From Cryobacterium algoritolerans (lineage in GTDB: Bacteria; Actinomycetota; Actinomycetes; Actinomycetales; Microbacteriaceae), in NCBI RefSeq assembly GCF_004402785.1, contig NZ_SOFP01000005.1:1-64000 (forward strand): a stretch of DNA of 64,000 bases, written 5' to 3'. Of this stretch, positions 1-64,000 are shown piece after piece (positions within the stretch are counted from its first letter, which is position 1; every line of letters begins with the position of its first letter). The notes under the pieces were generated by a model, which worked only from the letters and a program-made list of their open reading frames with translations, was not told the DNA's origin and made no database searches. The position numbers and the translations under genes are program-made.

Positions 1-135
1 CCGGCCGCCACGCCGGCCCCGACCGCCACCGGCGACCCGGCCGCCACGCCGGTCCCCGCCGCGCCGGAAACGATCGCCGGCCTGCGCGGCCAGACCGCGA
101 ACCAACAGACCTGCTCGATCGCCTACAACTACTGA
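1..135 (+). CDS. C-terminal end of an unidentified Pro/Ala/Thr-rich protein (5' truncated)
   Basis: Frame 1 is open from the first base and stops at TGA 133-135, giving 44 residues. The first half is a Pro-Ala-Thr-rich stretch of the kind found in extracytoplasmic linkers. It is followed by a short tail ending TCSIAYNY. The rest of the gene lies to the left, so family and function cannot be assigned. A secreted or membrane-anchored protein with a disordered linker is a guess. The reading frame is supported only by composition and by the clean stop. Confidence 0.5.
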   Translation, partial: PAATPAPTATGDPAATPVPAAPETIAGLRGQTANQQTCSIAYNY

Positions 136-211
136 CCTGACGATTGATCCGCCCTGGCCCGACCAGACCGGGTTCGGACGGAACTTTTCACGACTCCCCT
201 CCGGTGCTATC

Positions 212-234
212 GTCAACTAGCTAGGCTAATTGAC
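212..234. promoter_or_regulatory. Probable operator/promoter of the TspO-MFS operon
   Basis: GTCAA (212-216) and TTGAC (230-234) form an inverted repeat around a CTAGCTAG core, ending about 16 bases before the start codon. A TAGGCT box (222-227) inside it is an acceptable actinobacterial -10. The arrangement resembles operators of MarR/PadR-type repressors that control drug exporters, but no regulator gene is present here. Confidence 0.35.
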
Positions 235-249
235 TATCAGGAGGATGAG

Positions 250-1056
250 ATGAAGCAGGGCAGCGACCTTCTCCGCCAAAGCATCGTGCTTGTCAGCGCG
301 GTCCTGGCCATCATCGGCTCATTCATCGGTTCGGGCGCTGCGGGCGGTACGCCGATCCAGAACGCGTCGGGCGGTGCGCTCGCCGCCGACGCGACGCCGA
401 TCGCCCCCGCCGTTCCGGCCTTCGGCATCTGGACCCCGATCTACGTGGGCCTGATCGCCTACGCCATCTGGCAATTCCTGCCCACGCAGAAGACGGATGC
501 CCGCCAGCGACGCCTCGGCTACCCCATTGCCGGATCGCTCCTGCTGAACGCGGCGTGGATCCTGAGTGTGCAGTTCGACCAGCTCTGGCTGAGCGTGCCG
601 GTGATCGTGCTCCTGCTGGCCGTGCTGGTGCTGGCGTTCCGGATCACCCTGGCCTCCCGGCCGAAGAACCTGATTGAGACCGTCCTCGTCGACGGCACCA
701 TCGGCCTCTACCTCGGCTGGGTCTGCGTGGCCACCGCCGCGAACGTGACCGCGGCCCTGGTCGCGGCAGGCTTCGACGGCTTCGGCGCCTCGGCCGACCT
801 GTGGGCGGTTGGCGTCGTTGTCGTCGCCGGACTCGTCGGCGTGCTGATCGCCGTCGCCGGCCGGGGGCGGCTCACTCCCGCCCTGTCCCTGTCCTGGGGG
901 TTGGCCTGGCTGGCTGTCGCCCGGCTCACCGGCAGCCCGCTCTCCACCCCCGCCGCGGTCGCGGCCCTCGTCTCCGTCGCCGTCATCGTCACTCTCACCC
1001 TCTCCCTGCGCCTGCGCAGTGCGAAATCCGTCCCTCCTCGATTGGCCACCGCATGA
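250..1056 (+). CDS. TspO/MBR-like tryptophan-rich membrane protein
   Basis: This 268-residue protein is almost entirely hydrophobic, with about seven membrane segments. It carries the pattern of actinobacterial tryptophan-rich sensory proteins: an N-terminal segment, a GIWTPIY motif near residue 60, then NAAWI and LGWVCVA further on. TspO relatives bind porphyrins or other hydrophobic ligands in the membrane and are linked to stress responses, but the role of the long actinobacterial version is unclear. The start is set by an AGGAGG box at 239-244. The stop overlaps the start of the next gene (ATGA, 1053-1056), so both are translated together. This suggests a ligand-sensing or accessory role alongside the drug exporter. 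Confidence 0.7.
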   Translation: MKQGSDLLRQSIVLVSAVLAIIGSFIGSGAAGGTPIQNASGGALAADATPIAPAVPAFGIWTPIYVGLIAYAIWQFLPTQKTDARQRRLGYPIAGSLLLNAAWILSVQFDQLWLSVPVIVLLLAVLVLAFRITLASRPKNLIETVLVDGTIGLYLGWVCVATAANVTAALVAAGFDGFGASADLWAVGVVVVAGLVGVLIAVAGRGRLTPALSLSWGLAWLAVARLTGSPLSTPAAVAALVSVAVIVTLTLSLRLRSAKSVPPRLATA

Positions 1057-2717
1057 CCATCCCCACGTCAGACCGTGCAGCGCGATCCGCCCAGGTGACG
1101 GGGTCTCCCCGTCGCCGATGGGCCGGCCTGGTCTTCATCAGCGTCGCCGTCGCGCTGATCATCGTCGATTCCACGATCATCAACGTGGCCATCCCCTCGA
1201 TCGTCGCCGACCTCGCCATCACCTCCACCCAGGTGCAGTGGGTGCAGGAGAGCTACACGCTCGTGTTCGCGGCGCTGCTGCTGGTGTTCGGTACCCTCGC
1301 TGACCGCTACGGGCGCCGCCGCATCCTGTTGCTCGGCGTCGTCGTCTTCGCCGCGGCATCCGTGCTCGCCGCATTCGCGGGATCGGGCGACCTGCTGATC
1401 GGCGCGCGACTGGTGCAGGGAGTCGGTGGGGCGATGGTGCTGCCGACCACGCTGTCGCTGATCAATGCCACCTTCCGCGGTCGCGACCGCGGCATCGCGT
1501 TCGCCATCTGGGGCTCCACCATCGGTGGCATGGTCGCCGTCGGACCGCTGCTCGGCGGCTGGCTCACCACCTATTTCTCCTGGCGCTGGGCCTTCGGAAT
1601 CAACGTGCCGCTCGGGATCATCATCGTCATCGGCGTGCTCACCTTCGTGGTCGAATCCAAGGATGCCGGCGAGCCGCGCCGGGTCGACGTTGTCGGGGCG
1701 GTGCTCTCCGTGCTCACCAGCGCGTCGCTCGTCTTCGGGCTGATCGAGGGGCGCAGCTATGGCTGGTGGCTGACCAACAAGGCGATGGTGGTCGGCGACT
1801 GGACCTGGCCGTTCGAGCTGTCGCCGATCCCGTTCGCGTTCGCGATCACGCTCGTCGCCGGGGCGGCGTTCGTCGCCTGGGGGCTCTACCGTCAGCGCAC
1901 GGGCCGCACCACGCTGCTCGCCTTCTCGCTCTTCCGGATCGCCTCGTTCCGCAACGGCAACATCGCGGCCATGATCGTTTCGCTCGGCGAGTTCGGGATC
2001 ATCCTGTCCCTGCCGCTCTGGCTGCAGAACGTACTCGGCTACGACGCCCTGCAGACCGGGTTCGTGCTGCTCGCCCTTGCCCTCGGCTCCTTCGTGGCGA
2101 GTGGGCTCGCCGGCGCGTTCGGCAACAAGATCTCGCCGGAGACCATCGTGCGGCTCGGCATCGTCGCGGAGATCATCGGCGTCACCGGTCTCGGGTTCGT
2201 CATCTCGAAGGATGCCACCTGGCTGTCGGTCGTTCCGTTTCTCTTCGTCTACGGCATCGGCGTCGGCCTCGCGACAGCGCAGCTCACCGGGGTCGTGCTC
2301 AAGGACGTACCGGTCGAGAAGAGCGGCCAGGGCTCCGGCACCTCGAGCACCGCCAGGCAGATCGGCTCCGCTCTGGGCATCGCCGTTCTCGGCACCGTGT
2401 TGTTCACCTCGGTCGGTGCATCGCTCGACGCGAAACTTGCCGACGTCCCGGGCCTCCCGGCGGCCGCGCAGTCTCAGGTCGTCGACGCCGTCGTGGACAG
2501 TGCGGGTGCGGCGATCCCCGCGCTCGAAGCCCGGAGCCCGGCCCTCGCAGATGCTGCACGCGACGCGTTCAGCGAGGGCACCCGGTATTCCGCATTCGCT
2601 GCCGCCGGGTTTCTCGTGCTTGGCTTCCTCGCCACGCTGAGGCTGTCCGGTACGGCTCCGCACCAGGCGCCCCGAGAAATGGATGCCGCGTCGACCGGAG
2701 TCGGCTCTCCCGCGTAG
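1053..2717 (+). CDS. MFS drug exporter, DHA2 (14-TMS, EmrB/QacA-like) family
   Basis: This 554-residue integral membrane transporter starts at the ATG overlapping the TspO-like stop. It has the DHA2 pattern of 14 predicted helices: a conserved acidic residue in helix 1 (IIVDSTIINVA), motif A after helix 2 (LADRYGRRRILLLG) and the helix 5 antiporter region (GSTIGGMVAVGPLLGG). Such proteins export lipophilic cations, dyes or antibiotics using the proton gradient. The substrate cannot be told from sequence. The C-terminal half contains a long periplasmic loop near residues 470-520 before the last helix. It is probably induced together with the upstream gene through the operator-like repeat at 212-234. 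Confidence 0.85.
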   Translation: MTIPTSDRAARSAQVTGSPRRRWAGLVFISVAVALIIVDSTIINVAIPSIVADLAITSTQVQWVQESYTLVFAALLLVFGTLADRYGRRRILLLGVVVFAAASVLAAFAGSGDLLIGARLVQGVGGAMVLPTTLSLINATFRGRDRGIAFAIWGSTIGGMVAVGPLLGGWLTTYFSWRWAFGINVPLGIIIVIGVLTFVVESKDAGEPRRVDVVGAVLSVLTSASLVFGLIEGRSYGWWLTNKAMVVGDWTWPFELSPIPFAFAITLVAGAAFVAWGLYRQRTGRTTLLAFSLFRIASFRNGNIAAMIVSLGEFGIILSLPLWLQNVLGYDALQTGFVLLALALGSFVASGLAGAFGNKISPETIVRLGIVAEIIGVTGLGFVISKDATWLSVVPFLFVYGIGVGLATAQLTGVVLKDVPVEKSGQGSGTSSTARQIGSALGIAVLGTVLFTSVGASLDAKLADVPGLPAAAQSQVVDAVVDSAGAAIPALEARSPALADAARDAFSEGTRYSAFAAAGFLVLGFLATLRLSGTAPHQAPREMDAASTGVGSPA

Positions 2718-2790
2718 GAGCGTCGGTCGGCGCGGCTCCGCGGTATCCGGCGCGGCGCGGCGCGGCGGTATCCGTCGCGGCGCAGCTCCG

Positions 2791-2826
2791 GGAAGCCGGC
2801 GCACGAAGTAACGTGCGCCGGCTTCC
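2791..2826. terminator. Bidirectional terminator hairpin
   Basis: A perfect 14-base inverted repeat (2791-2804 with 2813-2826) with an 8-base loop lies between the convergent exporter and FHA genes. There is no long T tract on either side, as is usual in this GC range. Just upstream (about 2738-2785) is a GC-rich stretch with two CGGTATCCG copies, which I cannot otherwise explain. Confidence 0.7.
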
Positions 2827-2855
2827 TCTGGGTGCGCCGCGAGCGGTGCGGCCGC

Positions 2856-3839
2856 CTAGATCTCGGAATCGTCCAGTCGCCCACCGAGATCGGGGTGCGG
2901 GTCGGGATTCCGCGGAGCTGTACTCTGGCCGGGACTGGTGGGTCCGGCGCGCTCCGGTCGGGCCGTGGGGCGGCGGGTGGGCTGCGGCCTCTGGAGGGAG
3001 AGCTCGCCGCCGAGCCGACCGCCGAACGGTCGACCGTGATCGGCGTACTCCTCCCGGAAGAAGGCCATCCGCCACGGTCCCATTTCGATCCGGGCACCGG
3101 TGCGCAGAACCTGTCCGCCGCCGTGCGGCTGGCCCATCCGAACCTCCCGCTTCGCGCCTCCGGCCACCGGGCCGAGGGGGAACAGGACGTATTCGTCGTC
3201 CCGATCGTGCCGGATTTCCGCGTGCAGCGGTTGCAGACCGTCCAGCCGGAGGTCGGAGTCCGGCCCGGACCCGATCGTGGTGACTCCGGGCAGCAGGTCG
3301 AATTCTCGCGGTGGCTGTCCGTTCCAATTCTCCGAGCCGACGACGAACACCAGCCGAGGTCGTCCGGCGCCCGGCGTGTAGTGCGTCGTCGTGATCCGGC
3401 GGCGGATCCGCCGGTCGAACGTCGGTGCCAGGGGAAACATGGTCGACGGCGGCAACGGCACGGTGGGGAGCGGTGGCGCCCCCCGGCGTCGGGACCTCCG
3501 CCGGAGCAGCGGCGCGAGTGCGGCCCTGCTGCCGAGGACGATATGAGACGACCCCGTCAGGACCCGCTGGAGTGGGGGCGGCGCCACCGCCCCCACACGA
3601 ACGATGAGGCCATTCGGTCCGCTGACCGATACCGTCAGGCCGCGCTCGGCAAGATCCGACGCGATGCTCCGAAGGTCTTTCAGCCTCACCGCCCGGGAAA
3701 CGAACAGCTCGGGCTGGCTGGCGAAGATCTCCACGTCCAGGCCGGCGGCCGTGACCGTGCCGGACATCGCCTCGACGGTCGGGCTCGGCTGGACCAGGGA
3801 GAAGGCCAGGTCGATGTCCAGCCGGGTGGTCGCGGTCAT
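2856..3839 (-). CDS. FHA-domain protein
   Basis: This 327-residue protein has three parts. Residues 1-100 form an uncharacterised globular region, and residues 100-150 are a basic linker including RRRSRRRG. A forkhead-associated fold follows around residues 165-255, with a phosphothreonine-binding-type strand-turn pattern (VTTIGSGPDSDLRLDGLQPLHAEI). The Arg normally found after the Gly-x-x motif is not evident, so phosphopeptide binding is uncertain. The last 60 residues are Pro/Arg-rich and probably disordered. The ATG at 3839 was chosen because the 91-residue gene stops only two bases upstream, so the pair is one transcript. No kinase is adjacent; the nearest one in the window is at 52.6 kb. 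Function unknown; a signalling or scaffold role is inference. Confidence 0.7.
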   Translation of the reverse strand: MTATTRLDIDLAFSLVQPSPTVEAMSGTVTAAGLDVEIFASQPELFVSRAVRLKDLRSIASDLAERGLTVSVSGPNGLIVRVGAVAPPPLQRVLTGSSHIVLGSRAALAPLLRRRSRRRGAPPLPTVPLPPSTMFPLAPTFDRRIRRRITTTHYTPGAGRPRLVFVVGSENWNGQPPREFDLLPGVTTIGSGPDSDLRLDGLQPLHAEIRHDRDDEYVLFPLGPVAGGAKREVRMGQPHGGGQVLRTGARIEMGPWRMAFFREEYADHGRPFGGRLGGELSLQRPQPTRRPTARPERAGPTSPGQSTAPRNPDPHPDLGGRLDDSEI

Positions 3840-3841
3840 GG

Positions 3842-4117
3842 CTACTGGGGGAGGGATTCGGCGCCGGCGTTCTCGCTCGTGGTGACGCGCAGGGTCCCGT
3901 TCAGCTTCCAGGTCGCCCGTGGTGCATCCGGGCCGATGTCCCGAGGCACCTCCACGGTCATGTCGATGAAGCTGTAGTTGATGACGGCACTCTTGCCGGT
4001 GAGATAGGACCACATCTCCTTGCCGAGGTCGGTCCAGTCCTGGATGCTGTGGGCATCCGGAGCCTTCGTGTTGGTGCCGGCGGGGGAGGTCTGGTCTGTG
4101 GTCGAATCGTCGGTCAC
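3842..4117 (-). CDS. Small conserved-looking protein paired with the FHA protein
   Basis: This 91-residue protein is acidic and polar at its start (MTDDSTTDQTSPAGTNTK) and then carries a compact region (IQDWTDLGKEMWSYLTGK, then INYSFIDMTVEVPRD and WKLNGTLRVTTSE). The alternating beta pattern suggests a small all-beta domain. There is no signal peptide or membrane segment. It begins the two-gene unit with the FHA protein, separated by two bases from that start codon. I do not recognise a family. The tight coupling implies the products work together, perhaps as a partner or client of the FHA protein. Confidence 0.65.
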   Translation of the reverse strand: MTDDSTTDQTSPAGTNTKAPDAHSIQDWTDLGKEMWSYLTGKSAVINYSFIDMTVEVPRDIGPDAPRATWKLNGTLRVTTSENAGAESLPQ

Positions 4118-4339
4118 GGTGCACTCTCTTTCGGTTTCACCGGGATCAGCGTGGGTCAGTCAGAGGCAGAACCGTCCCGGATTCGGTTCCGTCTGCTCCG
4201 GCAACCAGCTGCGCTCCTGACTGCCGACAGGCTCAGGCTAGTTGAGGCCGGACCACCCGGAGCGAATACACAGCAGGCTCTCAGGGCGACACAGTCGGAG
4301 GGTTCGGTTAGCCTCGGGGGAGCACCCCTGGAGGCCACC

Positions 4340-7300
4340 GTGTTCCTGCTCGATTCCGGCACCATCGTCTATTCCGCGAGCGACCTCAGCGCAGCGGCCG
4401 GCTGCGAGTGGGCGTTGATGCGCAGGCTCGACGCGAAGCTCGGGCGGATCGGCCCGATCGCGGAGACCACCGACGCCATGCTCACGCGCACCGCCGAACT
4501 GGGCGACGCTCACGAACTGCGGATGCTCACCCGCCTGCGGAGGACTCGCCGGGTCGTCGAGATCGAACGCCCGGCCCTCGCCGAGATAGGCTCCGCCGTG
4601 CGGGCGAGCGAGGCCGCGCTCACCGGCGGCGCCGAAGTGGTGTTCCAAGCCGCATTCTTCGACGGCCGATTCCTCGGCTACGCGGACTTCATCATCCGGT
4701 CCGACGACGGCTCGACCTACGAGGTGTACGACACGAAACTGGCGCGCAAGGCGAAGATCACCGCGCTGCTGCAGCTCGCGGCATACAGCGACCAGCTCGA
4801 ACGGATGGGCATCGCCACGGGGGAGCAGGTGCATCTCCTGCTCGGCGACGGACGCACGAGTTCGCATCGGCTGCGGGACATCCTGCCCGTCTTCCGCACT
4901 CGCCGGGCCAGGCTGGAACGCCTCGTCGACGAAAGACTCGCCGACACCGGGCCGACCGAGTGGGGCGACTCGCGCTACACCGCCTGCGGGCGGTGCGACG
5001 TCTGCGACGAACAGGTGCAGCGGCACCGCGACGTGCTGCTCGTGGCCAACCTGCGGCTCAGCCAGCGCGCGAAGCTGCGCGCCGCCGGCATGGCGACGAT
5101 CGAGCATTTGGCGGCGGCGGCCGGCCCGGTCCCCGGCCTCTCGGATGCCACGCTGCACACGCTCAGCGAGCAGGCCAGGCTCCAGATCACGCAGCCGGAC
5201 GCCGACCGGCCCGTGAACTGGGAGGTGATCAACCCGCTCGCACTTGCCGCGCTGCCTGCCCCCGACCCGGGCGACATCTTCTTCGATTTCGAGGGCGACC
5301 CGCTGTACCAGGAGGACACGGGGGGCGGCGAGGCCGGCCCGGCCGGCGTCGCCTGGGGGCTGGACTACCTCTTCGGCCTGGTCGAACCGGACGACACCTT
5401 CCGCTCCTTCTGGGCGCACAACCATGCCGAGGAGCGCCTGGCCCTGGTCGAGTTCCTGGACTACCTGCGGGAGCGGCGAGAGCGGCATCCGGGGATGCAC
5501 ATCTACCACTACGCGCCCTATGAACGCACCCACCTGCTCACCCTCGCGGCCAGGCACGGAGTGGGCGAGGACGCCGTCGACGGCCTGCTCAGGGACCACG
5601 TGCTCGTCGACCTTTACCCGGTCGTGCGGCAGGGCCTGCGCGTCGGCAGCCGCAGCTACTCACTGAAGAAGCTCGAGCCGCTCTACATGGGCAGTGACGA
5701 ACGCGAGGGCGTCGCCAACGCCGCCGACTCGATCGCCGAATACGTGCGGTCCCGGGAACTGCTGGCGGACGGTGACCACGCCGCCGCGGCGGGCGTGCTC
5801 GCCGATATCGCCCGTTACAACGCCTACGACTGCCGGTCCACCCTGCGGCTGCGCGACTGGCTGCTGCGCCGCGCCGCCGAGAACCGGGTTCCGGCGGCGT
5901 CGACCGTGGACCTGGCCTTCGACCTTCCGGTGCGCGAGCCTGACCCCGTCTACCTCGAGCTTGCCGCCCTCCTCGCCGCGGTGGCACCCGCCGACCGCAA
6001 CGCCGACCAGACCGCCCTCGCCCTGGCCGCCGCCGCGATCGACTATCACCGGCGGGAGCAGAAATCGTTCTGGTGGGACCACTATTCACGCCTCGGCTCA
6101 CCCGTCGACGAGTGGGCGGACACCCGGGATGTGCTCATCGTCGACTCCGCCACCGTACAGACGGGCTGGCACCGGGAGGGCCGGCAACTGCTCGACCGGC
6201 GCCTGCTACGGCTGTCGGGTTCGCTGGCGCCGGGCAGCTCGCTCAAGGTCGGGCAGAAGCCGTTTCTGCTCTACGACCCGCCGTATCCGCCGATCCGGCA
6301 GAGCGCCGAGCCGGGCGCGCGCACCGCGCACGACAGGGCCACCATCGTCGAGGTGATCGACGAGTCGGTGTTCCTCGTCGAGGAGATCCTCGAGCGGGAC
6401 GCACCAACCCACCACGAACTGCCGATCGCGCTGACCCCCGGCACCCCGCCGCCGGCCGGGAGCCAGGTGGGTGCGATCTCGGAGTGGGGCAGGGCCGTGC
6501 TCGGCGTCTGGCCGGTGCCGTTGCCGGATGCCGCGTTCGACCTTTTGCGGCGCCGGCCGCCGCGGCTCCGGCCGTCGTGGCGTCTGGCCGGCACGAGCGA
6601 CGCACCCGGAGGCGACTCGGAGCCCGGCCTGGCCCGGCCGCGAGACGGCGACGTGCAGACGGCCATCCTGGACGGACTGCTCCGCCTGGACCATTCCTAC
6701 CTCGCGGTGCAGGGCCCGCCGGGCACCGGCAAGACCTACGTCGGGTCGAGGGTGATCGTCGACCTCGTCGTCAAGCACGGCTGGACCGTCGGAGTTGTCG
6801 CCCAGTCCCACGCCGCAGTGGAGAACATGCTCCGCGCGGTGCTCGCCGCCGGCGTTGAAGTCGGCCTCAACCCCGACCGGGTGGGCAAGAAGGCCAGGCA
6901 GGGCGAAGAGAACAAGCCCGTTCCCTGGACCCTTCTCGACACGAAAACCTTCGGCACGTTCACCGACCGCCCCGGCGGCTGGGTGGTCGGCGGCACCGCC
7001 TGGGACTTCAGCAACGCCGACCGGTTGCCGCGCGGGTCCCTCGACCTGCTGGTCGTCGACGAGGCCGGTCAGTTCTCCCTGGCCGGCACGATCGCCGCAG
7101 CCGTCTCAGCGGAGCGGCTGCTGCTCCTGGGAGACCCACAGCAGCTGCCGCAGGTGAGCCAGGGCACCCACCCCGAGCCCGTCGACGAATCCGCCCTCGG
7201 CTGGCTCAGCGACGGGCACCGGGTGCTCCCGGCCGTATACGGCTACTTCCTCGCCACCAGCTGGCGGATGCACCCCGCTGTCTGCGCTCCGGTCTCGGCC

Positions 7301-7891
7301 CTGTCCTACGAAGGCAAGCTGCTCTCGCACCCGTCGGACCGCAGCCTGGCCGGGGTGGACCCCGGGCTGCACCCCCGGCCGGTGGCGCATTCCGCGAACG
7401 CCACCTCATCAGTCGAGGAGGCGGAGGAGGTGGTCGGGCTCGTGGCGGACCTGCTGGGGCGACCCTGGACATCCGCCGGTGTCACTGCCCCGCTCGGCCA
7501 GGAAGACGTCATCGTCGTGGCGCCGTACAACGCCCAGGTGGAACTTCTCCGCAGCCGGTTGACGGCCGCCGGCTTCGGCCTGGTGCCGGTCGGAACAGTG
7601 GACAAGTTCCAGGGCCGGGAGGCAGCGGTCGCGATCGTGTCGCTCGCGGCCTCGGCCGCCGAGGACGTGCCGAGAGGACTCGAATTCCTGCTTCTCGCGA
7701 ACCGACTGAACGTCGCCATCTCCCGGGCACAGTGGGCGGCCTGGCTGGTCTATTCGCCGGCGTTGACCGAGTCCCTGCCGACCAGCATCGAGGTGCTTAC
7801 CCAGCTGAGCGCGTTCATCACTCTGGTGACACCCGTCGCGGGCAGCGCCGGGAGGCCGACTCTGTCTGGCCTGGCCCGGCCTGCCGACTGA
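4340..7891 (+). CDS. TM0106-family RecB-like nuclease fused to SF1 helicase
   Basis: This 1183-residue cytoplasmic protein combines three modules. A PD-(D/E)xK nuclease core lies near residues 110-140 (YADFIIR, then EVYDTKLARKAK), followed by a Cys-rich patch (CGRCDVCDEQ). An RNase H-like exonuclease domain starts near residue 312 (FFDFEGDPLY). A superfamily 1 helicase has Walker A GPPGTGKT near residue 792, Walker B VVDEAGQ near 903 and motif V-type DKFQGREAAVAIVS. The GTG at 4340 was chosen because the protein then begins MFLLDSGTIVYSASDL, like other family members. Longer in-frame extensions to 4049 would run into the divergent gene. The role is probably DNA end processing or repair; a defence role has been speculated for relatives. 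Its 3' end lies inside a 17-base tandem repeat. Confidence 0.85.
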   Translation: MFLLDSGTIVYSASDLSAAAGCEWALMRRLDAKLGRIGPIAETTDAMLTRTAELGDAHELRMLTRLRRTRRVVEIERPALAEIGSAVRASEAALTGGAEVVFQAAFFDGRFLGYADFIIRSDDGSTYEVYDTKLARKAKITALLQLAAYSDQLERMGIATGEQVHLLLGDGRTSSHRLRDILPVFRTRRARLERLVDERLADTGPTEWGDSRYTACGRCDVCDEQVQRHRDVLLVANLRLSQRAKLRAAGMATIEHLAAAAGPVPGLSDATLHTLSEQARLQITQPDADRPVNWEVINPLALAALPAPDPGDIFFDFEGDPLYQEDTGGGEAGPAGVAWGLDYLFGLVEPDDTFRSFWAHNHAEERLALVEFLDYLRERRERHPGMHIYHYAPYERTHLLTLAARHGVGEDAVDGLLRDHVLVDLYPVVRQGLRVGSRSYSLKKLEPLYMGSDEREGVANAADSIAEYVRSRELLADGDHAAAAGVLADIARYNAYDCRSTLRLRDWLLRRAAENRVPAASTVDLAFDLPVREPDPVYLELAALLAAVAPADRNADQTALALAAAAIDYHRREQKSFWWDHYSRLGSPVDEWADTRDVLIVDSATVQTGWHREGRQLLDRRLLRLSGSLAPGSSLKVGQKPFLLYDPPYPPIRQSAEPGARTAHDRATIVEVIDESVFLVEEILERDAPTHHELPIALTPGTPPPAGSQVGAISEWGRAVLGVWPVPLPDAAFDLLRRRPPRLRPSWRLAGTSDAPGGDSEPGLARPRDGDVQTAILDGLLRLDHSYLAVQGPPGTGKTYVGSRVIVDLVVKHGWTVGVVAQSHAAVENMLRAVLAAGVEVGLNPDRVGKKARQGEENKPVPWTLLDTKTFGTFTDRPGGWVVGGTAWDFSNADRLPRGSLDLLVVDEAGQFSLAGTIAAAVSAERLLLLGDPQQLPQVSQGTHPEPVDESALGWLSDGHRVLPAVYGYFLATSWRMHPAVCAPVSALSYEGKLLSHPSDRSLAGVDPGLHPRPVAHSANATSSVEEAEEVVGLVADLLGRPWTSAGVTAPLGQEDVIVVAPYNAQVELLRSRLTAAGFGLVPVGTVDKFQGREAAVAIVSLAASAAEDVPRGLEFLLLANRLNVAISRAQWAAWLVYSPALTESLPTSIEVLTQLSAFITLVTPVAGSAGRPTLSGLARPAD

Positions 7892-7964
7892 CCGGGGTTG
7901 CCGACTGACCGGCCTGACGACTGACCGGGGTTGCCGCTTGACCGGGCTTGCAGCTCAACGGAGC
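7881..7964. repeat. Degenerate 17-base tandem repeat, about 5 units
   Basis: Units begin at 7881, 7898 (16 bases), 7914, 7931 and 7948. Their common core is GCCGACTGACCGG, and the units decay rightwards. The helicase stop codon (7889-7891) is in the first unit. The repeat runs directly into the terminator hairpin. Confidence 0.75.
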
Positions 7965-7965
7965 G

Positions 7966-7994
7966 AGCACCGTCGTTCTGACAACGACGGTGCT
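7966..7994. terminator. Bidirectional terminator hairpin
   Basis: AGCACCGTCGTT (7966-7977) pairs perfectly with AACGACGGTGCT (7983-7994) across a 5-base loop. It sits between the convergent helicase and ptsH genes, so it probably ends both transcripts. Confidence 0.8.
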
Positions 7995-8052
7995 TGTTCC
8001 GGGCCGGGTCGGGCCGGCCGAGGTCGGCGCGACCCGGCTGACCGGTGCGGTC

Positions 8053-8331
8053 TTACTCGGCGTCCAGGTCGGTTTCGAGGATCTTGACGAGGGCTTCGAG
8101 GGCCTCGACGGCGCCATCGCCTTCGGCGCGGAGCACAACCACGTCGCCGTTGGCGGCGCCGAGGCTCATCAGGCTCAGGATGCTCGAGGCATCCATCGCG
8201 TCTTCGACCGGGGAGGTCTCGAGGGCGATGGTGACCTCGATCGGGAGTTCACCGACGGCCGCGGCGAAGATGGACGCAGGGCGGGCGTGCAGGCCGACCC
8301 GGCTGGCGATGGTGGCTTTACGTTCGGACAT
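8053..8331 (-). CDS. ptsH: Phosphocarrier protein HPr
   Basis: This 92-residue protein carries the phosphate from enzyme I to sugar-specific EII proteins. The phosphorylated histidine is H15 in GLHARPA, next to the conserved R17. The region around residues 48-58 (DASSILSLMSLGA) matches the regulatory-serine helix of HPr proteins. Whether an HPr kinase exists is not shown here, and actinobacteria generally lack one. It is the last gene of the leftward fructose PTS set, 82 bases after ptsI, with no separate strong promoter seen. Length and motifs are typical of the family. Confidence 0.96.
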   Translation of the reverse strand: MSERKATIASRVGLHARPASIFAAAVGELPIEVTIALETSPVEDAMDASSILSLMSLGAANGDVVVLRAEGDGAVEALEALVKILETDLDAE

Positions 8332-8413
8332 GGTTCCTCCTATTTGGTGCTCGCCGGGCTGTGCCCGGCGACGGTGGTGCGCCGCGACGCGACGCGAAAT
8401 GGTGCGTCGGGGC

Positions 8414-10099
8414 TCAGAGGCCCAGTTGCTCGAGGATCGGCAGTTCGGCGCGCACGCGGGTGCGCGCTTCGCCTGCGTTCCGGGCGGAGAGAGCCAGCTC
8501 GGCCAGGCGCTTCGCTTCGTCGAGGGTGACGCTCTTGAGCACCGCGCCGACGGCGGAGAGCGAACGGGCGGTCATCGAGAGGGACGCGACGCCGAGGCCG
8601 ACGAGCACCACGGCGAGCACCGGGTCGGCCGCGGCTTCGCCGCAGACGCCGACGGGCTTGTTCTTGCCCTGCGCGATGGAACCGGCGACGGTCAGTTTGA
8701 TCAGGTGAAGCACGGCCGGCTGCCAGGGCGAGTTCAGTGCGGCAAGAGTGCCGAGCTGGCGGTCGGCGGCCATCGTGTACTGGGTGAGGTCGTTCGTGCC
8801 GAGGCTGACGAAGTCGACCTCGCCGAGGATCCGGTCGGCGAGCAGTGCCGCGGAGGGCACCTCCACCATCACCCCGGGGATCTTGAGTCCGGCGACCCGG
8901 CACATCGCCGCGAAGTCGGCGGCCTCGTCGACGGTCGCGATCATCGGCGCCATCACCCACACCTCGGCGGGGGAGTCGGCTGCCGCGGTGGCGATCGCGG
9001 TGAGCTGGCGCTTGAGCACGCCGGGGGTGGTCAGATCAGTCCGGAAGCCACGCACGCCCAGGGACGGGTTGGGTTCGGTGCTGTCGGTCAGGAACGGGAG
9101 GGGCTTGTCGGCGCCGGCGTCCAGGGTGCGCACGACGACCTTCTTGCCCGGGAACGCGTCGAACACGCCTCGGTAGGCGACAACCTGCTCGTCGATCGTC
9201 GGTTCGGTGTCGCGCTCGAGGAAGCAGAACTCGGTGCGGAGCAGGCCGACGCCCTGGGCGCCGAGTTCGGCGGCCTTGACCGCGTCCACCGCGCCGCCCA
9301 CATTGGCAAGCAGGGGCACGAGGTGACCGTCGGCGGTGCTGCCGGTGCCGCCAAACACGGCGAGGGTCTCCGCGGCGAGCAACCAGGCCGCGACCTGCGC
9401 CTGCTCGTCGGTGCCGGGGTCGACGCTGACGGTGCCGGCGGCCCCGTCGACATAGACCTCGGTGCCGTCGACGAGCTCGTCGACGCCGGGGGCGGCCACC
9501 ACGGCCGGCAGGCCGAGGGCGCGGGCGATGATGGCGGTGTGCGACTGCGGACCACCGCCGGAGGTGACCAGGGCCAGGACCTTCGCCGGGTCGAGGGTGG
9601 CGGTGTCGGCGGGGGCGAGGTCCTCGGCGACAAGGATGAACGGTTCGGTGGACTGCGGAATGCCGGGCGCGGGCACCCCGCGGAGCTCGGCCACGATGCG
9701 CGCACGAACGTCGAGGACATCCGTGGCCCGGTCGGCCATGTAGCCGCCGAGGTTGTGCAGCATCTCGGCGACGGAGGCGCCGGACTCCCAGATGGCCCGT
9801 TCCGCCGAGGTACCGGTCGCGATGAGTTTAATTGCTGCCTTGATCAGCATCGGGTCCGCCGCCATCAGCGCCGTGGCCTCGAGGACTGCCTTGCTGGCTC
9901 CCGTTGCAGCGGCGGCGCGACCCTGGAGTTCGGCCTGCACGACCTTCGAGGCCGCGCGCAGGCCGGCCGTGGCCTCGTCCACTGTCGCTGACGACGCCAG
10001 CCGTTCACCTAATGGGGGTTCGCTGACCGGTTTCGGCATCTGTCGGACGGATCCGATGATCCGTCCTGGGCTGACGCCAACTCCAGAGTAATTCTGCAC
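8414..10099 (-). CDS. ptsI: PTS enzyme I (phosphoenolpyruvate-protein phosphotransferase)
   Basis: This 561-residue cytoplasmic enzyme transfers phosphate from PEP to HPr. The active histidine is H187 in GGGPQSHTAIIARA. The PEP-binding half shows GLLRTEFCFLER, SLGTNDLTQYTMA and the near-terminal catalytic motif VCGEAAADP. The start is a GTG at 10097-10099, with GAGG seven bases upstream. It follows fruA after 93 bases that contain a strong hairpin, so it may be partly uncoupled from the fru genes and serve all PTS sugars. The N-terminal HPr-binding domain (about residues 1-180) looks shorter and more divergent than in enteric EI, as is common in actinobacteria. Confidence 0.95.
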   Translation of the reverse strand: MQNYSGVGVSPGRIIGSVRQMPKPVSEPPLGERLASSATVDEATAGLRAASKVVQAELQGRAAAATGASKAVLEATALMAADPMLIKAAIKLIATGTSAERAIWESGASVAEMLHNLGGYMADRATDVLDVRARIVAELRGVPAPGIPQSTEPFILVAEDLAPADTATLDPAKVLALVTSGGGPQSHTAIIARALGLPAVVAAPGVDELVDGTEVYVDGAAGTVSVDPGTDEQAQVAAWLLAAETLAVFGGTGSTADGHLVPLLANVGGAVDAVKAAELGAQGVGLLRTEFCFLERDTEPTIDEQVVAYRGVFDAFPGKKVVVRTLDAGADKPLPFLTDSTEPNPSLGVRGFRTDLTTPGVLKRQLTAIATAAADSPAEVWVMAPMIATVDEAADFAAMCRVAGLKIPGVMVEVPSAALLADRILGEVDFVSLGTNDLTQYTMAADRQLGTLAALNSPWQPAVLHLIKLTVAGSIAQGKNKPVGVCGEAAADPVLAVVLVGLGVASLSMTARSLSAVGAVLKSVTLDEAKRLAELALSARNAGEARTRVRAELPILEQLGL

Positions 10100-10153
10100 G
10101 GGATAACCTCATTTTCTTGCGCAGCGATCTGCCCGCGCTATTTCATGCTACGC

Positions 10154-10186
10154 GTCGGCCGCCATGCGTGTGACACGGCGGCCGAC
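10154..10186 (-). other. Intercistronic hairpin between fruA and ptsI
   Basis: GTCGGCCGCC (10154-10163) pairs perfectly with GGCGGCCGAC (10177-10186), loop 13 bases, starting 6 bases after the fruA stop. No T tract follows on the minus strand. It could act as a partial terminator or an mRNA-processing/stability element that sets the ratio of fructose-specific to general PTS proteins. Confidence 0.55.
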
Positions 10187-10192
10187 CCTTGA

Positions 10193-12202
10193 TCAGGCGT
10201 TGACGAGTGCGGGGGTTTCCGCGTCGACGCTGGACTTCCTGACTGCATAGCGCTTGAGCACGATCACGACGAGCGCCGCGACGACGGTGCCGATCGCGAT
10301 CGCGAGGGCCCACAGCGGGAAACTGTCGATGGCGAAGAAGACGAAGATGCCACCGTGCGGCGCCTTCGACGTCACTCCCCAGGCCATTGACAGGGCACCG
10401 GTGACGCCGGCGCCGATCATGCTGGCCGGGATGACCCGGAACACGTCGGCCGCGGCGAACGGGATGGCACCTTCGGAGATGAAGGATGCTCCGAGCAGCC
10501 AGGCCGCCTTGCCGTTCTCACGTTCGACCAGGCTGAACAGTCTCTTGTCGACCACCGTGGCCAGGGCCATCGCGAGCGGCGGGACCATGCCGGCGGCCAT
10601 GACGGCGGCCATGATCTGCCACGGAGCCTGGTTGGCGATGGTTGCGGTGCCGAGTCCCGCGACGGCGAAGGCGTAGGCAACCTTGTTGACCGGGCCGCCG
10701 AGGTCGAAGCCCATCATCAGGCCGAGGATGAGGCCGAGGATGATCGCCGCGACGCCGCTCATGCCCGTGAGCCACGTGTTGAGCACCGATGTGAGCCACG
10801 CGATCGGTCCGCCGAGCACCAGGAACATCAGGCCGGAGGCGACGATCGAGGCCACCAGCGGGATGATGACAACGGGCATCAGGCTGCGGAGCCAGCGTGG
10901 AACGTTGAGCCTGCCGAAGCTCGCGGCAGCGACACCGGCGAGGAGGCCGCCGGCGATGCCGCCGAGGAAGCCCGCACCCATGAAGCCCGCGACGGCACCG
11001 GCGACGAAGCCGGGGGCGATCCCGGGACGGTCGGCGATCGCATACGCGATGTAGCCGCCGAGCGCGGGGACCAGGAAGCCCATTGACAGGGCGCCGATCT
11101 TGAAGAAGACGGCGCCGAGGTAGATCAGCAGGCCACCCTCCGGGAGATTGAACAGGCTGTTCTGCAGCACGACGACGTCGGCGACCTTGGTGATCTCGTA
11201 GCCGCCGAGCAGGAAGCCGAGGGCGATGAGGAGACCTCCACCGGCGACGAACGGGATCATGTAGCTGACACCGGTGAGCAGGGCACGTTTGACCTTCTGG
11301 CCGAAGTGCTCGTTCTTGGTGTCGGTCTCGACGACGCCGACATTGCCTCCCACGCGACGCGAGTTCGGGTTCTTGGCCGCGGCCAGCGCATCCTGGATGA
11401 GTTTGGCCGGTTCGTCGATGCCCCGCTTGACGGGAGCCTGGATGACCGGTTTGCCGGCGAAGCGCTCGCGTCCGCGCACGTCGACGTCAACGGCGAAGAT
11501 GACGGCGTCCGCGGCGGCGATGACGGCCGGGTCGAGCATGGTCAGGCCGGCGGAGCCCTGGGTTTCGACCTGGAGGTCGACGCCGGCGGCCTTGGCCGCC
11601 GCGACAAGGGAATCGGCAGCCATATAGGTGTGCGCGATTCCGGTGGGGCAGGCGGTGACGGCGACGATGCGCTTGACCGCGGTCGAGGTGGAGGTGGACC
11701 TGGTACCGGCGTTGGCGTTCTCCGCCGCATCCGCACCCGTACCGACGGTGACCGGGGTGATGACGTTGCTGACGAGTTCGACGATGTCGACCGGCGACTT
11801 CGCGTCGCGCAGGGCGGCGGTGAAGTCGCTCTTCAACAGGGAACGGGCGAGCTTGGCCAGGATCTTAAGGTGTTCCTGGTCGGCCCCCTCCGGTGCGGCG
11901 ATCAGGAAGACGAGGTCGGCGGGGCCGTCCTTGGCTCCAAAATCGACGGGCGAGGTCAACCGGGCCAACGCCAGCGTCGGCTCGGTGACCGCGGAGGAAC
12001 GGCAATGCGGGATGGCGAGGCCGCCCGGGATACCGGTGGCCGTCTTCGCCTCGCGGGCGAGGGCATCCGCATAGAGGCCCTCGATCTCGGTGGCCCGGCC
12101 GGCGCCGACGATCAGCTCGGCAAGATGCCGGATTACGCTCGAAGGAGCGGCTCCGAGATTTTTATCCAGAGCAACAAGCTCCGGCGTGATCAGTGCACTC
12201 AC
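10193..12202 (-). CDS. fruA: PTS fructose transporter subunit IIABC
   Basis: This 669-residue permease imports fructose and delivers it as fructose 1-phosphate. EIIA occupies residues 1-150, with the phosphohistidine H66 in GLAIPHCRSS. EIIB lies around residues 175-285, with the phosphocysteine C185 in AVTACPTGIAHTYMAAD. EIIC is the membrane domain from about residue 305 to 655. The three domains in A-B-C order in one chain are normal for actinobacterial FruA. The GTG start overlaps the fruK stop (GTGA, 12199-12202), so the two are translationally coupled. Expression is expected to rise with fructose through FruR. Confidence 0.96.
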   Translation of the reverse strand: MSALITPELVALDKNLGAAPSSVIRHLAELIVGAGRATEIEGLYADALAREAKTATGIPGGLAIPHCRSSAVTEPTLALARLTSPVDFGAKDGPADLVFLIAAPEGADQEHLKILAKLARSLLKSDFTAALRDAKSPVDIVELVSNVITPVTVGTGADAAENANAGTRSTSTSTAVKRIVAVTACPTGIAHTYMAADSLVAAAKAAGVDLQVETQGSAGLTMLDPAVIAAADAVIFAVDVDVRGRERFAGKPVIQAPVKRGIDEPAKLIQDALAAAKNPNSRRVGGNVGVVETDTKNEHFGQKVKRALLTGVSYMIPFVAGGGLLIALGFLLGGYEITKVADVVVLQNSLFNLPEGGLLIYLGAVFFKIGALSMGFLVPALGGYIAYAIADRPGIAPGFVAGAVAGFMGAGFLGGIAGGLLAGVAAASFGRLNVPRWLRSLMPVVIIPLVASIVASGLMFLVLGGPIAWLTSVLNTWLTGMSGVAAIILGLILGLMMGFDLGGPVNKVAYAFAVAGLGTATIANQAPWQIMAAVMAAGMVPPLAMALATVVDKRLFSLVERENGKAAWLLGASFISEGAIPFAAADVFRVIPASMIGAGVTGALSMAWGVTSKAPHGGIFVFFAIDSFPLWALAIAIGTVVAALVVIVLKRYAVRKSSVDAETPALVNA

Positions 12203-13170
12203 TGGACATCCTCCTTTGGATGGGTAACAAGCGTCGTCACGGTGACGTCGCCCGGTCTGGTTTGGTTCACTGCCGGCACGGTCGAGCCCGGCAAGGACGC
12301 GGCGGCCGCCCCATGGGCGGCGGCCTGACGAAGGGAGTCGGGTGCGGACGCCCCGGCAATGGTGCTGAGCAGGAATCCGGCCAGCGAGGAGTCGCCGGCA
12401 CCGACGGTGCTGGTGGCGATCATCGGCGGTGTCCGGGCGAGCCAGGCGCCGGCATCGGTCACCAGCACGGCGCCCTGGGCGCCGAGGGTGGCCAGCACGG
12501 CGCCGACCCCGGCGGCGACGAGGCGTTCAGAGGCCCTGGCGACCAGGGCCGGGTCTGCCTCGAGCGCGTCGGCGTCGGGGATGCCGGTGAGTTCGGCCAG
12601 TTCCTCGCCGTTGGGCTTGATCAGGTCGGGGCCCGCGGTCACGGCGGCGGCAAGCGGTGCGCCCGACGAATCGACGGCGACCTTCGGGGCGGCGGCGCCA
12701 TATCGGGCCCGCAGCCGGCGGGTGATGTCGGCGTAGAAGTCCACCGGTACCCCCGGGGGCAGGGATCCGGCCAGCACGAGCCAGTCGGCACCGTCGGCCT
12801 GCTCCAGCACAAGCTCGATCAGCGCGTGCTGCTGTTCGGTGCTGAGCACCGGTCCGGGCACGTTGACCTTGGTCGTGGTGCCATCGGGTTCCGTGATCGC
12901 GACGTTGCTCCGAATCGCCGCGCCGATCGGCATGCCCAGGTGGGGTATTCGGGCCGTGCGCAGCCCCTGCAGCACAGGGTCCGACTCGTCGCCGGGCAGG
13001 ATGGCGAGACTCGGCAGGCCGGACGCCTCGAGGGCGCGGCAGATGTTGACGCCCTTACCGCCCGGTTCCTCGTGTGAGGAGACGGCCCGCTGCACCTCGC
13101 CGCGGGCGAGCGGCCCGCTCAGCGCGATCGTGCGGTCCAGGCTCGGATTGGGGGTCAACGTGATGATCAC
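12199..13170 (-). CDS. fruK: 1-phosphofructokinase
   Basis: This 323-residue PfkB/ribokinase-family sugar kinase converts fructose 1-phosphate to fructose 1,6-bisphosphate. The N-terminal motif MIITLTPNPSLDRTI and EPGGKGVNICRALE are typical of 1-phosphofructokinases. The C-terminal ATP-site/catalytic motif is VGAGDSSLAGFL, with the base Asp in GAGD. Its GTG start overlaps the fruR stop and its stop overlaps the fruA start, each by four bases. This makes fruR-fruK-fruA one tightly coupled unit. Confidence 0.95.
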   Translation of the reverse strand: MIITLTPNPSLDRTIALSGPLARGEVQRAVSSHEEPGGKGVNICRALEASGLPSLAILPGDESDPVLQGLRTARIPHLGMPIGAAIRSNVAITEPDGTTTKVNVPGPVLSTEQQHALIELVLEQADGADWLVLAGSLPPGVPVDFYADITRRLRARYGAAAPKVAVDSSGAPLAAAVTAGPDLIKPNGEELAELTGIPDADALEADPALVARASERLVAAGVGAVLATLGAQGAVLVTDAGAWLARTPPMIATSTVGAGDSSLAGFLLSTIAGASAPDSLRQAAAHGAAAASLPGSTVPAVNQTRPGDVTVTTLVTHPKEDVQ

Positions 13171-13955
13171 GCGATCACAACCTCAACGTCGGCCGCAGCG
13201 AGGGCCGCGGCAAGTTCCAGTGATGGTGGGGCGTCCGTGATCAGCACGTCGATTTCGCCGAGGGCCGCGAAGCGGAGCAGGGTTTCCTTGTCGAGCTTGG
13301 AGGAATCGGCCAAGGCGACGACGCGCCGGGCCGAACGGACGATGGCTGTCTTCACGGCTGACTCGACCGCATCCGGTGTGCTGAAACCGAACTCGGCGTG
13401 CACTCCGTTCGCGCCGACGAAGCCGATGTCGGGGCGCAGGGCGTCGAGCTGGGCGATGGTGCTCGGCCCGACGACGGCCCGGGTGAGACCGCGCACGCGA
13501 CCGCCGAGGATGTACAACTGGATGTCCTCGTTGCCGGCCAGCTTCGTGGCGATCGGGACGGCGTTGGTGATGACGAGGAGCTCGTCTCCCTGGTCGGCCG
13601 GGGCCCAGTCGACGAGGAGGTCGGCGAGGAGTTCCGTGGTCGTCCCGGCGTCGAGCAGGATCGAGCCGGTCTGGCTGGCGGGGATCAGGGTGAAGGCGGC
13701 GGCGGCGATCCTTACCTTCTGATCGTGGTGCTGGGTCTGCCGTTCCTCGAGGCTCAGCTCTGACATGCTCAGCCGGTCCAGGGCCACCGCGCCGCCGTGT
13801 ACCCGGCGCAACTGGCGCGCGCCTTCGAGGGTGTCCAGGTCCCGCCGCACGGTCTCCGGGGTGATGTCGAAACGGGTCGCGAGTTCGCTGACCGTGACCC
13901 GACTCGAACTGGAGACCAGATTGATGATCAGGGCCTGACGCTCTTCCGCGAACAT
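13167..13955 (-). CDS. fruR: DeoR-family transcriptional regulator of fructose genes
   Basis: This 262-residue regulator has an N-terminal DeoR helix-turn-helix (residues 1-55: FAEERQALIINLVSS, then VTVSELATRFDITPETVRRD) and a C-terminal sugar-phosphate sensing domain. That domain includes ILLDAGTTTELLADLL and VVALADSSKLDKE. The ATG at 13955 was chosen over a longer frame starting at 13988 because GGAGG lies five bases upstream and family members start at this point. As first gene of the fru operon it is probably autoregulated. The likely ligand is fructose 1-phosphate, by analogy with other DeoR-type FruR proteins. Confidence 0.93.
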   Translation of the reverse strand: MFAEERQALIINLVSSSSRVTVSELATRFDITPETVRRDLDTLEGARQLRRVHGGAVALDRLSMSELSLEERQTQHHDQKVRIAAAAFTLIPASQTGSILLDAGTTTELLADLLVDWAPADQGDELLVITNAVPIATKLAGNEDIQLYILGGRVRGLTRAVVGPSTIAQLDALRPDIGFVGANGVHAEFGFSTPDAVESAVKTAIVRSARRVVALADSSKLDKETLLRFAALGEIDVLITDAPPSLELAAALAAADVEVVIA

Positions 13956-14005
13956 GAGACCTCCGGGGCGTTGAGTGACCGTGGCCACTGGTATGAATAA
14001 TATTC

Positions 14006-14035
14006 ACGCTACCTGTGTTTGGTTTTGTTTGTCAA
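14006..14035 (-). promoter_or_regulatory. fru operon promoter
   Basis: On the minus strand a consensus -35 TTGACA (14035-14030) is followed after 18 bases by TAGCGT (14011-14006), a good TANNNT -10. The predicted start near 13999 gives a leader of about 44 bases before the fruR GGAGG and ATG. Confidence 0.65.
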
Positions 14036-14053
14036 GACAAACACAGACAAACA
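14014..14053. promoter_or_regulatory. Probable FruR operator cluster
   Basis: TGTTTGTC (14026-14033) and GACAAACA (14036-14043) form a perfect palindrome with a 2-base spacer that covers the -35 box. A second GACAAACA lies at 14046-14053, exactly 10 bases along, so on the same helix face. TGTGTTTG (14014-14021) is the reverse complement of 14038-14045. A separate 11-base palindrome (13995-14005) lies near the start site. Binding by FruR is inferred from position. Confidence 0.6.
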
Positions 14054-14154
14054 AAGAATAGATCTGGATGGCGGAGGAGCGATTTCACCGTCGTCGGCGG
14101 CCGCGAGGGCGATTCCCCGGAGGGATGTCTGCGGTCGCACGTAGCGTGGGGACC

Positions 14155-15342
14155 ATGAAGATCCTGCACACCTCGGACTGGCATATCGGGCGCACCTTCC
14201 ACACGCATTCCACCCTGGCGCACCTGGGCGCGGTGTTCGCGGCGCTGGTCGAGGTGGTGCGGGACCGGCAGGTGGATGTCGTCGTCGTCGCCGGTGACGT
14301 CTTCGACTCCGCGATGCCGTCGGCCGACAGCTACTCGCTCCTGGCCAGGGTGTTGCGAGAGCTCAGGGCGGCCGGCGCCGTGGTCGTGATGACCAGCGGC
14401 AATCACGACTCGGCCACGCGCCTCGGCTTCCAGTCGGAGTGGGCCGGCCTGGCCGGCATTCACGTCATCACCAGGCCCGACCAGTTCCTCGAACCCGTCA
14501 CCATCGGCGACGCGAACGGCCCCGTGCACTTCTATGGCATTCCCTACCTGGAACCGGCGATGATCCGGCACCTGTTCCCTGGGGAGACGCTGCGAAACCA
14601 TGAGCAGGTGCTCACCTTCGCGATGCGCCGGATCCGCGAGGACCTCGCCTTGCGCGGCGGACGCTCTGTGGTGCTGGCGCACTGCTTCGCGGCCGGGGTG
14701 ACGCCGGCTGCCGAAGCGACCGAGGTCGAGCGGGACATCACCGCCGGAGGCCTCGACCTGGTGCCGGTCGCTGTCTTCGGCCCGGCCGACGACCCGCAGA
14801 GCGACGGGCCCGACTATGTCGCGCTCGGTCACATCCACGGCCGGGCCACGCTCACGGACCGGGTGCGCTACTCCGGGGCGCCCCTGCACTACTCCTTCTC
14901 TGAGGCAGGCAAGCCCCGCGGTGCCTGGCTCGTCGACCTCCGTGCCGACCGAGCTGCCGAGGTCCAATGGGTCGGGCTCCCCGTTCCCCGCAGGCTCTCC
15001 GTGCTCACCGGTGAGATCGAGGAGGTACTCACGGCCGACGAGTTCTCACGGTTCGAGTCCGACTGGGTGTCGGCCGTGATCACCGACCAGGTGCGTCCCC
15101 TCGACGGAATGCGCCGCCTGCAGAAACGGTTCCCACACTGCGTCACCGTCGAACACCGGCCTTCGGTCACCGTTGAAACGGATGCCGCCAGCTACGGCGA
15201 GCGTCTGCACCAGCAGAACGACCATGAGATTGTTGCCGGGTTCCTCGAGTTCGTGCGCAACGGGGTCGGCCAGACCGAGTTCGAACGCGACCTGGTCGCC
15301 GAATTGCTTGCGGCCAACACTCTGGGGGAGATCACGGCATGA
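14155..15342 (+). CDS. sbcD: Exonuclease SbcCD, nuclease subunit SbcD
   Basis: This 395-residue Mre11-type phosphoesterase processes DNA hairpins and double-strand ends together with SbcC. The metal-binding motifs are all present: TSDWHIG at the start, AGDVFD near residue 45, SGNHDSATR near 85, LAHCFAAG near 180 and GHIHG near 225. The ATG at 14155 puts the first motif (MKILHTSDWHIG) at the very N-terminus, as in the family. An in-frame upstream start at 14068 would add 29 unlikely residues. Its stop overlaps the sbcC start (ATGA, 15339-15342). Confidence 0.95.
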   Translation: MKILHTSDWHIGRTFHTHSTLAHLGAVFAALVEVVRDRQVDVVVVAGDVFDSAMPSADSYSLLARVLRELRAAGAVVVMTSGNHDSATRLGFQSEWAGLAGIHVITRPDQFLEPVTIGDANGPVHFYGIPYLEPAMIRHLFPGETLRNHEQVLTFAMRRIREDLALRGGRSVVLAHCFAAGVTPAAEATEVERDITAGGLDLVPVAVFGPADDPQSDGPDYVALGHIHGRATLTDRVRYSGAPLHYSFSEAGKPRGAWLVDLRADRAAEVQWVGLPVPRRLSVLTGEIEEVLTADEFSRFESDWVSAVITDQVRPLDGMRRLQKRFPHCVTVEHRPSVTVETDAASYGERLHQQNDHEIVAGFLEFVRNGVGQTEFERDLVAELLAANTLGEITA

Positions 15343-18335
15343 AGATCAAACGACTGAGGATCGCCGGGTTCGGACCGTACAAAAACGAGCAGACCATCGA
15401 CTTCGAGCGCTTCGACGACGATGGGATCTTCTTGATCACCGGCAAGACCGGGGCCGGCAAGTCCAGCATCCTGGATGCCATCTGTTTCGCGCTCTACGGC
15501 AACGTTCCCCGCTTCGAGGGCACGGAGTCCCAGTTGCGCAGCGACTATTGCGAGCCGGAGGACCCGACCTTCGTCGAACTCGACTTCGGGCTGGGCGAGC
15601 AGGACTACCGCCTCTATCGCACCCCGCGGTACGAGAAGGCCAAGAAGCGCGGCGCCGGCACGACCATGGCGCAGCCGGATGCCCGGCTCGATCGCCGCGG
15701 CAGTGAGGGCTGGCGCACCATCGCCACCCGGCCGGTCGATGTGGGCCATGAGCTGACCGGCATCCTGCCGCTCAAACAGGACCAGTTCCTCCAGGTGATC
15801 CTGCTCGCCCAGAACCGGTTCCAGAGATTCCTGCTGGCCAAGACGGACGACCGTCGAGCCGTGCTGCGGACCCTGTTCGGCACCATTAGGTTCGAACAGT
15901 TGGAGACCGGACTGATCGACCGGCGCAAGTCCCTCGATGACGAGCTGGCCGCCGTAGTGCTGCGTCTGGCCGGGCTGGCGGCGGCCGTGGCCGGCCAAGC
16001 GCAGTTCCAAGCGGCGGAGGGAACCGCCGACCGCGACTGGTTCGACCGGGCCCAACAGTGGCTCGACGGAAAATTCGACCTGGCGATCGACGCCGCCGAA
16101 CAGGCCGACACCGTTGTGACCGCTGCCACCCTGCACCATCAGGTGCAGGAAGACCTGCGACGGCGTCAGGACAGGCGGGACACGGCGGCCGCGGAGGCGG
16201 CGGCCCTGGCCGGCCGGAGGGATTCCGTCGACGTCGACCGCGTTGCCGTGCAGGCCGCTACGCGGGCGGCGCGGGTGTGGCCGCTCCTCACGGCACGGCG
16301 ACAGGCCGAGGAGGTTCTCGCCACGGCCCTCGCCGTTGAAACGGATGCCCGCCATCGGTGGTGCGCCCTCGCCGAGGAGGAACCGTGCGACGGTCCGGCC
16401 GACGTCGGAGCCGCCGGTACCGCATCGCATGAGGCCCTCGGTACGGTCATCGACGACCTGCTCGGGCGGCTCGGTTCCCTCAACGATGTGCTCGTCGCCG
16501 AACATATGCTGCCTGGCCTCGAGCGCGAGCTGGCCGAGGTGCGGGCCAGGCTCGCCCTGCACTTCGAGGCCCTCAATGCCGCCGCGGCCAGGGTCGAGCG
16601 GCTGCCCGGACAGATCGACACCGTCGACCGGGACCGCTCTGTTGCGGCCCTCGCCGCCGCTCGCGAGGCGGAGACGCGCGCCACGTTATCCCGGCTGGAG
16701 GCCGCCAGGGCCGCAACGGAAGTCGTGAGTGCGTGCGGCGTGGAGCTCGAAGGGGCTTTCCAGGCCGATATCGAGGCGGCCGCCGAGAACACCGCCGCCG
16801 CCGTTCACTTCCAAGTGCTGGTCGACCGCCGGCTCGCCGGCCACGCCGGCGAACTGGCTGAACAGCTCGTCGAGGGGAAGGCGTGCGAGGTGTGCGGCTC
16901 GACCGTCCACCCGGCCAGGGCAATCAGCAGGGGCGAACCGGTCACCGAAACCGACATCGAGGAGGCCCGGTTGCAGATGGTGGCAGGCCAGGCCGCGCTC
17001 GAACAGACCCGCGCCCGGATCCAGGAGATCAATCTGCGTCTGACCGAGGCCCGCACCCGGGCGGGCGACAGTGGCGTCGACGAGTTGGAGGCAGACGTCG
17101 CGGCCGCGGTCGGAGACCTAACGGCCGCGCGCGAGGCGGGAGCGCGTGAGGCCGCTCTGAAGACCGAGAAGGCTCGCCTGCGCGCCGAACTCGAGGAGGC
17201 CGGTCGGGCGCTGACAGAGGCGCGGCAGGCCAAAGAGCAGGACGCCACCCGGCTCACCGAACGCGAGAGCCAGCAGGCCGGGATCCTCGAACGGGTCACC
17301 GCGCAGCGCGGCCGGTGCGCATCCGTCACCGAACTCGTCGCCCGGTTACAGGGGGAGCTCGACGCGGCACGCACCCTCGACGACGCCCTCGACCGCAGCC
17401 GCGAGCACGCTGTGGTCTGCGACGCCGCGGCCGCAATGGCGCAGACCCAAATGGTTGCCGAAGGCTTTGCCGACGAAGCGGCCGCGGTCGCCGCCCGGCT
17501 CACCGAGGCGGCCCTGTTCCAGGTGGAGGCGCGCATCCGGCGCCACGACGGTGAGACGGCCGCCGCGCTCGCTGTGCTCGCCGAGCCGGAACTCGGCGGC
17601 CTTCCCGACGAACCCGTCGATCCGGCGCCGGCACGGCGAGACCTGGCCGCCGCCGCGGCCCTCCGCGACACGGCGATCGCCGACCGCGCCTCCCTGGCCG
17701 AGCGGGTGACCGTGACGACGGGCCTCCTCGGCGAGGCTCGGTCGTGCTTCGACGCGTCGGTTGAACTGCTGGCCACCCAGGCCCAGGTGCGGGCGCTTGC
17801 CGCGGTCGTGCACGGGGAGGAACCGAACATGAAACGAATGCGCCTGGAAACCTATGTGCTCGCCGCGAAGCTCGAGCAGATCATCGCCTCGGCGAACGGC
17901 CGGCTGGGCATCATGACCGGGGGCCGTTACGCACTCGAACACGACGATTCGCTGCAGTATCGGGGTAGCCAGTCGGGGCTGGGCCTGGCGATCAGGGACG
18001 AGCACACCGGGCGTGCTCGCCCGACCCAGTCGCTCTCCGGCGGCGAGACCTTCCTGGCCTCGCTGGCCCTGGCGCTCGGGCTGGCCGAGGTGGTCTCGAA
18101 CCAGGCCGGTGGAATCGCCCTCGACACCCTCTTCGTCGACGAGGGATTCGGTTCGCTCGACAGCGCCACCCTGGAGACGGCGATGAGCACCCTCGCCGGG
18201 TTGCGGGCGGGCGGCCGCACCATCGGGCTGATCAGCCACGTCGACTCGATGAAGGAACAGATCCCCGCGAAACTGTCGATCATCGTGACCGACCAGGGCT
18301 GCAGTGAGATCGAACCCGCGCTGGTCCCCGTGTAA
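15339..18335 (+). CDS. sbcC: Exonuclease SbcCD, ATPase subunit SbcC
   Basis: This 998-residue SMC/Rad50-like ATPase has a Walker A (LITGKTGAGKSS) at about residue 37, two long coiled coils rich in Ala, Glu and Arg, and a zinc-hook CEVCGSTVHPAR near residue 515 for dimerisation. The C-terminal ABC signature is LSGGETFLASLALALGLAEV, followed by Walker B LFVDEGFGSLD. It opens and positions DNA ends for SbcD. Size and domain order are typical. Translation is coupled to sbcD by a 4-base overlap, and the next gene starts 21 bases downstream. Confidence 0.95.
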   Translation: MKIKRLRIAGFGPYKNEQTIDFERFDDDGIFLITGKTGAGKSSILDAICFALYGNVPRFEGTESQLRSDYCEPEDPTFVELDFGLGEQDYRLYRTPRYEKAKKRGAGTTMAQPDARLDRRGSEGWRTIATRPVDVGHELTGILPLKQDQFLQVILLAQNRFQRFLLAKTDDRRAVLRTLFGTIRFEQLETGLIDRRKSLDDELAAVVLRLAGLAAAVAGQAQFQAAEGTADRDWFDRAQQWLDGKFDLAIDAAEQADTVVTAATLHHQVQEDLRRRQDRRDTAAAEAAALAGRRDSVDVDRVAVQAATRAARVWPLLTARRQAEEVLATALAVETDARHRWCALAEEEPCDGPADVGAAGTASHEALGTVIDDLLGRLGSLNDVLVAEHMLPGLERELAEVRARLALHFEALNAAAARVERLPGQIDTVDRDRSVAALAAAREAETRATLSRLEAARAATEVVSACGVELEGAFQADIEAAAENTAAAVHFQVLVDRRLAGHAGELAEQLVEGKACEVCGSTVHPARAISRGEPVTETDIEEARLQMVAGQAALEQTRARIQEINLRLTEARTRAGDSGVDELEADVAAAVGDLTAAREAGAREAALKTEKARLRAELEEAGRALTEARQAKEQDATRLTERESQQAGILERVTAQRGRCASVTELVARLQGELDAARTLDDALDRSREHAVVCDAAAAMAQTQMVAEGFADEAAAVAARLTEAALFQVEARIRRHDGETAAALAVLAEPELGGLPDEPVDPAPARRDLAAAAALRDTAIADRASLAERVTVTTGLLGEARSCFDASVELLATQAQVRALAAVVHGEEPNMKRMRLETYVLAAKLEQIIASANGRLGIMTGGRYALEHDDSLQYRGSQSGLGLAIRDEHTGRARPTQSLSGGETFLASLALALGLAEVVSNQAGGIALDTLFVDEGFGSLDSATLETAMSTLAGLRAGGRTIGLISHVDSMKEQIPAKLSIIVTDQGCSEIEPALVPV

Positions 18336-18356
18336 CGGCGAGGGCATACTGGCCCC

Positions 18357-18737
18357 ATGACCAAACACTGGACACCGCTCGCGCTCGTCTACCTGGCCCT
18401 GAGCCTTGCGGGGCTGGTCGGCACCTGGACGTTCAACGTCCTCGCGATCGTCGGGCTGCGGGACTTCATCGGCGACTGGGTGGGCAGTGGCCCGGCGGTC
18501 TCCTCCCTGACGGTCGACCTGCTCGTCGCCGCGGTGGCCGGCAGTATCCTGATCCTTGTCGAGGCACGCCGGCTCGGGATGAGGTGGGGCTGGGTGTACG
18601 TGGTGCTGTCGGGACTGACCGCGTTCGCGTTCACTTTCCCAATGTTCCTCGCGATGCGGGAACGCACTCTTCAGGCCGGCCGCGTCGCCGCGGCCAGACG
18701 CCCGCCCGGTGCCCGTTTCGGCGCCGGCTCACGGTGA
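18357..18737 (+). CDS. DUF2834 membrane protein
   Basis: This 126-residue protein has three or four predicted membrane helices, with WTFNVLAIVGLRDFIGDW between the first two and an Arg-rich cytoplasmic tail. This layout matches the DUF2834 family, whose function is unknown. It starts 21 bases after sbcC and its 3' end overlaps the start of the terC remnant, so it may be read from the sbc transcript. No catalytic motif is visible. Confidence 0.75.
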   Translation: MTKHWTPLALVYLALSLAGLVGTWTFNVLAIVGLRDFIGDWVGSGPAVSSLTVDLLVAAVAGSILILVEARRLGMRWGWVYVVLSGLTAFAFTFPMFLAMRERTLQAGRVAAARRPPGARFGAGSR

Positions 18738-19459
18738 TTTCCCAGCCGCGGCATCACTGCTGGATGTTCCCCTCTCCGCCTGGTTGATCGTCTGTGGCGC
18801 CATCGCCGCGATGCTCGCCATCGACCTGTTCGCCCACCGCAACGCGCAGGTGATCGGGGTGCGCGAGACTGCTGCCTGGTCGGCGGCCTGGGTGCTCGTC
18901 GCGATCGGCTTCGGTATCTGGGTCGTCATCGGAGCCGAATTCGGCCAGCAGTATTTCACCGGCTCGTCTCGTGATCCGCCGCGGCGGAGTGCTCCTGGCC
19001 ACCCCCTTGCTGGCCGTGCTGGTGCTGGTGCTGGTGCTGGTGCTGGTGCTGGTGCTGGTGCTGGTACTGGTGCTGGTCGAGGTGACCGACGTGGTCTTCG
19101 CGGTCGACTCGATCCCGGCCATCTTCGCGGTCACCAGCGAGCCGTTCATCGTTTTCGCCGCGGATGCGTTCGCAATCCTCGGCCTGCGAGCGATGTCCTT
19201 CCTCCTCGCCGACCTCATGCACCGGTTCGTCTACCCGAAGATCGGGCTCGCGCTGGTGCTGGTCTGGGTGGGCTTCAAGATGCTGCTGCTCGACCTGTTC
19301 CACGTCCCGACCGCGCTGTCGTTGTTCGTCGTCGCGTCGATCATCGCTGTCTCGGTTGTGCTCAGCCTCCGTGTGACGGCTCTCGACCGATCTGGGGAGC
19401 AGACTCACGCCGATCGCACACCAGGCGATCGCGACGGTGAACGCCTGGCGGCGCCGGCC
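18709..19459 (+). pseudogene. terC: terC-like gene, disrupted by internal deletion and frameshift
   Basis: Residues matching a TerC/Alx integral membrane protein begin in one frame at GTG 18709 (LSAWLIVCGAIAAMLAIDLF to IGAEFGQQYFTG). They resume in the +1 frame from about 18969 (VIRRGGVLLATPLLAV, then VTDVVFAVDSIPAIFAVTSE and LADLMHRFVYPKIGLALVL). About 110 family residues are missing between the two parts, including the first conserved acidic metal-binding motif (the DNVF region). A (VL)n expansion from a GTGCTG repeat sits in the next helix. After about 19383 the frame runs on into the antisense of the ABC gene. A third frame ends at TAG 19457-19459, which may be the original stop. TerC proteins handle metal ions such as manganese. 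The gene cannot give a normal product here; an assembly error in the repeat could explain a frameshift but not the missing segment. Confidence 0.8.
19016..19075. repeat. (GTGCTG)10 hexanucleotide microsatellite
   Basis: Eight perfect GTGCTG copies (19016-19063) are followed by one GTACTG and one more GTGCTG. It codes for Val-Leu repeats inside a transmembrane helix of the terC remnant, where relatives have only two or three such pairs. It is prone to slippage. Confidence 0.95.
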
Positions 19460-20266
19460 CTAGAACGGGAACAGCAGCCGGTGCAGGAACTGGCGGGTGC
19501 GCTCCTGGGTGGGATTGCGCAGCAGCTGCTTCGGGTCGCCGTGCTCGACGATGGTTCCGCCGTCGACGAAGGCGACCTCGGTGGCGACCTCCCTGGCGAA
19601 CTCCAGCTCGTGCGTGACGATCACCATGGTCCAGCCCTCGACCGCAAGTTCCTTGATCAGTCGCAGCACGTCGCCGACGAGTTCGGGATCGAGCGACGAC
19701 GTCGGCTCGTCGAAGAGCAGCAGCTGTGGGCGCAGCGCGAGGGCGCGGACGATCCCGACCCGCTGCTGCTGGCCACCGGAGAGCTCGAACGGGTACGCAC
19801 CCTGCTTCTCGGCCAGGCCGACCCGGTCGAGCAGGGTGAGTGCCTGCTCCGTGGCTTCCGCGCGTGGCCGGCCCTGCACGATGATGGGACCCTCGATCAC
19901 GTTCTCGAGCACGGTCTTGTGCGGGAAGAGATTGTAGTTCTGGAAGACCATGGCCGAGCGGTCGCGCAGCGCGGTGAGTTCCTTCCGCACCGGTGCGGTG
20001 CCGAAATCGACGGAGACCTCCCCGCCGATTGTGATGGTGCCGCCATCGGCAAGCTCGAGACCGTTGAGGCAACGGAGGATGGTGGTCTTCCCCGAGCCGG
20101 ACGGCCCGATCAGGGCGAGAACCTGGCCGCGGCCCACGGTGAGGTCGATCGATTCGAGCACCAGGCTCGAGCCGAAGCTCTTGCGCAGGCCCCGCACGGT
20201 CAGCAGCGGTTGGACTGCAGGAGCATCGGCGGGCGCCGCATCCGTCGGCAGGTCAGTGGGCGACAT
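19460..20266 (-). CDS. Polar amino-acid ABC importer, ATP-binding protein
   Basis: This 268-residue ATPase energises the importer. It has Walker A IGPSGSGKTT, Q-loop MVFQNYNLFPHKT, signature LSGGQQQRV, Walker B LLLFDEPTSSLDPE and the H-loop VTHE. It belongs to the GlnQ/TcyN group. The ATG at 20266 was chosen over one at 20314. It still leaves a 20-residue Ala/Pro/Thr-rich lead before the domain and gives only a 14-base overlap with the permease. The last gene of the three-gene leftward operon, it ends one base from the third-frame stop of the terC remnant. Confidence 0.92.
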   Translation of the reverse strand: MSPTDLPTDAAPADAPAVQPLLTVRGLRKSFGSSLVLESIDLTVGRGQVLALIGPSGSGKTTILRCLNGLELADGGTITIGGEVSVDFGTAPVRKELTALRDRSAMVFQNYNLFPHKTVLENVIEGPIIVQGRPRAEATEQALTLLDRVGLAEKQGAYPFELSGGQQQRVGIVRALALRPQLLLFDEPTSSLDPELVGDVLRLIKELAVEGWTMVIVTHELEFAREVATEVAFVDGGTIVEHGDPKQLLRNPTQERTRQFLHRLLFPF

Positions 20267-20921
20267 AGCGGTCCAATCGCTTCTCGAGCAGGCCCTGCAC
20301 CGAAGAGAGGGCAAGGCAGATCACCCAGTAGACCAGGGCGGCCTCGAGGTAGAGCAGCATGAACTCCTGGCTGAAGGCGGCCACCTGCTGCGCCTGGCGG
20401 AAGAGCTCGGTGACCAGGATCAGCGAGGCAAGGGAGGTGTCCTTGACCAGACTGATGAAAGTGTTCGACAGGGGAGGGACGGACACCCGGGCCGCCTGGG
20501 GCAGGATGATTCGGGTCAGGGCGCGACGGTGGGACATGCCGATCATGTACGCGGCCTCCCACTGGCCCTTGGGCACGGACAGGATCGCAGCGCGAATCAC
20601 TTCTGCGGCATAGCCGCCGACATTGATCGAGAAGGCGATCACCGCACTCGGCCAGGGGTCGATCAGCACTCCCAACGACGGCAGTCCGTAGAAGATCACG
20701 AACAACTGGACCAGGAGCGGGGTGCCGCGCACGATCGAGATGTACCCCCGGGCGATCGAGGAGAGCCACCGTCGCCGGGACAGCCGCATCAGCGCGAGCA
20801 GAAGGGCGAGGGCGAGGCCCACGGCGAACGACACCAGGGCCAGCGGGATCGTTCCGGTGACGGCACCCATGATGATCGGCCCGAGGGAGCTCAGGAACAG
20901 GTCCCAGGTGGATTGGTTCAT
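20253..20921 (-). CDS. Polar amino-acid ABC importer, permease
   Basis: This 222-residue inner-membrane permease has five helices and the EAA loop (GQWEAAYMIGMSHRRALTRI, then LPQA) that docks to the ATPase. The N-terminal HisM/GlnP signature FAVGLALALLLALMRLS and the RGTPLLVQLFVIFYGLP motif identify the polar amino-acid permease group. With only one permease gene it probably works as a homodimer. It lies between the binding-protein and ATPase genes of the operon, overlapping the latter by 14 bases. Confidence 0.93.
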   Translation of the reverse strand: MNQSTWDLFLSSLGPIIMGAVTGTIPLALVSFAVGLALALLLALMRLSRRRWLSSIARGYISIVRGTPLLVQLFVIFYGLPSLGVLIDPWPSAVIAFSINVGGYAAEVIRAAILSVPKGQWEAAYMIGMSHRRALTRIILPQAARVSVPPLSNTFISLVKDTSLASLILVTELFRQAQQVAAFSQEFMLLYLEAALVYWVICLALSSVQGLLEKRLDRYVAH

Positions 20922-20975
20922 GCGGAGAGGTCCAGGATCTTGCTCGAGGCTGACGGTGGGCGGCGCAGACTCAGG

Positions 20976-21791
20976 CTACTTTGAGACGTCGGCCCCGAAG
21001 TACTTGTCGGAGATCGTCGCCAGGGTACCGTCGGTGCGGAGCTCCTCGAGGGCTTTGTCGACGGCGCCGGCCAGCTTGGTGCCGCCCTTCGCGAACGCGA
21101 ACGCGCTCTCGGACTGGTCCTTGGTGGTCGCGGCGACCTTGAGTCCGGCCGCGCCGGTCTGCTTCTTGTAGTCGAGGTAGGTGAGCGTGTCGTTCACCGT
21201 GGCATCCACCCGGCCCTGTTCGACGAGGGCAACCGACTGGGCCCAGCCCTCGACCGCCTGCACGTTCGCGCCGCTCTTCGTGGCGAGTGCGTTCCAGTTG
21301 CTGGTCAGCGACTGGGCGCTGGTCTTGCCGGCCAGCGTGGCGAACGAGGTGATCGAGGTGTTGTCCGATTTCACGACGATGACGCCAGTGGAATAGGTGT
21401 ACGGCGTCGAGAACTCGTACTTCGCGGTGCGCTCCGGCGTGATCGAGACCTGGTTGGCGATGACGTCGAACCGGCCGGCTTCGAGCCCGGCGAAGATGCC
21501 GTCCCACTGGGTCTCTTCGAACCTGGCCTTGACGCCCAGCTTCGCGGCGACCTCCTGCACGACCTCGACGTCGTACCCGGTGAGTGATCCGGAGCCCTCG
21601 GCGTGGAACGAGAACGGGCGGTAAGTGCCCTCAGTGCCCACGGTGAGGGTGCCGGCCTTCTGCACGGACGACAGCGAGGTGTCGTTGCCCGTCGCGGCCG
21701 TCTTGCCCTGGCCTGCCCCGCCGGCGGAGCAGCCGGCCAGTGAAACGGCGACCGCTGTGAGAAGAACCGCCGACATGATCTTGAGCTTCAT
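20976..21791 (-). CDS. Polar amino-acid ABC importer, substrate-binding lipoprotein
   Basis: This 271-residue lipoprotein has a signal peptide ending in SLAGC, with the lipidated Cys near residue 21. It has the family-3 binding-protein fold: VGTEGTYRPFSFHAEGSGSLTGYDVEVV, then GIFAGLEAGRFDVIANQVSITPERTAKYEFSTPY, and a C-terminal LATISDKYFGADVSK. The spacing resembles cystine/glutamine-type receptors (FliY/TcyA group), but the ligand is not certain. The start at 21791 gives a normal signal peptide; longer starts do not. First gene of the operon. The 252-base upstream gap shared with the ADP-ribosylglycohydrolase gene holds no other gene that I can see, and no clear riboswitch. Confidence 0.9.
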   Translation of the reverse strand: MKLKIMSAVLLTAVAVSLAGCSAGGAGQGKTAATGNDTSLSSVQKAGTLTVGTEGTYRPFSFHAEGSGSLTGYDVEVVQEVAAKLGVKARFEETQWDGIFAGLEAGRFDVIANQVSITPERTAKYEFSTPYTYSTGVIVVKSDNTSITSFATLAGKTSAQSLTSNWNALATKSGANVQAVEGWAQSVALVEQGRVDATVNDTLTYLDYKKQTGAAGLKVAATTKDQSESAFAFAKGGTKLAGAVDKALEELRTDGTLATISDKYFGADVSK

Positions 21792-22043
21792 TATTTCTGG
21801 CCTAACCGGGATGCGGGTGGGAACGCCTGGGTGGCGACGGTCCCGAGTGACGAAATCGCAGGGTGCTGGATCTCCGTGGTGCGCCCGAAGACGACGTCCG
21901 AAGACTAACAAGCGTCCTGCTGCCGCGCATATTCCCGTGACGCACGGTTACGTGCACGGATCCGGGTCTGCAGTCAACGCCTTGCCGGTCGTTCCAAGCC
22001 GAAGTAGGCTGCGCCCGTCGACTCAACCCGAAGGAGTCCCCTG

Positions 22044-23033
22044 ATGCTCACGCCTGCCCAACACGATCGATCGGCCGCTGTGCTCCTCGGCCTTGCCTGC
22101 GGGGATGCCCTCGGCGCAGGGTACGAATTCGCCGGCCCGCTTCCGGCGAACACCCCGGTCAGCATGCGTGGAGGCGGCGGCTTCCACTGGACTCTCGGGG
22201 AATGGACGGACTACACGGCCATGGCCGTGCCAATCGCGACCGCTGCCTCCAAGGACCGGAACCTCGCCGCCGATGCCGTACTCGATGAGATCGTGGCCGA
22301 ATGGGCGGTCTGGGCAAGGTCCGCGCCATACACCGGGATCCAGCTCGGCGCGGTGCTCTCCGGCACCGAACCGACGGCGGCGGGGATCCGGCGGATGGCC
22401 AGGGAGCAGCACGACCGTACCGGGCGCAGCGCCGGCAGCGGCTCCCTCCTCCGCACCGCCCCGGTGGCACTGGCCTGCCTGGACGACCCGGCCGCGCTCG
22501 CCGAGGTCGCCCGCCTGATCAGCGAGCTGACCCATGTCGAGTCGGATGCCGGCGACGCCTGCGTGCTCTTCGGACTCGCCCTCCGGCACGCGGTGCTCGA
22601 GGGGGAGATCGACCTCCGAATCGGACTTGACCTGCTTCCGCCTGCCCGCAGGGACGTGTGGGCGGCGCGGCTGGCCGAGGCCGCCCAGAAGCGGCCCGCC
22701 GATTTCCCCCGGAACGGCTGGGTGGTGCAAACCCTGCAGGCTGCCTGGTCGGCGATCAGCCACACCGAGGCGGATGCCGGCCAGCTGCGGCGAGGCGTGG
22801 AGGCGGCCGTCCGCGGGGGCGGTGACACCGATGCGGTGGCGGCGGCGGCCGGTGCGCTCCTGGCCGCGCGCTGGGGGCTCGCGGCCGTGCCGGAGTCCTG
22901 GCGGCGCCTGGTCAAGGGCTGGCCTGGGCTCCGAGGGCCGGATCTGGTGAGCCTGGCCGTGCTCAGCGCCCACGGCCGCCGGTTCGGCGAGGACACCGAG
23001 CCCCTGCCGTTCCGGCTGCACGTGGTCCGTTAG
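22044..23033 (+). CDS. ADP-ribosylglycohydrolase-like protein
   Basis: This 329-residue all-helical protein is of the DraG/ARH family, which removes ADP-ribose from proteins using two magnesium ions. Visible motifs are [10 protein letters not shown] (residues 20-29) and [20 protein letters not shown] near the C-terminus, where relatives have GGDTDT. The usual WTDDT metal motif reads WTDYT here (residues 54-58), so one metal-coordinating Asp is replaced by Tyr57. Activity may be altered. Its AAGGAG start signal is at 22030-22035. The stop overlaps the end of the convergent agmatinase gene by four bases. Confidence 0.85.
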
Positions 23034-23998
23034 GCGGAAGGCGTCGCCTGAGCAGACGGCGTCATCGCGGAAATGATCTCGTAGGCCACGTGGGAGGCTG
23101 CGACGGCGGTTATCTGTGCGTGGTCGTAGGCCGGGGCAACCTCGACGACGTCGGCACCGACCAGGTTGACGCCGCGCAGGGCGCGGATCATCGCCAGAAG
23201 CTCCCGGCTGGTCATGCCGCCGGCCTCCGGCGTGCCGGTGCCGGGCGCGTGCGCCGGGTCGAGCACGTCGATGTCGATGGACAGGTAGACGGGACGGTCG
23301 CCGAGCCGGGCGAGCATCCGCTCGATGGCGCGGGGGAGACCCTCGGTCTCGAACTCGTGGCTCGCGATGATCGCGAAGCCGAGACGTTCGTCGTTACGGA
23401 GGTCGTCGCGGGAGTAGAGCGGGCCGCGGATGCCGACGTGCAGGCTCGCGGTGAGGTCGATCAGGCCCTCCTCGGAGGCCCGGCGGAACGGGGTGCCATG
23501 GGTGACCGGGGCGCCGAAGTAGGTGTCCCAGGTGTCGAGGTGCGCGTCGAAGTGCAGCACCGCCACCGGGCCGTGCCGCTCGGCCACGACCCGCAGCAGC
23601 GGAAGTGCGATCGTGTGGTCGCCGCCGATGACGACGAGCCGTTTGCCGTCGGCGGAGAGCTCGGCCGCGGCGGCCTGGATCTGGGCGACGGCCTCGGTGA
23701 TGTTGAACGGGTTGGCGGCGATGTCGCCGGCGTCCACGACCTGCTGGCTGGAGAACGGCTCGACGTCCTGCACCGGGTTGTACGGGCGGAGCAGGCGGGA
23801 CGCCTCGCGCACGTGCGCCGGGCCGAAGCGGGCGCCCGGGCGATAGCTGACCCCGGAGTCGAAGGGCACGCCGACCACGGCGATATCGGCGCGCTTCACG
23901 TCTTCGAGGCGGGGGAGCCGGGCGAAGGTGGCGATCCCCGCGTAGCGCGGGACGAGGCTGGCGTCGACCGGACCGAGGGGTGCGTCTCCATTGACCAT
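23030..23998 (-). CDS. speB: Agmatinase / arginase-family ureohydrolase
   Basis: This 322-residue manganese enzyme has all the ligand motifs of the ureohydrolase fold: [15 protein letters not shown] and [19 protein letters not shown]. It probably hydrolyses agmatine to putrescine and urea; guanidinobutyrase or a related activity is possible. The ATG at 23998 has AAGGA seven bases upstream, while a longer in-frame start at 24091 lacks a ribosome site. It is a single gene between convergent and co-directional neighbours. The class III aminotransferase at 48.4 kb could act later in putrescine breakdown, but it is far away. Confidence 0.9.
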
Positions 23999-24125
23999 GG
24001 CGGTTCCTTGCTTATCAGTCGAGTGGTGGCACTGTGACGCATTTAAAAGTGTCTCAGAGGCAATATTGGTGTGGATCGAGTCTGCGGGCAAGCCTGCCCG
24101 TTGTCAAGGTAGTGCCGGCGCCAGG

Positions 24126-26282
24126 TCAGGAACGCAGGGCCAGCGCGAACGGGAGTACCGCGGCCACGCCGTGGCGGCGGAGCAGACGACCGGCCACCGT
24201 GAGGGTCCAGCGGCTGTCGGCGAGGTCGTCGACGAGCAGAACGGGCCGCCCGGCGAAGGGCGCGAGCGCCTCGGCGAGTGCCGGCCCGACCGCGAGCCGG
24301 TCCCAGACCGACGACAGCCGGTACGCGCTGTTGCCGCCCGGCGCGCCGATCGGGCCGCCGCCGACCAGGTCCAGCGCACCGAGCCAGGGCAACCGGCCGG
24401 CGTCGGCGAACGCCCGGGCGACCGAGTCGACCAGCAGCGGATGCCGCCGCGACGGGAGGCTGACCACCGCGGCCGGGCGTTCGTCCCAGTCCCAGTCGGC
24501 CAGCACCCGGAAACACGCGGCCGTCATGGCCGCGCTCGCCGGGGCATCCGGAGCGTCGACCGCGAACAGGTCGCGCAGCGGGCCACCCCAGCCGAGGTCG
24601 GTCAGCCGGGCCAGGGCCCGGCCGGTCGTCAGGCGTTCGCCGACCGGGATGTTGCCGCGCACGTCCACGCCGAGGCTCGCCACCCCGGTGGGCCACTGGG
24701 CCCGGGCCTCGAGGGCGACGCCGACCCGGTCGAGCGACGCCGCGGCCGCAGCTGTGGCCTCGTCGGCGACATCCGATGGGTACCAGGCTGCCGTGCAGCT
24801 GTCGCAGCGGCCGCAGGCCACGGCGGTGTCGTCGTCGAGGGCACGCTGCAGGAACTCCATCCGGCAGCCCGTGGTGCGTTCGTACTCGATCATCGCCTGT
24901 TGCTCGCTCAGCCGGGCCGCCGCGATGCGCTCGTACCGGTCCTCGTCGTAGACCCACGGCTGCCCGGTCGTGACCCAGCCGCCCGTGACCCGGCGCACGG
25001 CGCCGTCCACGTCGAGCACCTTGAGCAGCAGTTCGAGCGGGGAGCGTTTGAGGTCGACCCGTGCCTCCAGCGCCGGAGTGGAGAGCGGGGCATCGCCGTG
25101 GGCAGCGAGTGCGCTGAGCACGGCCTCCGCCTTGTGCCGGCTCGGCATCGACGAGGTGGCGAAATACTGCCAGATGGCCTCATCTTCGACCCCGGGCAGC
25201 AGGAGCACGTCTGCGTTCGCGGTGGCACGGCCCGCACGGCCGACCTGCTGGTAATAGGCCACCGGGGAGCTGGGCGCGCCGAGATGCAGCACGAAACCGA
25301 GGTCGGGCTTGTCGAAGCCCATCCCGAGGGCGCTGGTGGCAACGAGGGCCTTGACCTCGTTGCGCTTGAGCATGCCCTCGGACTCCTCCCGCTCTGCCGT
25401 GTCGGTCTGCCCGGTGTAGGCGCGCACCGGATGCCCGGCCTCCCGCAGCATCCGGGCGGTGTCCTCGGCCGCGGAGACGGTGAGCGTGTAGATGATGCCG
25501 CTGCCGGGCAGCTCGACCAGGTGGCTGAGCAGCCAGGCCAGCCGGGCGCGGGAGTCGGGGAGCCGGAGCACGCCCAGGCGGAGCGAGGCCCGGGCAAGCG
25601 GGCCACGGATGGTGACGACCTCCGTGCCCCCGCCGGTGGAACCCCCGCCGGTGGACGACCCGGTCGAGACCCCGGCTCCGACCTGCTCGGCGACATCCGT
25701 CACGACGCGGCTGTTGGCGGTCGCCGTGGTGGCCAGCACCGGCACGCCGGCCGGCATCTCGGCGATCAAGTCGCGCAGGCGCCGGTAGTCGGGGCGGAAG
25801 TCGTGGCCCCAGTCGGAGATGCAGTGTGCCTCATCGACCACGAGCAGTCCGACCCGGGCGATCAACGCGGGCAGTTGCTCGTCGCGGAACGACGGGTTGT
25901 TCAGTCGTTCCGGCGACACCAGCAGCACGTCGACCTCGTCGTCGTGGAGCTTCTGCAGCACCTCGCTCCACTCGTGGGCGTTGGACGAGTTGATCGATAC
26001 CGCGCGCACCCCGGCACGGGCGGCCGCGGCCACCTGGTCGCGCATCAGGGCGAGCAGCGGCGAGACCAGGATGGTGGGTCCGGCTCCCTGGCGACGAAGC
26101 AGCAAGGTCGCCACGAAGTAGACGGCCGATTTTCCCCAGCCGGTGCGCTGCACCACCAGCGCACGTTTGCGCGCGTCGACCAGCGTCTCGATCGCCTCGA
26201 ACTGCCCATCATGGAAGTCGGCGTCGTCGCGACCGACCAGGCTGCGCAGGATCTCGAGGGCGGCGGTGCGGGTGTCGGTCAT
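24126..26282 (-). CDS. recQ: RecQ-family DNA helicase with C-terminal phosphoribosyltransferase-like domain
   Basis: This 718-residue ATP-dependent 3'-5' helicase has Walker A QRTGWGKSAVY (K51), a DEAHCISDWGHDFR box near residue 155, motif VI YYQQVGRAGRA and a zinc-binding Cys set (CGRCDSC and the preceding TTGCRMEF) near 470-495. After the winged-helix region there is an extra domain whose PRPP-binding-like motif PVLLVDDLADSRWTLTVAG lies near residue 680. This replaces the usual HRDC tail. The domain may sense a nucleotide-related ligand; that is inference. Relatives with the same fusion are known in actinobacteria. A Ser/Gly/Thr-rich linker of repeated STGGGSTGGG type interrupts the helicase core near residue 215. 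Confidence 0.9.
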   Translation of the reverse strand: MTDTRTAALEILRSLVGRDDADFHDGQFEAIETLVDARKRALVVQRTGWGKSAVYFVATLLLRRQGAGPTILVSPLLALMRDQVAAAARAGVRAVSINSSNAHEWSEVLQKLHDDEVDVLLVSPERLNNPSFRDEQLPALIARVGLLVVDEAHCISDWGHDFRPDYRRLRDLIAEMPAGVPVLATTATANSRVVTDVAEQVGAGVSTGSSTGGGSTGGGTEVVTIRGPLARASLRLGVLRLPDSRARLAWLLSHLVELPGSGIIYTLTVSAAEDTARMLREAGHPVRAYTGQTDTAEREESEGMLKRNEVKALVATSALGMGFDKPDLGFVLHLGAPSSPVAYYQQVGRAGRATANADVLLLPGVEDEAIWQYFATSSMPSRHKAEAVLSALAAHGDAPLSTPALEARVDLKRSPLELLLKVLDVDGAVRRVTGGWVTTGQPWVYDEDRYERIAAARLSEQQAMIEYERTTGCRMEFLQRALDDDTAVACGRCDSCTAAWYPSDVADEATAAAAASLDRVGVALEARAQWPTGVASLGVDVRGNIPVGERLTTGRALARLTDLGWGGPLRDLFAVDAPDAPASAAMTAACFRVLADWDWDERPAAVVSLPSRRHPLLVDSVARAFADAGRLPWLGALDLVGGGPIGAPGGNSAYRLSSVWDRLAVGPALAEALAPFAGRPVLLVDDLADSRWTLTVAGRLLRRHGVAAVLPFALALRS

Positions 26283-26327
26283 CGGACCAGCCTTGCAGAC
26301 GCAGGTGACAGTGCGCCCAACGCGCCC

Positions 26328-26351
26328 GGCGCCCCCAGCCCTGTGGGCGCC
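26328..26351. other. Hairpin upstream of recQ
   Basis: GGCGCCC (26328-26334) pairs with GGGCGCC (26345-26351), loop 10 bases, in the 224-base gap between recQ and the small membrane-protein gene. No other feature is visible in this gap. Confidence 0.35.
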
Positions 26352-26506
26352 TGAACTGGGAGTGGCGGCGACGAGGATTCCCGCCGTAGCGTAAAGACCC
26401 GCGCAGTGTAGATTGTGCTTTCAACATTCGGGGGAATGATGCGTTCAATGCCGATCGCCGCGTTGGTGCGGACCGCCGCGGGGACCGCTTCGGCCACTGA
26501 ACTTCC

Positions 26507-26773
26507 GTGCCGAGCACGGCCGCTGTGACGCGTCGTCGGAGGATGTTCACCTCGAACACGGTCATGGTGATGTACTCGACCCCGCGCCGGGGAACGCTGA
26601 GCTATGTGGGGCTGCTCATCTACATCGCCGGAACGACGATCTGCTGGGACCGCCTCGCGTTCTGGCCGTGGGTCGCGATGACCGGCGCTGCCGCTGTGGT
26701 GCTCTTCATTATGGGCACATTGTGGATCGCCCAGGACGACCGCGAAGCGCGGATGCGGCCCACAGACCGCTAG
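26507..26773 (+). CDS. Small two-helix membrane protein
   Basis: This protein of up to 88 residues has two predicted membrane helices (LSYVGLLIYIAGTTICW and WVAMTGAAAVVLFIMGTLWI) and a charged C-terminal tail (AQDDREARMRPTDR). I do not recognise a family. The start is uncertain: GTG 26507 lacks a clear ribosome site, and ATG 26543 has a GGAGG only two bases ahead, so an internal ATG at 26564 or 26570 is possible. Its TAG stop shares the palindrome CTAG with the stop of the convergent PPOX gene. This suggests a real gene end rather than chance. Confidence 0.55.
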   Translation: MPSTAAVTRRRRMFTSNTVMVMYSTPRRGTLSYVGLLIYIAGTTICWDRLAFWPWVAMTGAAAVVLFIMGTLWIAQDDREARMRPTDR

Positions 26774-27248
26774 AGCGCGTCGAAGCGGGCGGCCACGTCA
26801 GCCGGGAAGCCGCCGGTGCCGATCGGGCTCCACCTTGTGGGCGTGACGCGGATCAGGGACTTGTCCTGCAGCGTCATGGCCGCGCGGTACTCAGCCCAGT
26901 CCGAGTGCTCGCCGGCGATGCAACGGAAGTACTCGACCAGGCCATGGCCGCCTCCGGCATGTGCAGCACCTCGGCGTCCCCGTCGACCTGGATCCAGCCT
27001 CCGTCCCAGTCGTCCGAGAGCACGAGAACGGATGCGCGCACGTCCCGTTCGGCGTTGCGGGTCTTGGCCCTGGCCGGGTAGGAGGAGATCACGATCCGGC
27101 CGGCCGGGTCGACCCCACCGGACACGGGCGAGATCTGCGGGCGGCCGTCGGCGCGCGTGGTCGCGAGCAACATCCGGTGCCGGGGTCGCACGAAATCGAG
27201 CATTCCGTCCAGGTCGACGACGGTGGTGGTTGCGATGCTTCTGGCCAT
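26770..27248 (-). pseudogene. PPOX-class (F420-dependent-type) flavin/deazaflavin oxidoreductase, frameshifted
   Basis: The N-terminal 110 codons from ATG 27248 encode a split-barrel pyridoxamine-oxidase-like protein (LDGMLDFVRPRHRMLLATTR, RPQISPVSGGVD, VRASVLVLSDDWDGGWIQVD). Near 26944 the frame shifts. The expected continuation GLVEYFRCIAGEHSDWAEYR to VTPTRWSPIGTGGFPADVAARF is in the next frame down to the stop at 26770. Inserting one base in GCGGCC-ATGGCC would restore PEAADGLVEYFR, so a single G is missing. Unrepaired, the product is a 124-residue truncated protein. A sequencing error is possible. Intact members reduce small molecules with F420 or flavin; the substrate is unknown. Confidence 0.8.
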
Positions 27249-27327
27249 GCACCGAGGCTACGGGAGGAACCCGTGCGCCGCCGGGGAGTCGCGCTGTCCC
27301 CTCGCCGGGCGTCGCTAGGCTCGCAGA

Positions 27328-28068
27328 GTGAAGGTGATTCAGGAACTCGAGACCCGCATGCACCCGGATGCCATCGCCGGCTTCCGCCTGGTGGTCGCCG
27401 AGGCCCGCGTTCCCGACTCGATCCTGCTCCCCGAGCGGGCGATGGCCCGGATGCTCGGCCAGGTGCAGTGGATCCTGCGCCGGGTCGGGGCCGACGGCAT
27501 CCGCCTCACCAAGGCCGGCCACCTGCCGCCCGCCGTCGTGGTCCAGGCATCGACCGAATTCGACTGGGACTGGCCGACCGGGGCGAACCGGGAGTCGAAC
27601 CTGCTCCCGCTGGCCGAACTGCGCGCCCACCTTCGGGCCGTCGGGCTGCTCCGGGTGAGCAAGGGCGTGCTGCTGCTGACCAGCCGGGGCCGGGCGCTCG
27701 CCGAGGCACCGAGGCAGCTGTGGTGGCATCTCGCGCGGACCATCCACCTCAGCCGGAAACCGGCCGACAGCGACGCGATCAACCTGCTGCTCGTGCTCAT
27801 CGCCCGGCGCGGCTTCGACGAGGCGGAACTGTTCACCCAGATGCTCGCCCTCGGCCTCGAGACCCTGGGCTGGGTGGCCCCCGACGGCGCCCGGCTCTCG
27901 AGCCACGTGGCCATGGCCCTCGTCGCACCCAAGTGGCGGTTGCTCAACCAGCTCGGCGTTTTCGCACGCACCCCGAACGACTACCGGCACTGGACCATCA
28001 CTCCCGGCGGGGCCGCATTCGCCCGCGCCGCACTGCAGACCGACGTCGAGTCCAGGGACGACGACTAG
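27328..28068 (+). CDS. Uncharacterised actinobacterial protein
   Basis: This 246-residue soluble protein has no signal peptide and starts at GTG 27328. It is helical and rich in Leu and Arg. The middle contains LRAVGLLRVSKGVLLLTSRGRAL, which looks like a winged-helix wing, and the end contains LNQLGVFARTPNDYRHWTITPGGAAFARAAL, which repeats the same pattern. Two winged-helix-like units would fit a DNA- or nucleoprotein-binding role, but this is only pattern reading. I do not recognise a family. It is followed 39 bases later by the convergent GH65 gene. The 79-base gap upstream is shared with the divergent PPOX gene. Confidence 0.65.
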   Translation: MKVIQELETRMHPDAIAGFRLVVAEARVPDSILLPERAMARMLGQVQWILRRVGADGIRLTKAGHLPPAVVVQASTEFDWDWPTGANRESNLLPLAELRAHLRAVGLLRVSKGVLLLTSRGRALAEAPRQLWWHLARTIHLSRKPADSDAINLLLVLIARRGFDEAELFTQMLALGLETLGWVAPDGARLSSHVAMALVAPKWRLLNQLGVFARTPNDYRHWTITPGGAAFARAALQTDVESRDDD

Positions 28069-28107
28069 CCGGGGGTCGACGCGGCCGGGCACTCCCGATG
28101 GATCCCG

Positions 28108-30579
28108 TCAGTCGCCGAGCGGGAAATCCCGGGTCTCGCCCGGCGAGAGCACGGCCTCCCGTCCCTCCACCCGCACCACGATCGGCGCCGCCCCGCCCGC
28201 CCGCAGCCGAAGTCGCAGGGTGGTCCGCGTGAGTTCGAGCCGGATCGGCTGGTCGCGGTAGTTGATGCTGAAGGCCACCTGGTCCAGCTCGGCGGGGAGC
28301 ACCGGGTGGAGCCAGAGCACGTCATCCCTGATCTCCAGGCCGCTGTAACAGCGCAACACCATGTCGACTGAGCCGGCCATCGCTCCGAGATGGATGCCCT
28401 CGTGGGTGGTGTCGCCCTGGATATCGGCGAGGTCGCTTGCCAACGCCCGGCCGAGGAATTGCCAGGACCGTTCCCGATCGCGACGCGCCTCCACCCACGA
28501 GTGCACCACGTTGCTCAGCGTCGACCCGTGGGTGGAGCGGGCGCCGTAGAAGTCCACCGTGCGAACGACGGCCTCCGGCGACAACTCATAGCCGAGCGCC
28601 TCGAGCTGTTCGCGCAGTTCCTCGGCGGAGAACAGGTAGAGCAGCATGAGCACGTCGGCCTGTTTCGAGAGCCGGTAGTTGTTGGTGCTGTCGCCCTCGG
28701 CCTCCAGGATCAGGTCCAGGCGGCCGATGTCGCCGTAGCGCTCCCGGTAGCCGGCCCAGTCGAACTCCGGGAGGTCCTCGTAGCCGTCGAACTGGCTGGG
28801 CACCCCGTCGGAGTGGAAGACCACCCGCATCCGTCGGCTGATCCGCTCCCAGCCGTCCACCTCGTCCGGCCGCAGCCGGAGCCGATTCCAGAGCGGTCGG
28901 CAGTTGCGCCCGGCCAGCAGGGCCACCGTCTCGACCGCCCGGCCGAGCACCCAGGCCGTCAGCACATTCGTGTAGGTGTTGTTGCGCAGTCCCGCACCTG
29001 GCACCCCGGGCGGGCCGTCGTGGAACTCGTCCGGGCCCATCACCTCGTCGATGTCGTAGCGGTCTGCAGCCTGGTCGTGGATAGCGAGGGAGGCGAAGAA
29101 GCGGGCGATCTCGAGGATGAGCTCCGCGCCCTGGTGCACGAGGAAGTCGGCGTCGCCTGTGGCCTGGTAGTACTTCCAGACGCTGTACGCGATGGCCAGT
29201 CCGACGTGCCGTTGCCGGTAGGAGTTGTCCGGCAGCCAGCGGCCTGACCGCGGGTTGAACAGCTCCGCCGGGGTCACTTCCCGCCCGTCGATGCCGCTCT
29301 GCCAGGGAAACATCGCGCCGGTGCGCCCGGCCGCCCGTGCCGCGGCGCGCGCCTCGTTCAGGCGGCGGTAGCGGTAGCCGAGCAGTGCCCGGCTCAGGTC
29401 GGGCCGGCGGAGGGTGAGTATGGGGTAGACGAACGCCTCATCCCAGAACACGTGCCCGCGGTAGCCCTCCCCGCTGAGGCCCCTCGCCGGCACCCCCGCA
29501 TCAAGGTCCGCGTCGACGCCCGCGAGGGTCTGCAACACGTGGAACGTGTTCAGGTTGAGCGCGAGGGCCTGGTGGTCGCCGCTCTGGAGGCTGACCGCGA
29601 ACTCGTCCCAGAGCCCCTCCCATTCCCGTTCGTGCGCGGCGAGGAGCTCGGCCGGGTCACCCGCCCGCTCCAGCCAGGTCGTGACGGCGGCCGGGGCGGA
29701 CAACACGGCCCGGTCCCGGGAGGTGCTCACCGCAACGGTCTTCTCCACCCGCACCGGATGCCCCGGCTCCAGCGGCAGGTCGAATTCCTGCGCGACCCAG
29801 CCGGCCGGGTCGCGCTCGAACCGACGCTCGGGGGTGAGCGGCCGGTCGCCCGCGTAGGCGCGGGTGCGGGCGGCCATCGCGATGTGCACGCCGGAGCGGG
29901 TGGTCTCCATCTGCAGCAGCACGGTATCGATGGTGACCTGCTCGGTGCTGCGGGTGACGAGGTGGCCGGCGGCCAGCAGCGCATCGGCGACCACATTCCG
30001 ATTGGCGACCCGGCCGTCGACGCCGGAGCGCACGGTGACCGTTCCGCTCCAGTCCACCGCCTCGAACGTGGTCTCGAGCACCGCCAGGTGCGGCGCGGCC
30101 TGGGAGACGAACCGGCGTGAGGTGACCATGCTGGTGCGCCCGGCCAGGTCTCGAATCCGGACGAACCGGGTGAGCACGCCGCGCCGCAGGTCGAGCTCCT
30201 GCCGGTAGTCCAGGACGTCGGGGCTGCCCGGCCGGAACCACTCGCCGCCGGCAATCCGGAAGCCCAGCGGCAGCCAGTTCGGGGCGTTCACCATGTGCTC
30301 ATCGTCGCGGGAATGCTCGCCCAGGTCGGTGTGCAGCGGATTGTAGACGCCGGCGAGGTATGTGCCGGGGTAGTGCACGGCATCCGCGGCGCACTCCGGG
30401 GCCGCGCCGCGGGTTCCCCAATAGCCGTTTCCGAGCGTGCACAAGGCTTCGCGGCGACCCTCGGTCTCCGGGTCGAAGCCGTCGAAGCCGAGTAGCCAGG
30501 CCTCGTCGCCGTCTGCGCGGGCGCGGCCCTCGACGTCGGCCTCTCGCTCGGCGTCCGCCCGGCTCGCCCTCGCGTCCAT
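28108..30579 (-). CDS. Glycoside hydrolase family 65 protein (disaccharide phosphorylase type)
   Basis: This 823-residue cytoplasmic enzyme has an N-terminal beta-sandwich, an (alpha/alpha)6 barrel and a C-terminal jelly roll. Motifs are ALCTLGNGYWGTRG near residue 45, FWDEAFVYPILTLRRPDLSRAL, MFPWQSGIDGREVTP and YDIDEVMGPDEFHDG. The Glu in GPDEFH is the expected general acid, and LSKQADVLMLLYLF follows. GH65 members cleave trehalose, maltose or kojibiose with phosphate to give beta-glucose 1-phosphate. The specific sugar is not clear, and no phosphoglucomutase or sugar transporter is next to it. The ATG at 30579 is preceded by AAGGGA. A longer frame to 30750 would run under the divergent aminopeptidase gene. 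Confidence 0.88.
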   Translation of the reverse strand: MDARASRADAEREADVEGRARADGDEAWLLGFDGFDPETEGRREALCTLGNGYWGTRGAAPECAADAVHYPGTYLAGVYNPLHTDLGEHSRDDEHMVNAPNWLPLGFRIAGGEWFRPGSPDVLDYRQELDLRRGVLTRFVRIRDLAGRTSMVTSRRFVSQAAPHLAVLETTFEAVDWSGTVTVRSGVDGRVANRNVVADALLAAGHLVTRSTEQVTIDTVLLQMETTRSGVHIAMAARTRAYAGDRPLTPERRFERDPAGWVAQEFDLPLEPGHPVRVEKTVAVSTSRDRAVLSAPAAVTTWLERAGDPAELLAAHEREWEGLWDEFAVSLQSGDHQALALNLNTFHVLQTLAGVDADLDAGVPARGLSGEGYRGHVFWDEAFVYPILTLRRPDLSRALLGYRYRRLNEARAAARAAGRTGAMFPWQSGIDGREVTPAELFNPRSGRWLPDNSYRQRHVGLAIAYSVWKYYQATGDADFLVHQGAELILEIARFFASLAIHDQAADRYDIDEVMGPDEFHDGPPGVPGAGLRNNTYTNVLTAWVLGRAVETVALLAGRNCRPLWNRLRLRPDEVDGWERISRRMRVVFHSDGVPSQFDGYEDLPEFDWAGYRERYGDIGRLDLILEAEGDSTNNYRLSKQADVLMLLYLFSAEELREQLEALGYELSPEAVVRTVDFYGARSTHGSTLSNVVHSWVEARRDRERSWQFLGRALASDLADIQGDTTHEGIHLGAMAGSVDMVLRCYSGLEIRDDVLWLHPVLPAELDQVAFSINYRDQPIRLELTRTTLRLRLRAGGAAPIVVRVEGREAVLSPGETRDFPLGD

Positions 30580-30639
30580 GCCCGTCCCTTCGCTCGAGGT
30601 GCGGCCACCGTGCCGGTCCGCGGGTGGTTGGATTGACCC

Positions 30640-31953
30640 ATGACCTCCACAGCACCCATGGACACAGCGGCCATGGACACAGCGGCCTCGACCACAGCGT
30701 ACATCGACGACTTCGCCCGGTTCATCGCGGCGTCGCCGTCGTCCTACCATGCGGCGGCGGAGGCAGCCCGCCGTCTGGACGAGGGTGGGTTCACCCGGCT
30801 CATCGAGTCAGCGGAGTGGCCGGTGGAGCCCGGTCGGCGTTATGTGGTGCGCGACGGCGCCGTGGTCGCCTGGGTGCAGCCCGACGGCGCCGGGCCGACG
30901 ACGCCGTTCCGGATCCTGGGTGCGCACACCGACTCGCCGGGTTTCACGCTCAAGCCCAAGCCGACGGTCGGCTCCCACGGCTGGTTGCAGGCGGGCGTCG
31001 AGGTCTACGGCGGCCCGCTGCTGAACTCCTGGCTCGACCGCGAGCTGGAGCTCGCCGGCCGCCTCGTCACCCGTGACGGCACCCCGCATCTCGTGCGCAC
31101 CGGTCCGTTCCTGCGGATCCCGCAGCTCGCGATCCATCTCGACCGGAACGTGAACGCCGGTCTCACCCTCGACCGCCAGCGCCACCTGAGCCCGGTCTTC
31201 GGCGTCGGTGACCTCGCCCAGGCCGACCTGGTCGGGCACCTGGCCGGCCTGGCCGGGCTGGCAGGGGCGGATGTCGCCGGGTACGACCTACTCACCGCCG
31301 ACACCCAGGCTCCGGCCCGGTTCGGCCAGGACCTGGCCCTGTTCGCCGCCGGACGGATGGACAACCTGTCCTCCGTGCACGCCGGCCTCGTCGCCCTCCT
31401 GGCGGCCGGCGACTCCGCAGAGATCAGCGTGCTGGCAGCGTTCGACCACGAGGAACTCGGCTCCCAAACCCGCTCGGGGGCGAGCGGGCCGCTGCTCGAC
31501 GACATCCTGACCCGGATCGGGGCCGGGCTCGGGGCATCCGTCAGCCAGCGGTTGCGGGCGTATGCCGACTCGTGGTGTGTGTCGGCGGATGCCGGCCACT
31601 CCGTGCATCCGAACTACCCGGAGAAGCACGACCCGGCAAACACCCCTCTTGCCGGGAGCGGGCCGCTGCTCAAGATCAACGGGACTCAGCGCTACGCCAC
31701 GGATGCCGCCGGCGCCTCGCTCTGGGCCCGTACCTGTGCAGGGGCCGGGGTTGAGTACCAGGAGTTCGTGTCGAACAATACGGTGCCGTGCGGCTCGACC
31801 ATCGGTCCGCTGACGGCCACCAGGCTCGGTATCCGCACCGTGGACGTCGGCATCCCCCTCCTGTCGATGCATTCGGCTCGCGAGCTGTGCCACGTGAACG
31901 ACCCGGTCGCCCTGTCGGCGGCGATCGGCGCGTTCTTCGCCCCCGCTGCCTAA
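30640..31953 (+). CDS. M18-family aminopeptidase
   Basis: This 437-residue zinc metallopeptidase removes N-terminal residues, often acidic ones, from peptides in the cytoplasm. Metal and catalytic motifs are GAHTDSPGF near residue 91, GRMDNLSSVHAGL near 240, FDHEELGSQTRSG near 268 and MHSARELCHVNDP near the end. The first 20 residues contain a tandem MDTAA-MDTAA created by a 15-base duplication, so ATG 30640, 30658 or 30673 could each be the start. It is divergent from the GH65 gene across a 60-base gap that must hold both promoters. Confidence 0.9.
   Translation: MTSTAPMDTAAMDTAASTTAYIDDFARFIAASPSSYHAAAEAARRLDEGGFTRLIESAEWPVEPGRRYVVRDGAVVAWVQPDGAGPTTPFRILGAHTDSPGFTLKPKPTVGSHGWLQAGVEVYGGPLLNSWLDRELELAGRLVTRDGTPHLVRTGPFLRIPQLAIHLDRNVNAGLTLDRQRHLSPVFGVGDLAQADLVGHLAGLAGLAGADVAGYDLLTADTQAPARFGQDLALFAAGRMDNLSSVHAGLVALLAAGDSAEISVLAAFDHEELGSQTRSGASGPLLDDILTRIGAGLGASVSQRLRAYADSWCVSADAGHSVHPNYPEKHDPANTPLAGSGPLLKINGTQRYATDAAGASLWARTCAGAGVEYQEFVSNNTVPCGSTIGPLTATRLGIRTVDVGIPLLSMHSARELCHVNDPVALSAAIGAFFAPAA
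30656..30685. repeat. Perfect 15-base tandem duplication at the aminopeptidase N-terminus
   Basis: CCATGGACACAGCGG is present twice (30656-30670, 30671-30685), with a partial third copy after it. Each copy supplies another in-frame ATG. It is an in-frame expansion that extends the disordered N-terminus. Confidence 0.9.
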
Positions 31954-31987
31954 CCCGTTTCTCTCTGCCTCTCTGCCTCTCTGCCCG

Positions 31988-32072
31988 GTGGCTAACTCCG
32001 GCAATCCGCGAGGTCAGCCCGGTCAGCGGCCAGATTTCAGCCGGATGCCGAAGGATTGCAGGAGTTAGCCAC
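31988..32072. repeat. Long near-perfect inverted repeat (20-base arms, 45-base loop)
   Basis: The arms 31988-32007 and 32053-32072 are complementary at 19 of 20 positions (GTGGCTAACTCC and GGAGTTAGCCAC are the perfect outer parts). The element ends about 20 bases before the MerR promoter and follows a CTCTCTGC-repeat just after the aminopeptidase stop. It could be a terminator for the aminopeptidase transcript, an attenuator, or a small dispersed palindromic element. There is no gene in this 176-base gap. Confidence 0.7.
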
Positions 32073-32092
32073 GCGGCAGGCGGAAGAAGTTA

Positions 32093-32122
32093 TAGACAGT
32101 GAAGCTATCCGTTAGTTACACT
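32093..32122 (+). promoter_or_regulatory. Promoter of the MerR gene (leaderless start)
   Basis: TAGACA (32093-32098) and TACACT (32117-32122) are separated by 18 bases. The ATG at 32130 is eight bases beyond the -10 box, with no Shine-Dalgarno sequence, so transcription and translation probably start at the same base. CTATCC occurs twice across the promoter (32105-32110, 32121-32126). Confidence 0.55.
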
Positions 32123-32129
32123 ATCCATC

Positions 32130-32774
32130 ATGAAGATGGCTCAGCTCAGCGCGGAGAGTGATACCCCGGTCGCGACGATCAAGTTCTACCTGCGCGAGAA
32201 CCTGCTCGCGGGCGGGGAACGCACCAGTCCCAACCAGGCCAGCTACAACACGGGACACCTGCGGCGGATCCGTCTCGTGCGCGGGCTGATCGACGTCGGC
32301 GGGCTGAGCGTGGCGGCGGCCCGCCGGGTGATCGAGGCGATCGACTCCGAGCTGCCCCTGCCGGAGACGTTCGAGATCGCGCAGCGGTCGGTCTCGGACG
32401 AGCTGGACCCGACCGCCATCGACTCCAGCGCCCTCGCCAGGGTCGACGGGCTGATGGCCGGCTGGCACGTGTCGGCGAACAACCCGGGACGGCTGGCCGC
32501 AGCGAGCGTGCTCGAGACCTTTGATCAGATCGGGCACGTCGACCACCGTGGCTGGTTCGCCGGCTATGCCGCCGCGGCGCTGCTCGTTGCCGACGCCGAT
32601 CTCGACGAGGTCGACGCCTTGCCCGACCGGGAGGCCAAGGCCGAAATGGTCGTGGTGGGCACGGTCCTCGGCGACGCCCTGTTCTCCGGGCTGCGCCGCG
32701 CCGCCCAGGAACACATCTCGTTGCTGCGCTACCCGTACCCGAACCACGAAATCACCGAACCGACCAAGGAGTGA
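32130..32774 (+). CDS. MerR-family transcriptional regulator
   Basis: This 214-residue regulator has an N-terminal MerR winged helix (residues 1-70: MAQLSAESDTPVATIKFYLRENLL, then YNTGHLRRIRLVRGLIDVGG) and a helical C-terminal domain without the Cys residues of metal sensors. That suggests an organic ligand or protein signal. It appears leaderless. The downstream membrane-protein gene begins two bases after its stop, with AAGGAG inside the regulator gene, so the pair is an operon and the regulator likely controls it. Confidence 0.85.
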   Translation: MKMAQLSAESDTPVATIKFYLRENLLAGGERTSPNQASYNTGHLRRIRLVRGLIDVGGLSVAAARRVIEAIDSELPLPETFEIAQRSVSDELDPTAIDSSALARVDGLMAGWHVSANNPGRLAAASVLETFDQIGHVDHRGWFAGYAAAALLVADADLDEVDALPDREAKAEMVVVGTVLGDALFSGLRRAAQEHISLLRYPYPNHEITEPTKE

Positions 32775-32776
32775 GA

Positions 32777-33784
32777 ATGTCCGTTCCGTCGTCCAACCTG
32801 TCCAACCTGTCTTGGCCGGGTCCCCGCGCCGTCACCTGGCACCGCCCGCTGCTCTGGCTGGCCGTGGCAATGGCCGGGGTCACCGTGATCGGCGCCGTCG
32901 GCCTCCTCGTCGACCCGCGCATCCTCACCGGCGCGCCGCTCTGGGCGAAGCCGCTCAAGTTCGCGATCTCGATCCTGGTCTATTCGCTCACGCTGTCTTG
33001 GCTGCTGGGCATGCTGCGGCGCGGACGACGCCTCGCCTGGTGGGCCGGAACGATCACCGCCGTTTTCCTGGTCGTGGAGATGATCGTCATCGTCGGTGCC
33101 GCAGCGGCCGGCTTGACCAGCCATTTCAATGTGACGACCCCGTTCCATGCCGCGCTGTGGAGCATGATGGCCGTGTCGATCGTGATCGTCTGGGCGAGCG
33201 CGCTGCTCGTTGCGGTGCTGCTCTTCCGCGCCGACCTCGGCGATCCGGCCCGGTCGCTCGCCATCCGGGCAGGCGCCCTGGTCGCCGTGGCCGGGATGGG
33301 GCTCGCGTTCCTGATGACCGGGCCGACGGCGGCGCAGCTCGAGCGATTCCAGGGCATCGCCGGCGCCCACACAGTCGGCGTGCCCGACGGCGGCCAGGGG
33401 CTCCCTCTGCTCGGCTGGAGCACCGTGGCCGGGGACCTGCGCATCCCGCACTTCGTCGGGATGCACGCCCTGCAGCTCATTCCGCTGGCGGCGCTCCTGC
33501 TCGAACTCCTGGCCGGGCGCATCCCGGCGCTCACCGAGCCGCGCACCCGGTTCCGCCTGCTCTGGGTGGTGATCGGCCTCTATCTCGGGGTGCTGGCGCT
33601 CCTGACCGGCCAGGCGCTCGCCGGGCAGTCGATCGTGCGGCCCGACCTTCTCGTCACCGGGGTCGCCGCCGCGCTGCTGTCGGGGGCCGTGGTTGCCTCC
33701 GCCGGCATCCTCCTGACCGGGTCCCGGAACCGCGGGACGGCCGTGCAGCCGCAGGTCGTGGGACGCCGCACCCAGAACGGCTAG
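32777..33784 (+). CDS. Uncharacterised polytopic membrane protein
   Basis: This 335-residue protein has about eight or nine predicted membrane helices. Notable features are a conserved-looking WAKPLKFAISILVYSLTLSW segment early on and a histidine-containing segment (IPHFVGMHALQLIPLAALLL) in the middle, which could hold a cofactor or ion. I do not recognise the family. The ATG at 32777 is chosen because AAGGAG lies six bases ahead; GTG 32771 is an alternative. It is co-transcribed with the MerR regulator. Its TAG stop shares CTAG (33781-33784) with the stop of the convergent MpaB-like gene. Confidence 0.7.
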   Translation: MSVPSSNLSNLSWPGPRAVTWHRPLLWLAVAMAGVTVIGAVGLLVDPRILTGAPLWAKPLKFAISILVYSLTLSWLLGMLRRGRRLAWWAGTITAVFLVVEMIVIVGAAAAGLTSHFNVTTPFHAALWSMMAVSIVIVWASALLVAVLLFRADLGDPARSLAIRAGALVAVAGMGLAFLMTGPTAAQLERFQGIAGAHTVGVPDGGQGLPLLGWSTVAGDLRIPHFVGMHALQLIPLAALLLELLAGRIPALTEPRTRFRLLWVVIGLYLGVLALLTGQALAGQSIVRPDLLVTGVAAALLSGAVVASAGILLTGSRNRGTAVQPQVVGRRTQNG

Positions 33785-34677
33785 GCGGAGGCGGCGAGCC
33801 GGGCGATCCGGGCCCGGGCTGCGTCCTCGGAGGTTGAAGACCGGCCGAGCAGGAACCGCACCATGCCGAGCACGGTGCCGGTGCCCCAGACCACCGGGAG
33901 CATCGAGCGCCGCACACCGAGCAGGTCGCGGTACTCGCGGGGGATCGAGGCAACGGCGCCGGCGAACATGATCCGGTAGAAGGGCATCATCGCGGGTCGG
34001 AGCGGGGGATTACGGATGAAGCGCACCGCCTCGGCGACGCGTTCGTCACTCTTGAGGGTGCCGGCATCCCGGAACGCGTCGAGTTGCCGCTGCAACTCCT
34101 GGCTCGACCTGGGCGGGTTGCGCACACCGACGAGCTCGCCAGCCTTGGCCCACTCGCAGACGTAGCCGTCCGCGCCGCCGGGGATCGGTCCGCCCCAGAT
34201 GGTGTGCGACTGGAGGAACGCGTCAGTGAAAACGATGTGCACCCAGGCCAGCAGGTCGGGGTCGCCGGCCGCATACGGGCGCTCGATGCCCTGGGCGTCG
34301 CGGTAGGTTCCCGTGACCCGGTCGTGGAACCGCCCCACTCGCGAAGACTCGAGTTCGGCCAGCGCGGTGTCGCCGAATGTGACCGTGACGAGCCACTGGA
34401 TGGTGCCGGAGAGCCGGCCGAGCGGGTCCTCCTTGTACCGTGACCAGTCGTGCACACCGGCCATGGCGCCCGGGTGCAGGGTCTGCATGAGCAGGGCACG
34501 GATGCCGGCCACCATCGTCGCCGTCCCACCGTGCACGGCCCAGGCCGCGGAGCCGGGACCGAAAAAGCCGACGTCGTCGCCGAGTTCGATCTTCTCGACC
34601 CACTGCGGCCTGCCCTCACCGTTGCCGGAAAACGTCACCAGGAGATGTGACCGCCAGCTGTCCACGAACCTTCCCAT
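33781..34677 (-). CDS. MpaB-like (DUF2236) oxygenase-family protein
   Basis: This 298-residue protein matches the DUF2236/MpaB (latex-clearing-protein-like) family: PQWVEKIELGDDVGFFGPGS, GGTATMVAGIRALLMQTLHPGAMAGVHDW, then TIQWLVTVTFGDTALAE and LLAWVHIVFTDAFLQ. The conserved His residues (LHPGAMAGVH, WVH) could bind haem, as in Lcp-type rubber oxygenases. Bacterial members are often called oxygenases, but substrates are mostly unknown. No signal peptide is visible. The gene lies 118 bases after pucR on the same strand and ends in a CTAG shared with the convergent gene. Confidence 0.82.
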   Translation of the reverse strand: MGRFVDSWRSHLLVTFSGNGEGRPQWVEKIELGDDVGFFGPGSAAWAVHGGTATMVAGIRALLMQTLHPGAMAGVHDWSRYKEDPLGRLSGTIQWLVTVTFGDTALAELESSRVGRFHDRVTGTYRDAQGIERPYAAGDPDLLAWVHIVFTDAFLQSHTIWGGPIPGGADGYVCEWAKAGELVGVRNPPRSSQELQRQLDAFRDAGTLKSDERVAEAVRFIRNPPLRPAMMPFYRIMFAGAVASIPREYRDLLGVRRSMLPVVWGTGTVLGMVRFLLGRSSTSEDAARARIARLAASA

Positions 34678-34795
34678 GCACAGAGGCTAACCCGGGCTGG
34701 CTGGGCATCGGCCCGGAACCCGGCCGGTGCCGGAGTACAACAGCAGAGACGGGTCATCGTCGGGGTCGTGGTCGACGCCGTGGCGCCGGTCGCGC

Positions 34796-36475
34796 TCAGT
34801 CGAACTCGGCCACGCGGAGGCTGAGCCACAGGACGAGGGTGTCGTCCGGGTTGCCGAGGTCGACGCCGAACAGCTCGCGGGCCCGGCGAAGCCGATACCG
34901 GAGCGTGTTCTGGTGCACCGAGAGCAGGCCGGCCGTCACGGCGGAATCCCGGGAACAGTCGAGGTACGTGCGCAGTGTGTGCGCGTATTCCGTGCCCGTG
35001 CCGGCATCGAATTCGAGGATGCGCCCGGCCACGGGCGAGACCAGCCTCGGCGTGTCCCGGAAGACCTGGGCCAGCTCCAGCAGAGTCAACTGGCTGCGGG
35101 CATCCCGCGCGCTCGCCACCCGGTCGGTGCCGGGCCGGCCGACGACCAGGAGCAGCACCAGGTCGGCGTCGTGGCGCGACCGGGCGATGCCGCCCAGGGT
35201 GGGCACCGGTGATCCGACCGAGGCACGTACCGTGATCCCGAACGCGGATCCGGCCCGCGCCACCACCCGCTCGGCCACCGCCTCGACGCCGGCCGATGCG
35301 GACCCGGCCTGCCCGCCGAACAGCGCGTAGACCGTGCTGCCGATGACGACACATTCCGAGCCCGACTGGTGAGCCTCGCACTGGATGGCGATCAGGTCGA
35401 TCAGCCGCAACAGGCGGATCTCGTCACCGGCCCCGGCGAGTTCCGGCTGGAAGGCGACCACCACGAACGGTCCGGCCGGGTCGAGGCCGAGCTGGGTGGC
35501 CAGGAGGCGCGAGTCGTCGCCGCCCTCGAGCAGGCGCCGCAGAAGTTCGGCGCGCTGCTGGCGTGCCAGGTCGGCCGTGCTCCGGGCTCGGAGAAGATGC
35601 AGGGCGGCCATGTCGGCGGCGCGTTCCAACGCTCGCTCGGCATCCGCGTCCAGGTCGCCGGCCGCGTCGACGACCCAGATCGACCCGAGCGGCTGCGCGC
35701 CGGCGCGAACGGCGACGGCGAGACGGTCAAGGCCCGGCGCGAGCCCCGGCACCCGCACGGCGCCGGGTGTGCGGAACACACTCGCGTACTGGGCCGCGTT
35801 CTCCGGCAGGTCCGGCACCCGGCGGCCGAGGATCCCCTCGCGCCGGTCGGCGTCGATGATCTGCCCAGGCACGGTCGAGTAGGCCAGGATATGAGTCTGG
35901 AGGTCTTCGATCGCGGTGGCACCGCCGATCATCGCGGCGATCGCGTTCGCCAGCGCGAACAGGTCGCCCACCGGGGTCGCCGACAGGGAGCTGTCGGCTT
36001 CGCTCGCACTGGTCAGAGCGGAGTTGACCAGGGCGTCCACCTGGCGCCAGTCGAGTTCGTCGTCCACCACCAATAGGGCCATGCCCTCGGCGTCCGCCAC
36101 GGCCGCGAGGGTGTCAACGCCCAGGCCGAGCGACTTCACGATGACCGCGCCGAACCCCCGGCGGGCGGCGTCGCGCACGATCTGGGGCGAGTCGGCGTCG
36201 GTTGGGTGCACCCCGATACCCAGCAGGATGCCGCCGCGGGGGCCGCGCGAGACGCTCAACCGGTCGAACAGGGTCGGGCTGGTCAGGGGCAACCGGAGCG
36301 CATTCGCCCGGGACGCCAGCCGCAGCCCCGACCCGTCGAGCACCGCCAGCAGCTCGGCGACACCGATGCCGCCCGCCGGGGAATCCAGGGCGTCGGCCGG
36401 CGCGTCGGCCGGGGTGTCGGCGGGCGCGTCGGCCTCGGCCTCAGCCGTGGCGTGCGGTGTCCGGGATGGTCGCAT
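34796..36475 (-). CDS. PucR-family transcriptional regulator
   Basis: This 559-residue regulator begins with an Ala/Asp/Pro-rich low-complexity stretch. Then comes a PucR N-terminal ligand-binding domain (about residues 35-170), a GAF-like middle region (YASVFRTPGAVRVPGLAPGL) and a C-terminal helix-turn-helix of the HTH_30 type (SVHQNTLRYRLRRARELFGVDL). PucR proteins activate purine or amino-acid catabolism. Here the gene is divergent from the acyltransferase/racemase/ABC set, so that set is the likely target. The ATG at 36475 is chosen because longer frames run into the divergent gene. Confidence 0.88.
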   Translation of the reverse strand: MRPSRTPHATAEAEADAPADTPADAPADALDSPAGGIGVAELLAVLDGSGLRLASRANALRLPLTSPTLFDRLSVSRGPRGGILLGIGVHPTDADSPQIVRDAARRGFGAVIVKSLGLGVDTLAAVADAEGMALLVVDDELDWRQVDALVNSALTSASEADSSLSATPVGDLFALANAIAAMIGGATAIEDLQTHILAYSTVPGQIIDADRREGILGRRVPDLPENAAQYASVFRTPGAVRVPGLAPGLDRLAVAVRAGAQPLGSIWVVDAAGDLDADAERALERAADMAALHLLRARSTADLARQQRAELLRRLLEGGDDSRLLATQLGLDPAGPFVVVAFQPELAGAGDEIRLLRLIDLIAIQCEAHQSGSECVVIGSTVYALFGGQAGSASAGVEAVAERVVARAGSAFGITVRASVGSPVPTLGGIARSRHDADLVLLLVVGRPGTDRVASARDARSQLTLLELAQVFRDTPRLVSPVAGRILEFDAGTGTEYAHTLRTYLDCSRDSAVTAGLLSVHQNTLRYRLRRARELFGVDLGNPDDTLVLWLSLRVAEFD

Positions 36476-36495
36476 ATCGATCACCGTAGTAGACG

Positions 36496-36529
36496 ATTGT
36501 GCCGTACGACAATGAAAGAACCCGTTCTT
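36496..36529. promoter_or_regulatory. Two palindromes in the pucR divergent region
   Basis: ATTGTGCCGTACGACAAT (36496-36513) has 5-base arms around a CGTACG core. AAGAACCCGTTCTT (36516-36529) is a perfect 6-2-6 palindrome three bases away. Both lie between the divergent starts, in the right place for PucR binding. The assignment is inference. Confidence 0.45.
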
Positions 36530-36578
36530 CATGCTGCACGACGACGACACGGGCGTTCCCGGTGGCCACACTGGAACA

Positions 36579-37445
36579 ATGTTGCAGAGTCTCGAAGCCA
36601 GCCCCGTCGTCCGCCAGGCGCTGGGCGCCGAGGCACGTGCCGCGGCGCTCGCCGGGGTGCGGGTGGTCGACGAGTCCGAGCTGGGGCGCCTCCGTGAGGT
36701 CGAGGCCCTGCTGGTCACGGTGTGGGGCACCGCGCAGCACAGCGCCCCGATCCCGACCGACCTGCTGCGGAGCATCAGTCATGCCGGGTGCAACGTCACG
36801 GCGGCGTACACCGACGGAGGTGTGCTCTGTGGCGCCGCCGTGGCGATCGTGTCGCCGGGTGCCGCCGGGATGTACTCGCTCATCGCCGGGGTCCTGCCGG
36901 GCCTGGGCGACGCCGGCGTCGGTTTCGCGCTCAAGCAGCACCAGAGGGCCTGGGCGCTCGCCCGCGGAATCGACACGATGACCTGGACCTTCGACCCGCT
37001 CGTGAGCAGGAACGCCCGGTTCAACCTGACGAAACTGGGCGCGCATGCGGAGGACTACCTCGAGGACTTCTACGGCCCCATGGCGGATGAGATCAACGCG
37101 AACGACGAGAGCGACCGGCTCGTGGCGATCTGGCCCCTGACGAGCACGGAGTCGGTCGCCTGCAGCGAGGGCTTCCCCGTCGTCACGGAACTGCCGGCCA
37201 TCACCCCGGACCAGGTGCGCGGCACGGGCCCGGACGGCCACCCCAACACGGTCGAGGCTGCCGGGTCGACCTGGTGCCGCGTGCCGACCGACATCGTCGC
37301 GCTCCGGGTCGGGGACCCCGACGAGGCCGACGCCTGGCGGGCCGCAACCCGAACACTGCTCACAACGGCATTCGCCTCAGGGCTCGCCGCTCACGGGGTC
37401 ACCCGATCCGGCTGGTACCGGCTCGCAACCAAGGGACAGCAATGA
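36579..37445 (+). CDS. GNAT-superfamily acyltransferase (COG3375-like)
   Basis: This 288-residue protein resembles the GNAT-related COG3375 group. Near residue 65 is CNVTAAYTDGGVLCGAAVAI, then MYSLIAGVLPGLGDAGVGFA (a cofactor-site-like turn) and TMTWTFDPLVSRNARFNLTKLGAHAEDYLEDFYG. In several bacteria this family sits next to N-succinylamino acid racemase and supplies N-succinyl-D-amino acids from succinyl-CoA. Here it overlaps the racemase gene by four bases (ATGA, 37442-37445), which supports the same pairing. ATG 36579 is chosen because it starts the folded domain; ATG 36531 is an alternative. Confidence 0.8.
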   Translation: MLQSLEASPVVRQALGAEARAAALAGVRVVDESELGRLREVEALLVTVWGTAQHSAPIPTDLLRSISHAGCNVTAAYTDGGVLCGAAVAIVSPGAAGMYSLIAGVLPGLGDAGVGFALKQHQRAWALARGIDTMTWTFDPLVSRNARFNLTKLGAHAEDYLEDFYGPMADEINANDESDRLVAIWPLTSTESVACSEGFPVVTELPAITPDQVRGTGPDGHPNTVEAAGSTWCRVPTDIVALRVGDPDEADAWRAATRTLLTTAFASGLAAHGVTRSGWYRLATKGQQ

Positions 37446-38551
37446 GAATCGAAAACATCGAACTGCGCCGAGTCACGCTCCCGCTGGTGAGCCCGTTCCG
37501 CACGTCGTTCGGTACGGCGACGGAACGCGAGACCACCCTCGTGCGGGTCAGCACCGCCAACGCGGAGGGCTGGGCGGAATGCGCCGCCGAACCTGACCCG
37601 CTCTACAGTTCCGAGTTCCTCGACGGGGCCGACCTGGTCATCCGTGACCACCTCGTGCCGCGGCTGCAGGCGCTCGGCGATGCGCTCACCGCCGAACACG
37701 TCGCCACCGCACTCGCCCCGGTCAAGGGACACCCGATGTCCAAGGCTGTGCTCGAGACGGCCGTTCTCGACGCCCAGCTCAAGGAGACCGGAGTGTCTTT
37801 CGGCCGGTACCTCGGCGCCGTGCACGACACGGTGCCGGCCGGTGTCTCGGTGGGCATCATGGATTCGTTGGACGAACTGCTCGACGCGGTCGCCGGTTAC
37901 CTCGCCGAGGGTTACCTGCGGATCAAGCTGAAGATCGAACCGGGCTGGGACCTTTTGCCCGTTCGCGCCGTGCGTGAGCGCTTCGGCGACGAGATTCTGT
38001 TACAGGTCGACGCCAACACCGCCTACAGCCTCGCGGATGCCCGACACCTCGCCCGCCTCGACCCCTTCGACCTGCTCCTGATGGAACAGCCGCTGAAGGA
38101 GGACGATATCCTCGGCCACGCCGCCCTCGCCCGGCTGATCAGGACCCCCATCTGCCTCGACGAATCGATCGAGTCCGCCCGCGACGCGGCGGCCGCGATC
38201 ACTCTCGGCGCGTGCAGCATCATCAACGTGAAGCCGGCCCGGGTCGGCGGCTACCTCGAGGCCAGGCGCATCCACGACGTCGCGGCGGCCCACGGGGTAC
38301 CGGTCTGGTGCGGCGGCATGCTCGAAACAGGCATCGGGCGGGCCGCGAACGTCGCACTCGCCGGCCTGCCGAACTTCGTGTTGCCGGGGGACACCTCCGC
38401 CTCCAACCGCTACTACGCGCAGGACCTCACCGCCCCGTTCGTGCTCGAGGACGGTCACCTGCGGGTGCCCACCGGCCCCGGCATCGGCGTCGACGTTCTC
38501 CCCGACGTGCTCGCCGACGTCACGACCGCCAGGACCGACATCCGGTTCTAG
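37442..38551 (+). CDS. N-succinylamino acid racemase / o-succinylbenzoate synthase-type enolase
   Basis: This 369-residue enolase-superfamily enzyme has the catalytic pair K164 (RIKLKIEPG, K162-x-K164) and K264 (INVKPARVGG), and metal ligands D190 (VDANTAY), E215 (MEQPL) and D240 (LDESI). This spacing is one residue offset from the characterised Amycolatopsis NSAR/OSBS enzyme as I recall it. Members of this subfamily can both racemise N-succinylamino acids and make o-succinylbenzoate. No other menaquinone gene is present. An adjacent acyltransferase and amino-acid importer favour the racemase role, converting N-acyl-D- to N-acyl-L-amino acids. The L-desuccinylase needed to finish the pathway is not in the window. 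Confidence 0.85.
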   Translation: MRIENIELRRVTLPLVSPFRTSFGTATERETTLVRVSTANAEGWAECAAEPDPLYSSEFLDGADLVIRDHLVPRLQALGDALTAEHVATALAPVKGHPMSKAVLETAVLDAQLKETGVSFGRYLGAVHDTVPAGVSVGIMDSLDELLDAVAGYLAEGYLRIKLKIEPGWDLLPVRAVRERFGDEILLQVDANTAYSLADARHLARLDPFDLLLMEQPLKEDDILGHAALARLIRTPICLDESIESARDAAAAITLGACSIINVKPARVGGYLEARRIHDVAAAHGVPVWCGGMLETGIGRAANVALAGLPNFVLPGDTSASNRYYAQDLTAPFVLEDGHLRVPTGPGIGVDVLPDVLADVTTARTDIRF

Positions 38552-38633
38552 CAGGTCGGCCGGTTCGCCACCCAACTGCTTCACCCGCATCAGTTTCGCC
38601 CTACCCCGCGCCACCCCAGTCAGGAGAGCACGA

Positions 38634-39569
38634 ATGAACATTGACAAACGAACCGGCCGGTCCGTTCTGCTGACAGCCTCGATCGGGGTTACCGCGGCGC
38701 TCGTGCTGGCGGCGTGTTCCGCCGCCGGCACGTCCCCAGCAGCGAAGGCGCCGTCCCCCTCCGCCGCGGAGGTCGACGCTACTGCGGCGGCGGCGCTGCC
38801 GGCGAAGTACAAGGATGCGGGCACCATCAAGGTCGCCTCCGACATCCCGTTCCCGCCGATGGAGATGTTCGACGACAACCAGGTTCTCACCGGGTTCGAC
38901 TACGACCTCGCCCAGGCCATCGGCGCCAAGCTCGGCGTGACGATGGAACTGCAGACCCAGGCCTTCGACAGCATCATCCCCTCGCTCCAGTCCGGTAAGC
39001 ACGACGTGATCATGTCCGGGATGAATGACACCCCGGAGCGACAGAAGACGATCGACTTCGTCGACTACTTCCACGCCGGGTTCTCCATCCTCGTGCCCGC
39101 GGGCAACCCCGGCAGGATCGCCACGGTACTCGACCTCTGCGGCAAGGACGTCGCGGTTCAGAAGGCAACCGTGCAGGCCGAGATCCTGCACGGCTACGAC
39201 GCCGACTGCACGGCGGCCGGTCCCGGCCCAATGAAGATCGCCGAGCTCCCGTTGGAGACGGACGTGCAAACGGCGGTTCGCTCCGGGAAGGCCATCGCCG
39301 ACGTCGTCGATTCGGCCGTCGCCTCCTACGCAGCCCAGACCGCGGGCGGCGGGAAGATGTTCGAGGTCGTGCGCGACCCGGCCAACCCGGCAGGCTACAA
39401 CCCGGTCTTCACCGGCATCGGCGTGCTCAAGAAGGACTCGGGGCTGAGCCAGGCCCTGCTGCTGGCGTTGCAGGCGGTCGTGGCAGACGGCTCCTACGCG
39501 GAAATCCTGAAGAAGTACGACATGGGCGACTACGCCGTCGACGCCGCCGGCCTCAACCTCGGGTCGTGA
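38634..39569 (+). CDS. Amino-acid ABC importer, substrate-binding lipoprotein
   Basis: This 311-residue lipoprotein has an AGGAG site seven bases upstream of its ATG, a signal peptide ending VLAAC, and a Ser/Ala/Pro-rich linker before the family-3 binding domain. The domain shows IKVASDIPFPPMEMF, then GFDYDLAQAIGAKLG, and QSGKHDVIMSGMNDTPERQK. Two Cys residues (LDLCGKDV and YDADCTAA) are probably disulfide-linked. The ligand is likely a polar amino acid, possibly of D-configuration given the neighbouring racemase; that is inference. It follows the racemase by 82 bases and leads the transporter genes. Confidence 0.9.
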   Translation: MNIDKRTGRSVLLTASIGVTAALVLAACSAAGTSPAAKAPSPSAAEVDATAAAALPAKYKDAGTIKVASDIPFPPMEMFDDNQVLTGFDYDLAQAIGAKLGVTMELQTQAFDSIIPSLQSGKHDVIMSGMNDTPERQKTIDFVDYFHAGFSILVPAGNPGRIATVLDLCGKDVAVQKATVQAEILHGYDADCTAAGPGPMKIAELPLETDVQTAVRSGKAIADVVDSAVASYAAQTAGGGKMFEVVRDPANPAGYNPVFTGIGVLKKDSGLSQALLLALQAVVADGSYAEILKKYDMGDYAVDAAGLNLGS

Positions 39570-39573
39570 CCGG

Positions 39574-40557
39574 ATGCCGCAGGCAACCCTGACCGGCCAG
39601 GGCCGGGCAGCTGCCGGTCTCGCGCTCGAGATCGACCCAGATGACATCGTCGCCGTGCCGCTGCGGCATCCGTGGCGGTGGATCCTGGCCGTCTTTCTGC
39701 TGATCGGATTCGTGAGCCTCGGCATCTCGCTCTGGCAGAACGAGAACATCAACCACCCCACCATCACCGAGTTCATCTTCAACCCCCGGATCCTCAGCGG
39801 AGTCCTGCTCACCATCATGCTCACGGTCGTCGCCATGCTGGTGTCCTCCGTGCTCGGGGTGCTGCTTGCCGTGATGCGACTCTCGAACAACCCGGTGATG
39901 AACACCCTCGCCTGGCTCTACGTCTGGGCGTTCCGCGGCACCCCCCTGCTGATCCAGATCGTTTTCTGGGGCTATCTCGGGCTGCTCTACTCGCAAATCT
40001 CGATGGGCATCCCGTTCACCGATTTCACGATCTTCTCGATCGACACGAACACGCTGATCCCGGCCCTCACCGCCGGGCTCCTCGCCCTCACCCTCAACCA
40101 GGCCGCCTACTCGGCGGAGATCGTGCGCTCCGGCATGCTCTCGGTCGACGAGGGCCAGTACGAGGCCGCCTATTCGGTCGGGATGAGCCCGGTCTTCACC
40201 CTGTTCAAGGTGGTCCTGCCGCAGGCGATGCGGGTGATCATCCCGCCGATGGGCAACGAGACGATCTCGATGCTCAAGAACACCTCCCTGCTGTCGGTCA
40301 TCGCGGTGCTCGAGCTCTACACGGTCGCCACCCAGATCTCCTCGCAGAACCTACGCCAGGTCGAACTGCTCCTCGTCGTCAGCTGCTGGTACCTGTTCCT
40401 CACCTCCGTGCTGTCCATCCCGCAGTACTACCTCGAGCGTTTCTACGGCCGCGGCAAGGCCAGGAGCCTGCCTCCCACCCCGTTCGAACGTCTCAGCGCG
40501 GTCCTTCGGCGCACCCCGATCAATACCCACCGCACCGACAGTCAGGACGTCTCATGA
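39574..40557 (+). CDS. Amino-acid ABC importer, permease
   Basis: This 327-residue permease has a 35-residue cytoplasmic lead and an extra N-terminal helix (WILAVFLLIGFVSLGISLW) before the standard HisM core. Diagnostic motifs are WAFRGTPLLIQIVFWGYL and the EAA loop GQYEAAYSVGMSPVFTLFKV, then LPQA. The C-terminal tail after ERFYGRGKARS is disordered. The start ATG is four bases after the binding-protein stop and its stop overlaps the ATPase start (ATGA, 40554-40557), so the three subunits are co-translated. Confidence 0.92.
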   Translation: MPQATLTGQGRAAAGLALEIDPDDIVAVPLRHPWRWILAVFLLIGFVSLGISLWQNENINHPTITEFIFNPRILSGVLLTIMLTVVAMLVSSVLGVLLAVMRLSNNPVMNTLAWLYVWAFRGTPLLIQIVFWGYLGLLYSQISMGIPFTDFTIFSIDTNTLIPALTAGLLALTLNQAAYSAEIVRSGMLSVDEGQYEAAYSVGMSPVFTLFKVVLPQAMRVIIPPMGNETISMLKNTSLLSVIAVLELYTVATQISSQNLRQVELLLVVSCWYLFLTSVLSIPQYYLERFYGRGKARSLPPTPFERLSAVLRRTPINTHRTDSQDVS

Positions 40558-41405
40558 CCGGAGCAACCCCAGGCACCTCCAACGCGACCTCACGGGCGAC
40601 AACCGCCACTCCCGCGACCGGGCTGGATGTGCGGGGGGTTACGGTCGAACCGCTGCTCAACGCAGTCAAGGTGCGCAAGAGCTACGGCGGGACCCCGGTT
40701 CTGAAGGGCATCTCGCTTGCCGTTAACCCAGGCCAGGTCACGTGCCTCCTCGGTCCGTCCGGTTCGGGAAAGTCCACGTTCCTGCGCTGCATCAACCACC
40801 TCGAGCGCATCGACGGCGGCCGGATCTCGGTCGGCGGTGAGCTCGTCGGCTACGCCCAGCGCAAAGATCGCATCTTCGAGATGAACCCCCGCGAGGTTGC
40901 CAGGCAGCGTCGGGGGATCGGCATGGTCTTTCAGCGATTCAACCTGTTCCCGCACATGACCGCCCTCGAGAACATCACGGCCGCACCGATAGGCGTGCGC
41001 CGGATCTCCAAGCAGAAGGCAAAGGATCGCGGCCTCGAACTGCTCGACCGCGTGGGCCTGGCCAGCCTGGCCCAGTCGTATCCGGCCCAACTCTCCGGCG
41101 GGCAGCAGCAGCGCGTCGCGATTGCCAGAGCGCTCGCAATGGATCCCCAGCTGCTCCTCTTCGATGAGCCGACCAGCGCCCTGGATCCCGAACTCGTCGG
41201 CGACGTGCTGGACGTGATGCGTACCCTCGCCGCGGACGGAATGACCATGGTCGTCGTGACCCACGAAATCGGTTTCGCCAGGGGCGCCGCCGACGTGGTG
41301 GTCTTCATGGACGGTGGGGTCGTCGTCGAATCGGGGCCGCCGGCGGCCGTCCTCGACGACCCGCAGAGTCCGCGAACGAGGGCATTCCTGGACAGCGTGA
41401 TGTAG
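40554..41405 (+). CDS. Amino-acid ABC importer, ATP-binding protein
   Basis: This 283-residue ATPase has Walker A LGPSGSGKST, Q-loop MVFQRFNLFPHMT, signature LSGGQQQRV, Walker B LLLFDEPTSALDPE and H-loop VTHE. It is of the GlnQ type, with a 33-residue Thr/Ala-rich lead. It carries an insertion after strand 3 (YAQRKDRIFEMNPREVARQR) that is seen in a subset of amino-acid transport ATPases. Last gene of the acyltransferase-racemase-transporter set; no strong terminator is visible after it. Confidence 0.92.
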   Translation: MTGATPGTSNATSRATTATPATGLDVRGVTVEPLLNAVKVRKSYGGTPVLKGISLAVNPGQVTCLLGPSGSGKSTFLRCINHLERIDGGRISVGGELVGYAQRKDRIFEMNPREVARQRRGIGMVFQRFNLFPHMTALENITAAPIGVRRISKQKAKDRGLELLDRVGLASLAQSYPAQLSGGQQQRVAIARALAMDPQLLLFDEPTSALDPELVGDVLDVMRTLAADGMTMVVVTHEIGFARGAADVVVFMDGGVVVESGPPAAVLDDPQSPRTRAFLDSVM

Positions 41406-41483
41406 AGAGGGTCGACCTCGAACCCTCCCCGGAGTACCGTGACACTGGGTGCGGGCTCACCGTGGCCAGAAGACGGAGTCGTC

Positions 41484-42437
41484 ATGTCGTCACTGACAAA
41501 CTACGGCCAGGCGATCGCATCGACCACCATCGCGCTCCAGGAGCTCCTGGCCTCTCCGCCGGTCGGCTTGCAGGCCACCGCTCGGGCGCCCGGCGAGGCC
41601 AGGTCCGGTGTGACCGGGGCGTCGGTGAACCTGTTCCTCTACAGCGACAGTCTGATCAGCTACCGCGAGGGCAGCGCCCAGCACGGCCCGAGCCGGGTCA
41701 TCGCCGAGTTGCATTACCTGGTCAGCTCCTTCCCATCGGAGGACGGAGACACGGATGCCGCCAGCCACCGGGCCTTCGGCACCGCCAGGGCCGCGATCGA
41801 GCGGCACCCGGTGCTCACGGTCCCGGTCGGGTCGGCGGACAGTCTCCAGGTCTGGCTCACCCCATCGCCCCTGACCACCGAGGTGCTCACCGCACTCTGG
41901 CAGGCCTCCGGGGCGCCGTTGCGGTTGTCTTTCGCGGTGATGGCCTCCTTCACCCTCGACGCCGCCGAGCGGGTCGCCGTGGTCGGCACCGTGCACGACG
42001 TCGTGCAGCTCGCCGGGGCGGGAGCGATCGCCGTGTTCAGCGGCACGGATGCGGCGGCGAAGGCGGCCGCAGCGGCATCCGTGGCGCACGAGTTGGGCAA
42101 GCCCCTCGTGACCGTGCCGCTCGACTCCATCGTTGGCCACGACATGGACGAAACCGAGCGCAAGCTCACCGAACTGTTCGAGCAGCCCGAGCACCGCGGG
42201 GCGGTGCTCCTGATCGACGGTGCCGAGGACCTGTTCGGCGTGCGGCCGGAGGTGCTCGACCTGGACGACCCATACTCCGAGGTCGAGATCGGCCAGGTGC
42301 TCGACCTGCTCGGCCAGGCCCCGAGCGTCGTGATCATCGCGGTGCGGGATTCGGCCGGCGACGAGCTCGCCGACAGGACCAGGGTCGAGGTGCGTTTTCC
42401 GTCCGAGGGGCAGGCCGACTCCGCAGCGGCCGGTTGA
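41484..42437 (+). CDS. Fusion of DUF4255 (Pvc16-like cap) domain and degenerate AAA+ domain
   Basis: This 317-residue protein has two parts. Residues 1-160 match the Pvc16/DUF4255 N-terminal domain of contractile injection systems: VNLFLYSDSL, then RVIAELHYLVSSF, ERHPVLTVPV, LWQASGAPLRLSFAVMASF. Residues 180-310 follow an AAA+ ATPase closely: HELGKPLVTVPLDSIVGH, ETERKLTELF, then GAVLLIDGAEDLFG. The P-loop reads SGTDAAAKA, so the glycines are lost but K193 remains. The Walker B Glu is Gly246. ATP hydrolysis is therefore doubtful. In known systems the cap protein and the AAA+ ATPase are separate genes (Pvc16 and Pvc15). No sheath, tube or baseplate gene is in this window, so its partner system must be elsewhere or lost. 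ATG 41484 has a GGAG six bases ahead. Confidence 0.75.
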   Translation: MSSLTNYGQAIASTTIALQELLASPPVGLQATARAPGEARSGVTGASVNLFLYSDSLISYREGSAQHGPSRVIAELHYLVSSFPSEDGDTDAASHRAFGTARAAIERHPVLTVPVGSADSLQVWLTPSPLTTEVLTALWQASGAPLRLSFAVMASFTLDAAERVAVVGTVHDVVQLAGAGAIAVFSGTDAAAKAAAAASVAHELGKPLVTVPLDSIVGHDMDETERKLTELFEQPEHRGAVLLIDGAEDLFGVRPEVLDLDDPYSEVEIGQVLDLLGQAPSVVIIAVRDSAGDELADRTRVEVRFPSEGQADSAAAG

Positions 42438-42471
42438 GCCTCCGCCGGCGCCCCGAGTGTTGATGCCCGTT

Positions 42472-42498
42472 GCCGGGCCGCGCTTCAGCGCGCCCGGC
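42472..42498. terminator. Hairpin between the convergent DUF4255-AAA and DUF429 genes
   Basis: GCCGGG (42472-42477) pairs with CCCGGC (42493-42498), and CGCGC (42479-42483) with GCGCG (42488-42492). There is a single bulged C and a TTCA loop. It overlaps the last codons of the DUF429 gene and probably ends both transcripts. Confidence 0.6.
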
Positions 42499-43306
42499 GC
42501 TGTTGCGGCCTGGCCGGTGCGATGATCGTGGGCCGGTGCCCGTCGGCGGACGCCTGGTCGCCGGCGCCGAGCACCTGGCTCCGCTCGACGCCGTGGTGCC
42601 ACCAGAGCGACGCGGTCCAGGCGCTGACCAGGGCGTCGATCAGGTCTTCCCGGTGCTTGTATGCCCGGTCGAGCAGCGGGGAATGGCTGGTGACCAGTGA
42701 ATCTGACACCGGGTGGGTGGACAGGTCCAGAGGCGGCATCGCGGTCTGGAGCCGCCAGAGCCGTTGGATGAGGTCGTCGCAGACGATCGCCCTGGCGGCG
42801 CGGCGCTGGTCGGGAGGGAGGGACGACCCCATCCGCTTGTAGCGGGGCCGTTTATCGTCGTAGCCGAACTCCTCGGCGCCGACGAGGGTCGTGTATGGGT
42901 AGCACTCGAAGAAACTGGCAGTGCCGGGGTCCACCGGCGACAGGCCGTCGGTGTAGGTCCAGCCGGAGGCCTCGAGCCCGCGGCGGATCGACACTCCGCC
43001 CTGCCAGGGGCGGGCGAGGTTGGAGGCGTTCGCGGAGACGAACCAGCCGCCGTAGCGATTGCCGGTCTCCCGCTCGCACAGCCGCATTCCGGCGGGGTTG
43101 TTGACCACCAGCGGAGCGTCGATCGCAAGCACGGCGCCCGGCTCCCACATCGAGTCGATCCACGCGAGAACGGCGTGGGTGCCTCTGGCCCAGCCGGCGT
43201 CGAGGACGTGGCCGTCTTCGTCGATGCAGGCCAGGCCGGTTTCGTTGGCCGGTTTGGTGGCCGTTCCTTCGGCCCAGGCTAGATCAACTCCGAGGAATCG
43301 CGTCAT
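42485..43306 (-). CDS. DUF429 protein (predicted RNase H-like nuclease)
   Basis: This 273-residue protein begins MTRFLGVDLAWAEG, the acidic first strand of an RNase H-like fold. It has a second acidic strand (GAVLAIDAPLVVNN) and a later FFECYPYTTLV and RREDLIDAL-type helix (HREDLIDALVSAW) with a possible third acidic residue. This pattern fits DUF429, a predicted nuclease or nucleotide-binding family of unknown role. Two tandem ATGACGC units overlap the start, giving an out-of-frame ATG seven bases upstream. No partner gene is evident; it is divergent from the sugar porter. Confidence 0.8.
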   Translation of the reverse strand: MTRFLGVDLAWAEGTATKPANETGLACIDEDGHVLDAGWARGTHAVLAWIDSMWEPGAVLAIDAPLVVNNPAGMRLCERETGNRYGGWFVSANASNLARPWQGGVSIRRGLEASGWTYTDGLSPVDPGTASFFECYPYTTLVGAEEFGYDDKRPRYKRMGSSLPPDQRRAARAIVCDDLIQRLWRLQTAMPPLDLSTHPVSDSLVTSHSPLLDRAYKHREDLIDALVSAWTASLWWHHGVERSQVLGAGDQASADGHRPTIIAPARPQQRRAR

Positions 43307-43389
43307 GCGTCATGACTAGCACAACCCGCTGACACCCGAAGTGGGCCTTCCGCCAGGGTCCCTGCTTCCGCTAGCATTTGCGGATTTTT

Positions 43390-43406
43390 CCGGCGGACAC
43401 CGCCGG
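43390..43406. promoter_or_regulatory. Palindrome upstream of the sugar porter
   Basis: CCGGCGG (43390-43396) and CCGCCGG (43400-43406) form a perfect inverted repeat with an ACA spacer, right after a T5 run, in the 142-base divergent region. With no terminator context on either strand, an operator for the porter gene is the better reading. Confidence 0.35.
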
Positions 43407-43448
43407 GCGTAGCCTCGGGAGGTTGTCAAACAGAAACCGAGGGCCCGC

Positions 43449-44924
43449 GTGATGAACCAGAAACTACAACCGTCGACGAACGGAAAGGTCATCGCGCTCG
43501 CTGTCGCGGGGGCCTTCGGAGGATTCCTCTTCGGGTTCGACGCGTCGGTGATCAATGGCGCCGTCAATGCCATTCAGGATGAGTACGCCCTCAACGCGAC
43601 CCTGACGGGCCTGGCCGTGGCGAGCGCGCTACTCGGCGCCGCGGCCGGGGCGTACCTCGGCGGAAGCGTGGGCGACCGGTTCGGTCGCATCCCCGTCATG
43701 CTGCTCGGCTCTATTATGTTCTTCATTAGCTCGGTGGGATCGGCCTTCGCATTCGGCGTCTTCGACCTTGTACTCTGGCGGATCGTCGGCGGGCTCGGAA
43801 TCGGACTCGCATCCGTGGTTGCTCCCGCGTACATCGCGGAAATCTCGCCCAGGCAGATGCGCGGCCGGCTGGGATCGCTCCAGCAGCTCGCCATCACCGT
43901 CGGAATCTTCTCGGCGCTGCTCTCCGACGCGGTCTTCGCCAACTCCGCCGGCGGCGCCAGCGAACCGTCCCTGTTCGGGCTCGACGCCTGGCGGTGGATG
44001 TTCCTCGCCTGCGCCCTTCCCGCCGCCGTGTACTTCGTGATCGCCAGGGTCTTGCCGGAGTCGCCGCGTTTCCTCGTGCTGAAGGAGCGCGAGGACGAGG
44101 CCCGCACCGTGTTCGAGAAGCTCTGGCCGAACGGCGACGTGGACCGCGAGATCCGCGATATCAGGGCGTCGATCGCGGTCGACAAGCGCGCGACCCGCTC
44201 CGGTTCGCTCCGCGGCTCGGCGATGGGCCTTCGACCGATCGTCTGGGTTGGCATCGGCTTGTCGGTCTTCCAGCAGTTCGTCGGCATCAACGTGATCTTC
44301 TTCTACTCGACCACTCTGTGGAAGGCGGTCGGCTTCGAGGAGTCCAGCTCCCTGACCATCTCCGTGTTCACCGGGCTCACCAACATCCTGGTCACCTTCA
44401 TCGCGATCGCCCTGATCGACCGGATCGGCCGCCGGCCGATCCTGATGACTGGATCGATCGGGATGACCCTGTCGCTGACCACCATGGCCGTCGCGTTCAG
44501 CCAGGCCGTCACCGTGAACGGCGACCTCAGCCTGCCCGGCGCCTGGGGTCCGATCGCTCTTGTCGCCGCGAACGTGTTCGTCATCGCCTTCGGCGCATCG
44601 TGGGGTCCGGTGGTCTGGGTACTGCTCGGCGAAATCTTCCCGAACACCATCCGGGTGAGGGCGCTCGGAATCGCGGCCGCGGCCCAGTGGGTTGCCAACT
44701 TCCTGGTTGCCGTCACCTTCCCGCTGTTGGCGGCGGTGTCGCTGCCGTTGACCTACGGCATGTACGCACTGTTCGCGGCCTTGTCGTTCGTCTTCGTGCT
44801 GACCAAGATCCCGGAAACGAACGGGATGTCACTCGACGAGGCGAACACGCTGCTGCCGCCGAAGAACGCGGCGAAGAAGGCGGCGGCGAGGCTCGCTGCG
44901 GAGAAGGTGCCGGTCAGGACCTGA
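43449..44924 (+). CDS. MFS sugar porter (sugar:H+ symporter)
   Basis: This 491-residue transporter of the sugar porter family has 12 helices. Signature motifs are GGFLFGFDASVINGA in helix 1, GGSVGDRFGRIPVML, RIVGGLGIGLASVVAPAYIAEISP, PESPRFLVLK after helix 6, QQFVGINVIFFYS in helix 7 and the C-terminal PETNGMSLDE. The QQ-x-GIN motif points to hexose or pentose transport. The exact sugar is unknown. GTG 43449 or ATG 43452 may be the start. It is followed two bases later by the convergent RNase H stop, with no room for a terminator outside the genes. Confidence 0.92.
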   Translation: MMNQKLQPSTNGKVIALAVAGAFGGFLFGFDASVINGAVNAIQDEYALNATLTGLAVASALLGAAAGAYLGGSVGDRFGRIPVMLLGSIMFFISSVGSAFAFGVFDLVLWRIVGGLGIGLASVVAPAYIAEISPRQMRGRLGSLQQLAITVGIFSALLSDAVFANSAGGASEPSLFGLDAWRWMFLACALPAAVYFVIARVLPESPRFLVLKEREDEARTVFEKLWPNGDVDREIRDIRASIAVDKRATRSGSLRGSAMGLRPIVWVGIGLSVFQQFVGINVIFFYSTTLWKAVGFEESSSLTISVFTGLTNILVTFIAIALIDRIGRRPILMTGSIGMTLSLTTMAVAFSQAVTVNGDLSLPGAWGPIALVAANVFVIAFGASWGPVVWVLLGEIFPNTIRVRALGIAAAAQWVANFLVAVTFPLLAAVSLPLTYGMYALFAALSFVFVLTKIPETNGMSLDEANTLLPPKNAAKKAAARLAAEKVPVRT

Positions 44925-44926
44925 CC

Positions 44927-45676
44927 TTAGATCAGGCCGCGCAGCAGTTCCTCCGAGCTCACCCCGAGGCGGTCGGCACGTTCGGCCAGGCGCGCGTGCT
45001 CGTCGACGGAGAGCGCCAGCGAGATCGTGCGACCAGGTGCGGCAGCCGGCTCGGTGGCGGCGGAGTCGAAGGAGAAGAGTTCGGGATGTACCGAGCGGGC
45101 GGCGGGCTCCGAGGCCGGAGGCGGGGCAGCGGGCGAGGCCGTCGATCCTCGGCGCGGGGGCGCGCTGCGAACGACGACGGATGAGGCCTCGGTGGCCGGC
45201 AGCAGAGCGCCGGTTCGCACCCACCCTGGGCCGGGCTTGAACGGGACCTTGCTCTGGAACGCCTCAGAGACGGCGCGGGCGCGGCTGTCCGCGGCCTCGT
45301 TCAGCGGATGATTCGCGTGCCCCTTGACCCATTCGAACCGGTACCGGCGGCCGACGAGCGCGGCGTCGATCTCCTGGAGCAGCTCGAGGTTCAGCACGGG
45401 TCTACCGTCGGCCTTGCGCCAGCCCTTGGCCTTCCAGCCGCGCATCCACTTCGTCACCGAGTTGATCACATACTGGCTGTCGCAGAGCACCAGAAGGTCG
45501 TCATCAAGGTGCGCGGTCGCCCGGAACAGCTCCAGCACAGCCCTGAGCTCGCCCTGGTTGTTGGTGGCGTGCGCCCACCCGCCTGCCCCCCAGCAGAAGT
45601 CGCTGACGTACCACGCCCATCCGGCCGGGCCGGGGTTGCCGAGGGCGGAGCCGTCGGCGGCGGCGATGATGGTCAT
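44927..45676 (-). CDS. rnhA: Ribonuclease HI with C-terminal extension
   Basis: This 249-residue enzyme cleaves the RNA strand of RNA-DNA hybrids. The catalytic residues are all present in residues 1-140: D8 (AAADGSALGNPGPAG), E43 (NQGELRA), D66 (LCDSQYVINS), H120 (VKGHANHPLNE) and D130. About 70 Pro/Ala/Ser-rich residues follow. Then comes a short helical end (TISLALSVDEHARLAERADRLGVSSEELLRGLI region) that resembles a ribbon-helix-helix or dimerisation helix pair. Such tails are not in E. coli RNase HI. The start at 45676 puts the catalytic strand at the N-terminus. It lies downstream of the MarP-like gene on the same strand. Confidence 0.92.
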   Translation of the reverse strand: MTIIAAADGSALGNPGPAGWAWYVSDFCWGAGGWAHATNNQGELRAVLELFRATAHLDDDLLVLCDSQYVINSVTKWMRGWKAKGWRKADGRPVLNLELLQEIDAALVGRRYRFEWVKGHANHPLNEAADSRARAVSEAFQSKVPFKPGPGWVRTGALLPATEASSVVVRSAPPRRGSTASPAAPPPASEPAARSVHPELFSFDSAATEPAAAPGRTISLALSVDEHARLAERADRLGVSSEELLRGLI

Positions 45677-45756
45677 GGCTGGCCTTTCGTCTGGTCCCGG
45701 AACGGGGACCTGTCTATTTTGCCACCGGGACGAGGGTGACCCCGCAGGAACGGCCG

Positions 45757-46938
45757 CTAGCCCTGGATACAGTCCCCGGAGGAGACCGGGGCCGACAGTG
45801 CCGCCGCCTGGGAGGCGACCGGGTCGACTTCCTCCATCGCGAGCGCATAACCAAGATTGCTCGTGACGGTGGACTTGGCGAAGATGACCCCGGCCACCTG
45901 GCCGGCGTCGCTCAGGAGCGGCCCCCCGGATTCGCCGTGCTGCACGTCCGCGGCGAGGGTGTAGAGCTGCCGCTGCGCCGGTTCCCGGCCGTAGATGTCG
46001 GCGACGAGCGCCGGTGCCACGGCGACGACCTGGGCCGGCCCGGAGTCGAACGGGCCGCCGTACGGGTACCCGTCGCTGACGGCCCGGCTCCCCGGGGCGA
46101 GGTTGGGGCCGAGCTCGAGGGCCGGGACTGAGAGGCCGCTCACGGCGATGACCGCCAGGTCGACGACCGGGTCGAAGTAGACGACCTGGCCCGGCCTGGC
46201 GTTGCCGCCCGGCGTCACGACGACGGGTTCGGTCACGCCGGCGACGACGTGGGCGTTGGTGAGCACGCGGTCCGGGGCGATGACGAAACCGCTGCCGGAC
46301 TGGTTCTGGCCGCAGGCGTACGCGGTTCCGGTGATCTTCATCACGGACTGCCGGGCCGACAGGAGTGCGGGGCTCTCGGAAGAGATGAGCGGGATCGTCG
46401 GGACCGGCCCGTTGAAGGCCTCGACCACCCGGGGGAGCGCTTCGCTGACGACGACGGAGCGCAGCTGGGCGAGGAACGACTTCAGGGGGTCGGGCGTCAG
46501 GGAGTCGATCGACCTGATCACGCCGGAGGAGGCGATGGCGGGAGAGAGCAGCGGCACGCCCAGCCCGCCGATGCTGAACGCGAGCATCGACACGACGAGG
46601 GCTGATGCGACGACGGCGGCGCCGGCGCCGAGCATCCGGTCGGCCAGTCGGAGCTTTGTGCGGGCGCTGTGCGGGCGCAGGGACCGGCCGATCGAGCTGC
46701 CGAGGGAAAGGCCGCCGACCAGGAGCACCCCGGCCGCTGCGAGGGTGGCGGCCGTTCGCCATTCGGCGGCGGGAACCCAGGTGCCGACCAGCGGGACGAG
46801 GAAATAGGCAGCGATGCCACCGATGACGAGTCCGGCGATGCTGCTGAGGCTGCCGATCAGGCCGCTGCGGAAGCCCGAGGCGAGATAGCTGACCAGCAGC
46901 AGGACCAGGAGGATGTCAACAATCGTTGAACCCGGCAT
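45757..46938 (-). CDS. MarP-like membrane serine protease
   Basis: This 393-residue protein has four N-terminal membrane helices of the colicin-V-production type (residues 1-160: ILLVLLLVSYLASGFRSGL, then GLVIGGIAAYFLVPLVG). A periplasmic trypsin-like domain follows. The catalytic triad is His in TNAHVVAG near residue 228, Asp in PVVDLAVIAV near 262 and Ser in HGESGGPLL near 336. Two Cys residues (YACGQNQ and GDCIQG) probably form the disulfide known for MarP. Mycobacterial MarP protects cells in acid by processing envelope hydrolases. The ATG at 46938 is chosen because the helix bundle starts directly after it. Confidence 0.92.
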   Translation of the reverse strand: MPGSTIVDILLVLLLVSYLASGFRSGLIGSLSSIAGLVIGGIAAYFLVPLVGTWVPAAEWRTAATLAAAGVLLVGGLSLGSSIGRSLRPHSARTKLRLADRMLGAGAAVVASALVVSMLAFSIGGLGVPLLSPAIASSGVIRSIDSLTPDPLKSFLAQLRSVVVSEALPRVVEAFNGPVPTIPLISSESPALLSARQSVMKITGTAYACGQNQSGSGFVIAPDRVLTNAHVVAGVTEPVVVTPGGNARPGQVVYFDPVVDLAVIAVSGLSVPALELGPNLAPGSRAVSDGYPYGGPFDSGPAQVVAVAPALVADIYGREPAQRQLYTLAADVQHGESGGPLLSDAGQVAGVIFAKSTVTSNLGYALAMEEVDPVASQAAALSAPVSSGDCIQG

Positions 46939-46989
46939 TCGTGGACCCTGCGCTTTCGTCGGTGTCGTGCGTTTCCCCACCGGCCGCAT

Positions 46990-47003
46990 CTCTTGAACAA
47001 GAG
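46990..47003. promoter_or_regulatory. Palindrome in the marP/DUF4192 divergent region
   Basis: CTCTTG (46990-46995), AA, CAAGAG (46998-47003) is a perfect 6-2-6 palindrome 123 bases before the DUF4192 start and 52 bases before the marP start. It is a candidate regulator site; the regulator is unknown. Confidence 0.35.
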
Positions 47004-47126
47004 TACGGTGCCGCGGTGGTAACGCACCAACCGCGGGAGTCATCCACAGGCACTCGGGAGGTCGGGTTCTCCACCGACTGCATCGCCGGGGGATCGCCGC
47101 TGCGGGAAAAAGGCGAGGGTTACCGC

Positions 47127-48356
47127 ATGAACAATACAATCGTCAAGACCAAGCAGGCGCATGACTTCCTCGCGCTCGTGCCCCAGCTCGTCGGATTCCA
47201 GCCGGAACGGAGCATGGTCCTCGTGGCGTTCCGTGGCAACCGGACCTGCGGGGCCATGCGCTTCAATCTGCCGGCGGCCGGCGCATCCCGCACACTGCTG
47301 CAGAGAATCGCGTCCACCCTGGTCGGCACACTGTGCCGGATTCCCGGGGTGGACGCTGTCGTGCCCGTCGTCTACACGGAGCTGACGTTCGCGTCGGCGG
47401 CCGGGCTGCCTGCGAAGCGATTCGCCGAGACCGTGTGTGCGCGGGCGGAACTCTCCGGCTTCCTGGTGCTCGACGCGCTCTGCGTCGCGCCGGACGGCTG
47501 GGGATCCTACCTTGACCCGTCCTGCCCGGCCGGTGGGCATCCGTTGGCGGATATCGCCGGATCGGAGGTGCAGCGGGCCATCCCGGCAGAGGCCCGCCGG
47601 CACCTGGCCAGCCTGCGCAGCCGCGCCGACCTGCCCCAGGTCGACCTCGCGGCCCGGGAGAGGATCGGCCGCCGGCTGGCTCGCTACCGAAAACTCGGTG
47701 GGAAGGCTGAGACCGTTCCGGAGCTGCTCGCCATGGTCGGCGACATCTTCGATCCCGTGGCCACGGCGGAGGCGGCCCTGGACTGGGATCCGGGCGTCCT
47801 CGATCCTGATGACGTGGCGGCCCTGCTCTTCCTCCTGCAGGGCCCCGCCTGCCGTGACCAGATGATGCTGCAGTTCGCGTTCGGCGAGGCGGTCGGCGCA
47901 CGCACCCACGCACTCAACCTGCGGTACGCGGCCATCCAGAGCGCCACTGGCGCGAGCATGGACGACATCGTGCGGGGCGAGCGGCAGCGGAACGGCGACG
48001 ACGAACCCGACGCGAAACAGACGAGCGACCTGATGCTCGGGCTGACGACCGAGCGGCCAGACCCCGATCGGATCGAACGGGCCGTGCGGCTGCTGCTGAC
48101 CGTGGTCGCCCTGGCCCCTCGCAGCGCCAGGCCGGCCCCGTACTGCATGCTCGCCTGGTTGTCCTGGGCGATGGGTCGCGGTTCGGTGGCCGGCATCTTC
48201 ATCGACCGCGCTCTGGCCGTCGACCCGCGCTACGGCATGGCAGACCTGCTGGACACGCTCATCTCTTCAGGGCACCTGCCGGACTGGGCGTTCGCTGTGC
48301 CGTTCGACGAGGAACGACGGCTTGGCGACGACGAGTCCGGCCGGAGCCTTAAATGA
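47127..48356 (+). CDS. DUF4192 protein
   Basis: This 409-residue protein begins NNTIVKTKQAHDFLALVPQLVGFQPERSMVLVAF, the diagnostic start of DUF4192. It continues with GVDAVVPVVYTE and a C-terminal helical region resembling TPR-like repeats (APYCMLAWLSWAMGRGSVAGIFIDRALAVDPRYGMADLL). The family is widespread in actinobacteria and uncharacterised. ATG 47127 is preceded by GCGAGGG and places the conserved start at the N-terminus. It is not obviously linked with its neighbours. Confidence 0.88.
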   Translation: MNNTIVKTKQAHDFLALVPQLVGFQPERSMVLVAFRGNRTCGAMRFNLPAAGASRTLLQRIASTLVGTLCRIPGVDAVVPVVYTELTFASAAGLPAKRFAETVCARAELSGFLVLDALCVAPDGWGSYLDPSCPAGGHPLADIAGSEVQRAIPAEARRHLASLRSRADLPQVDLAARERIGRRLARYRKLGGKAETVPELLAMVGDIFDPVATAEAALDWDPGVLDPDDVAALLFLLQGPACRDQMMLQFAFGEAVGARTHALNLRYAAIQSATGASMDDIVRGERQRNGDDEPDAKQTSDLMLGLTTERPDPDRIERAVRLLLTVVALAPRSARPAPYCMLAWLSWAMGRGSVAGIFIDRALAVDPRYGMADLLDTLISSGHLPDWAFAVPFDEERRLGDDESGRSLK

Positions 48357-48357
48357 G

Positions 48358-48374
48358 GGCCGGCCTGCCCGGCC
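48358..48374. terminator. Short hairpin between the convergent DUF4192 and aminotransferase genes
   Basis: GGCCGG (48358-48363) pairs with CCGGCC (48369-48374), loop 5 bases, in a 21-base intergenic gap. It is small but well placed to end both transcripts. Confidence 0.5.
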
Positions 48375-48377
48375 GGG

Positions 48378-49826
48378 CTAGAGGTACTTCGGCGCCTCCG
48401 ACAACACCCCGTGCAGGATCTCGCCGATCTCGCGGAACTCGGCCGGTCCGATGGTCAGCGGGGGAGCGAGCTGCACCACCGGGTCGCCTCGGTCGTCGGC
48501 CCGGCAATACAGGCCGGCCTCGAACAGCGCCTTGGACAGGTAGCCGCGCAGCAGCCTCTCCGACTCGGCGTCGGTGAAGGTCTCCTTGGTGGCCTTGTCC
48601 TTGACCAGCTCGATGCCGAAGAAGTAGCCCTCGCCGCGCACATCGCCCACGATCGGCAGATCGAGGAGCTTCTCGAGCTCGGCACGGAAGACGGGCGAGT
48701 TCTCTCGCACGTTCTCGTTGAGCTTCTCCTCCTCGAAAATGTCAAGGTTGGCCAGTGCCACCGCCGAGGACACCGGGTGGCCGCCGAAAGTGTAGCCATG
48801 ATAGAAAGTGGTGTCGCCGTGCTTGAACGGCTCGTAGATGCGGTCGCTCACGATGGTCGCGCCGATCGGCGAGTACCCGCTCGTCATGCCTTTGGCGCAG
48901 GTGATCATGTCTGGCTCGATCCCGAAGGTGGTGGAGGCGAACATGTTTCCGATCCGGCCGAAGGCGGTGATGACCTCGTCCGCGACGAGCAGTACGTCGT
49001 ACTGGTCGCAGATTTCACGGACCCGCTTGAAATAGCCGGGGGGTGGCGGGAAGCATCCGCCCGAGTTCTGCACGGGCTCCAGGAACACGGCGGCGACCGT
49101 CTCCGGGCCCTCGAACTGGATCATTTCCTCGATCCGGTTTGCGGCCCAGAGGCCGAACTTCTCCACGTCGTCGCCGAAGCCGGAGCCCATCTCGTCCGCG
49201 CGGTAGAAGTTGGTGTTCGGCACCCGGAAACCGCCGGGGGTGACCGGTTCGAACATTTCCTTCATGGCCGGGATCCCGGTGATTGCCAGGGCACCCTGCG
49301 GCGTGCCGTGGTAGGCGACGTTGCGGGAAATGACCTTGTGCTTGGTCGGCCGGCCCTGCAATTTCCAGTAGTACTTGGCCAGTTTGAAGGCGGTCTCGAC
49401 CGCTTCGCCGCCACCGGTGGAGTAAAACACGCGGTTGAGGTCGCCGGGCGCGTAGGACGCCAGTCGATCGGCCAATTCGATCGCGCTCGGGTGCGCGTAG
49501 GACCAGACCGGGAAGAAGGCCAGTTCCTCCGCCTGCCTGGCCGCTACCTCGGCGAGGCGCTTCCGGCCGTGGCCCGCATTCACGGTGAACAGGCCACTCA
49601 GACCGTCGATGTACTTCTTGCCGTGCGAGTCCCAGATGTGGTGGCCGAGGCCCTTCGTGATGATCGGTACCCCGGCGCCGGACTCCAGCACGGACTGGCG
49701 GGAGAAATGCATCCAGAGGTGGTCTTTCGCCTTCTGCTGCATCGCCGCGTTCTCGGCCGCTGTGAAGACGGGAGGCGATGCTTCGGCGGGCGCTGTTTCG
49801 ATGGTGTCAGGCGCAGTGATAGTCAT
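48378..49826 (-). CDS. Class III PLP-dependent aminotransferase
   Basis: This 482-residue enzyme of the omega-aminotransferase group has VFYSTGGGEAVETAFKLA (phosphate-binding turn), EPVQNSGGCFPPPPGY, LLVADEVITAFGRIG (PLP-ring Asp) and the PLP lysine in ITCAKGMTSGYSPIGA. Likely substrates are putrescine, GABA, beta-alanine or related amines with pyruvate or oxoglutarate as acceptor. Which one cannot be told. It starts three bases after the Lrp gene stop and is almost certainly co-transcribed with it and controlled by it. Confidence 0.9.
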   Translation of the reverse strand: MTITAPDTIETAPAEASPPVFTAAENAAMQQKAKDHLWMHFSRQSVLESGAGVPIITKGLGHHIWDSHGKKYIDGLSGLFTVNAGHGRKRLAEVAARQAEELAFFPVWSYAHPSAIELADRLASYAPGDLNRVFYSTGGGEAVETAFKLAKYYWKLQGRPTKHKVISRNVAYHGTPQGALAITGIPAMKEMFEPVTPGGFRVPNTNFYRADEMGSGFGDDVEKFGLWAANRIEEMIQFEGPETVAAVFLEPVQNSGGCFPPPPGYFKRVREICDQYDVLLVADEVITAFGRIGNMFASTTFGIEPDMITCAKGMTSGYSPIGATIVSDRIYEPFKHGDTTFYHGYTFGGHPVSSAVALANLDIFEEEKLNENVRENSPVFRAELEKLLDLPIVGDVRGEGYFFGIELVKDKATKETFTDAESERLLRGYLSKALFEAGLYCRADDRGDPVVQLAPPLTIGPAEFREIGEILHGVLSEAPKYL

Positions 49827-49829
49827 TTT

Positions 49830-50312
49830 TTACCGTGTTCCCCAGTTGTAGAGCTGTTTGTGGAGTTTGAGATAGACAAAGGTCTCGGTCGAGTTGACGC
49901 CCTCCAGGCCGCGGATCTGCGAGTTGAGCAGGGCGATGAGCTCGTCGTCGTCTTCGCAGACGACCTCGGCGAGGATGTCGAAGGAGCCGGCGGTGAGTAC
50001 GACGTAATCGACGGCCGGGATGGCCGCCAGCTTGTCGGCCAGGATCCGGGTGTCGCCGCTGGCACGGATGCCGATCATGGCCTGGCGGTAGAAGCCCAGC
50101 TGCATCGGGTCGGTCACGGCCACCACCTGCATGACGCCGGCCTCGGTGAGTTTCTGCACCCGCTGCCGCACCGCCGCTTCGCTCAGGCCGACTGCTTTCC
50201 CGATTTCCGCATACGAGCGTCGCCCGTCGACCTGCAGCTGCTCGATGATCTTCTTGGACACCTCGTCCAGGTGGGTCGGCTTCGCTGCCGCACCGCGTCC
50301 GTTTCCGCTCAT
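49830..50312 (-). CDS. Lrp/AsnC-family transcriptional regulator
   Basis: This 160-residue regulator has an N-terminal helix-turn-helix (LDEVSKKIIEQLQVDGRRSYAEIGKAVGL, then EAAVRQRVQKLTEAGVMQVV) and a C-terminal RAM domain (LTAGSFDILAEVVCEDDDELIALLN) for amino-acid binding and oligomerisation. It precedes the aminotransferase gene by three bases. The ATG is directly at a predicted transcription start with no ribosome-binding site, so the mRNA is probably leaderless. Self-regulation through the TTGCC-GGCAA palindrome upstream is likely. Confidence 0.9.
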   Translation of the reverse strand: MSGNGRGAAAKPTHLDEVSKKIIEQLQVDGRRSYAEIGKAVGLSEAAVRQRVQKLTEAGVMQVVAVTDPMQLGFYRQAMIGIRASGDTRILADKLAAIPAVDYVVLTAGSFDILAEVVCEDDDELIALLNSQIRGLEGVNSTETFVYLKLHKQLYNWGTR

Positions 50313-50318
50313 TCAGCG

Positions 50319-50347
50319 ATTATGCCAGTGAGATTGCCATTCGGCAA
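50319..50347 (-). promoter_or_regulatory. lrp promoter with overlapping palindrome
   Basis: On the minus strand TTGCCG (50347-50342), a 17-base spacer and CATAAT (50324-50319) lie six bases before the ATG. The -35 box is inside TTGCCATTCGGCAA (50334-50347), a 5-4-5 palindrome likely to be the Lrp operator. Further out, GGATTCCG (50349-50356) and CGGAATCC (50379-50386) form another inverted repeat. Confidence 0.6.
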
Positions 50348-50442
50348 GGGATTCCGTAGCGAAAAGGGTGTAAAACTGCGGAATCCAGAGTTGAGTCCGG
50401 ATTGCCAGTCGCCCTGCCGCCTTCGACAGGATGCCGGTCAAG

Positions 50443-50527
50443 GAGACGTGCCGGAGAATGAGACGTGCCGGACACCGAGTCGGGTCCGAGAATGAGACGG
50501 GTCGGACACTGAGTCGGGTCCGACACT
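50443..50527. repeat. 34-base tandem repeat (two full units and one partial) upstream of the FHA gene
   Basis: Full units are 50460-50493 and 50494-50527, matching at 29 of 34 positions; a 17-base partial unit is at 50443-50459. Each unit contains GTCGGACAC / GGGTCCGA-type short inverted segments. They lie 20-100 bases before the FHA start codon and have no coding frame. Confidence 0.8.
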
Positions 50528-50545
50528 GAACGGAAGGCCGGTTCC

Positions 50546-51583
50546 ATGGCACGTGTTGGGTACCTGGTGGCGCCGGGGGAAGAGGCCGAGTGGTCCTTCG
50601 TCGTCGGGCGCGCATTCCTGGCCGCCCTTCCGGCGGCCACTCCGGCCGTGGTCGTTGCCGCGCTGGATGCCCTCACCGGCGCACCGACAGTCGAGGCCGA
50701 GGCGCTCGTTGCGCTCCTGCCACTCGGCGGCGATCGCGCGGTCGACAGCTTCGCCGTGATCGTGCAGCGGGAGCCCACCGACGAGGACGGCGTGCCGGTG
50801 TCGGTGATAGTCCGGGGCGAGATCGCGGTCGACGTGTTTTCGGTGGGTGGGTCACGGCGCTTCGCGGCCGGCGACATCCGCCCGTGGTTGCTGGCCGATT
50901 TTCGGGCCGTGACCGGCCTCGTGATAGGCGGCCCGGCGCGCGCAGTCGTGCCGGCCGGGCTGCTCGACTCCGGACGACCGTTTCTCGGCGGCACCGTCTC
51001 GGCGAGCCGCCTGTTCTGGACGCTCGTGGATCAGCCCGAGAGCATGGAGGCGACGATCATCCGGGCCCCGCGCCCTCCGGCCGTCGACGCGGACACCGTG
51101 CTCCGCCTGCCGAGGATGCAGGAGGACACGGTGATCCTGCCGCCTCAGGGCTCCCGGCGGCGGCGGCCTGCGCCCGTTCCGGCCGAAGCGGCCGCCGAGG
51201 CAGGACAGGCAGGACGGGCGGGCGCTCCCGAGCGCGCGTTTTATGGACTGCGACTGCCGGACAGAACGGAGGTGAGGCTCGACACGGCGTGCCGGCTGGG
51301 CCGGCACCCGCGTCCGGCCCGGGTGGCCGAAGTGCCGCCGCCGCGGCTGTTCGAGATTGCTTCGCCGACGTCGGGCGTGTCAGGAACTCATCTCGACATC
51401 CGCCAGGTCGGCGACTCGGTGGTGGTCACCGACCTCGGATCCACGAACGGCACCATCGTCACGCTTGCCGGCCGACGCCCGCAACGGCTGGGTTCCGGGC
51501 AGTCCCTCGCCGTGCTCCCCGGTACGAGACTGGACATCGGGGACGGTAATATCATCGAGATCCTCCCCGCGAGCGGCGACTAG
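50546..51583 (+). CDS. FHA-domain protein of the envelope kinase cluster
   Basis: This 345-residue protein has an N-terminal globular domain of unknown type (residues 1-170), a Pro/Ala/Arg linker and a C-terminal FHA domain. The FHA part has RLGRHPRPARV, then SGVSGTHLDIR and VVVTDLGSTNGTIV, the complete phosphothreonine-binding pattern (Gly-Arg, Ser-x-x-His, Thr-Asn-Gly). A kinase and a phosphatase follow at once, so it is probably a phosphothreonine reader for this pathway. Thr residues in TVLRLPRMQEDTVILPPQG may be phosphorylation sites. It is first in the rightward gene set. Confidence 0.88.
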   Translation: MARVGYLVAPGEEAEWSFVVGRAFLAALPAATPAVVVAALDALTGAPTVEAEALVALLPLGGDRAVDSFAVIVQREPTDEDGVPVSVIVRGEIAVDVFSVGGSRRFAAGDIRPWLLADFRAVTGLVIGGPARAVVPAGLLDSGRPFLGGTVSASRLFWTLVDQPESMEATIIRAPRPPAVDADTVLRLPRMQEDTVILPPQGSRRRRPAPVPAEAAAEAGQAGRAGAPERAFYGLRLPDRTEVRLDTACRLGRHPRPARVAEVPPPRLFEIASPTSGVSGTHLDIRQVGDSVVVTDLGSTNGTIVTLAGRRPQRLGSGQSLAVLPGTRLDIGDGNIIEILPASGD

Positions 51584-51623
51584 CCGGCTGCGTGTCCACG
51601 CTCCAATTTTGGAAGGCACAATC

Positions 51624-52442
51624 GTGACCAAGATTGGTCAAGGCTCCACCGGCTTCACGCTCGAGCTCCCGTCGGTGCACAGGACGGTCACGCTGGCCTG
51701 GGCGGCGATGACCGACACCGGGCACCGTCGGGAGGTCAACGAGGACAGCCTGCTCTCCGAGCCGCCGATCTTCGCCGTCGCCGACGGCATGGGCGGACAC
51801 TCGGCCGGCGACGTCGCCAGTGCCGCGGTCGTCACCCGGTTGGCCGAATTCGCCGGGCGCGACCACCTCGATCCCGAAGCGATCAACGGGGCGCTCAGCC
51901 TCGCCGTCGCCGACATGGCAACGGGCGAAGGCGTCACCGACCTCGGGACCGGCACGACGGTGACCGGAGCCGCTGTCGCTGTCGTCTCCGGCGCGCCCCA
52001 GTGGATCGTCTTCAACATCGGCGATTCCCGGGTCTACCAGCTCACCTCCGGAGTTCTCGAACAGGTCACCACCGACCACTCCGTGGTGCAGGAACTCGTC
52101 GACGCCGGGCGCATCACCCGCGATGAAGCGGACGTGCACCCGCACGGCAACATCATCACCCGGGCCGTAGGATTCCACGAGCCGCCGATTCCCGACTACC
52201 GGGTACTCCCGATCCAGCCGGGCATGCGGCTGCTGGTCTGCTCCGACGGCCTCACCAAGGAACTCACGGCGTACGGCATCCGTCATTTTCTGATCTCCAA
52301 CCCTCGGGCAGCCGACGCGGCGAAGTCCCTCGTCGACGCCGCACTCGAGAACGGCGGGCGTGACAACGTCACCGTGATCGTGCTGGACGTGCTCGATGTC
52401 GGGGACCTCTCACCTTCAGCCGTACCCCCAGAGTTGGGGTAG
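51624..52442 (+). CDS. PP2C-family Ser/Thr phosphatase
   Basis: This 272-residue cytoplasmic phosphatase starts at GTG 51624, with GGAAGG eight bases ahead. The metal and catalytic motifs of PPM/PP2C enzymes are intact: REVNEDSLL, FAVADGMGGHSAGDVAS, FNIGDSRVYQL, LLVCSDGLTKELT and GGRDNVTVIVLDV. It probably reverses the phosphorylation made by the adjoining kinase. It is the second gene of the set, 40 bases after the FHA gene. The short N-terminal lead before the fold (LELPSVHRTVTLAWAA) is unremarkable. Confidence 0.93.
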   Translation: MTKIGQGSTGFTLELPSVHRTVTLAWAAMTDTGHRREVNEDSLLSEPPIFAVADGMGGHSAGDVASAAVVTRLAEFAGRDHLDPEAINGALSLAVADMATGEGVTDLGTGTTVTGAAVAVVSGAPQWIVFNIGDSRVYQLTSGVLEQVTTDHSVVQELVDAGRITRDEADVHPHGNIITRAVGFHEPPIPDYRVLPIQPGMRLLVCSDGLTKELTAYGIRHFLISNPRAADAAKSLVDAALENGGRDNVTVIVLDVLDVGDLSPSAVPPELG

Positions 52443-52557
52443 TCGCTTCCGGCTGTGCGGCCTGACCGTTGCCTAGACTTATCAGACGCTCGTCGTTTAC
52501 CCGTTCGGCCCGCGTTCACCGCACGCTCGACACGCACCGTTACACGGGGAGGCGAAC

Positions 52558-53979
52558 ATGGCTCGACGATTGCCCTCGACGCCCCCGAATCTCCCGGGGT
52601 TCTCCTACCTCAGGGTGCTCGGATCCGGTGGCTTCGCCGACGTGTTCCTGTACGAGCAGAACATGCCCAGGCGCCAGGTGGCCGTCAAGGTGCTGCTCGC
52701 TGAAATCGTGAACGACCACGTGCGCCAGCTGTTCCAGGCCGAGGCCAACCTGATGGCGCAGCTCAGCTCGCACCCGTCGATCCTGACGGTGTTCCAGGCC
52801 AGTGTGTCCGCCGACGGCCGGCCGTACCTGGTGATGGAGTACTGCTCCTCCACGCTCAGCCAACGCTTCCGGGTCGAAGCCCTCCCGGTGCCCGAGGTGC
52901 TGCGGATCGGTATCAAGGTCGCCAGCGCAGTGGAGACCGCCCACCAGAGCGGGGTGCTGCACCGGGACCTGAAACCGTCGAACATCCTGGTCACGGCTTA
53001 CGGTCATCCTGTCCTGTCTGACTTCGGAATCGCGGCCACCCTCGGCGAGGTGGAGAACTCCGAAGCAATCGGCCTGTCGATCCCGTGGTCTGCCCCCGAG
53101 GTGCTCCTCGACGAGGTTTCCGGCTCGATCGCCTCCGAGGTGTGGTCGCTGGGTGCGACCCTGTACTCTCTGCTGGCCGGACGGTCGCCGTTCGAACTGC
53201 CGGGCGAGGAGAACAGTTCAGCCCAGATCATGGCCAGGATCAACAAGGCCAGGATTCCGGCTCTGGATCGGGCGGATGTGCCGGCCCGGCTCGAACTCAT
53301 CCTCGCGAAGACCATGTCCCGGCGGCCGGAACTGCGGCAGCGCAGCGTGCTCGAGCTCATCCGCGAGTTGCAATCGGTTGAAGCGGAACTCGGCCTGGCG
53401 CAGACCCCGCTCGAGGTGGTGATGGACGGATGGGCGACGGACACCGTCGCCGACCAGTCCGACAAGACCCGGATCACCGGTGTGAACTCGGTCGACGCCT
53501 ACGCCGGCCGGCGCCGGCGCCGCAGGCCCGAGGCATCGAAGAGCTTGCCGCGTTCGGCGACCCGGCCGCCCAGCCTGACCGGCGGCGAGTCCGTGACGAC
53601 CGCACACCGACCCCGGCGGCGAAGCCTCACCCTCTGGGCGCTCATCGCGGCCGCGGTGATCATCGTCGGCCTCGCGGGCACCTCGGCGACGATCCTCGTG
53701 CGCCAGGTCGGCTCCGGCATCCCCACGGTCAGCGACGTGTCTGGCGAGCTCCGCAACGGCACGGTGCGCTTCAGCTGGGCCGACCCCGGGGTGAGGGACG
53801 GTGACAGCTACGTCGTGGCACTGCGCACCGGCGAGAGCAGCATCCAGCGCGGAACGGAATTCAGTGTCGACCCCAAGGGGCAGCCGCGGGTCTGCGTGAC
53901 CGTGACCGTCAACCGCGACGGAAAAGGCGGGACGCCCAGCGGGGAGAAGTGCGTCGACACCGCCGGTGAGGGCCCATGA
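52558..53979 (+). CDS. Membrane Ser/Thr protein kinase with FN3-like exterior
   Basis: This 473-residue kinase has an intact catalytic domain in residues 15-280: LGSGGFADVFLY, K44 in VAVKVL, HRDLKPSNIL with D137, and D155 in DFGIA. A basic juxtamembrane stretch (AGRRRRRRPEASK) follows, then one helix (LWALIAAAVIIVGLAGTSAT) and a roughly 95-residue exterior part (TVSDVSGELRNGTVRFSWAD to CVTVTVNRDGKGG) that looks like a fibronectin type III module, not the PASTA repeats of PknB. A GGGGAGG site lies before the ATG. The stop overlaps the giant protein start (ATGA, 53976-53979). Confidence 0.92.
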   Translation: MARRLPSTPPNLPGFSYLRVLGSGGFADVFLYEQNMPRRQVAVKVLLAEIVNDHVRQLFQAEANLMAQLSSHPSILTVFQASVSADGRPYLVMEYCSSTLSQRFRVEALPVPEVLRIGIKVASAVETAHQSGVLHRDLKPSNILVTAYGHPVLSDFGIAATLGEVENSEAIGLSIPWSAPEVLLDEVSGSIASEVWSLGATLYSLLAGRSPFELPGEENSSAQIMARINKARIPALDRADVPARLELILAKTMSRRPELRQRSVLELIRELQSVEAELGLAQTPLEVVMDGWATDTVADQSDKTRITGVNSVDAYAGRRRRRRPEASKSLPRSATRPPSLTGGESVTTAHRPRRRSLTLWALIAAAVIIVGLAGTSATILVRQVGSGIPTVSDVSGELRNGTVRFSWADPGVRDGDSYVVALRTGESSIQRGTEFSVDPKGQPRVCVTVTVNRDGKGGTPSGEKCVDTAGEGP

Positions 53980-56900
53980 TCCGCCGGTGGCTCTCCGCCC
54001 ACCGGACGCTGTTCACCACGACGCTGGCCGGCACCGTCATCGTAGCGGTCATTGCCACCGTGGCGATTGTGTCGGGCGGCTACACCGCCCAGCGGCTCGA
54101 TCTCGGCGATGCCGCAGTCTGGGTGACGAACGAGGCCCGCCAGGTGGTCGGACGAGCCAACACGGCCGTCTTCGAACTCAACACGGTCGTCGAAGCAGGG
54201 AGCTCCCGACTCGACGTCGTGCAGCAGGGAGCCACCGTCCTGGTGCTCGACCGTGGCAGCAACTCCGTCGACATCATCGACCCGGCAACGGCGAAGGTCA
54301 CGAAGAGCGTGGCACTTCCGCCCAAGGCGCCGGGCATCTTCCTCGCCGGCGATCGTGCCGTCGTCGTCTCGAACGGCGACGTCTGGAATCTGGCGGCCGA
54401 CCGGCTCGCCGGCTTCGACAGCACCGCCCCACCGGCGCTTGCCTTCGGCGCCGGGTCCGTGGTCAGCATGGACGCCGACGGGATGCTGTCTGCGTTCACA
54501 CCGGCAACCGGCTCCCTGTCGCTCGTCGATCCGACCTACCCCGACTCGATCTCGTCCGCCGTGACTATGTCCGCGGGCGGTCCCGAAGACAGCTACCAGC
54601 TGACCAGTGTCGGCGGCCAGTGGGCGCTGTTCAACGCGTCGACCCGGCACCTGTTCCTCCCCGGCGGCGAGGTCGACCTCTCACGGGACATTCGTGCCGG
54701 TGACGGACCGCTGTTGCAGGAGCCCAGCGTTCGCGGGGACCGGGTACTGGTCGCGCACCGCGGCGGCCTCGAGGCGGTTCCCCTGGCCGGGGGACGCCCG
54801 TCGACGTTGGTCAGCGGACGGGCCGGACCGGCCGTCGCCCCGGCCTCGGACGCCGACTGCTCCTATGCAGCATGGGGAGACGGCACCGTATGGCGCGATT
54901 GCGCCGGCGACCCGGCGAACGGCAGGTCCAAGACCCTCACCGGCCTCGCGGGCGACGCCCGGCTCGCCTTCCGCCGGAACGGCACGGGGATGGTGCTCAA
55001 CGACGCGCTCAACGGGGGATCCTGGGCTGTGCAGCGCGGGAATGAGCTCATCGACAACTGGGCCGAGCTGATCGACACCAACAGGGACCAGCAGAGGGTT
55101 GTGGAGAACAACAACGACACCCCGCCGGAGTTCGACAAGGCGCAGGTCCCTCCGGTCGCCGTCGACGACGATTTCGGCGCGCGACCGGGGCGCACCGTGA
55201 TCCTGCCCGTGCTGCTGAACGATTTCGACCCGAACGGCGATGTCCTGGTGATCGACTCACTCACCACCCTCCCATCCGGGACCGGCCGACTCGACCTGAT
55301 CGGGAACACCCAGCAGGTGGAATTGACGCTGGCACCGACCGCGACGGGCACGGTGAGCTTCGGTTACACCATCAATGACGGCCGGGGCGGCAAAGCCTCG
55401 GCAACGGTCACGGTCACCGTCCGAGGTCCGGAGGAGAACTCCGCCCCGGTGCAGGCGCGCGGCACTCACACGACGGTGAGGTCCGGCGGCCGGGTGACCA
55501 GCCAGGTGCTCGGCGACTGGGTCGACCCGGACGGCGACCCGATCTACCTGACCGAGGCGACCGCGATCGCGCCGGACCAGATCAGCTTCACCCCCGGCGG
55601 CGCCGTCGTCTACACGGATGCCGGCGGCGGCTCTGACGCGAAGTCCATCCGCCTCAGTGTGTCCGACGGCCGGGCGAGCGGCAGCGGGACGCTCTCGGTG
55701 GCGGTCCGTCCATCCGGATCGGTGCCGATCGTCGCCGAGGCCTTCGTCGTGCTCGCCACGGCCGGCGCCGAGGTGACGGTGTCTCCGCTCGAGCATGTCC
55801 GCGGCGGATCGGCGCCCCTCCGGCTCAGCAGCGTGCCGGCGAAACCGGATGTGACCATCACCCCGGACTTCGACGGCGGACGCTTCCGTTTCGCCAGCAA
55901 CGCGGTTGGAGTGCACGAGATCGAATACGCGGTGACGGACGGGGCGCTCACTGCGACCGGTCGCATCCGCGTCAACGTGTCTGCGGCACCCGACGTCAAC
56001 AGCACACCCATCACCGTTCCGCACACGACGTTCCTGCGCGGCCAGCAAGCCACCCTCGTGGACGTGCTCGCGACCGATATCGACCCGGCCGGTGGCGTAC
56101 TACTGGTCACCGGCACAACGAACGTGACGCCCGCCAGCGGGCTGAGGGTCGAGATCCTCGACCAGCGCATCATCCGGGTGACGCTCACGAAGCCCCTCGA
56201 GAACGGCTCGGTCGCGTTCGGCTACCGGATCAGCAATGGTCTGGCCGACGCCGAGGGAACGGTGACGGTGATCGAGATCCCGCCACCAGCCCGGAAGCAG
56301 GCCCCCCTCGCCGTGACCGACACTGTCTCCGTGCGGGTCGGAGATGCCATCGACGTGCCGGTCCTGGCGAACGATGAACACCCCGATGGCGACACCCTCA
56401 CACTCGATCCCACTCTTGCCACCGGGCTCCCGGCCGGAGCGGGCCTGCTCTTCGCCTCGGGCACCGTGCTGCGCTACCTTGCCCCGAACTCGACCGGCAA
56501 CTTCACCGCGGTCTACCGGGTGAACGCGCCGGACGGCCAGTTCGCCAACGCCGAGGTGCGCATTTCGGTGCGGGAAGCCGACTCCAAGTCGAACAATCCG
56601 CCCGTGCCGAAGTCGGTGACCGCGCGAGTGCTCGCCGGCGACACCGTGCGGATCCCCATCCCGCTGTCGGGAATTGACCCCGACGGCGACTCGGTGCAGC
56701 TGGTCGGCCAGGAGACCAACCCGAACAAGGGCTCGGTGACGATCGGAAGCTCCGACTCGATCAACTACACCGCGGGGGAGTATTCGACCGGCACGGACAC
56801 CTTCACCTACTCGGTCGTCGATGCACTGGGCGCCCGCGCCGTCGGCACCGTGCGGGTGGGAATCAGCCCGCGGCTGGACGGCGCCCGCAACCCGGTCGCC

Positions 56901-59879
56901 GCGCCGGATGAGGTCATCGTGCGCCCGGGCAGCACGGTCAGGGTACGCGTGCTCGGGAACGACTCGGACCCCGACGGCGGCGCCCTGACCATTGCCGGTG
57001 TCGAACCGACCGGCACCGGCGGCTCACAGGGCACGGCCGTTGTCGTCGGTGATGCCGTCTCCGTGCACGCGCCCGCCACGGAAGGACGCTACGGGTTCAT
57101 CTATGACATTCAGAACGACCGCGGCGGTTCGAGCTCCACCTTCCTCACCGTTGTCGTGCGGGCAGATGCCCCGCGTTCCCGACCCGACGCCCGCGACACC
57201 CATCTGGCGCTCTCCGATGTGCTCGACCGGCGCACGATAGACGTTGACGTGCTGGCCAACGTGTTCTTCGCCGACGGGCCCGCCGCCAGCCTTGAGCTGT
57301 CCGTCCCGGCCGGCTTCTCGAGCGTCGCCGAGGTGACCGGTAATCACCGCGTCAAGGTGAGCGTCGGGGAGAGCAGCCAGATAATCCCCTTCGAAGTTGC
57401 AAACCCGGACGATAAGAGCATTGTGTCGTATGCGTTCATCTGGGTTCCCGGCTCGAACGACGCCCTGCCACAACTGCGGAAGGGGATGGCCCCGCTCAAG
57501 GTCCAGAGCGAATCGACCCTGACGATCGACGTCAACGATTACGTCGTCGCGGTCGGTGGCCGGCGACTGCGCCTCACCGACCGGAGCCTGGTGCAGGCGA
57601 CCCGTTCGAACGGCGCCGACCTGGTCTCCTCCGACACTCGTCTCGCCTTCACCAGCAGCGACAAGTATTACGGACCAGCGTCGATCTCCTTCGAGGTGAC
57701 GGACGGCAGACGGGCAGGTGACTCGGACGCTCGCACGGCGACGATCGTGTTACCGATCGACGTGACCCCCCGCGAGAACCAACCGCCCGGCTTCGACGGT
57801 GCAGTGCTCGACTTCGAGCCGGACCAGACGAAGATCATCGACCTGACCCGGCTCACCTCGTACCCGTACCCGAAGGACCAGGCCGAACTGACCTACAGTG
57901 TGCTCGAGCCTCGCCCCGTCGGATTCAGCTACTCCCTCGACGGCCAGAAGCTGACCCTGCACGCCTCCGAGTCCACGCCGAAGGGCGGCCGCGGTGCGAT
58001 CACGATCGGCGTGCGCGACGGCATCAACGCCGGGAAGGCCGGCCGGATCGAGATGGGCGTTGTCGCGTCGACTCGGCCCCTGGCCGTGCCGGCCGCCGAC
58101 GCCGTCGTCGCCCTGCGCGGCCAGAGCACCGTCGTCGACGTCCTCGCCAACGACGGCGCCACGAACCCGTTCCCGGCCGTGCCCCTGCGGGTCGTGGCGG
58201 TGCGTGGCGTCAACGGAGCCGGGGTGCCCGCCGGCGTGACCATCACCCCGAGCGCCGACAACAGCCGCCTCACCGTGAAGGTGGCGCCGGAGGCGGCCCC
58301 CACCGACACGAACCTGCAGTATCAGGTGGCAGACGCGACCGGCGACCCTGACCGGTTCGCCTGGGGCACGGTGCGAATCTCCGTGCAGGACAAACCCGAC
58401 CCGGTGTCGAGCCTTCGGGTGACCTCCTTCGCTGACCGCCGGATTTCGGTGTCATTCACCGCGGGAGCGGCGAACAACTCCGCCGTCTCCGGCTTTGAGA
58501 TATCCCTGACCAGCGTCGCGACGGGCGCCGTCGTCGGTAGCACGCTCTGCCAGGCAACGGCCTGCGACCTCGAGACTCCCGGTAACGGCCAGGGCAATGC
58601 CGTGCGAGTCACCGTCGCAGCCCGCAACGGCATCGGCCTGTCCGCGGCCACGGTCCTCGCCGACCAGGTCTGGTCCGATGTCGTCCCGCCCGCTCCGACC
58701 GGGCTGATGGCCTTGCCGCTCGACTCCGGGCTGCGCCTGCGCTGGAACACGGTCGCGCCGGTCGGCGGAGGCACCGCGATGCGCGGTTACGTCGTGACGG
58801 TCGCCGGCACCCCGCAGAGCGAGGTGAGCGCCTCCGGGCCGTCGTGCAGCGCAGGCTCCTGCACCATCGACATCGGGGGCCTGGCCAACGGTACGGATGT
58901 CCCCTTCACCGTGAGCGCGCGCAACGACGCCTACCCGTCGCTGTCCACCTGGAACACCGGGGCCGGCAACGGGCGGCCGTTCGGCCCGGCCCGGGCCGGC
59001 GCGATCACCGCGAACGCGGTCGACTCGAGCGGCTCCGTCACGGTGAGCTGGGACCCGTTCGACGGCCGCGGCGACGGTATCGCCGGTTACTTCGTGCAGC
59101 GGGTGAGCGCTGACCAGGTGCCCACCGGGGCCCAATCGTGCTCAGTGACCAGCCCGGCCCCTGGAACGCTGGTGGCGCCGACCCCGGGAGGGATCGTCGC
59201 CGAGCAGAAGACCGTCGTCGCCGGCACCAACTCCGTCGTCTTCGACAACCTGCTCGCCGACAACGGCCACTACTCGTTCGTCGTCTGGGGTTACAACCGG
59301 TCCGGCTGCGCCCCGACCGCGGTGGCGACCGTGCTCGTGCGGCCGGCGCCGGGCGACATCACGGCCGTGAAGAGCCCAATGGCGTTGAACGGCGATTCCT
59401 GGGACCTCCGCATCGATCGCGTGAGCCCCAGCGCGGGCGTCGACCACTACAACATCCGTGCCGTCGACGGTTCGGGCCAACCGATGCCCTGGACCGATGT
59501 CACCTTCCCGGCGACGACCTGGCCGCGGGCGCCGCTCGGGTTCCGTTTCGGGCAGGTGGTCCGCTTTCAGGTGCAGGCCTGCACGGTCTGGGGGTCTTGC
59601 GGGACCTGGTCCGGCACCTACCCGGCGGCGCCGGAGGCATCCGTGAGTTTCACCGTGCAGGGGCTGGTCTACACTCCAGAGACCGGCGTGTTCTCATGGA
59701 CGAACGGCCCCGAAAACAGCGGGCTCGGTACGACCTACGAGTGCCTCGTGCCGGGCGACACCTCCGTGGCCCCGGTGGCCGGCCTGGCGAACACCTGCAC
59801 CCTGTCATCGCCGCAGCCGGCCGGCACGGTACGGCTCACCGTGACGGTCAACGCACACGGTTTCTCCTATGACAAATGA
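53976..59879 (+). CDS. Giant surface protein with Ig-like and fibronectin-like repeats
   Basis: This 1967-residue protein has one N-terminal helix (LAGTVIVAVIATVAIVSGG) and lies outside the membrane. Residues 40-370 look like a beta-propeller (VLVLDRGSNSVDIIDPATAK, WNLAADRLAGF). From about 395 to 1480 there are some 11 Ig-like/cadherin-like modules of roughly 100 residues. Most carry an aspartate turn (LLNDFDPNGD, WVDPDGDP, LANDEHPDGD, LGNDSDPDGG) that could bind calcium. Four fibronectin-type modules end the chain (SSLRVTSFADRRISVSFT, PTGLMALPLDSGLRLRWN and others). There is no sorting signal at the C-terminus. Translation is coupled to the kinase, so it may be that kinase's partner or substrate. 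Confidence 0.9.
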   Translation: MIRRWLSAHRTLFTTTLAGTVIVAVIATVAIVSGGYTAQRLDLGDAAVWVTNEARQVVGRANTAVFELNTVVEAGSSRLDVVQQGATVLVLDRGSNSVDIIDPATAKVTKSVALPPKAPGIFLAGDRAVVVSNGDVWNLAADRLAGFDSTAPPALAFGAGSVVSMDADGMLSAFTPATGSLSLVDPTYPDSISSAVTMSAGGPEDSYQLTSVGGQWALFNASTRHLFLPGGEVDLSRDIRAGDGPLLQEPSVRGDRVLVAHRGGLEAVPLAGGRPSTLVSGRAGPAVAPASDADCSYAAWGDGTVWRDCAGDPANGRSKTLTGLAGDARLAFRRNGTGMVLNDALNGGSWAVQRGNELIDNWAELIDTNRDQQRVVENNNDTPPEFDKAQVPPVAVDDDFGARPGRTVILPVLLNDFDPNGDVLVIDSLTTLPSGTGRLDLIGNTQQVELTLAPTATGTVSFGYTINDGRGGKASATVTVTVRGPEENSAPVQARGTHTTVRSGGRVTSQVLGDWVDPDGDPIYLTEATAIAPDQISFTPGGAVVYTDAGGGSDAKSIRLSVSDGRASGSGTLSVAVRPSGSVPIVAEAFVVLATAGAEVTVSPLEHVRGGSAPLRLSSVPAKPDVTITPDFDGGRFRFASNAVGVHEIEYAVTDGALTATGRIRVNVSAAPDVNSTPITVPHTTFLRGQQATLVDVLATDIDPAGGVLLVTGTTNVTPASGLRVEILDQRIIRVTLTKPLENGSVAFGYRISNGLADAEGTVTVIEIPPPARKQAPLAVTDTVSVRVGDAIDVPVLANDEHPDGDTLTLDPTLATGLPAGAGLLFASGTVLRYLAPNSTGNFTAVYRVNAPDGQFANAEVRISVREADSKSNNPPVPKSVTARVLAGDTVRIPIPLSGIDPDGDSVQLVGQETNPNKGSVTIGSSDSINYTAGEYSTGTDTFTYSVVDALGARAVGTVRVGISPRLDGARNPVAAPDEVIVRPGSTVRVRVLGNDSDPDGGALTIAGVEPTGTGGSQGTAVVVGDAVSVHAPATEGRYGFIYDIQNDRGGSSSTFLTVVVRADAPRSRPDARDTHLALSDVLDRRTIDVDVLANVFFADGPAASLELSVPAGFSSVAEVTGNHRVKVSVGESSQIIPFEVANPDDKSIVSYAFIWVPGSNDALPQLRKGMAPLKVQSESTLTIDVNDYVVAVGGRRLRLTDRSLVQATRSNGADLVSSDTRLAFTSSDKYYGPASISFEVTDGRRAGDSDARTATIVLPIDVTPRENQPPGFDGAVLDFEPDQTKIIDLTRLTSYPYPKDQAELTYSVLEPRPVGFSYSLDGQKLTLHASESTPKGGRGAITIGVRDGINAGKAGRIEMGVVASTRPLAVPAADAVVALRGQSTVVDVLANDGATNPFPAVPLRVVAVRGVNGAGVPAGVTITPSADNSRLTVKVAPEAAPTDTNLQYQVADATGDPDRFAWGTVRISVQDKPDPVSSLRVTSFADRRISVSFTAGAANNSAVSGFEISLTSVATGAVVGSTLCQATACDLETPGNGQGNAVRVTVAARNGIGLSAATVLADQVWSDVVPPAPTGLMALPLDSGLRLRWNTVAPVGGGTAMRGYVVTVAGTPQSEVSASGPSCSAGSCTIDIGGLANGTDVPFTVSARNDAYPSLSTWNTGAGNGRPFGPARAGAITANAVDSSGSVTVSWDPFDGRGDGIAGYFVQRVSADQVPTGAQSCSVTSPAPGTLVAPTPGGIVAEQKTVVAGTNSVVFDNLLADNGHYSFVVWGYNRSGCAPTAVATVLVRPAPGDITAVKSPMALNGDSWDLRIDRVSPSAGVDHYNIRAVDGSGQPMPWTDVTFPATTWPRAPLGFRFGQVVRFQVQACTVWGSCGTWSGTYPAAPEASVSFTVQGLVYTPETGVFSWTNGPENSGLGTTYECLVPGDTSVAPVAGLANTCTLSSPQPAGTVRLTVTVNAHGFSYDK

Positions 59880-59940
59880 GCCGGGCAGAATGTGCCGCAA
59901 CCGAGCCTGATCCCATGCCCCGAACGAAAGTGACCACCCC

Positions 59941-60912
59941 ATGACGATGACCGCGGAGCAGGCAACCCAGTTCGCCGAGGTGTTCGACCGACTCGTGACC
60001 GGGGTGGAACAGGTGCTGCTCGGTAAACACCACGTGATCCGGATGTCGTTCACCGCCCTGCTCAGCGGCGGCCACCTGCTGCTGGAAGACGTGCCGGGAA
60101 CGGGAAAGACCTCGCTCGCCCGCGCCATCGCCCAGAGTGTCCGCGGCTCAAGCAACCGCGTCCAGTTCACTCCGGACCTCCTGCCAGGCGACATCACCGG
60201 CGTGAGTATCTACGACCAGCGCAGCGGAGCCTTCGAGTTCCACCGTGGTCCGATCTTCGCCAACATCGTCCTCGCCGACGAGATCAACCGGGCCAGCCCG
60301 AAGACCCAGTCGGCGTTGCTCGAGGTGATGGAGGAAGAGCAGATCACCGCGGACGGCGTGACGCATCCCGTTGCGGCGCCGTTCATGGTGATCGCCACCC
60401 AGAACCCGATCGAGCAGGCGGGCACATATCGGCTGCCGGAAGCCCAGCTCGACCGGTTCATCATGAAGGCGTCGATCGGCTACCCGGACCACTCCTCTAC
60501 GGTGCGCATCCTCGAGGGCGCTGGGCTGCGCGCGCACGAGGCGGTGGTGCCGCCGATCGTGTCCTCCGAGACCGTCGTTGAGCTCGCGGCCCTCGCCCGC
60601 ACGGTGTTCGTCGACGCCACCATCAACGATTACGTCGCCCGGCTGATCGAAGCCTCACGCACGAGCAAGGAGGTGCGATTGGGCGTGAGCGTCCGCGGCG
60701 CCCTGGCCCTCGTCCGCACCGCCAAGACCCTGGCGGCCGCCAACGGTCGCCACTATGTGATCCCCGACGACGTGAAGGAGCTGGCGGAAACCGTGCTCGC
60801 CCACCGGCTCGTCCTCGACCCTGAGGCCGAATTCGACGGGGTCACACCGTCCAGTGTGATCGCGCGGATCCTGATCGAGACCCCGCCGCCCAGCGACAGG
60901 CTGACTGTGTGA
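59941..60912 (+). CDS. MoxR-family AAA+ ATPase
   Basis: This 323-residue ATPase has Walker A EDVPGTGKTSLARAI, Walker B FANIVLADEINRASPKTQSALLEVMEE and sensor 1 MVIATQNPIEQAGTYRLPEAQLDRF. MoxR ATPases act as chaperones that mature or insert partners, usually with a DUF58 or von Willebrand-type protein encoded next to them. Here the DUF58 gene overlaps its stop by four bases (GTGA, 60909-60912), which is the usual arrangement. It follows the giant protein by 61 bases, probably in the same transcript. Confidence 0.94.
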   Translation: MTMTAEQATQFAEVFDRLVTGVEQVLLGKHHVIRMSFTALLSGGHLLLEDVPGTGKTSLARAIAQSVRGSSNRVQFTPDLLPGDITGVSIYDQRSGAFEFHRGPIFANIVLADEINRASPKTQSALLEVMEEEQITADGVTHPVAAPFMVIATQNPIEQAGTYRLPEAQLDRFIMKASIGYPDHSSTVRILEGAGLRAHEAVVPPIVSSETVVELAALARTVFVDATINDYVARLIEASRTSKEVRLGVSVRGALALVRTAKTLAAANGRHYVIPDDVKELAETVLAHRLVLDPEAEFDGVTPSSVIARILIETPPPSDRLTV

Positions 60913-62315
60913 GCCAGGTCAATGTCATCCGCCCCGGTGTGATCCCGGGCAGTGCGGACCTCGTGGGTGGCACCGGCCGGACGGATGTCCCGTCGGAGGT
61001 GCAGGCGGGAGCGCCGGGCGGGGTCGACGCGTCCGTCCGCGACGGCAGGCTCGCCGACGCGATCACCCGCACGGTGCGGGCCTGGCGGGCGCTGGCCGAA
61101 CTCGTTTCAACCATTGGCGGCCTCGTCGCCTCGGTCGTCACGCCGCTCGGCTGGTGCCTCCTCGTCGTGGTGTTCTTCTCGTTCCTCTTCGGCTACGGCC
61201 TCGGCTGGACAGAACTCGTCGCGATCGCCTGGTCCGGTTCCGTCCTGGTCGTGGCGGCGTTCTGCTTCCTGATCGGACGCAACGCCTATGAGATCCACCT
61301 GTCCCTGCCGGTCGACCGGGTGGTCGTCGGTGCGACGGTACCGGGGGAGGTGACGGTGCAGAACCCGACCAGGCAACGCCTCCCCGGGGTCGCCGTCGAG
61401 GTCCCGGTCGGCGCAGGGCTGGCCGAATTCGCCATGCCGGGACTTGCCCGCGGTGGCAGCTTCGACGATGTCTTCATCGTGCCGGCCACCCGGCGCGGGG
61501 TCATCCCGATCGGACCGGTGCGTACCGTGCGAGGTGACCCGGTCGGGTTGCTGCGACGGGAGATCGTCTGGGCCGAGCGCGTTGAACTCTTCGTGCACCC
61601 GCGCACCATCCCGATCCCGAGCATGAGCACCGGGTTCATCCGCGACCTCGAAGGCAATCCCACCCGCGACCTGACCAACAGCGATGTGTCCTTCCACGCC
61701 CTGCGCGAATACGTGCCCGGCGACGAGCGCCGCAGCATCCACTGGAAGAGCACGGCCAAGACCGGTCGCTACATGGTCCGGCAGTATGAGGAGTCGCGCC
61801 GCAGCCACCTGATGGTCGCGCTGAGCCTGGCCGAGTCCGATTTCGCGACCGAGGACGAGTTCGAGATGGCGGTCAGCGTGGCCGGCTCGCTCGGCGTGCG
61901 GGCGATCCGTGATGCTCGAACCGTCTCGGTCGTGGCCAGCGAGGTGGTTCCGGAGAGCGTCCGGCGGCGAGCATCCACGGTTCACAGCCTGAGCACACTC
62001 ACCCGCACGCGCCTGCTCGACGACCTGAGCAGGGTGGAACTCTCCGGTGCGGCGCTGCCGGTCAGCGAGTTGGCCAAGGCGGCGGCCGACAAGGTTGCCG
62101 GCATCTCGGTGGCCTTCCTGGTCACGGGGTCGTCGACCAGCCTGACCGAACTGCGCGCCGCCGCACATCGTTTCCCGGCCGGAGTCGAGGTGGTCGCCGT
62201 GGTCTGCGACCCGGAGAACATACCCAGCCTTCGGAGGGTTTCCGAGCTCAGCGTACTCACCATCGGTTTCCTGGACGACCTGCAGCAAAGCCTGGCCAGG
62301 GCGGCCGCCCTGTGA
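60909..62315 (+). CDS. DUF58 protein, partner of MoxR
   Basis: This 468-residue protein has a 75-residue cytoplasmic lead and two membrane helices (SWCLLVVVFFSFLFGYG region and VAIAWSGSVLVVAAFCFLIG). It has a beta domain and the DUF58 core (FHALREYVPGDERRSIHWKS, then ARTGRYMVRQYEE-type KTGRYMVRQYEESRRSHL). The C-terminal region contains a von-Willebrand-like fold (HLMVALSLAESDF, TVSVVASEVVPE). It probably works with MoxR on envelope proteins. Its stop overlaps the next gene start by four bases (GTGA, 62312-62315). Confidence 0.92.
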   Translation: MSQVNVIRPGVIPGSADLVGGTGRTDVPSEVQAGAPGGVDASVRDGRLADAITRTVRAWRALAELVSTIGGLVASVVTPLGWCLLVVVFFSFLFGYGLGWTELVAIAWSGSVLVVAAFCFLIGRNAYEIHLSLPVDRVVVGATVPGEVTVQNPTRQRLPGVAVEVPVGAGLAEFAMPGLARGGSFDDVFIVPATRRGVIPIGPVRTVRGDPVGLLRREIVWAERVELFVHPRTIPIPSMSTGFIRDLEGNPTRDLTNSDVSFHALREYVPGDERRSIHWKSTAKTGRYMVRQYEESRRSHLMVALSLAESDFATEDEFEMAVSVAGSLGVRAIRDARTVSVVASEVVPESVRRRASTVHSLSTLTRTRLLDDLSRVELSGAALPVSELAKAAADKVAGISVAFLVTGSSTSLTELRAAAHRFPAGVEVVAVVCDPENIPSLRRVSELSVLTIGFLDDLQQSLARAAAL

Positions 62316-64000
62316 GCGCGCGCAGGGGGGCCAGCCCGGCCCGAAGGCCGCGCAGCGACTGGGGTTTCATCCTCGGGAACACCCTCGGCCTGATGGCGGC
62401 CACCTTCGTCGCCGCCACCGCGCTCTGGCCGATCTACCGGAGCACCGAATTCGTCGTGCTCGTCGTCGTCGCGTTTCTCCTGGGTGTGCTTGTCGCTGTT
62501 CCCGGCGCGGTCTTCCACTGGCCGGCGTGGCTCGTCGGCCTCGTGACGATCGCCCTCTTCCTGCTGGCCGGGGTGCCCCTGGCCATCCCCGGCGAAGCAC
62601 TCAACCGGGTCCTTCCGTCCGCCCAGGGCATGCTCGACCTGCTGCGGGCCACGGCCCTCGGCTGGAAACAACTCGTCACGATCGTGCTGCCCGTCGGCTC
62701 CTACCAGGCGCTGCTGGTGCCGGCGCTGATCCTGGTGCTGCTCAGCACCGTGGCCGGGTTGTCCATTGCGCTCCGCACCAGAATCGGCGAGCTCGCGGCG
62801 CTCGCGCCCGCGGCGCTCTTCATCGCCGGGATCGGCCTGGGGCCGACGAGGGCGGCCACGCCGATCGAATCCGGCCTCGGGCTCTTCGTGGTGCTGCTCT
62901 TCTGGCTGCTGTGGCTGCGATCGGTGCGCCGACACGCGATCGTGCGCCTCGTCGCCCAGCAGTCCCGCCGCACCATCGAGTCCGCCGCCGACCGCAGGCT
63001 CGGCGCCGCCAGGGGACTGGTCAGCGCCGCCCTGATCATCGCCGTGGCCATCGCGGCCGGCACGGTCGCGGCGATCGCGCTCCCGGTGAGCGTTCCCCGC
63101 GACGTGCTGCGTGCCAGAGTGCAGCAGCCGTTCGATCCACGGTCCTATCCCAGCCCGCTCAGCGCATTCCGCGGCTACCTGCAACCGGGCGCGGCCGACG
63201 AGGCCCTGCTCGAGGTGAGCGGTCTCCCGGCGGGAGGGCGCATTCGAATCGCCGCCCTCGACAGCTACGACGGCATTGTCTACTCGGTGGGCAGCGCCGC
63301 GGTCTCCAGCGCGTCGGGCTCCTTCACGAGGCTGCCCGACCGGCTCGACCAGTCGGTGATCGGCGGGGAACAGACCAGCCTTGCGGTGACCGTCGACGGC
63401 TACAACGGCGTCTGGGTCCCCGGCGCCGGAGCGCTCGAACGGATCATCTTCTCCGGGCCGACGGCGGGCGCCCGCTCCGACTCGTTCTTCTACAACGACA
63501 ACAGCGGCACCGGCGCTGTGCTGACCGGCCTGACCAGGGGAGATCGGTACACGAGCGTCGCCGTGATGCCGCGGGAGCCGGCCACCCTGGCCGTCCTGCA
63601 GCCGGGAACGGCCATTCTGCCGCCCCTCGACGTGGTCCCGGACGATTTGGACCAGGTCCTCGCCCGCTACGTCGGGCCGGGCGACCCACCCGGAGTCCAG
63701 CTCCAGGCCATGCTGGACGGTCTGAAGGCGGATGGCTACGTCAGTCACGGCGTCGGCGCCGACGAGCCGGTGAGCCGCTCGGGCCACGGTGCAGACCGGA
63801 TCAGCCAGCTGTTCACCGACCTGCCCATGCTGGGCGACGCCGAGCAGTACTCCGTGGCGGCAGCCCTCCTCGCTCGGCGTCTGGGATTCCCGGCCAGGGT
63901 CGTGGTCGGGTTCGTACCTCCGGCCACTGGCGGGTCAGGTTCCGTGACCGTCACCGGCTCCGACATTTCGGCCTGGATCGAGGTTCAATCAGCCGAGGGG
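62312..64000 (+). CDS. Membrane transglutaminase-like protein, catalytic residues missing (3' truncated)
   Basis: The gene runs off the window; 563 codons are visible. It starts at GTG 62312 overlapping the DUF58 stop. Residues 15-260 form about six membrane helices, and residues 290-480 an exterior beta-rich region. A transglutaminase-like core begins near 505 (LGDAEQYSVAAALLARRLGFPARVVVGF). Where active enzymes have the catalytic Cys (G-x-C-E-Q), this has Ala510. Where they have His-Ala-Trp, it has Ser553 (SDISAWIEV). The fold is thus kept without the Cys-His pair, so a binding or structural role is likely. This family regularly accompanies MoxR and DUF58 genes. Confidence 0.88.
   Translation, partial: MSARRGASPARRPRSDWGFILGNTLGLMAATFVAATALWPIYRSTEFVVLVVVAFLLGVLVAVPGAVFHWPAWLVGLVTIALFLLAGVPLAIPGEALNRVLPSAQGMLDLLRATALGWKQLVTIVLPVGSYQALLVPALILVLLSTVAGLSIALRTRIGELAALAPAALFIAGIGLGPTRAATPIESGLGLFVVLLFWLLWLRSVRRHAIVRLVAQQSRRTIESAADRRLGAARGLVSAALIIAVAIAAGTVAAIALPVSVPRDVLRARVQQPFDPRSYPSPLSAFRGYLQPGAADEALLEVSGLPAGGRIRIAALDSYDGIVYSVGSAAVSSASGSFTRLPDRLDQSVIGGEQTSLAVTVDGYNGVWVPGAGALERIIFSGPTAGARSDSFFYNDNSGTGAVLTGLTRGDRYTSVAVMPREPATLAVLQPGTAILPPLDVVPDDLDQVLARYVGPGDPPGVQLQAMLDGLKADGYVSHGVGADEPVSRSGHGADRISQLFTDLPMLGDAEQYSVAAALLARRLGFPARVVVGFVPPATGGSGSVTVTGSDISAWIEVQSAEG

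Follow-up and report, generated by a model that had tools for sequence, protein, structure and literature searches.

Introduction

In known systems, the terminator fold forms a hexameric ring at the end of a tube. In AlgoCIS, a contractile injection system (CIS), the Pvc16-type protein has been described as a hexamer that caps the inner tube (PMC8894135). The presence of an AAA+ ATPase and of a Pvc16_N terminator is reported to distinguish the gene regions of extracellular CIS (eCIS) from those of phage tails, and the same source states that an ATPase mutant of Streptomyces coelicolor still assembles normal-looking particles (PMC10020575); the role of the ATPase is poorly understood. Surveys of eCIS rely on scoring or grouping genes that are linked, and Pvc16_N is among their markers (PMC8213781; PMC12923769); one of them is described as demanding at least four linked genes (PMC8213781).

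Here we report on one gene that joins the two eCIS hallmarks, the ATPase and Pvc16_N, with no machine found beside it; since the survey needs at least four linked genes, a single-gene fusion of this kind would be passed over by such linked-gene rules. The gene is located in a stretch of 64,000 nucleotides (hereafter the window) from Cryobacterium algoritolerans (contig NZ_SOFP01000005.1), a cold-living member of the family Microbacteriaceae. Each of its two domains is already known; our literature search, outside of which most subscription papers lie, found no published account of an orphan fusion whose AAA core is dead, and no paper combining contractile injection with Cryobacterium.

Domain architecture and predicted fold

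A first-pass annotation of the window had proposed a single 317-residue chain with a Pvc16/DUF4255-type cap in its N-terminal half and a Pvc15-type AAA+ core in its C-terminal half, and our analysis bears out this architecture. The open reading frame runs from an ATG at 41484 to a stop codon at 42435-42437 (Table 1). Its start codon is conserved: the protein begins with MSSL in 15 of the 16 intact Cryobacterium copies and with MSAL in the other. Upstream lies an ABC transporter ATPase gene whose stop precedes the fusion start by 78 bases; a convergent DUF429 gene located downstream ends 47 bases past the fusion stop. A scan for a promoter and a terminator at the fusion gene found nothing.

Table 1. 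Features of the fusion gene and of its surroundings (positions refer to the window unless preceded by a locus label)
Feature	Position	Strand	Evidence
Fusion gene, tail-terminator (Pvc16_N) domain and pseudo-AAA core	41484..42437	+	ORF, Pfam, alignment, structure matches
Pvc16_N match, residues 29-166	41568..41981	+	PF14065, E 2e-10; structural domain about residues 3-165
AAA large-subdomain-like core, residues 176-308, no lid after	42009..42407	+	Pfam, p97-type folds, profile matches
Degenerate P-loop SGTDAAAKA, residues 186-194 (K193 at 42060-42062)	42039..42065	+	
Walker B region VLLIDGAE, residues 241-248 (Gly246 at 42219-42221)	42204..42227	+	
C-terminal tail, residues 307-317, weakly constrained	42402..42434	+	pN/pS near neutral, variable length
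47-base gap; gene for a 96-residue protein here in 14/18 Cryobacterium carriers, absent in the window	42438..42484	+	
RecB-like nuclease/helicase genes near the fusion in other genera	L155:6072-9530, L158:5852-9325, L160:10059-13481		

The Pfam match to Pvc16_N reaches 41.1 bits and is thereby above the gathering score of 27, which two of the fusions from other genera do not attain (24.0 and 18.5 bits); in the entire genome of the window strain (G000), the fusion gene is the single gene matching PF14065. Residues 185-276 match the AAA family (PF00004, E 1.8e-5) with 25.6 bits at a gathering score of 21.2, and in profile searches the core of about residues 178-308 matches ATPases encoded by open frames of 358-1241 aa with E values down to 6e-36. 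When the sequence was searched against the PDB, the best 60 of the 140 rows were AAA-type chains.

AlphaFold2 models were built from a shallow set of 15 sequences, the window protein and 14 relatives; the best model has a mean pLDDT of 69.5, and the other four range from 42.6 to 49.8. Within the best model, ten-residue blocks score 84-91 over residues 181-250, 63 at residues 251-260 and 74-88 over residues 261-310, and those of the N-domain (residues 1-170) lie between 39 and 80. Foldseek listed AAA proteins for this model, with the Anabaena CIS cap at rank 19 (E 7.9e-5). VIA-align 2, which re-scores Foldseek's own matches and whose list consists mostly of AAA chains, placed the tail terminator p142 of phage T5 (8bcu) at the top (Z 11.9; 144 residues aligned at rmsd 3.4) and gave the third rank to the S. 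coelicolor CIS cap (9gts), with Z 11.3, 143 residues aligned at rmsd 4.1 and 23% identity; the monocin and PVC caps reach Z 10.6 each. These phage and CIS terminators span the N-terminal domain of the model, and p97-type AAA cores match its residues 168-307 (Z about 10.7). Because the model is shallow, the fold match of the N-domain rests on one of five models together with the HMM; on this basis, the N-terminal domain is predicted to possess the terminator fold that goes with membership in Pvc16_N. The annotation had named profile searches and a predicted fold as the places where the fusion could fail, and neither the DUF4255 match nor the AAA fold was wanting.

Compared with the Pvc16/Afp16/Alg16A caps (PF14065; a class-II form is encoded at L165:9263-10561 in G774), the fusion protein shares the terminator fold and the VNLFLY and LHYL stretches. 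Unlike the class-II CIS terminators, all nine orphan rows lack two stretches, one following VNLFLY and one preceding the next strand, and in contrast to a Pvc16 cap, no CIS was found around the fusion and a pseudo-AAA core replaces the usual C-terminal part. The core of the C-terminal AAA domain, including helix 2 (ETE), Walker B and what is left of the HDRYA loop, is shared with the Pvc15-type CIS ATPases (SCO4259 in S. coelicolor), from which the fusion differs in ways that we describe below.

Distribution and descent of the fusion

The fusion protein matches 19 of the 57 Cryobacterium genomes; as one of them (G025) matches in the AAA half only, 18 carriers remain, with 16 intact copies and two frameshifted ones (G007, G039), found in assemblies that are 83 and 87% complete. 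PF14065 matches 17 of the 57 genomes, each time at the fusion. Among 349 genomes sampled from the family, 39 match the profile at 1e-6, 27 of these via the AAA half. Full-length fusions are present outside Cryobacterium in six genomes from four genera (G538 and G457; G533 and G685; G636; G615). Three genomes of one genus (G644, G725, G535) possess orphan genes that, unlike the fusion, encode the N-domain only, 159 residues from a conserved start; like the fusion, their flanks hold no recognised sheath or tube gene.

No full-length copy outside the family was found in a sample of the order (248 genomes) and an overlapping sample of the class (246 genomes); the matches there cover only about residues 173-309 and lie in open frames of 358-1241 aa. 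A single-sequence search of 396 genomes from the phylum recovered a full-length match in the window genome only. Phage records gave no match to the fusion protein, and searches of viral contigs with two sequence patterns found no relative. Plasmid records yielded 87 matches, none of which covers more than 80% of the query, and the best 15 all begin at residue 74 or later. Two plasmid matches that we inspected fall within genes for ATP-binding proteins about 650-700 residues long and are for this reason not fusions of this type. Carriage by a phage or a plasmid was dismissed. Partial extra copies of the N-terminal part occur at L157:1176-1403 in G533, about 11 kb away from the full gene, and on another contig in G023 (G023:C13:21267-21446).

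In most carriers, the fusion gene resides within a block that adjoins a DUF4192 gene and an aminotransferase gene; G023 and G054 have the fusion and aminotransferase genes on separate contigs. The corresponding stretch in 31 non-carriers with the aminotransferase holds no fusion. In a tree of 48 aminotransferase rows, the carriers (17 rows) fall into two clades, of 15 and two rows, and neither of these includes a non-carrier. The fork between these two Cryobacterium clades has a support of 86/63, and the carriers are united in 5% of 200 bootstrap trees. As the two carrier clades are not sisters, two changes are needed, either a loss or a second gain.

The domain trees included seven of the 16 Cryobacterium copies. 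From the CIS rows, L137 and L151 (N-domain) and L048, L040, L039 and L123 (AAA domain) were removed as duplicates or doubtful entries, and L031, L047, L049 and L050 are absent from the AAA set since the selection pattern missed them. The AAA domains of 13 fusions form one clade (100/100) against 25 CIS AAA domains. Likewise, the orphan N-domains, 13 fused and the three unfused ones, form one clade (100/100) inside the class-II part of the Pvc16 tree (class II being our own label for one side of this tree), and this clade joins the class-II row L165 with a support of 91/53. Taken by themselves, the fused N-domains do not make up a single clade, because the three unfused ones are placed among them; two changes are consequently needed.

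In CIS loci, the Pvc16 and ATPase genes lie next to each other, with a 4-base overlap in G774 and a spacing of 1 base in G281 and G324. Pvc16 comes first in 14 of the 17 same-strand CIS pairs located within 3 kb, and the ATPase in the remaining ones (G134, G156, G373); the domain order of the fusion is that of the commoner CIS gene order. We consider the anatomy and descent of the fusion to be well supported.

The AAA core has lost its ATP motifs

According to the first-pass annotation, the P-loop glycines of the window protein were gone and K193 was kept. This holds for the second glycine, which is lost together with the Thr/Ser, and for the lysine, but the first glycine is retained: the loop reads S186, G187, T188, D189, A190, A191, A192, K193, A194. 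Walker A (GxxxxGK[ST]) is found in none of the 22 intact fusions; as remnants, G187 persists in all 22 and K193 in 21, with a Gln in G533. The annotation had proposed to examine both K193 and the fusion among relatives; the fusion itself is found in 18 of 57 Cryobacterium genomes and in six genomes from other genera. A canonical P-loop is present in 27 of 30 distinct comparison ATPase rows, the exceptions being L049, L050 and L048, the last of which lacks it in the frame that has DEAD (as framed). These 27 rows comprise 26 aligned in our motif table and L047; the table leaves aside L048, L049, L050 and L047, all four counted among the 30 rows, and three duplicates. L031 and L047 both have a canonical P-loop.

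The annotation was right that Gly246 occupies the position of the Walker B Glu in the window protein; this exchange is, however, peculiar to the window strain among the 22 intact fusions, and the four closest relatives (G040, G012, G020, G048) have DEAE. Both the Asp and the Glu of Walker B are kept in ten of the 22 fusions, in all six from outside Cryobacterium (as DEAD) and in four of the 16 inside.

Further losses go beyond those the annotation had listed. The sensor-1 columns are gapped in all 22 fusions, as aligned, and the arginine-finger RR pair is replaced in 21 of them, including the window protein, and kept in G533 only. The AAA lid subdomain is absent, as the protein stops 11 residues after P306, where the lid would begin, and the N-terminal half of a Pvc15-type ATPase is missing. 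Since the canonical P-loop, sensor 1, the arginine-finger pair and the lid are lacking, the fusion is, judged from its sequence, unlikely to work as a normal AAA+ motor.

No sheath or tube genes were found with the fusion

The annotation had noted that no structural gene of an injection system lies in the window, and for sheath (PF04984) and tube (PF06841) this extends to the whole window genome, where neither family has a match; the same is true of all 18 Cryobacterium carriers. Our genome-wide search for a particle covered these two marker families. An extracellular CIS locus differs in having linked sheath and tube genes. Among nine orphan carriers from other genera, no second CIS-type AAA was found at E 1e-6 among the best candidates (at most six per genome), and no sheath or tube was recognised in the gene lists of 14-36 kb around these nine orphans.

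Each marker family occurs in four of the 57 Cryobacterium genomes (G022, G025, G032, G046), all of them non-carriers, and PF14065 has no match in these four. No genome was seen to share fusion and sheath, at just four sheath-bearing genomes among 57; with so few of them, an apparent mutual exclusion of fusion and CIS is uninformative. In the two sheath-tube clusters that we viewed (L083 in G025, L084 in G046), a gene for 212-229 aa without a Pfam terminator match precedes the sheath gene; it might encode a divergent terminator.

Both halves are under purifying selection

Comparing the 16 intact Cryobacterium copies pairwise (120 pairs) by the Nei-Gojobori method gave a median dN/dS of 0.206 in residues 1-175 and of 0.309 in residues 176-306; in none of the 11 close pairs listed does dN/dS exceed 0.331. 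Both halves of the fusion are under purifying selection, and the low dN/dS of the AAA half indicates that it is maintained as a protein despite its drifting catalytic residues. The tail has a median pN/pS of 0.91 (105 pairs). Across the 16 copies, 117 columns are invariant.

Neighbouring genes

No neighbour of the fusion is conserved across genera. In 14 of the 18 Cryobacterium carriers, a gene for a 96-residue protein (for example L068:9459-9746) adjoins the fusion or is found close to it, and in G538 it follows the fusion directly; the window genome lacks it, and a 25-residue remnant is left in G012. Within 80 chosen genomes, this gene is present in 14 of 18 carriers and 32 of 39 non-carriers of Cryobacterium, and beyond this genus in seven of nine orphan carriers and eight of 14 other family members. 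As it is common in carriers and non-carriers alike, its presence does not track the fusion, and we rejected it as a dedicated partner. The 96-residue protein has no Pfam match; its model (pLDDT 95.7) reads as a ferredoxin-like order of strands and helices.

A gene for a large RecB-like nuclease/helicase adjoins the fusion in G538 and G636 and is separated from it by one small gene in G457. It lies about 1.8 kb away in G685 and 34 kb away in the window (4340-7834), and it has no match in the stretches around the fusion of G533 and G615. With its varying distance and its absences, we take it as part of a shared neighbourhood and not as a partner.

The unfused orphan genes (L162, L163, L164; 159 aa) each adjoin what reads as a SulP-like transporter gene and have the 96-residue gene within about 2 kb.

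Discussion

We favour, with some reserve, the view that the fusion is a CIS terminator which has been domesticated and bears a pseudo-AAA domain, and that it would serve as an ATP-independent binding, capping or scaffold protein. The genes of a class-II tail terminator (Pvc16) of a CIS and of the adjoining AAA+ ATPase would have merged in an ancestor belonging to the Microbacteriaceae, leaving out the C-terminal part of the terminator and the N-terminal part and lid of the ATPase. The product has been kept as a single gene, in Cryobacterium without recognisable sheath or tube, and selection maintains it at the protein level. Most likely it would act without ATP hydrolysis, with the terminator fold responsible for assembly or for binding of a tube-like kind, and with the pseudo-AAA core offering a binding surface for a protein partner; the published behaviour of CIS caps and ATPases suggests that it may form a ring with a new client. 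The proposed function is read from the ancestry of the domains. Among the three suggestions that the annotation had put forward, a domesticated remnant with a new job is the one best supported by the single AAA clade, the retention, the purifying selection and the lack of sheath and tube. Its proposal of a regulatory decoy for the cell's own machine finds no partner in the carrier genomes; a decoy may, with lower probability, be directed at foreign tails.

A more specific proposal, rather unlikely as it stands, would see the phage-tail-derived terminator turned into a ring protein that stands alone and needs no ATP. Its pseudo-AAA domains would form a dead motor serving as a binding platform, either to recognise and jam the tails of infecting phages or to organise a host polymer, and several genera of the Microbacteriaceae would have retained it. 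A stand-alone factor for defence or competition, whose terminator recognises the tail-tube ends of incoming phages or foreign tailocins and caps or jams their assembly inside the cell, with the pseudo-AAA core increasing avidity or bringing in a host factor, would agree with the resemblance of the fold not only to CIS caps but also to the terminator of a siphophage (T5 p142), and its scattered occurrence across the family is compatible with a defence gene. We regard it as unlikely, since PADLOC reports merely a generic AAA similarity to IetA (E 1.9e-6), the close pairs give no sign of fast evolution, and the gene is stably retained inside the Cryobacterium carrier clades. A similarly low chance falls to a factor that helps to assemble or load a particle which is encoded elsewhere in the same genome and which our markers missed, for instance a divergent or non-contractile tail-like one. 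Both parent proteins belong to CIS, and cargo unfolding by the Photorhabdus Pvc15 is reported, in the source cited, to have persisted after Walker mutations (PMC11495950). Against such a factor, which the annotation had linked to a remote particle, speak the confinement of the two marker families that we searched to four non-carriers and the lack of a second CIS-type AAA among the best candidates from the nine orphan carriers outside Cryobacterium.

Slow decay of a functionless remnant of a lost system would account for the drift of Walker B in Cryobacterium, the two frameshifted copies among 18 and the partial extra copies in G533 and G023. It is disfavoured and appears very unlikely given that 16 of the 18 copies are intact and both broken ones come from incomplete assemblies, that dN/dS is 0.2-0.3 in both halves against a near-neutral tail, and that so many columns are invariant. 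Weak matches to NCBIfam NF042959 (26.7 bits) and to the IetA model of PADLOC (25.6 bits) might point to a variant of the anti-phage ATPase IetA/IteA, which we consider exceedingly improbable: the cut-off of NF042959 stands at 510 bits, which refutes membership, its match covers residues 187-254 only, and the core of residues 178-308 matches long actinobacterial ATPases far better. An artefact of chance or composition is ruled out by the matches to two curated models, the fold matches and the purifying selection.

The domesticated terminator that we favour would amount to a natural experiment, as an AAA core was kept under selection while its ATP motifs were dropped. If the fusion binds a partner, it would reveal what an AAA core does without hydrolysis.

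Short stand-alone AAA cores are also encoded in another actinobacterial genus (L049:1441-1995 in G159, L050:1348-1881 in G309, and G180:C6:6119-6442). The proteins of L049 and L050 comprise 177-184 aa and match PF00004 with 37.6 and 40.7 bits; like the fusion, they have a broken P-loop (GPPGPAKI and GPPGTAKI) and end where the lid would begin, and unlike it, they have no terminator domain and carry DQAE at Walker B. By these sequence features, they apparently represent another instance, this time without a fusion, of an AAA core that was retained while its motifs were lost.
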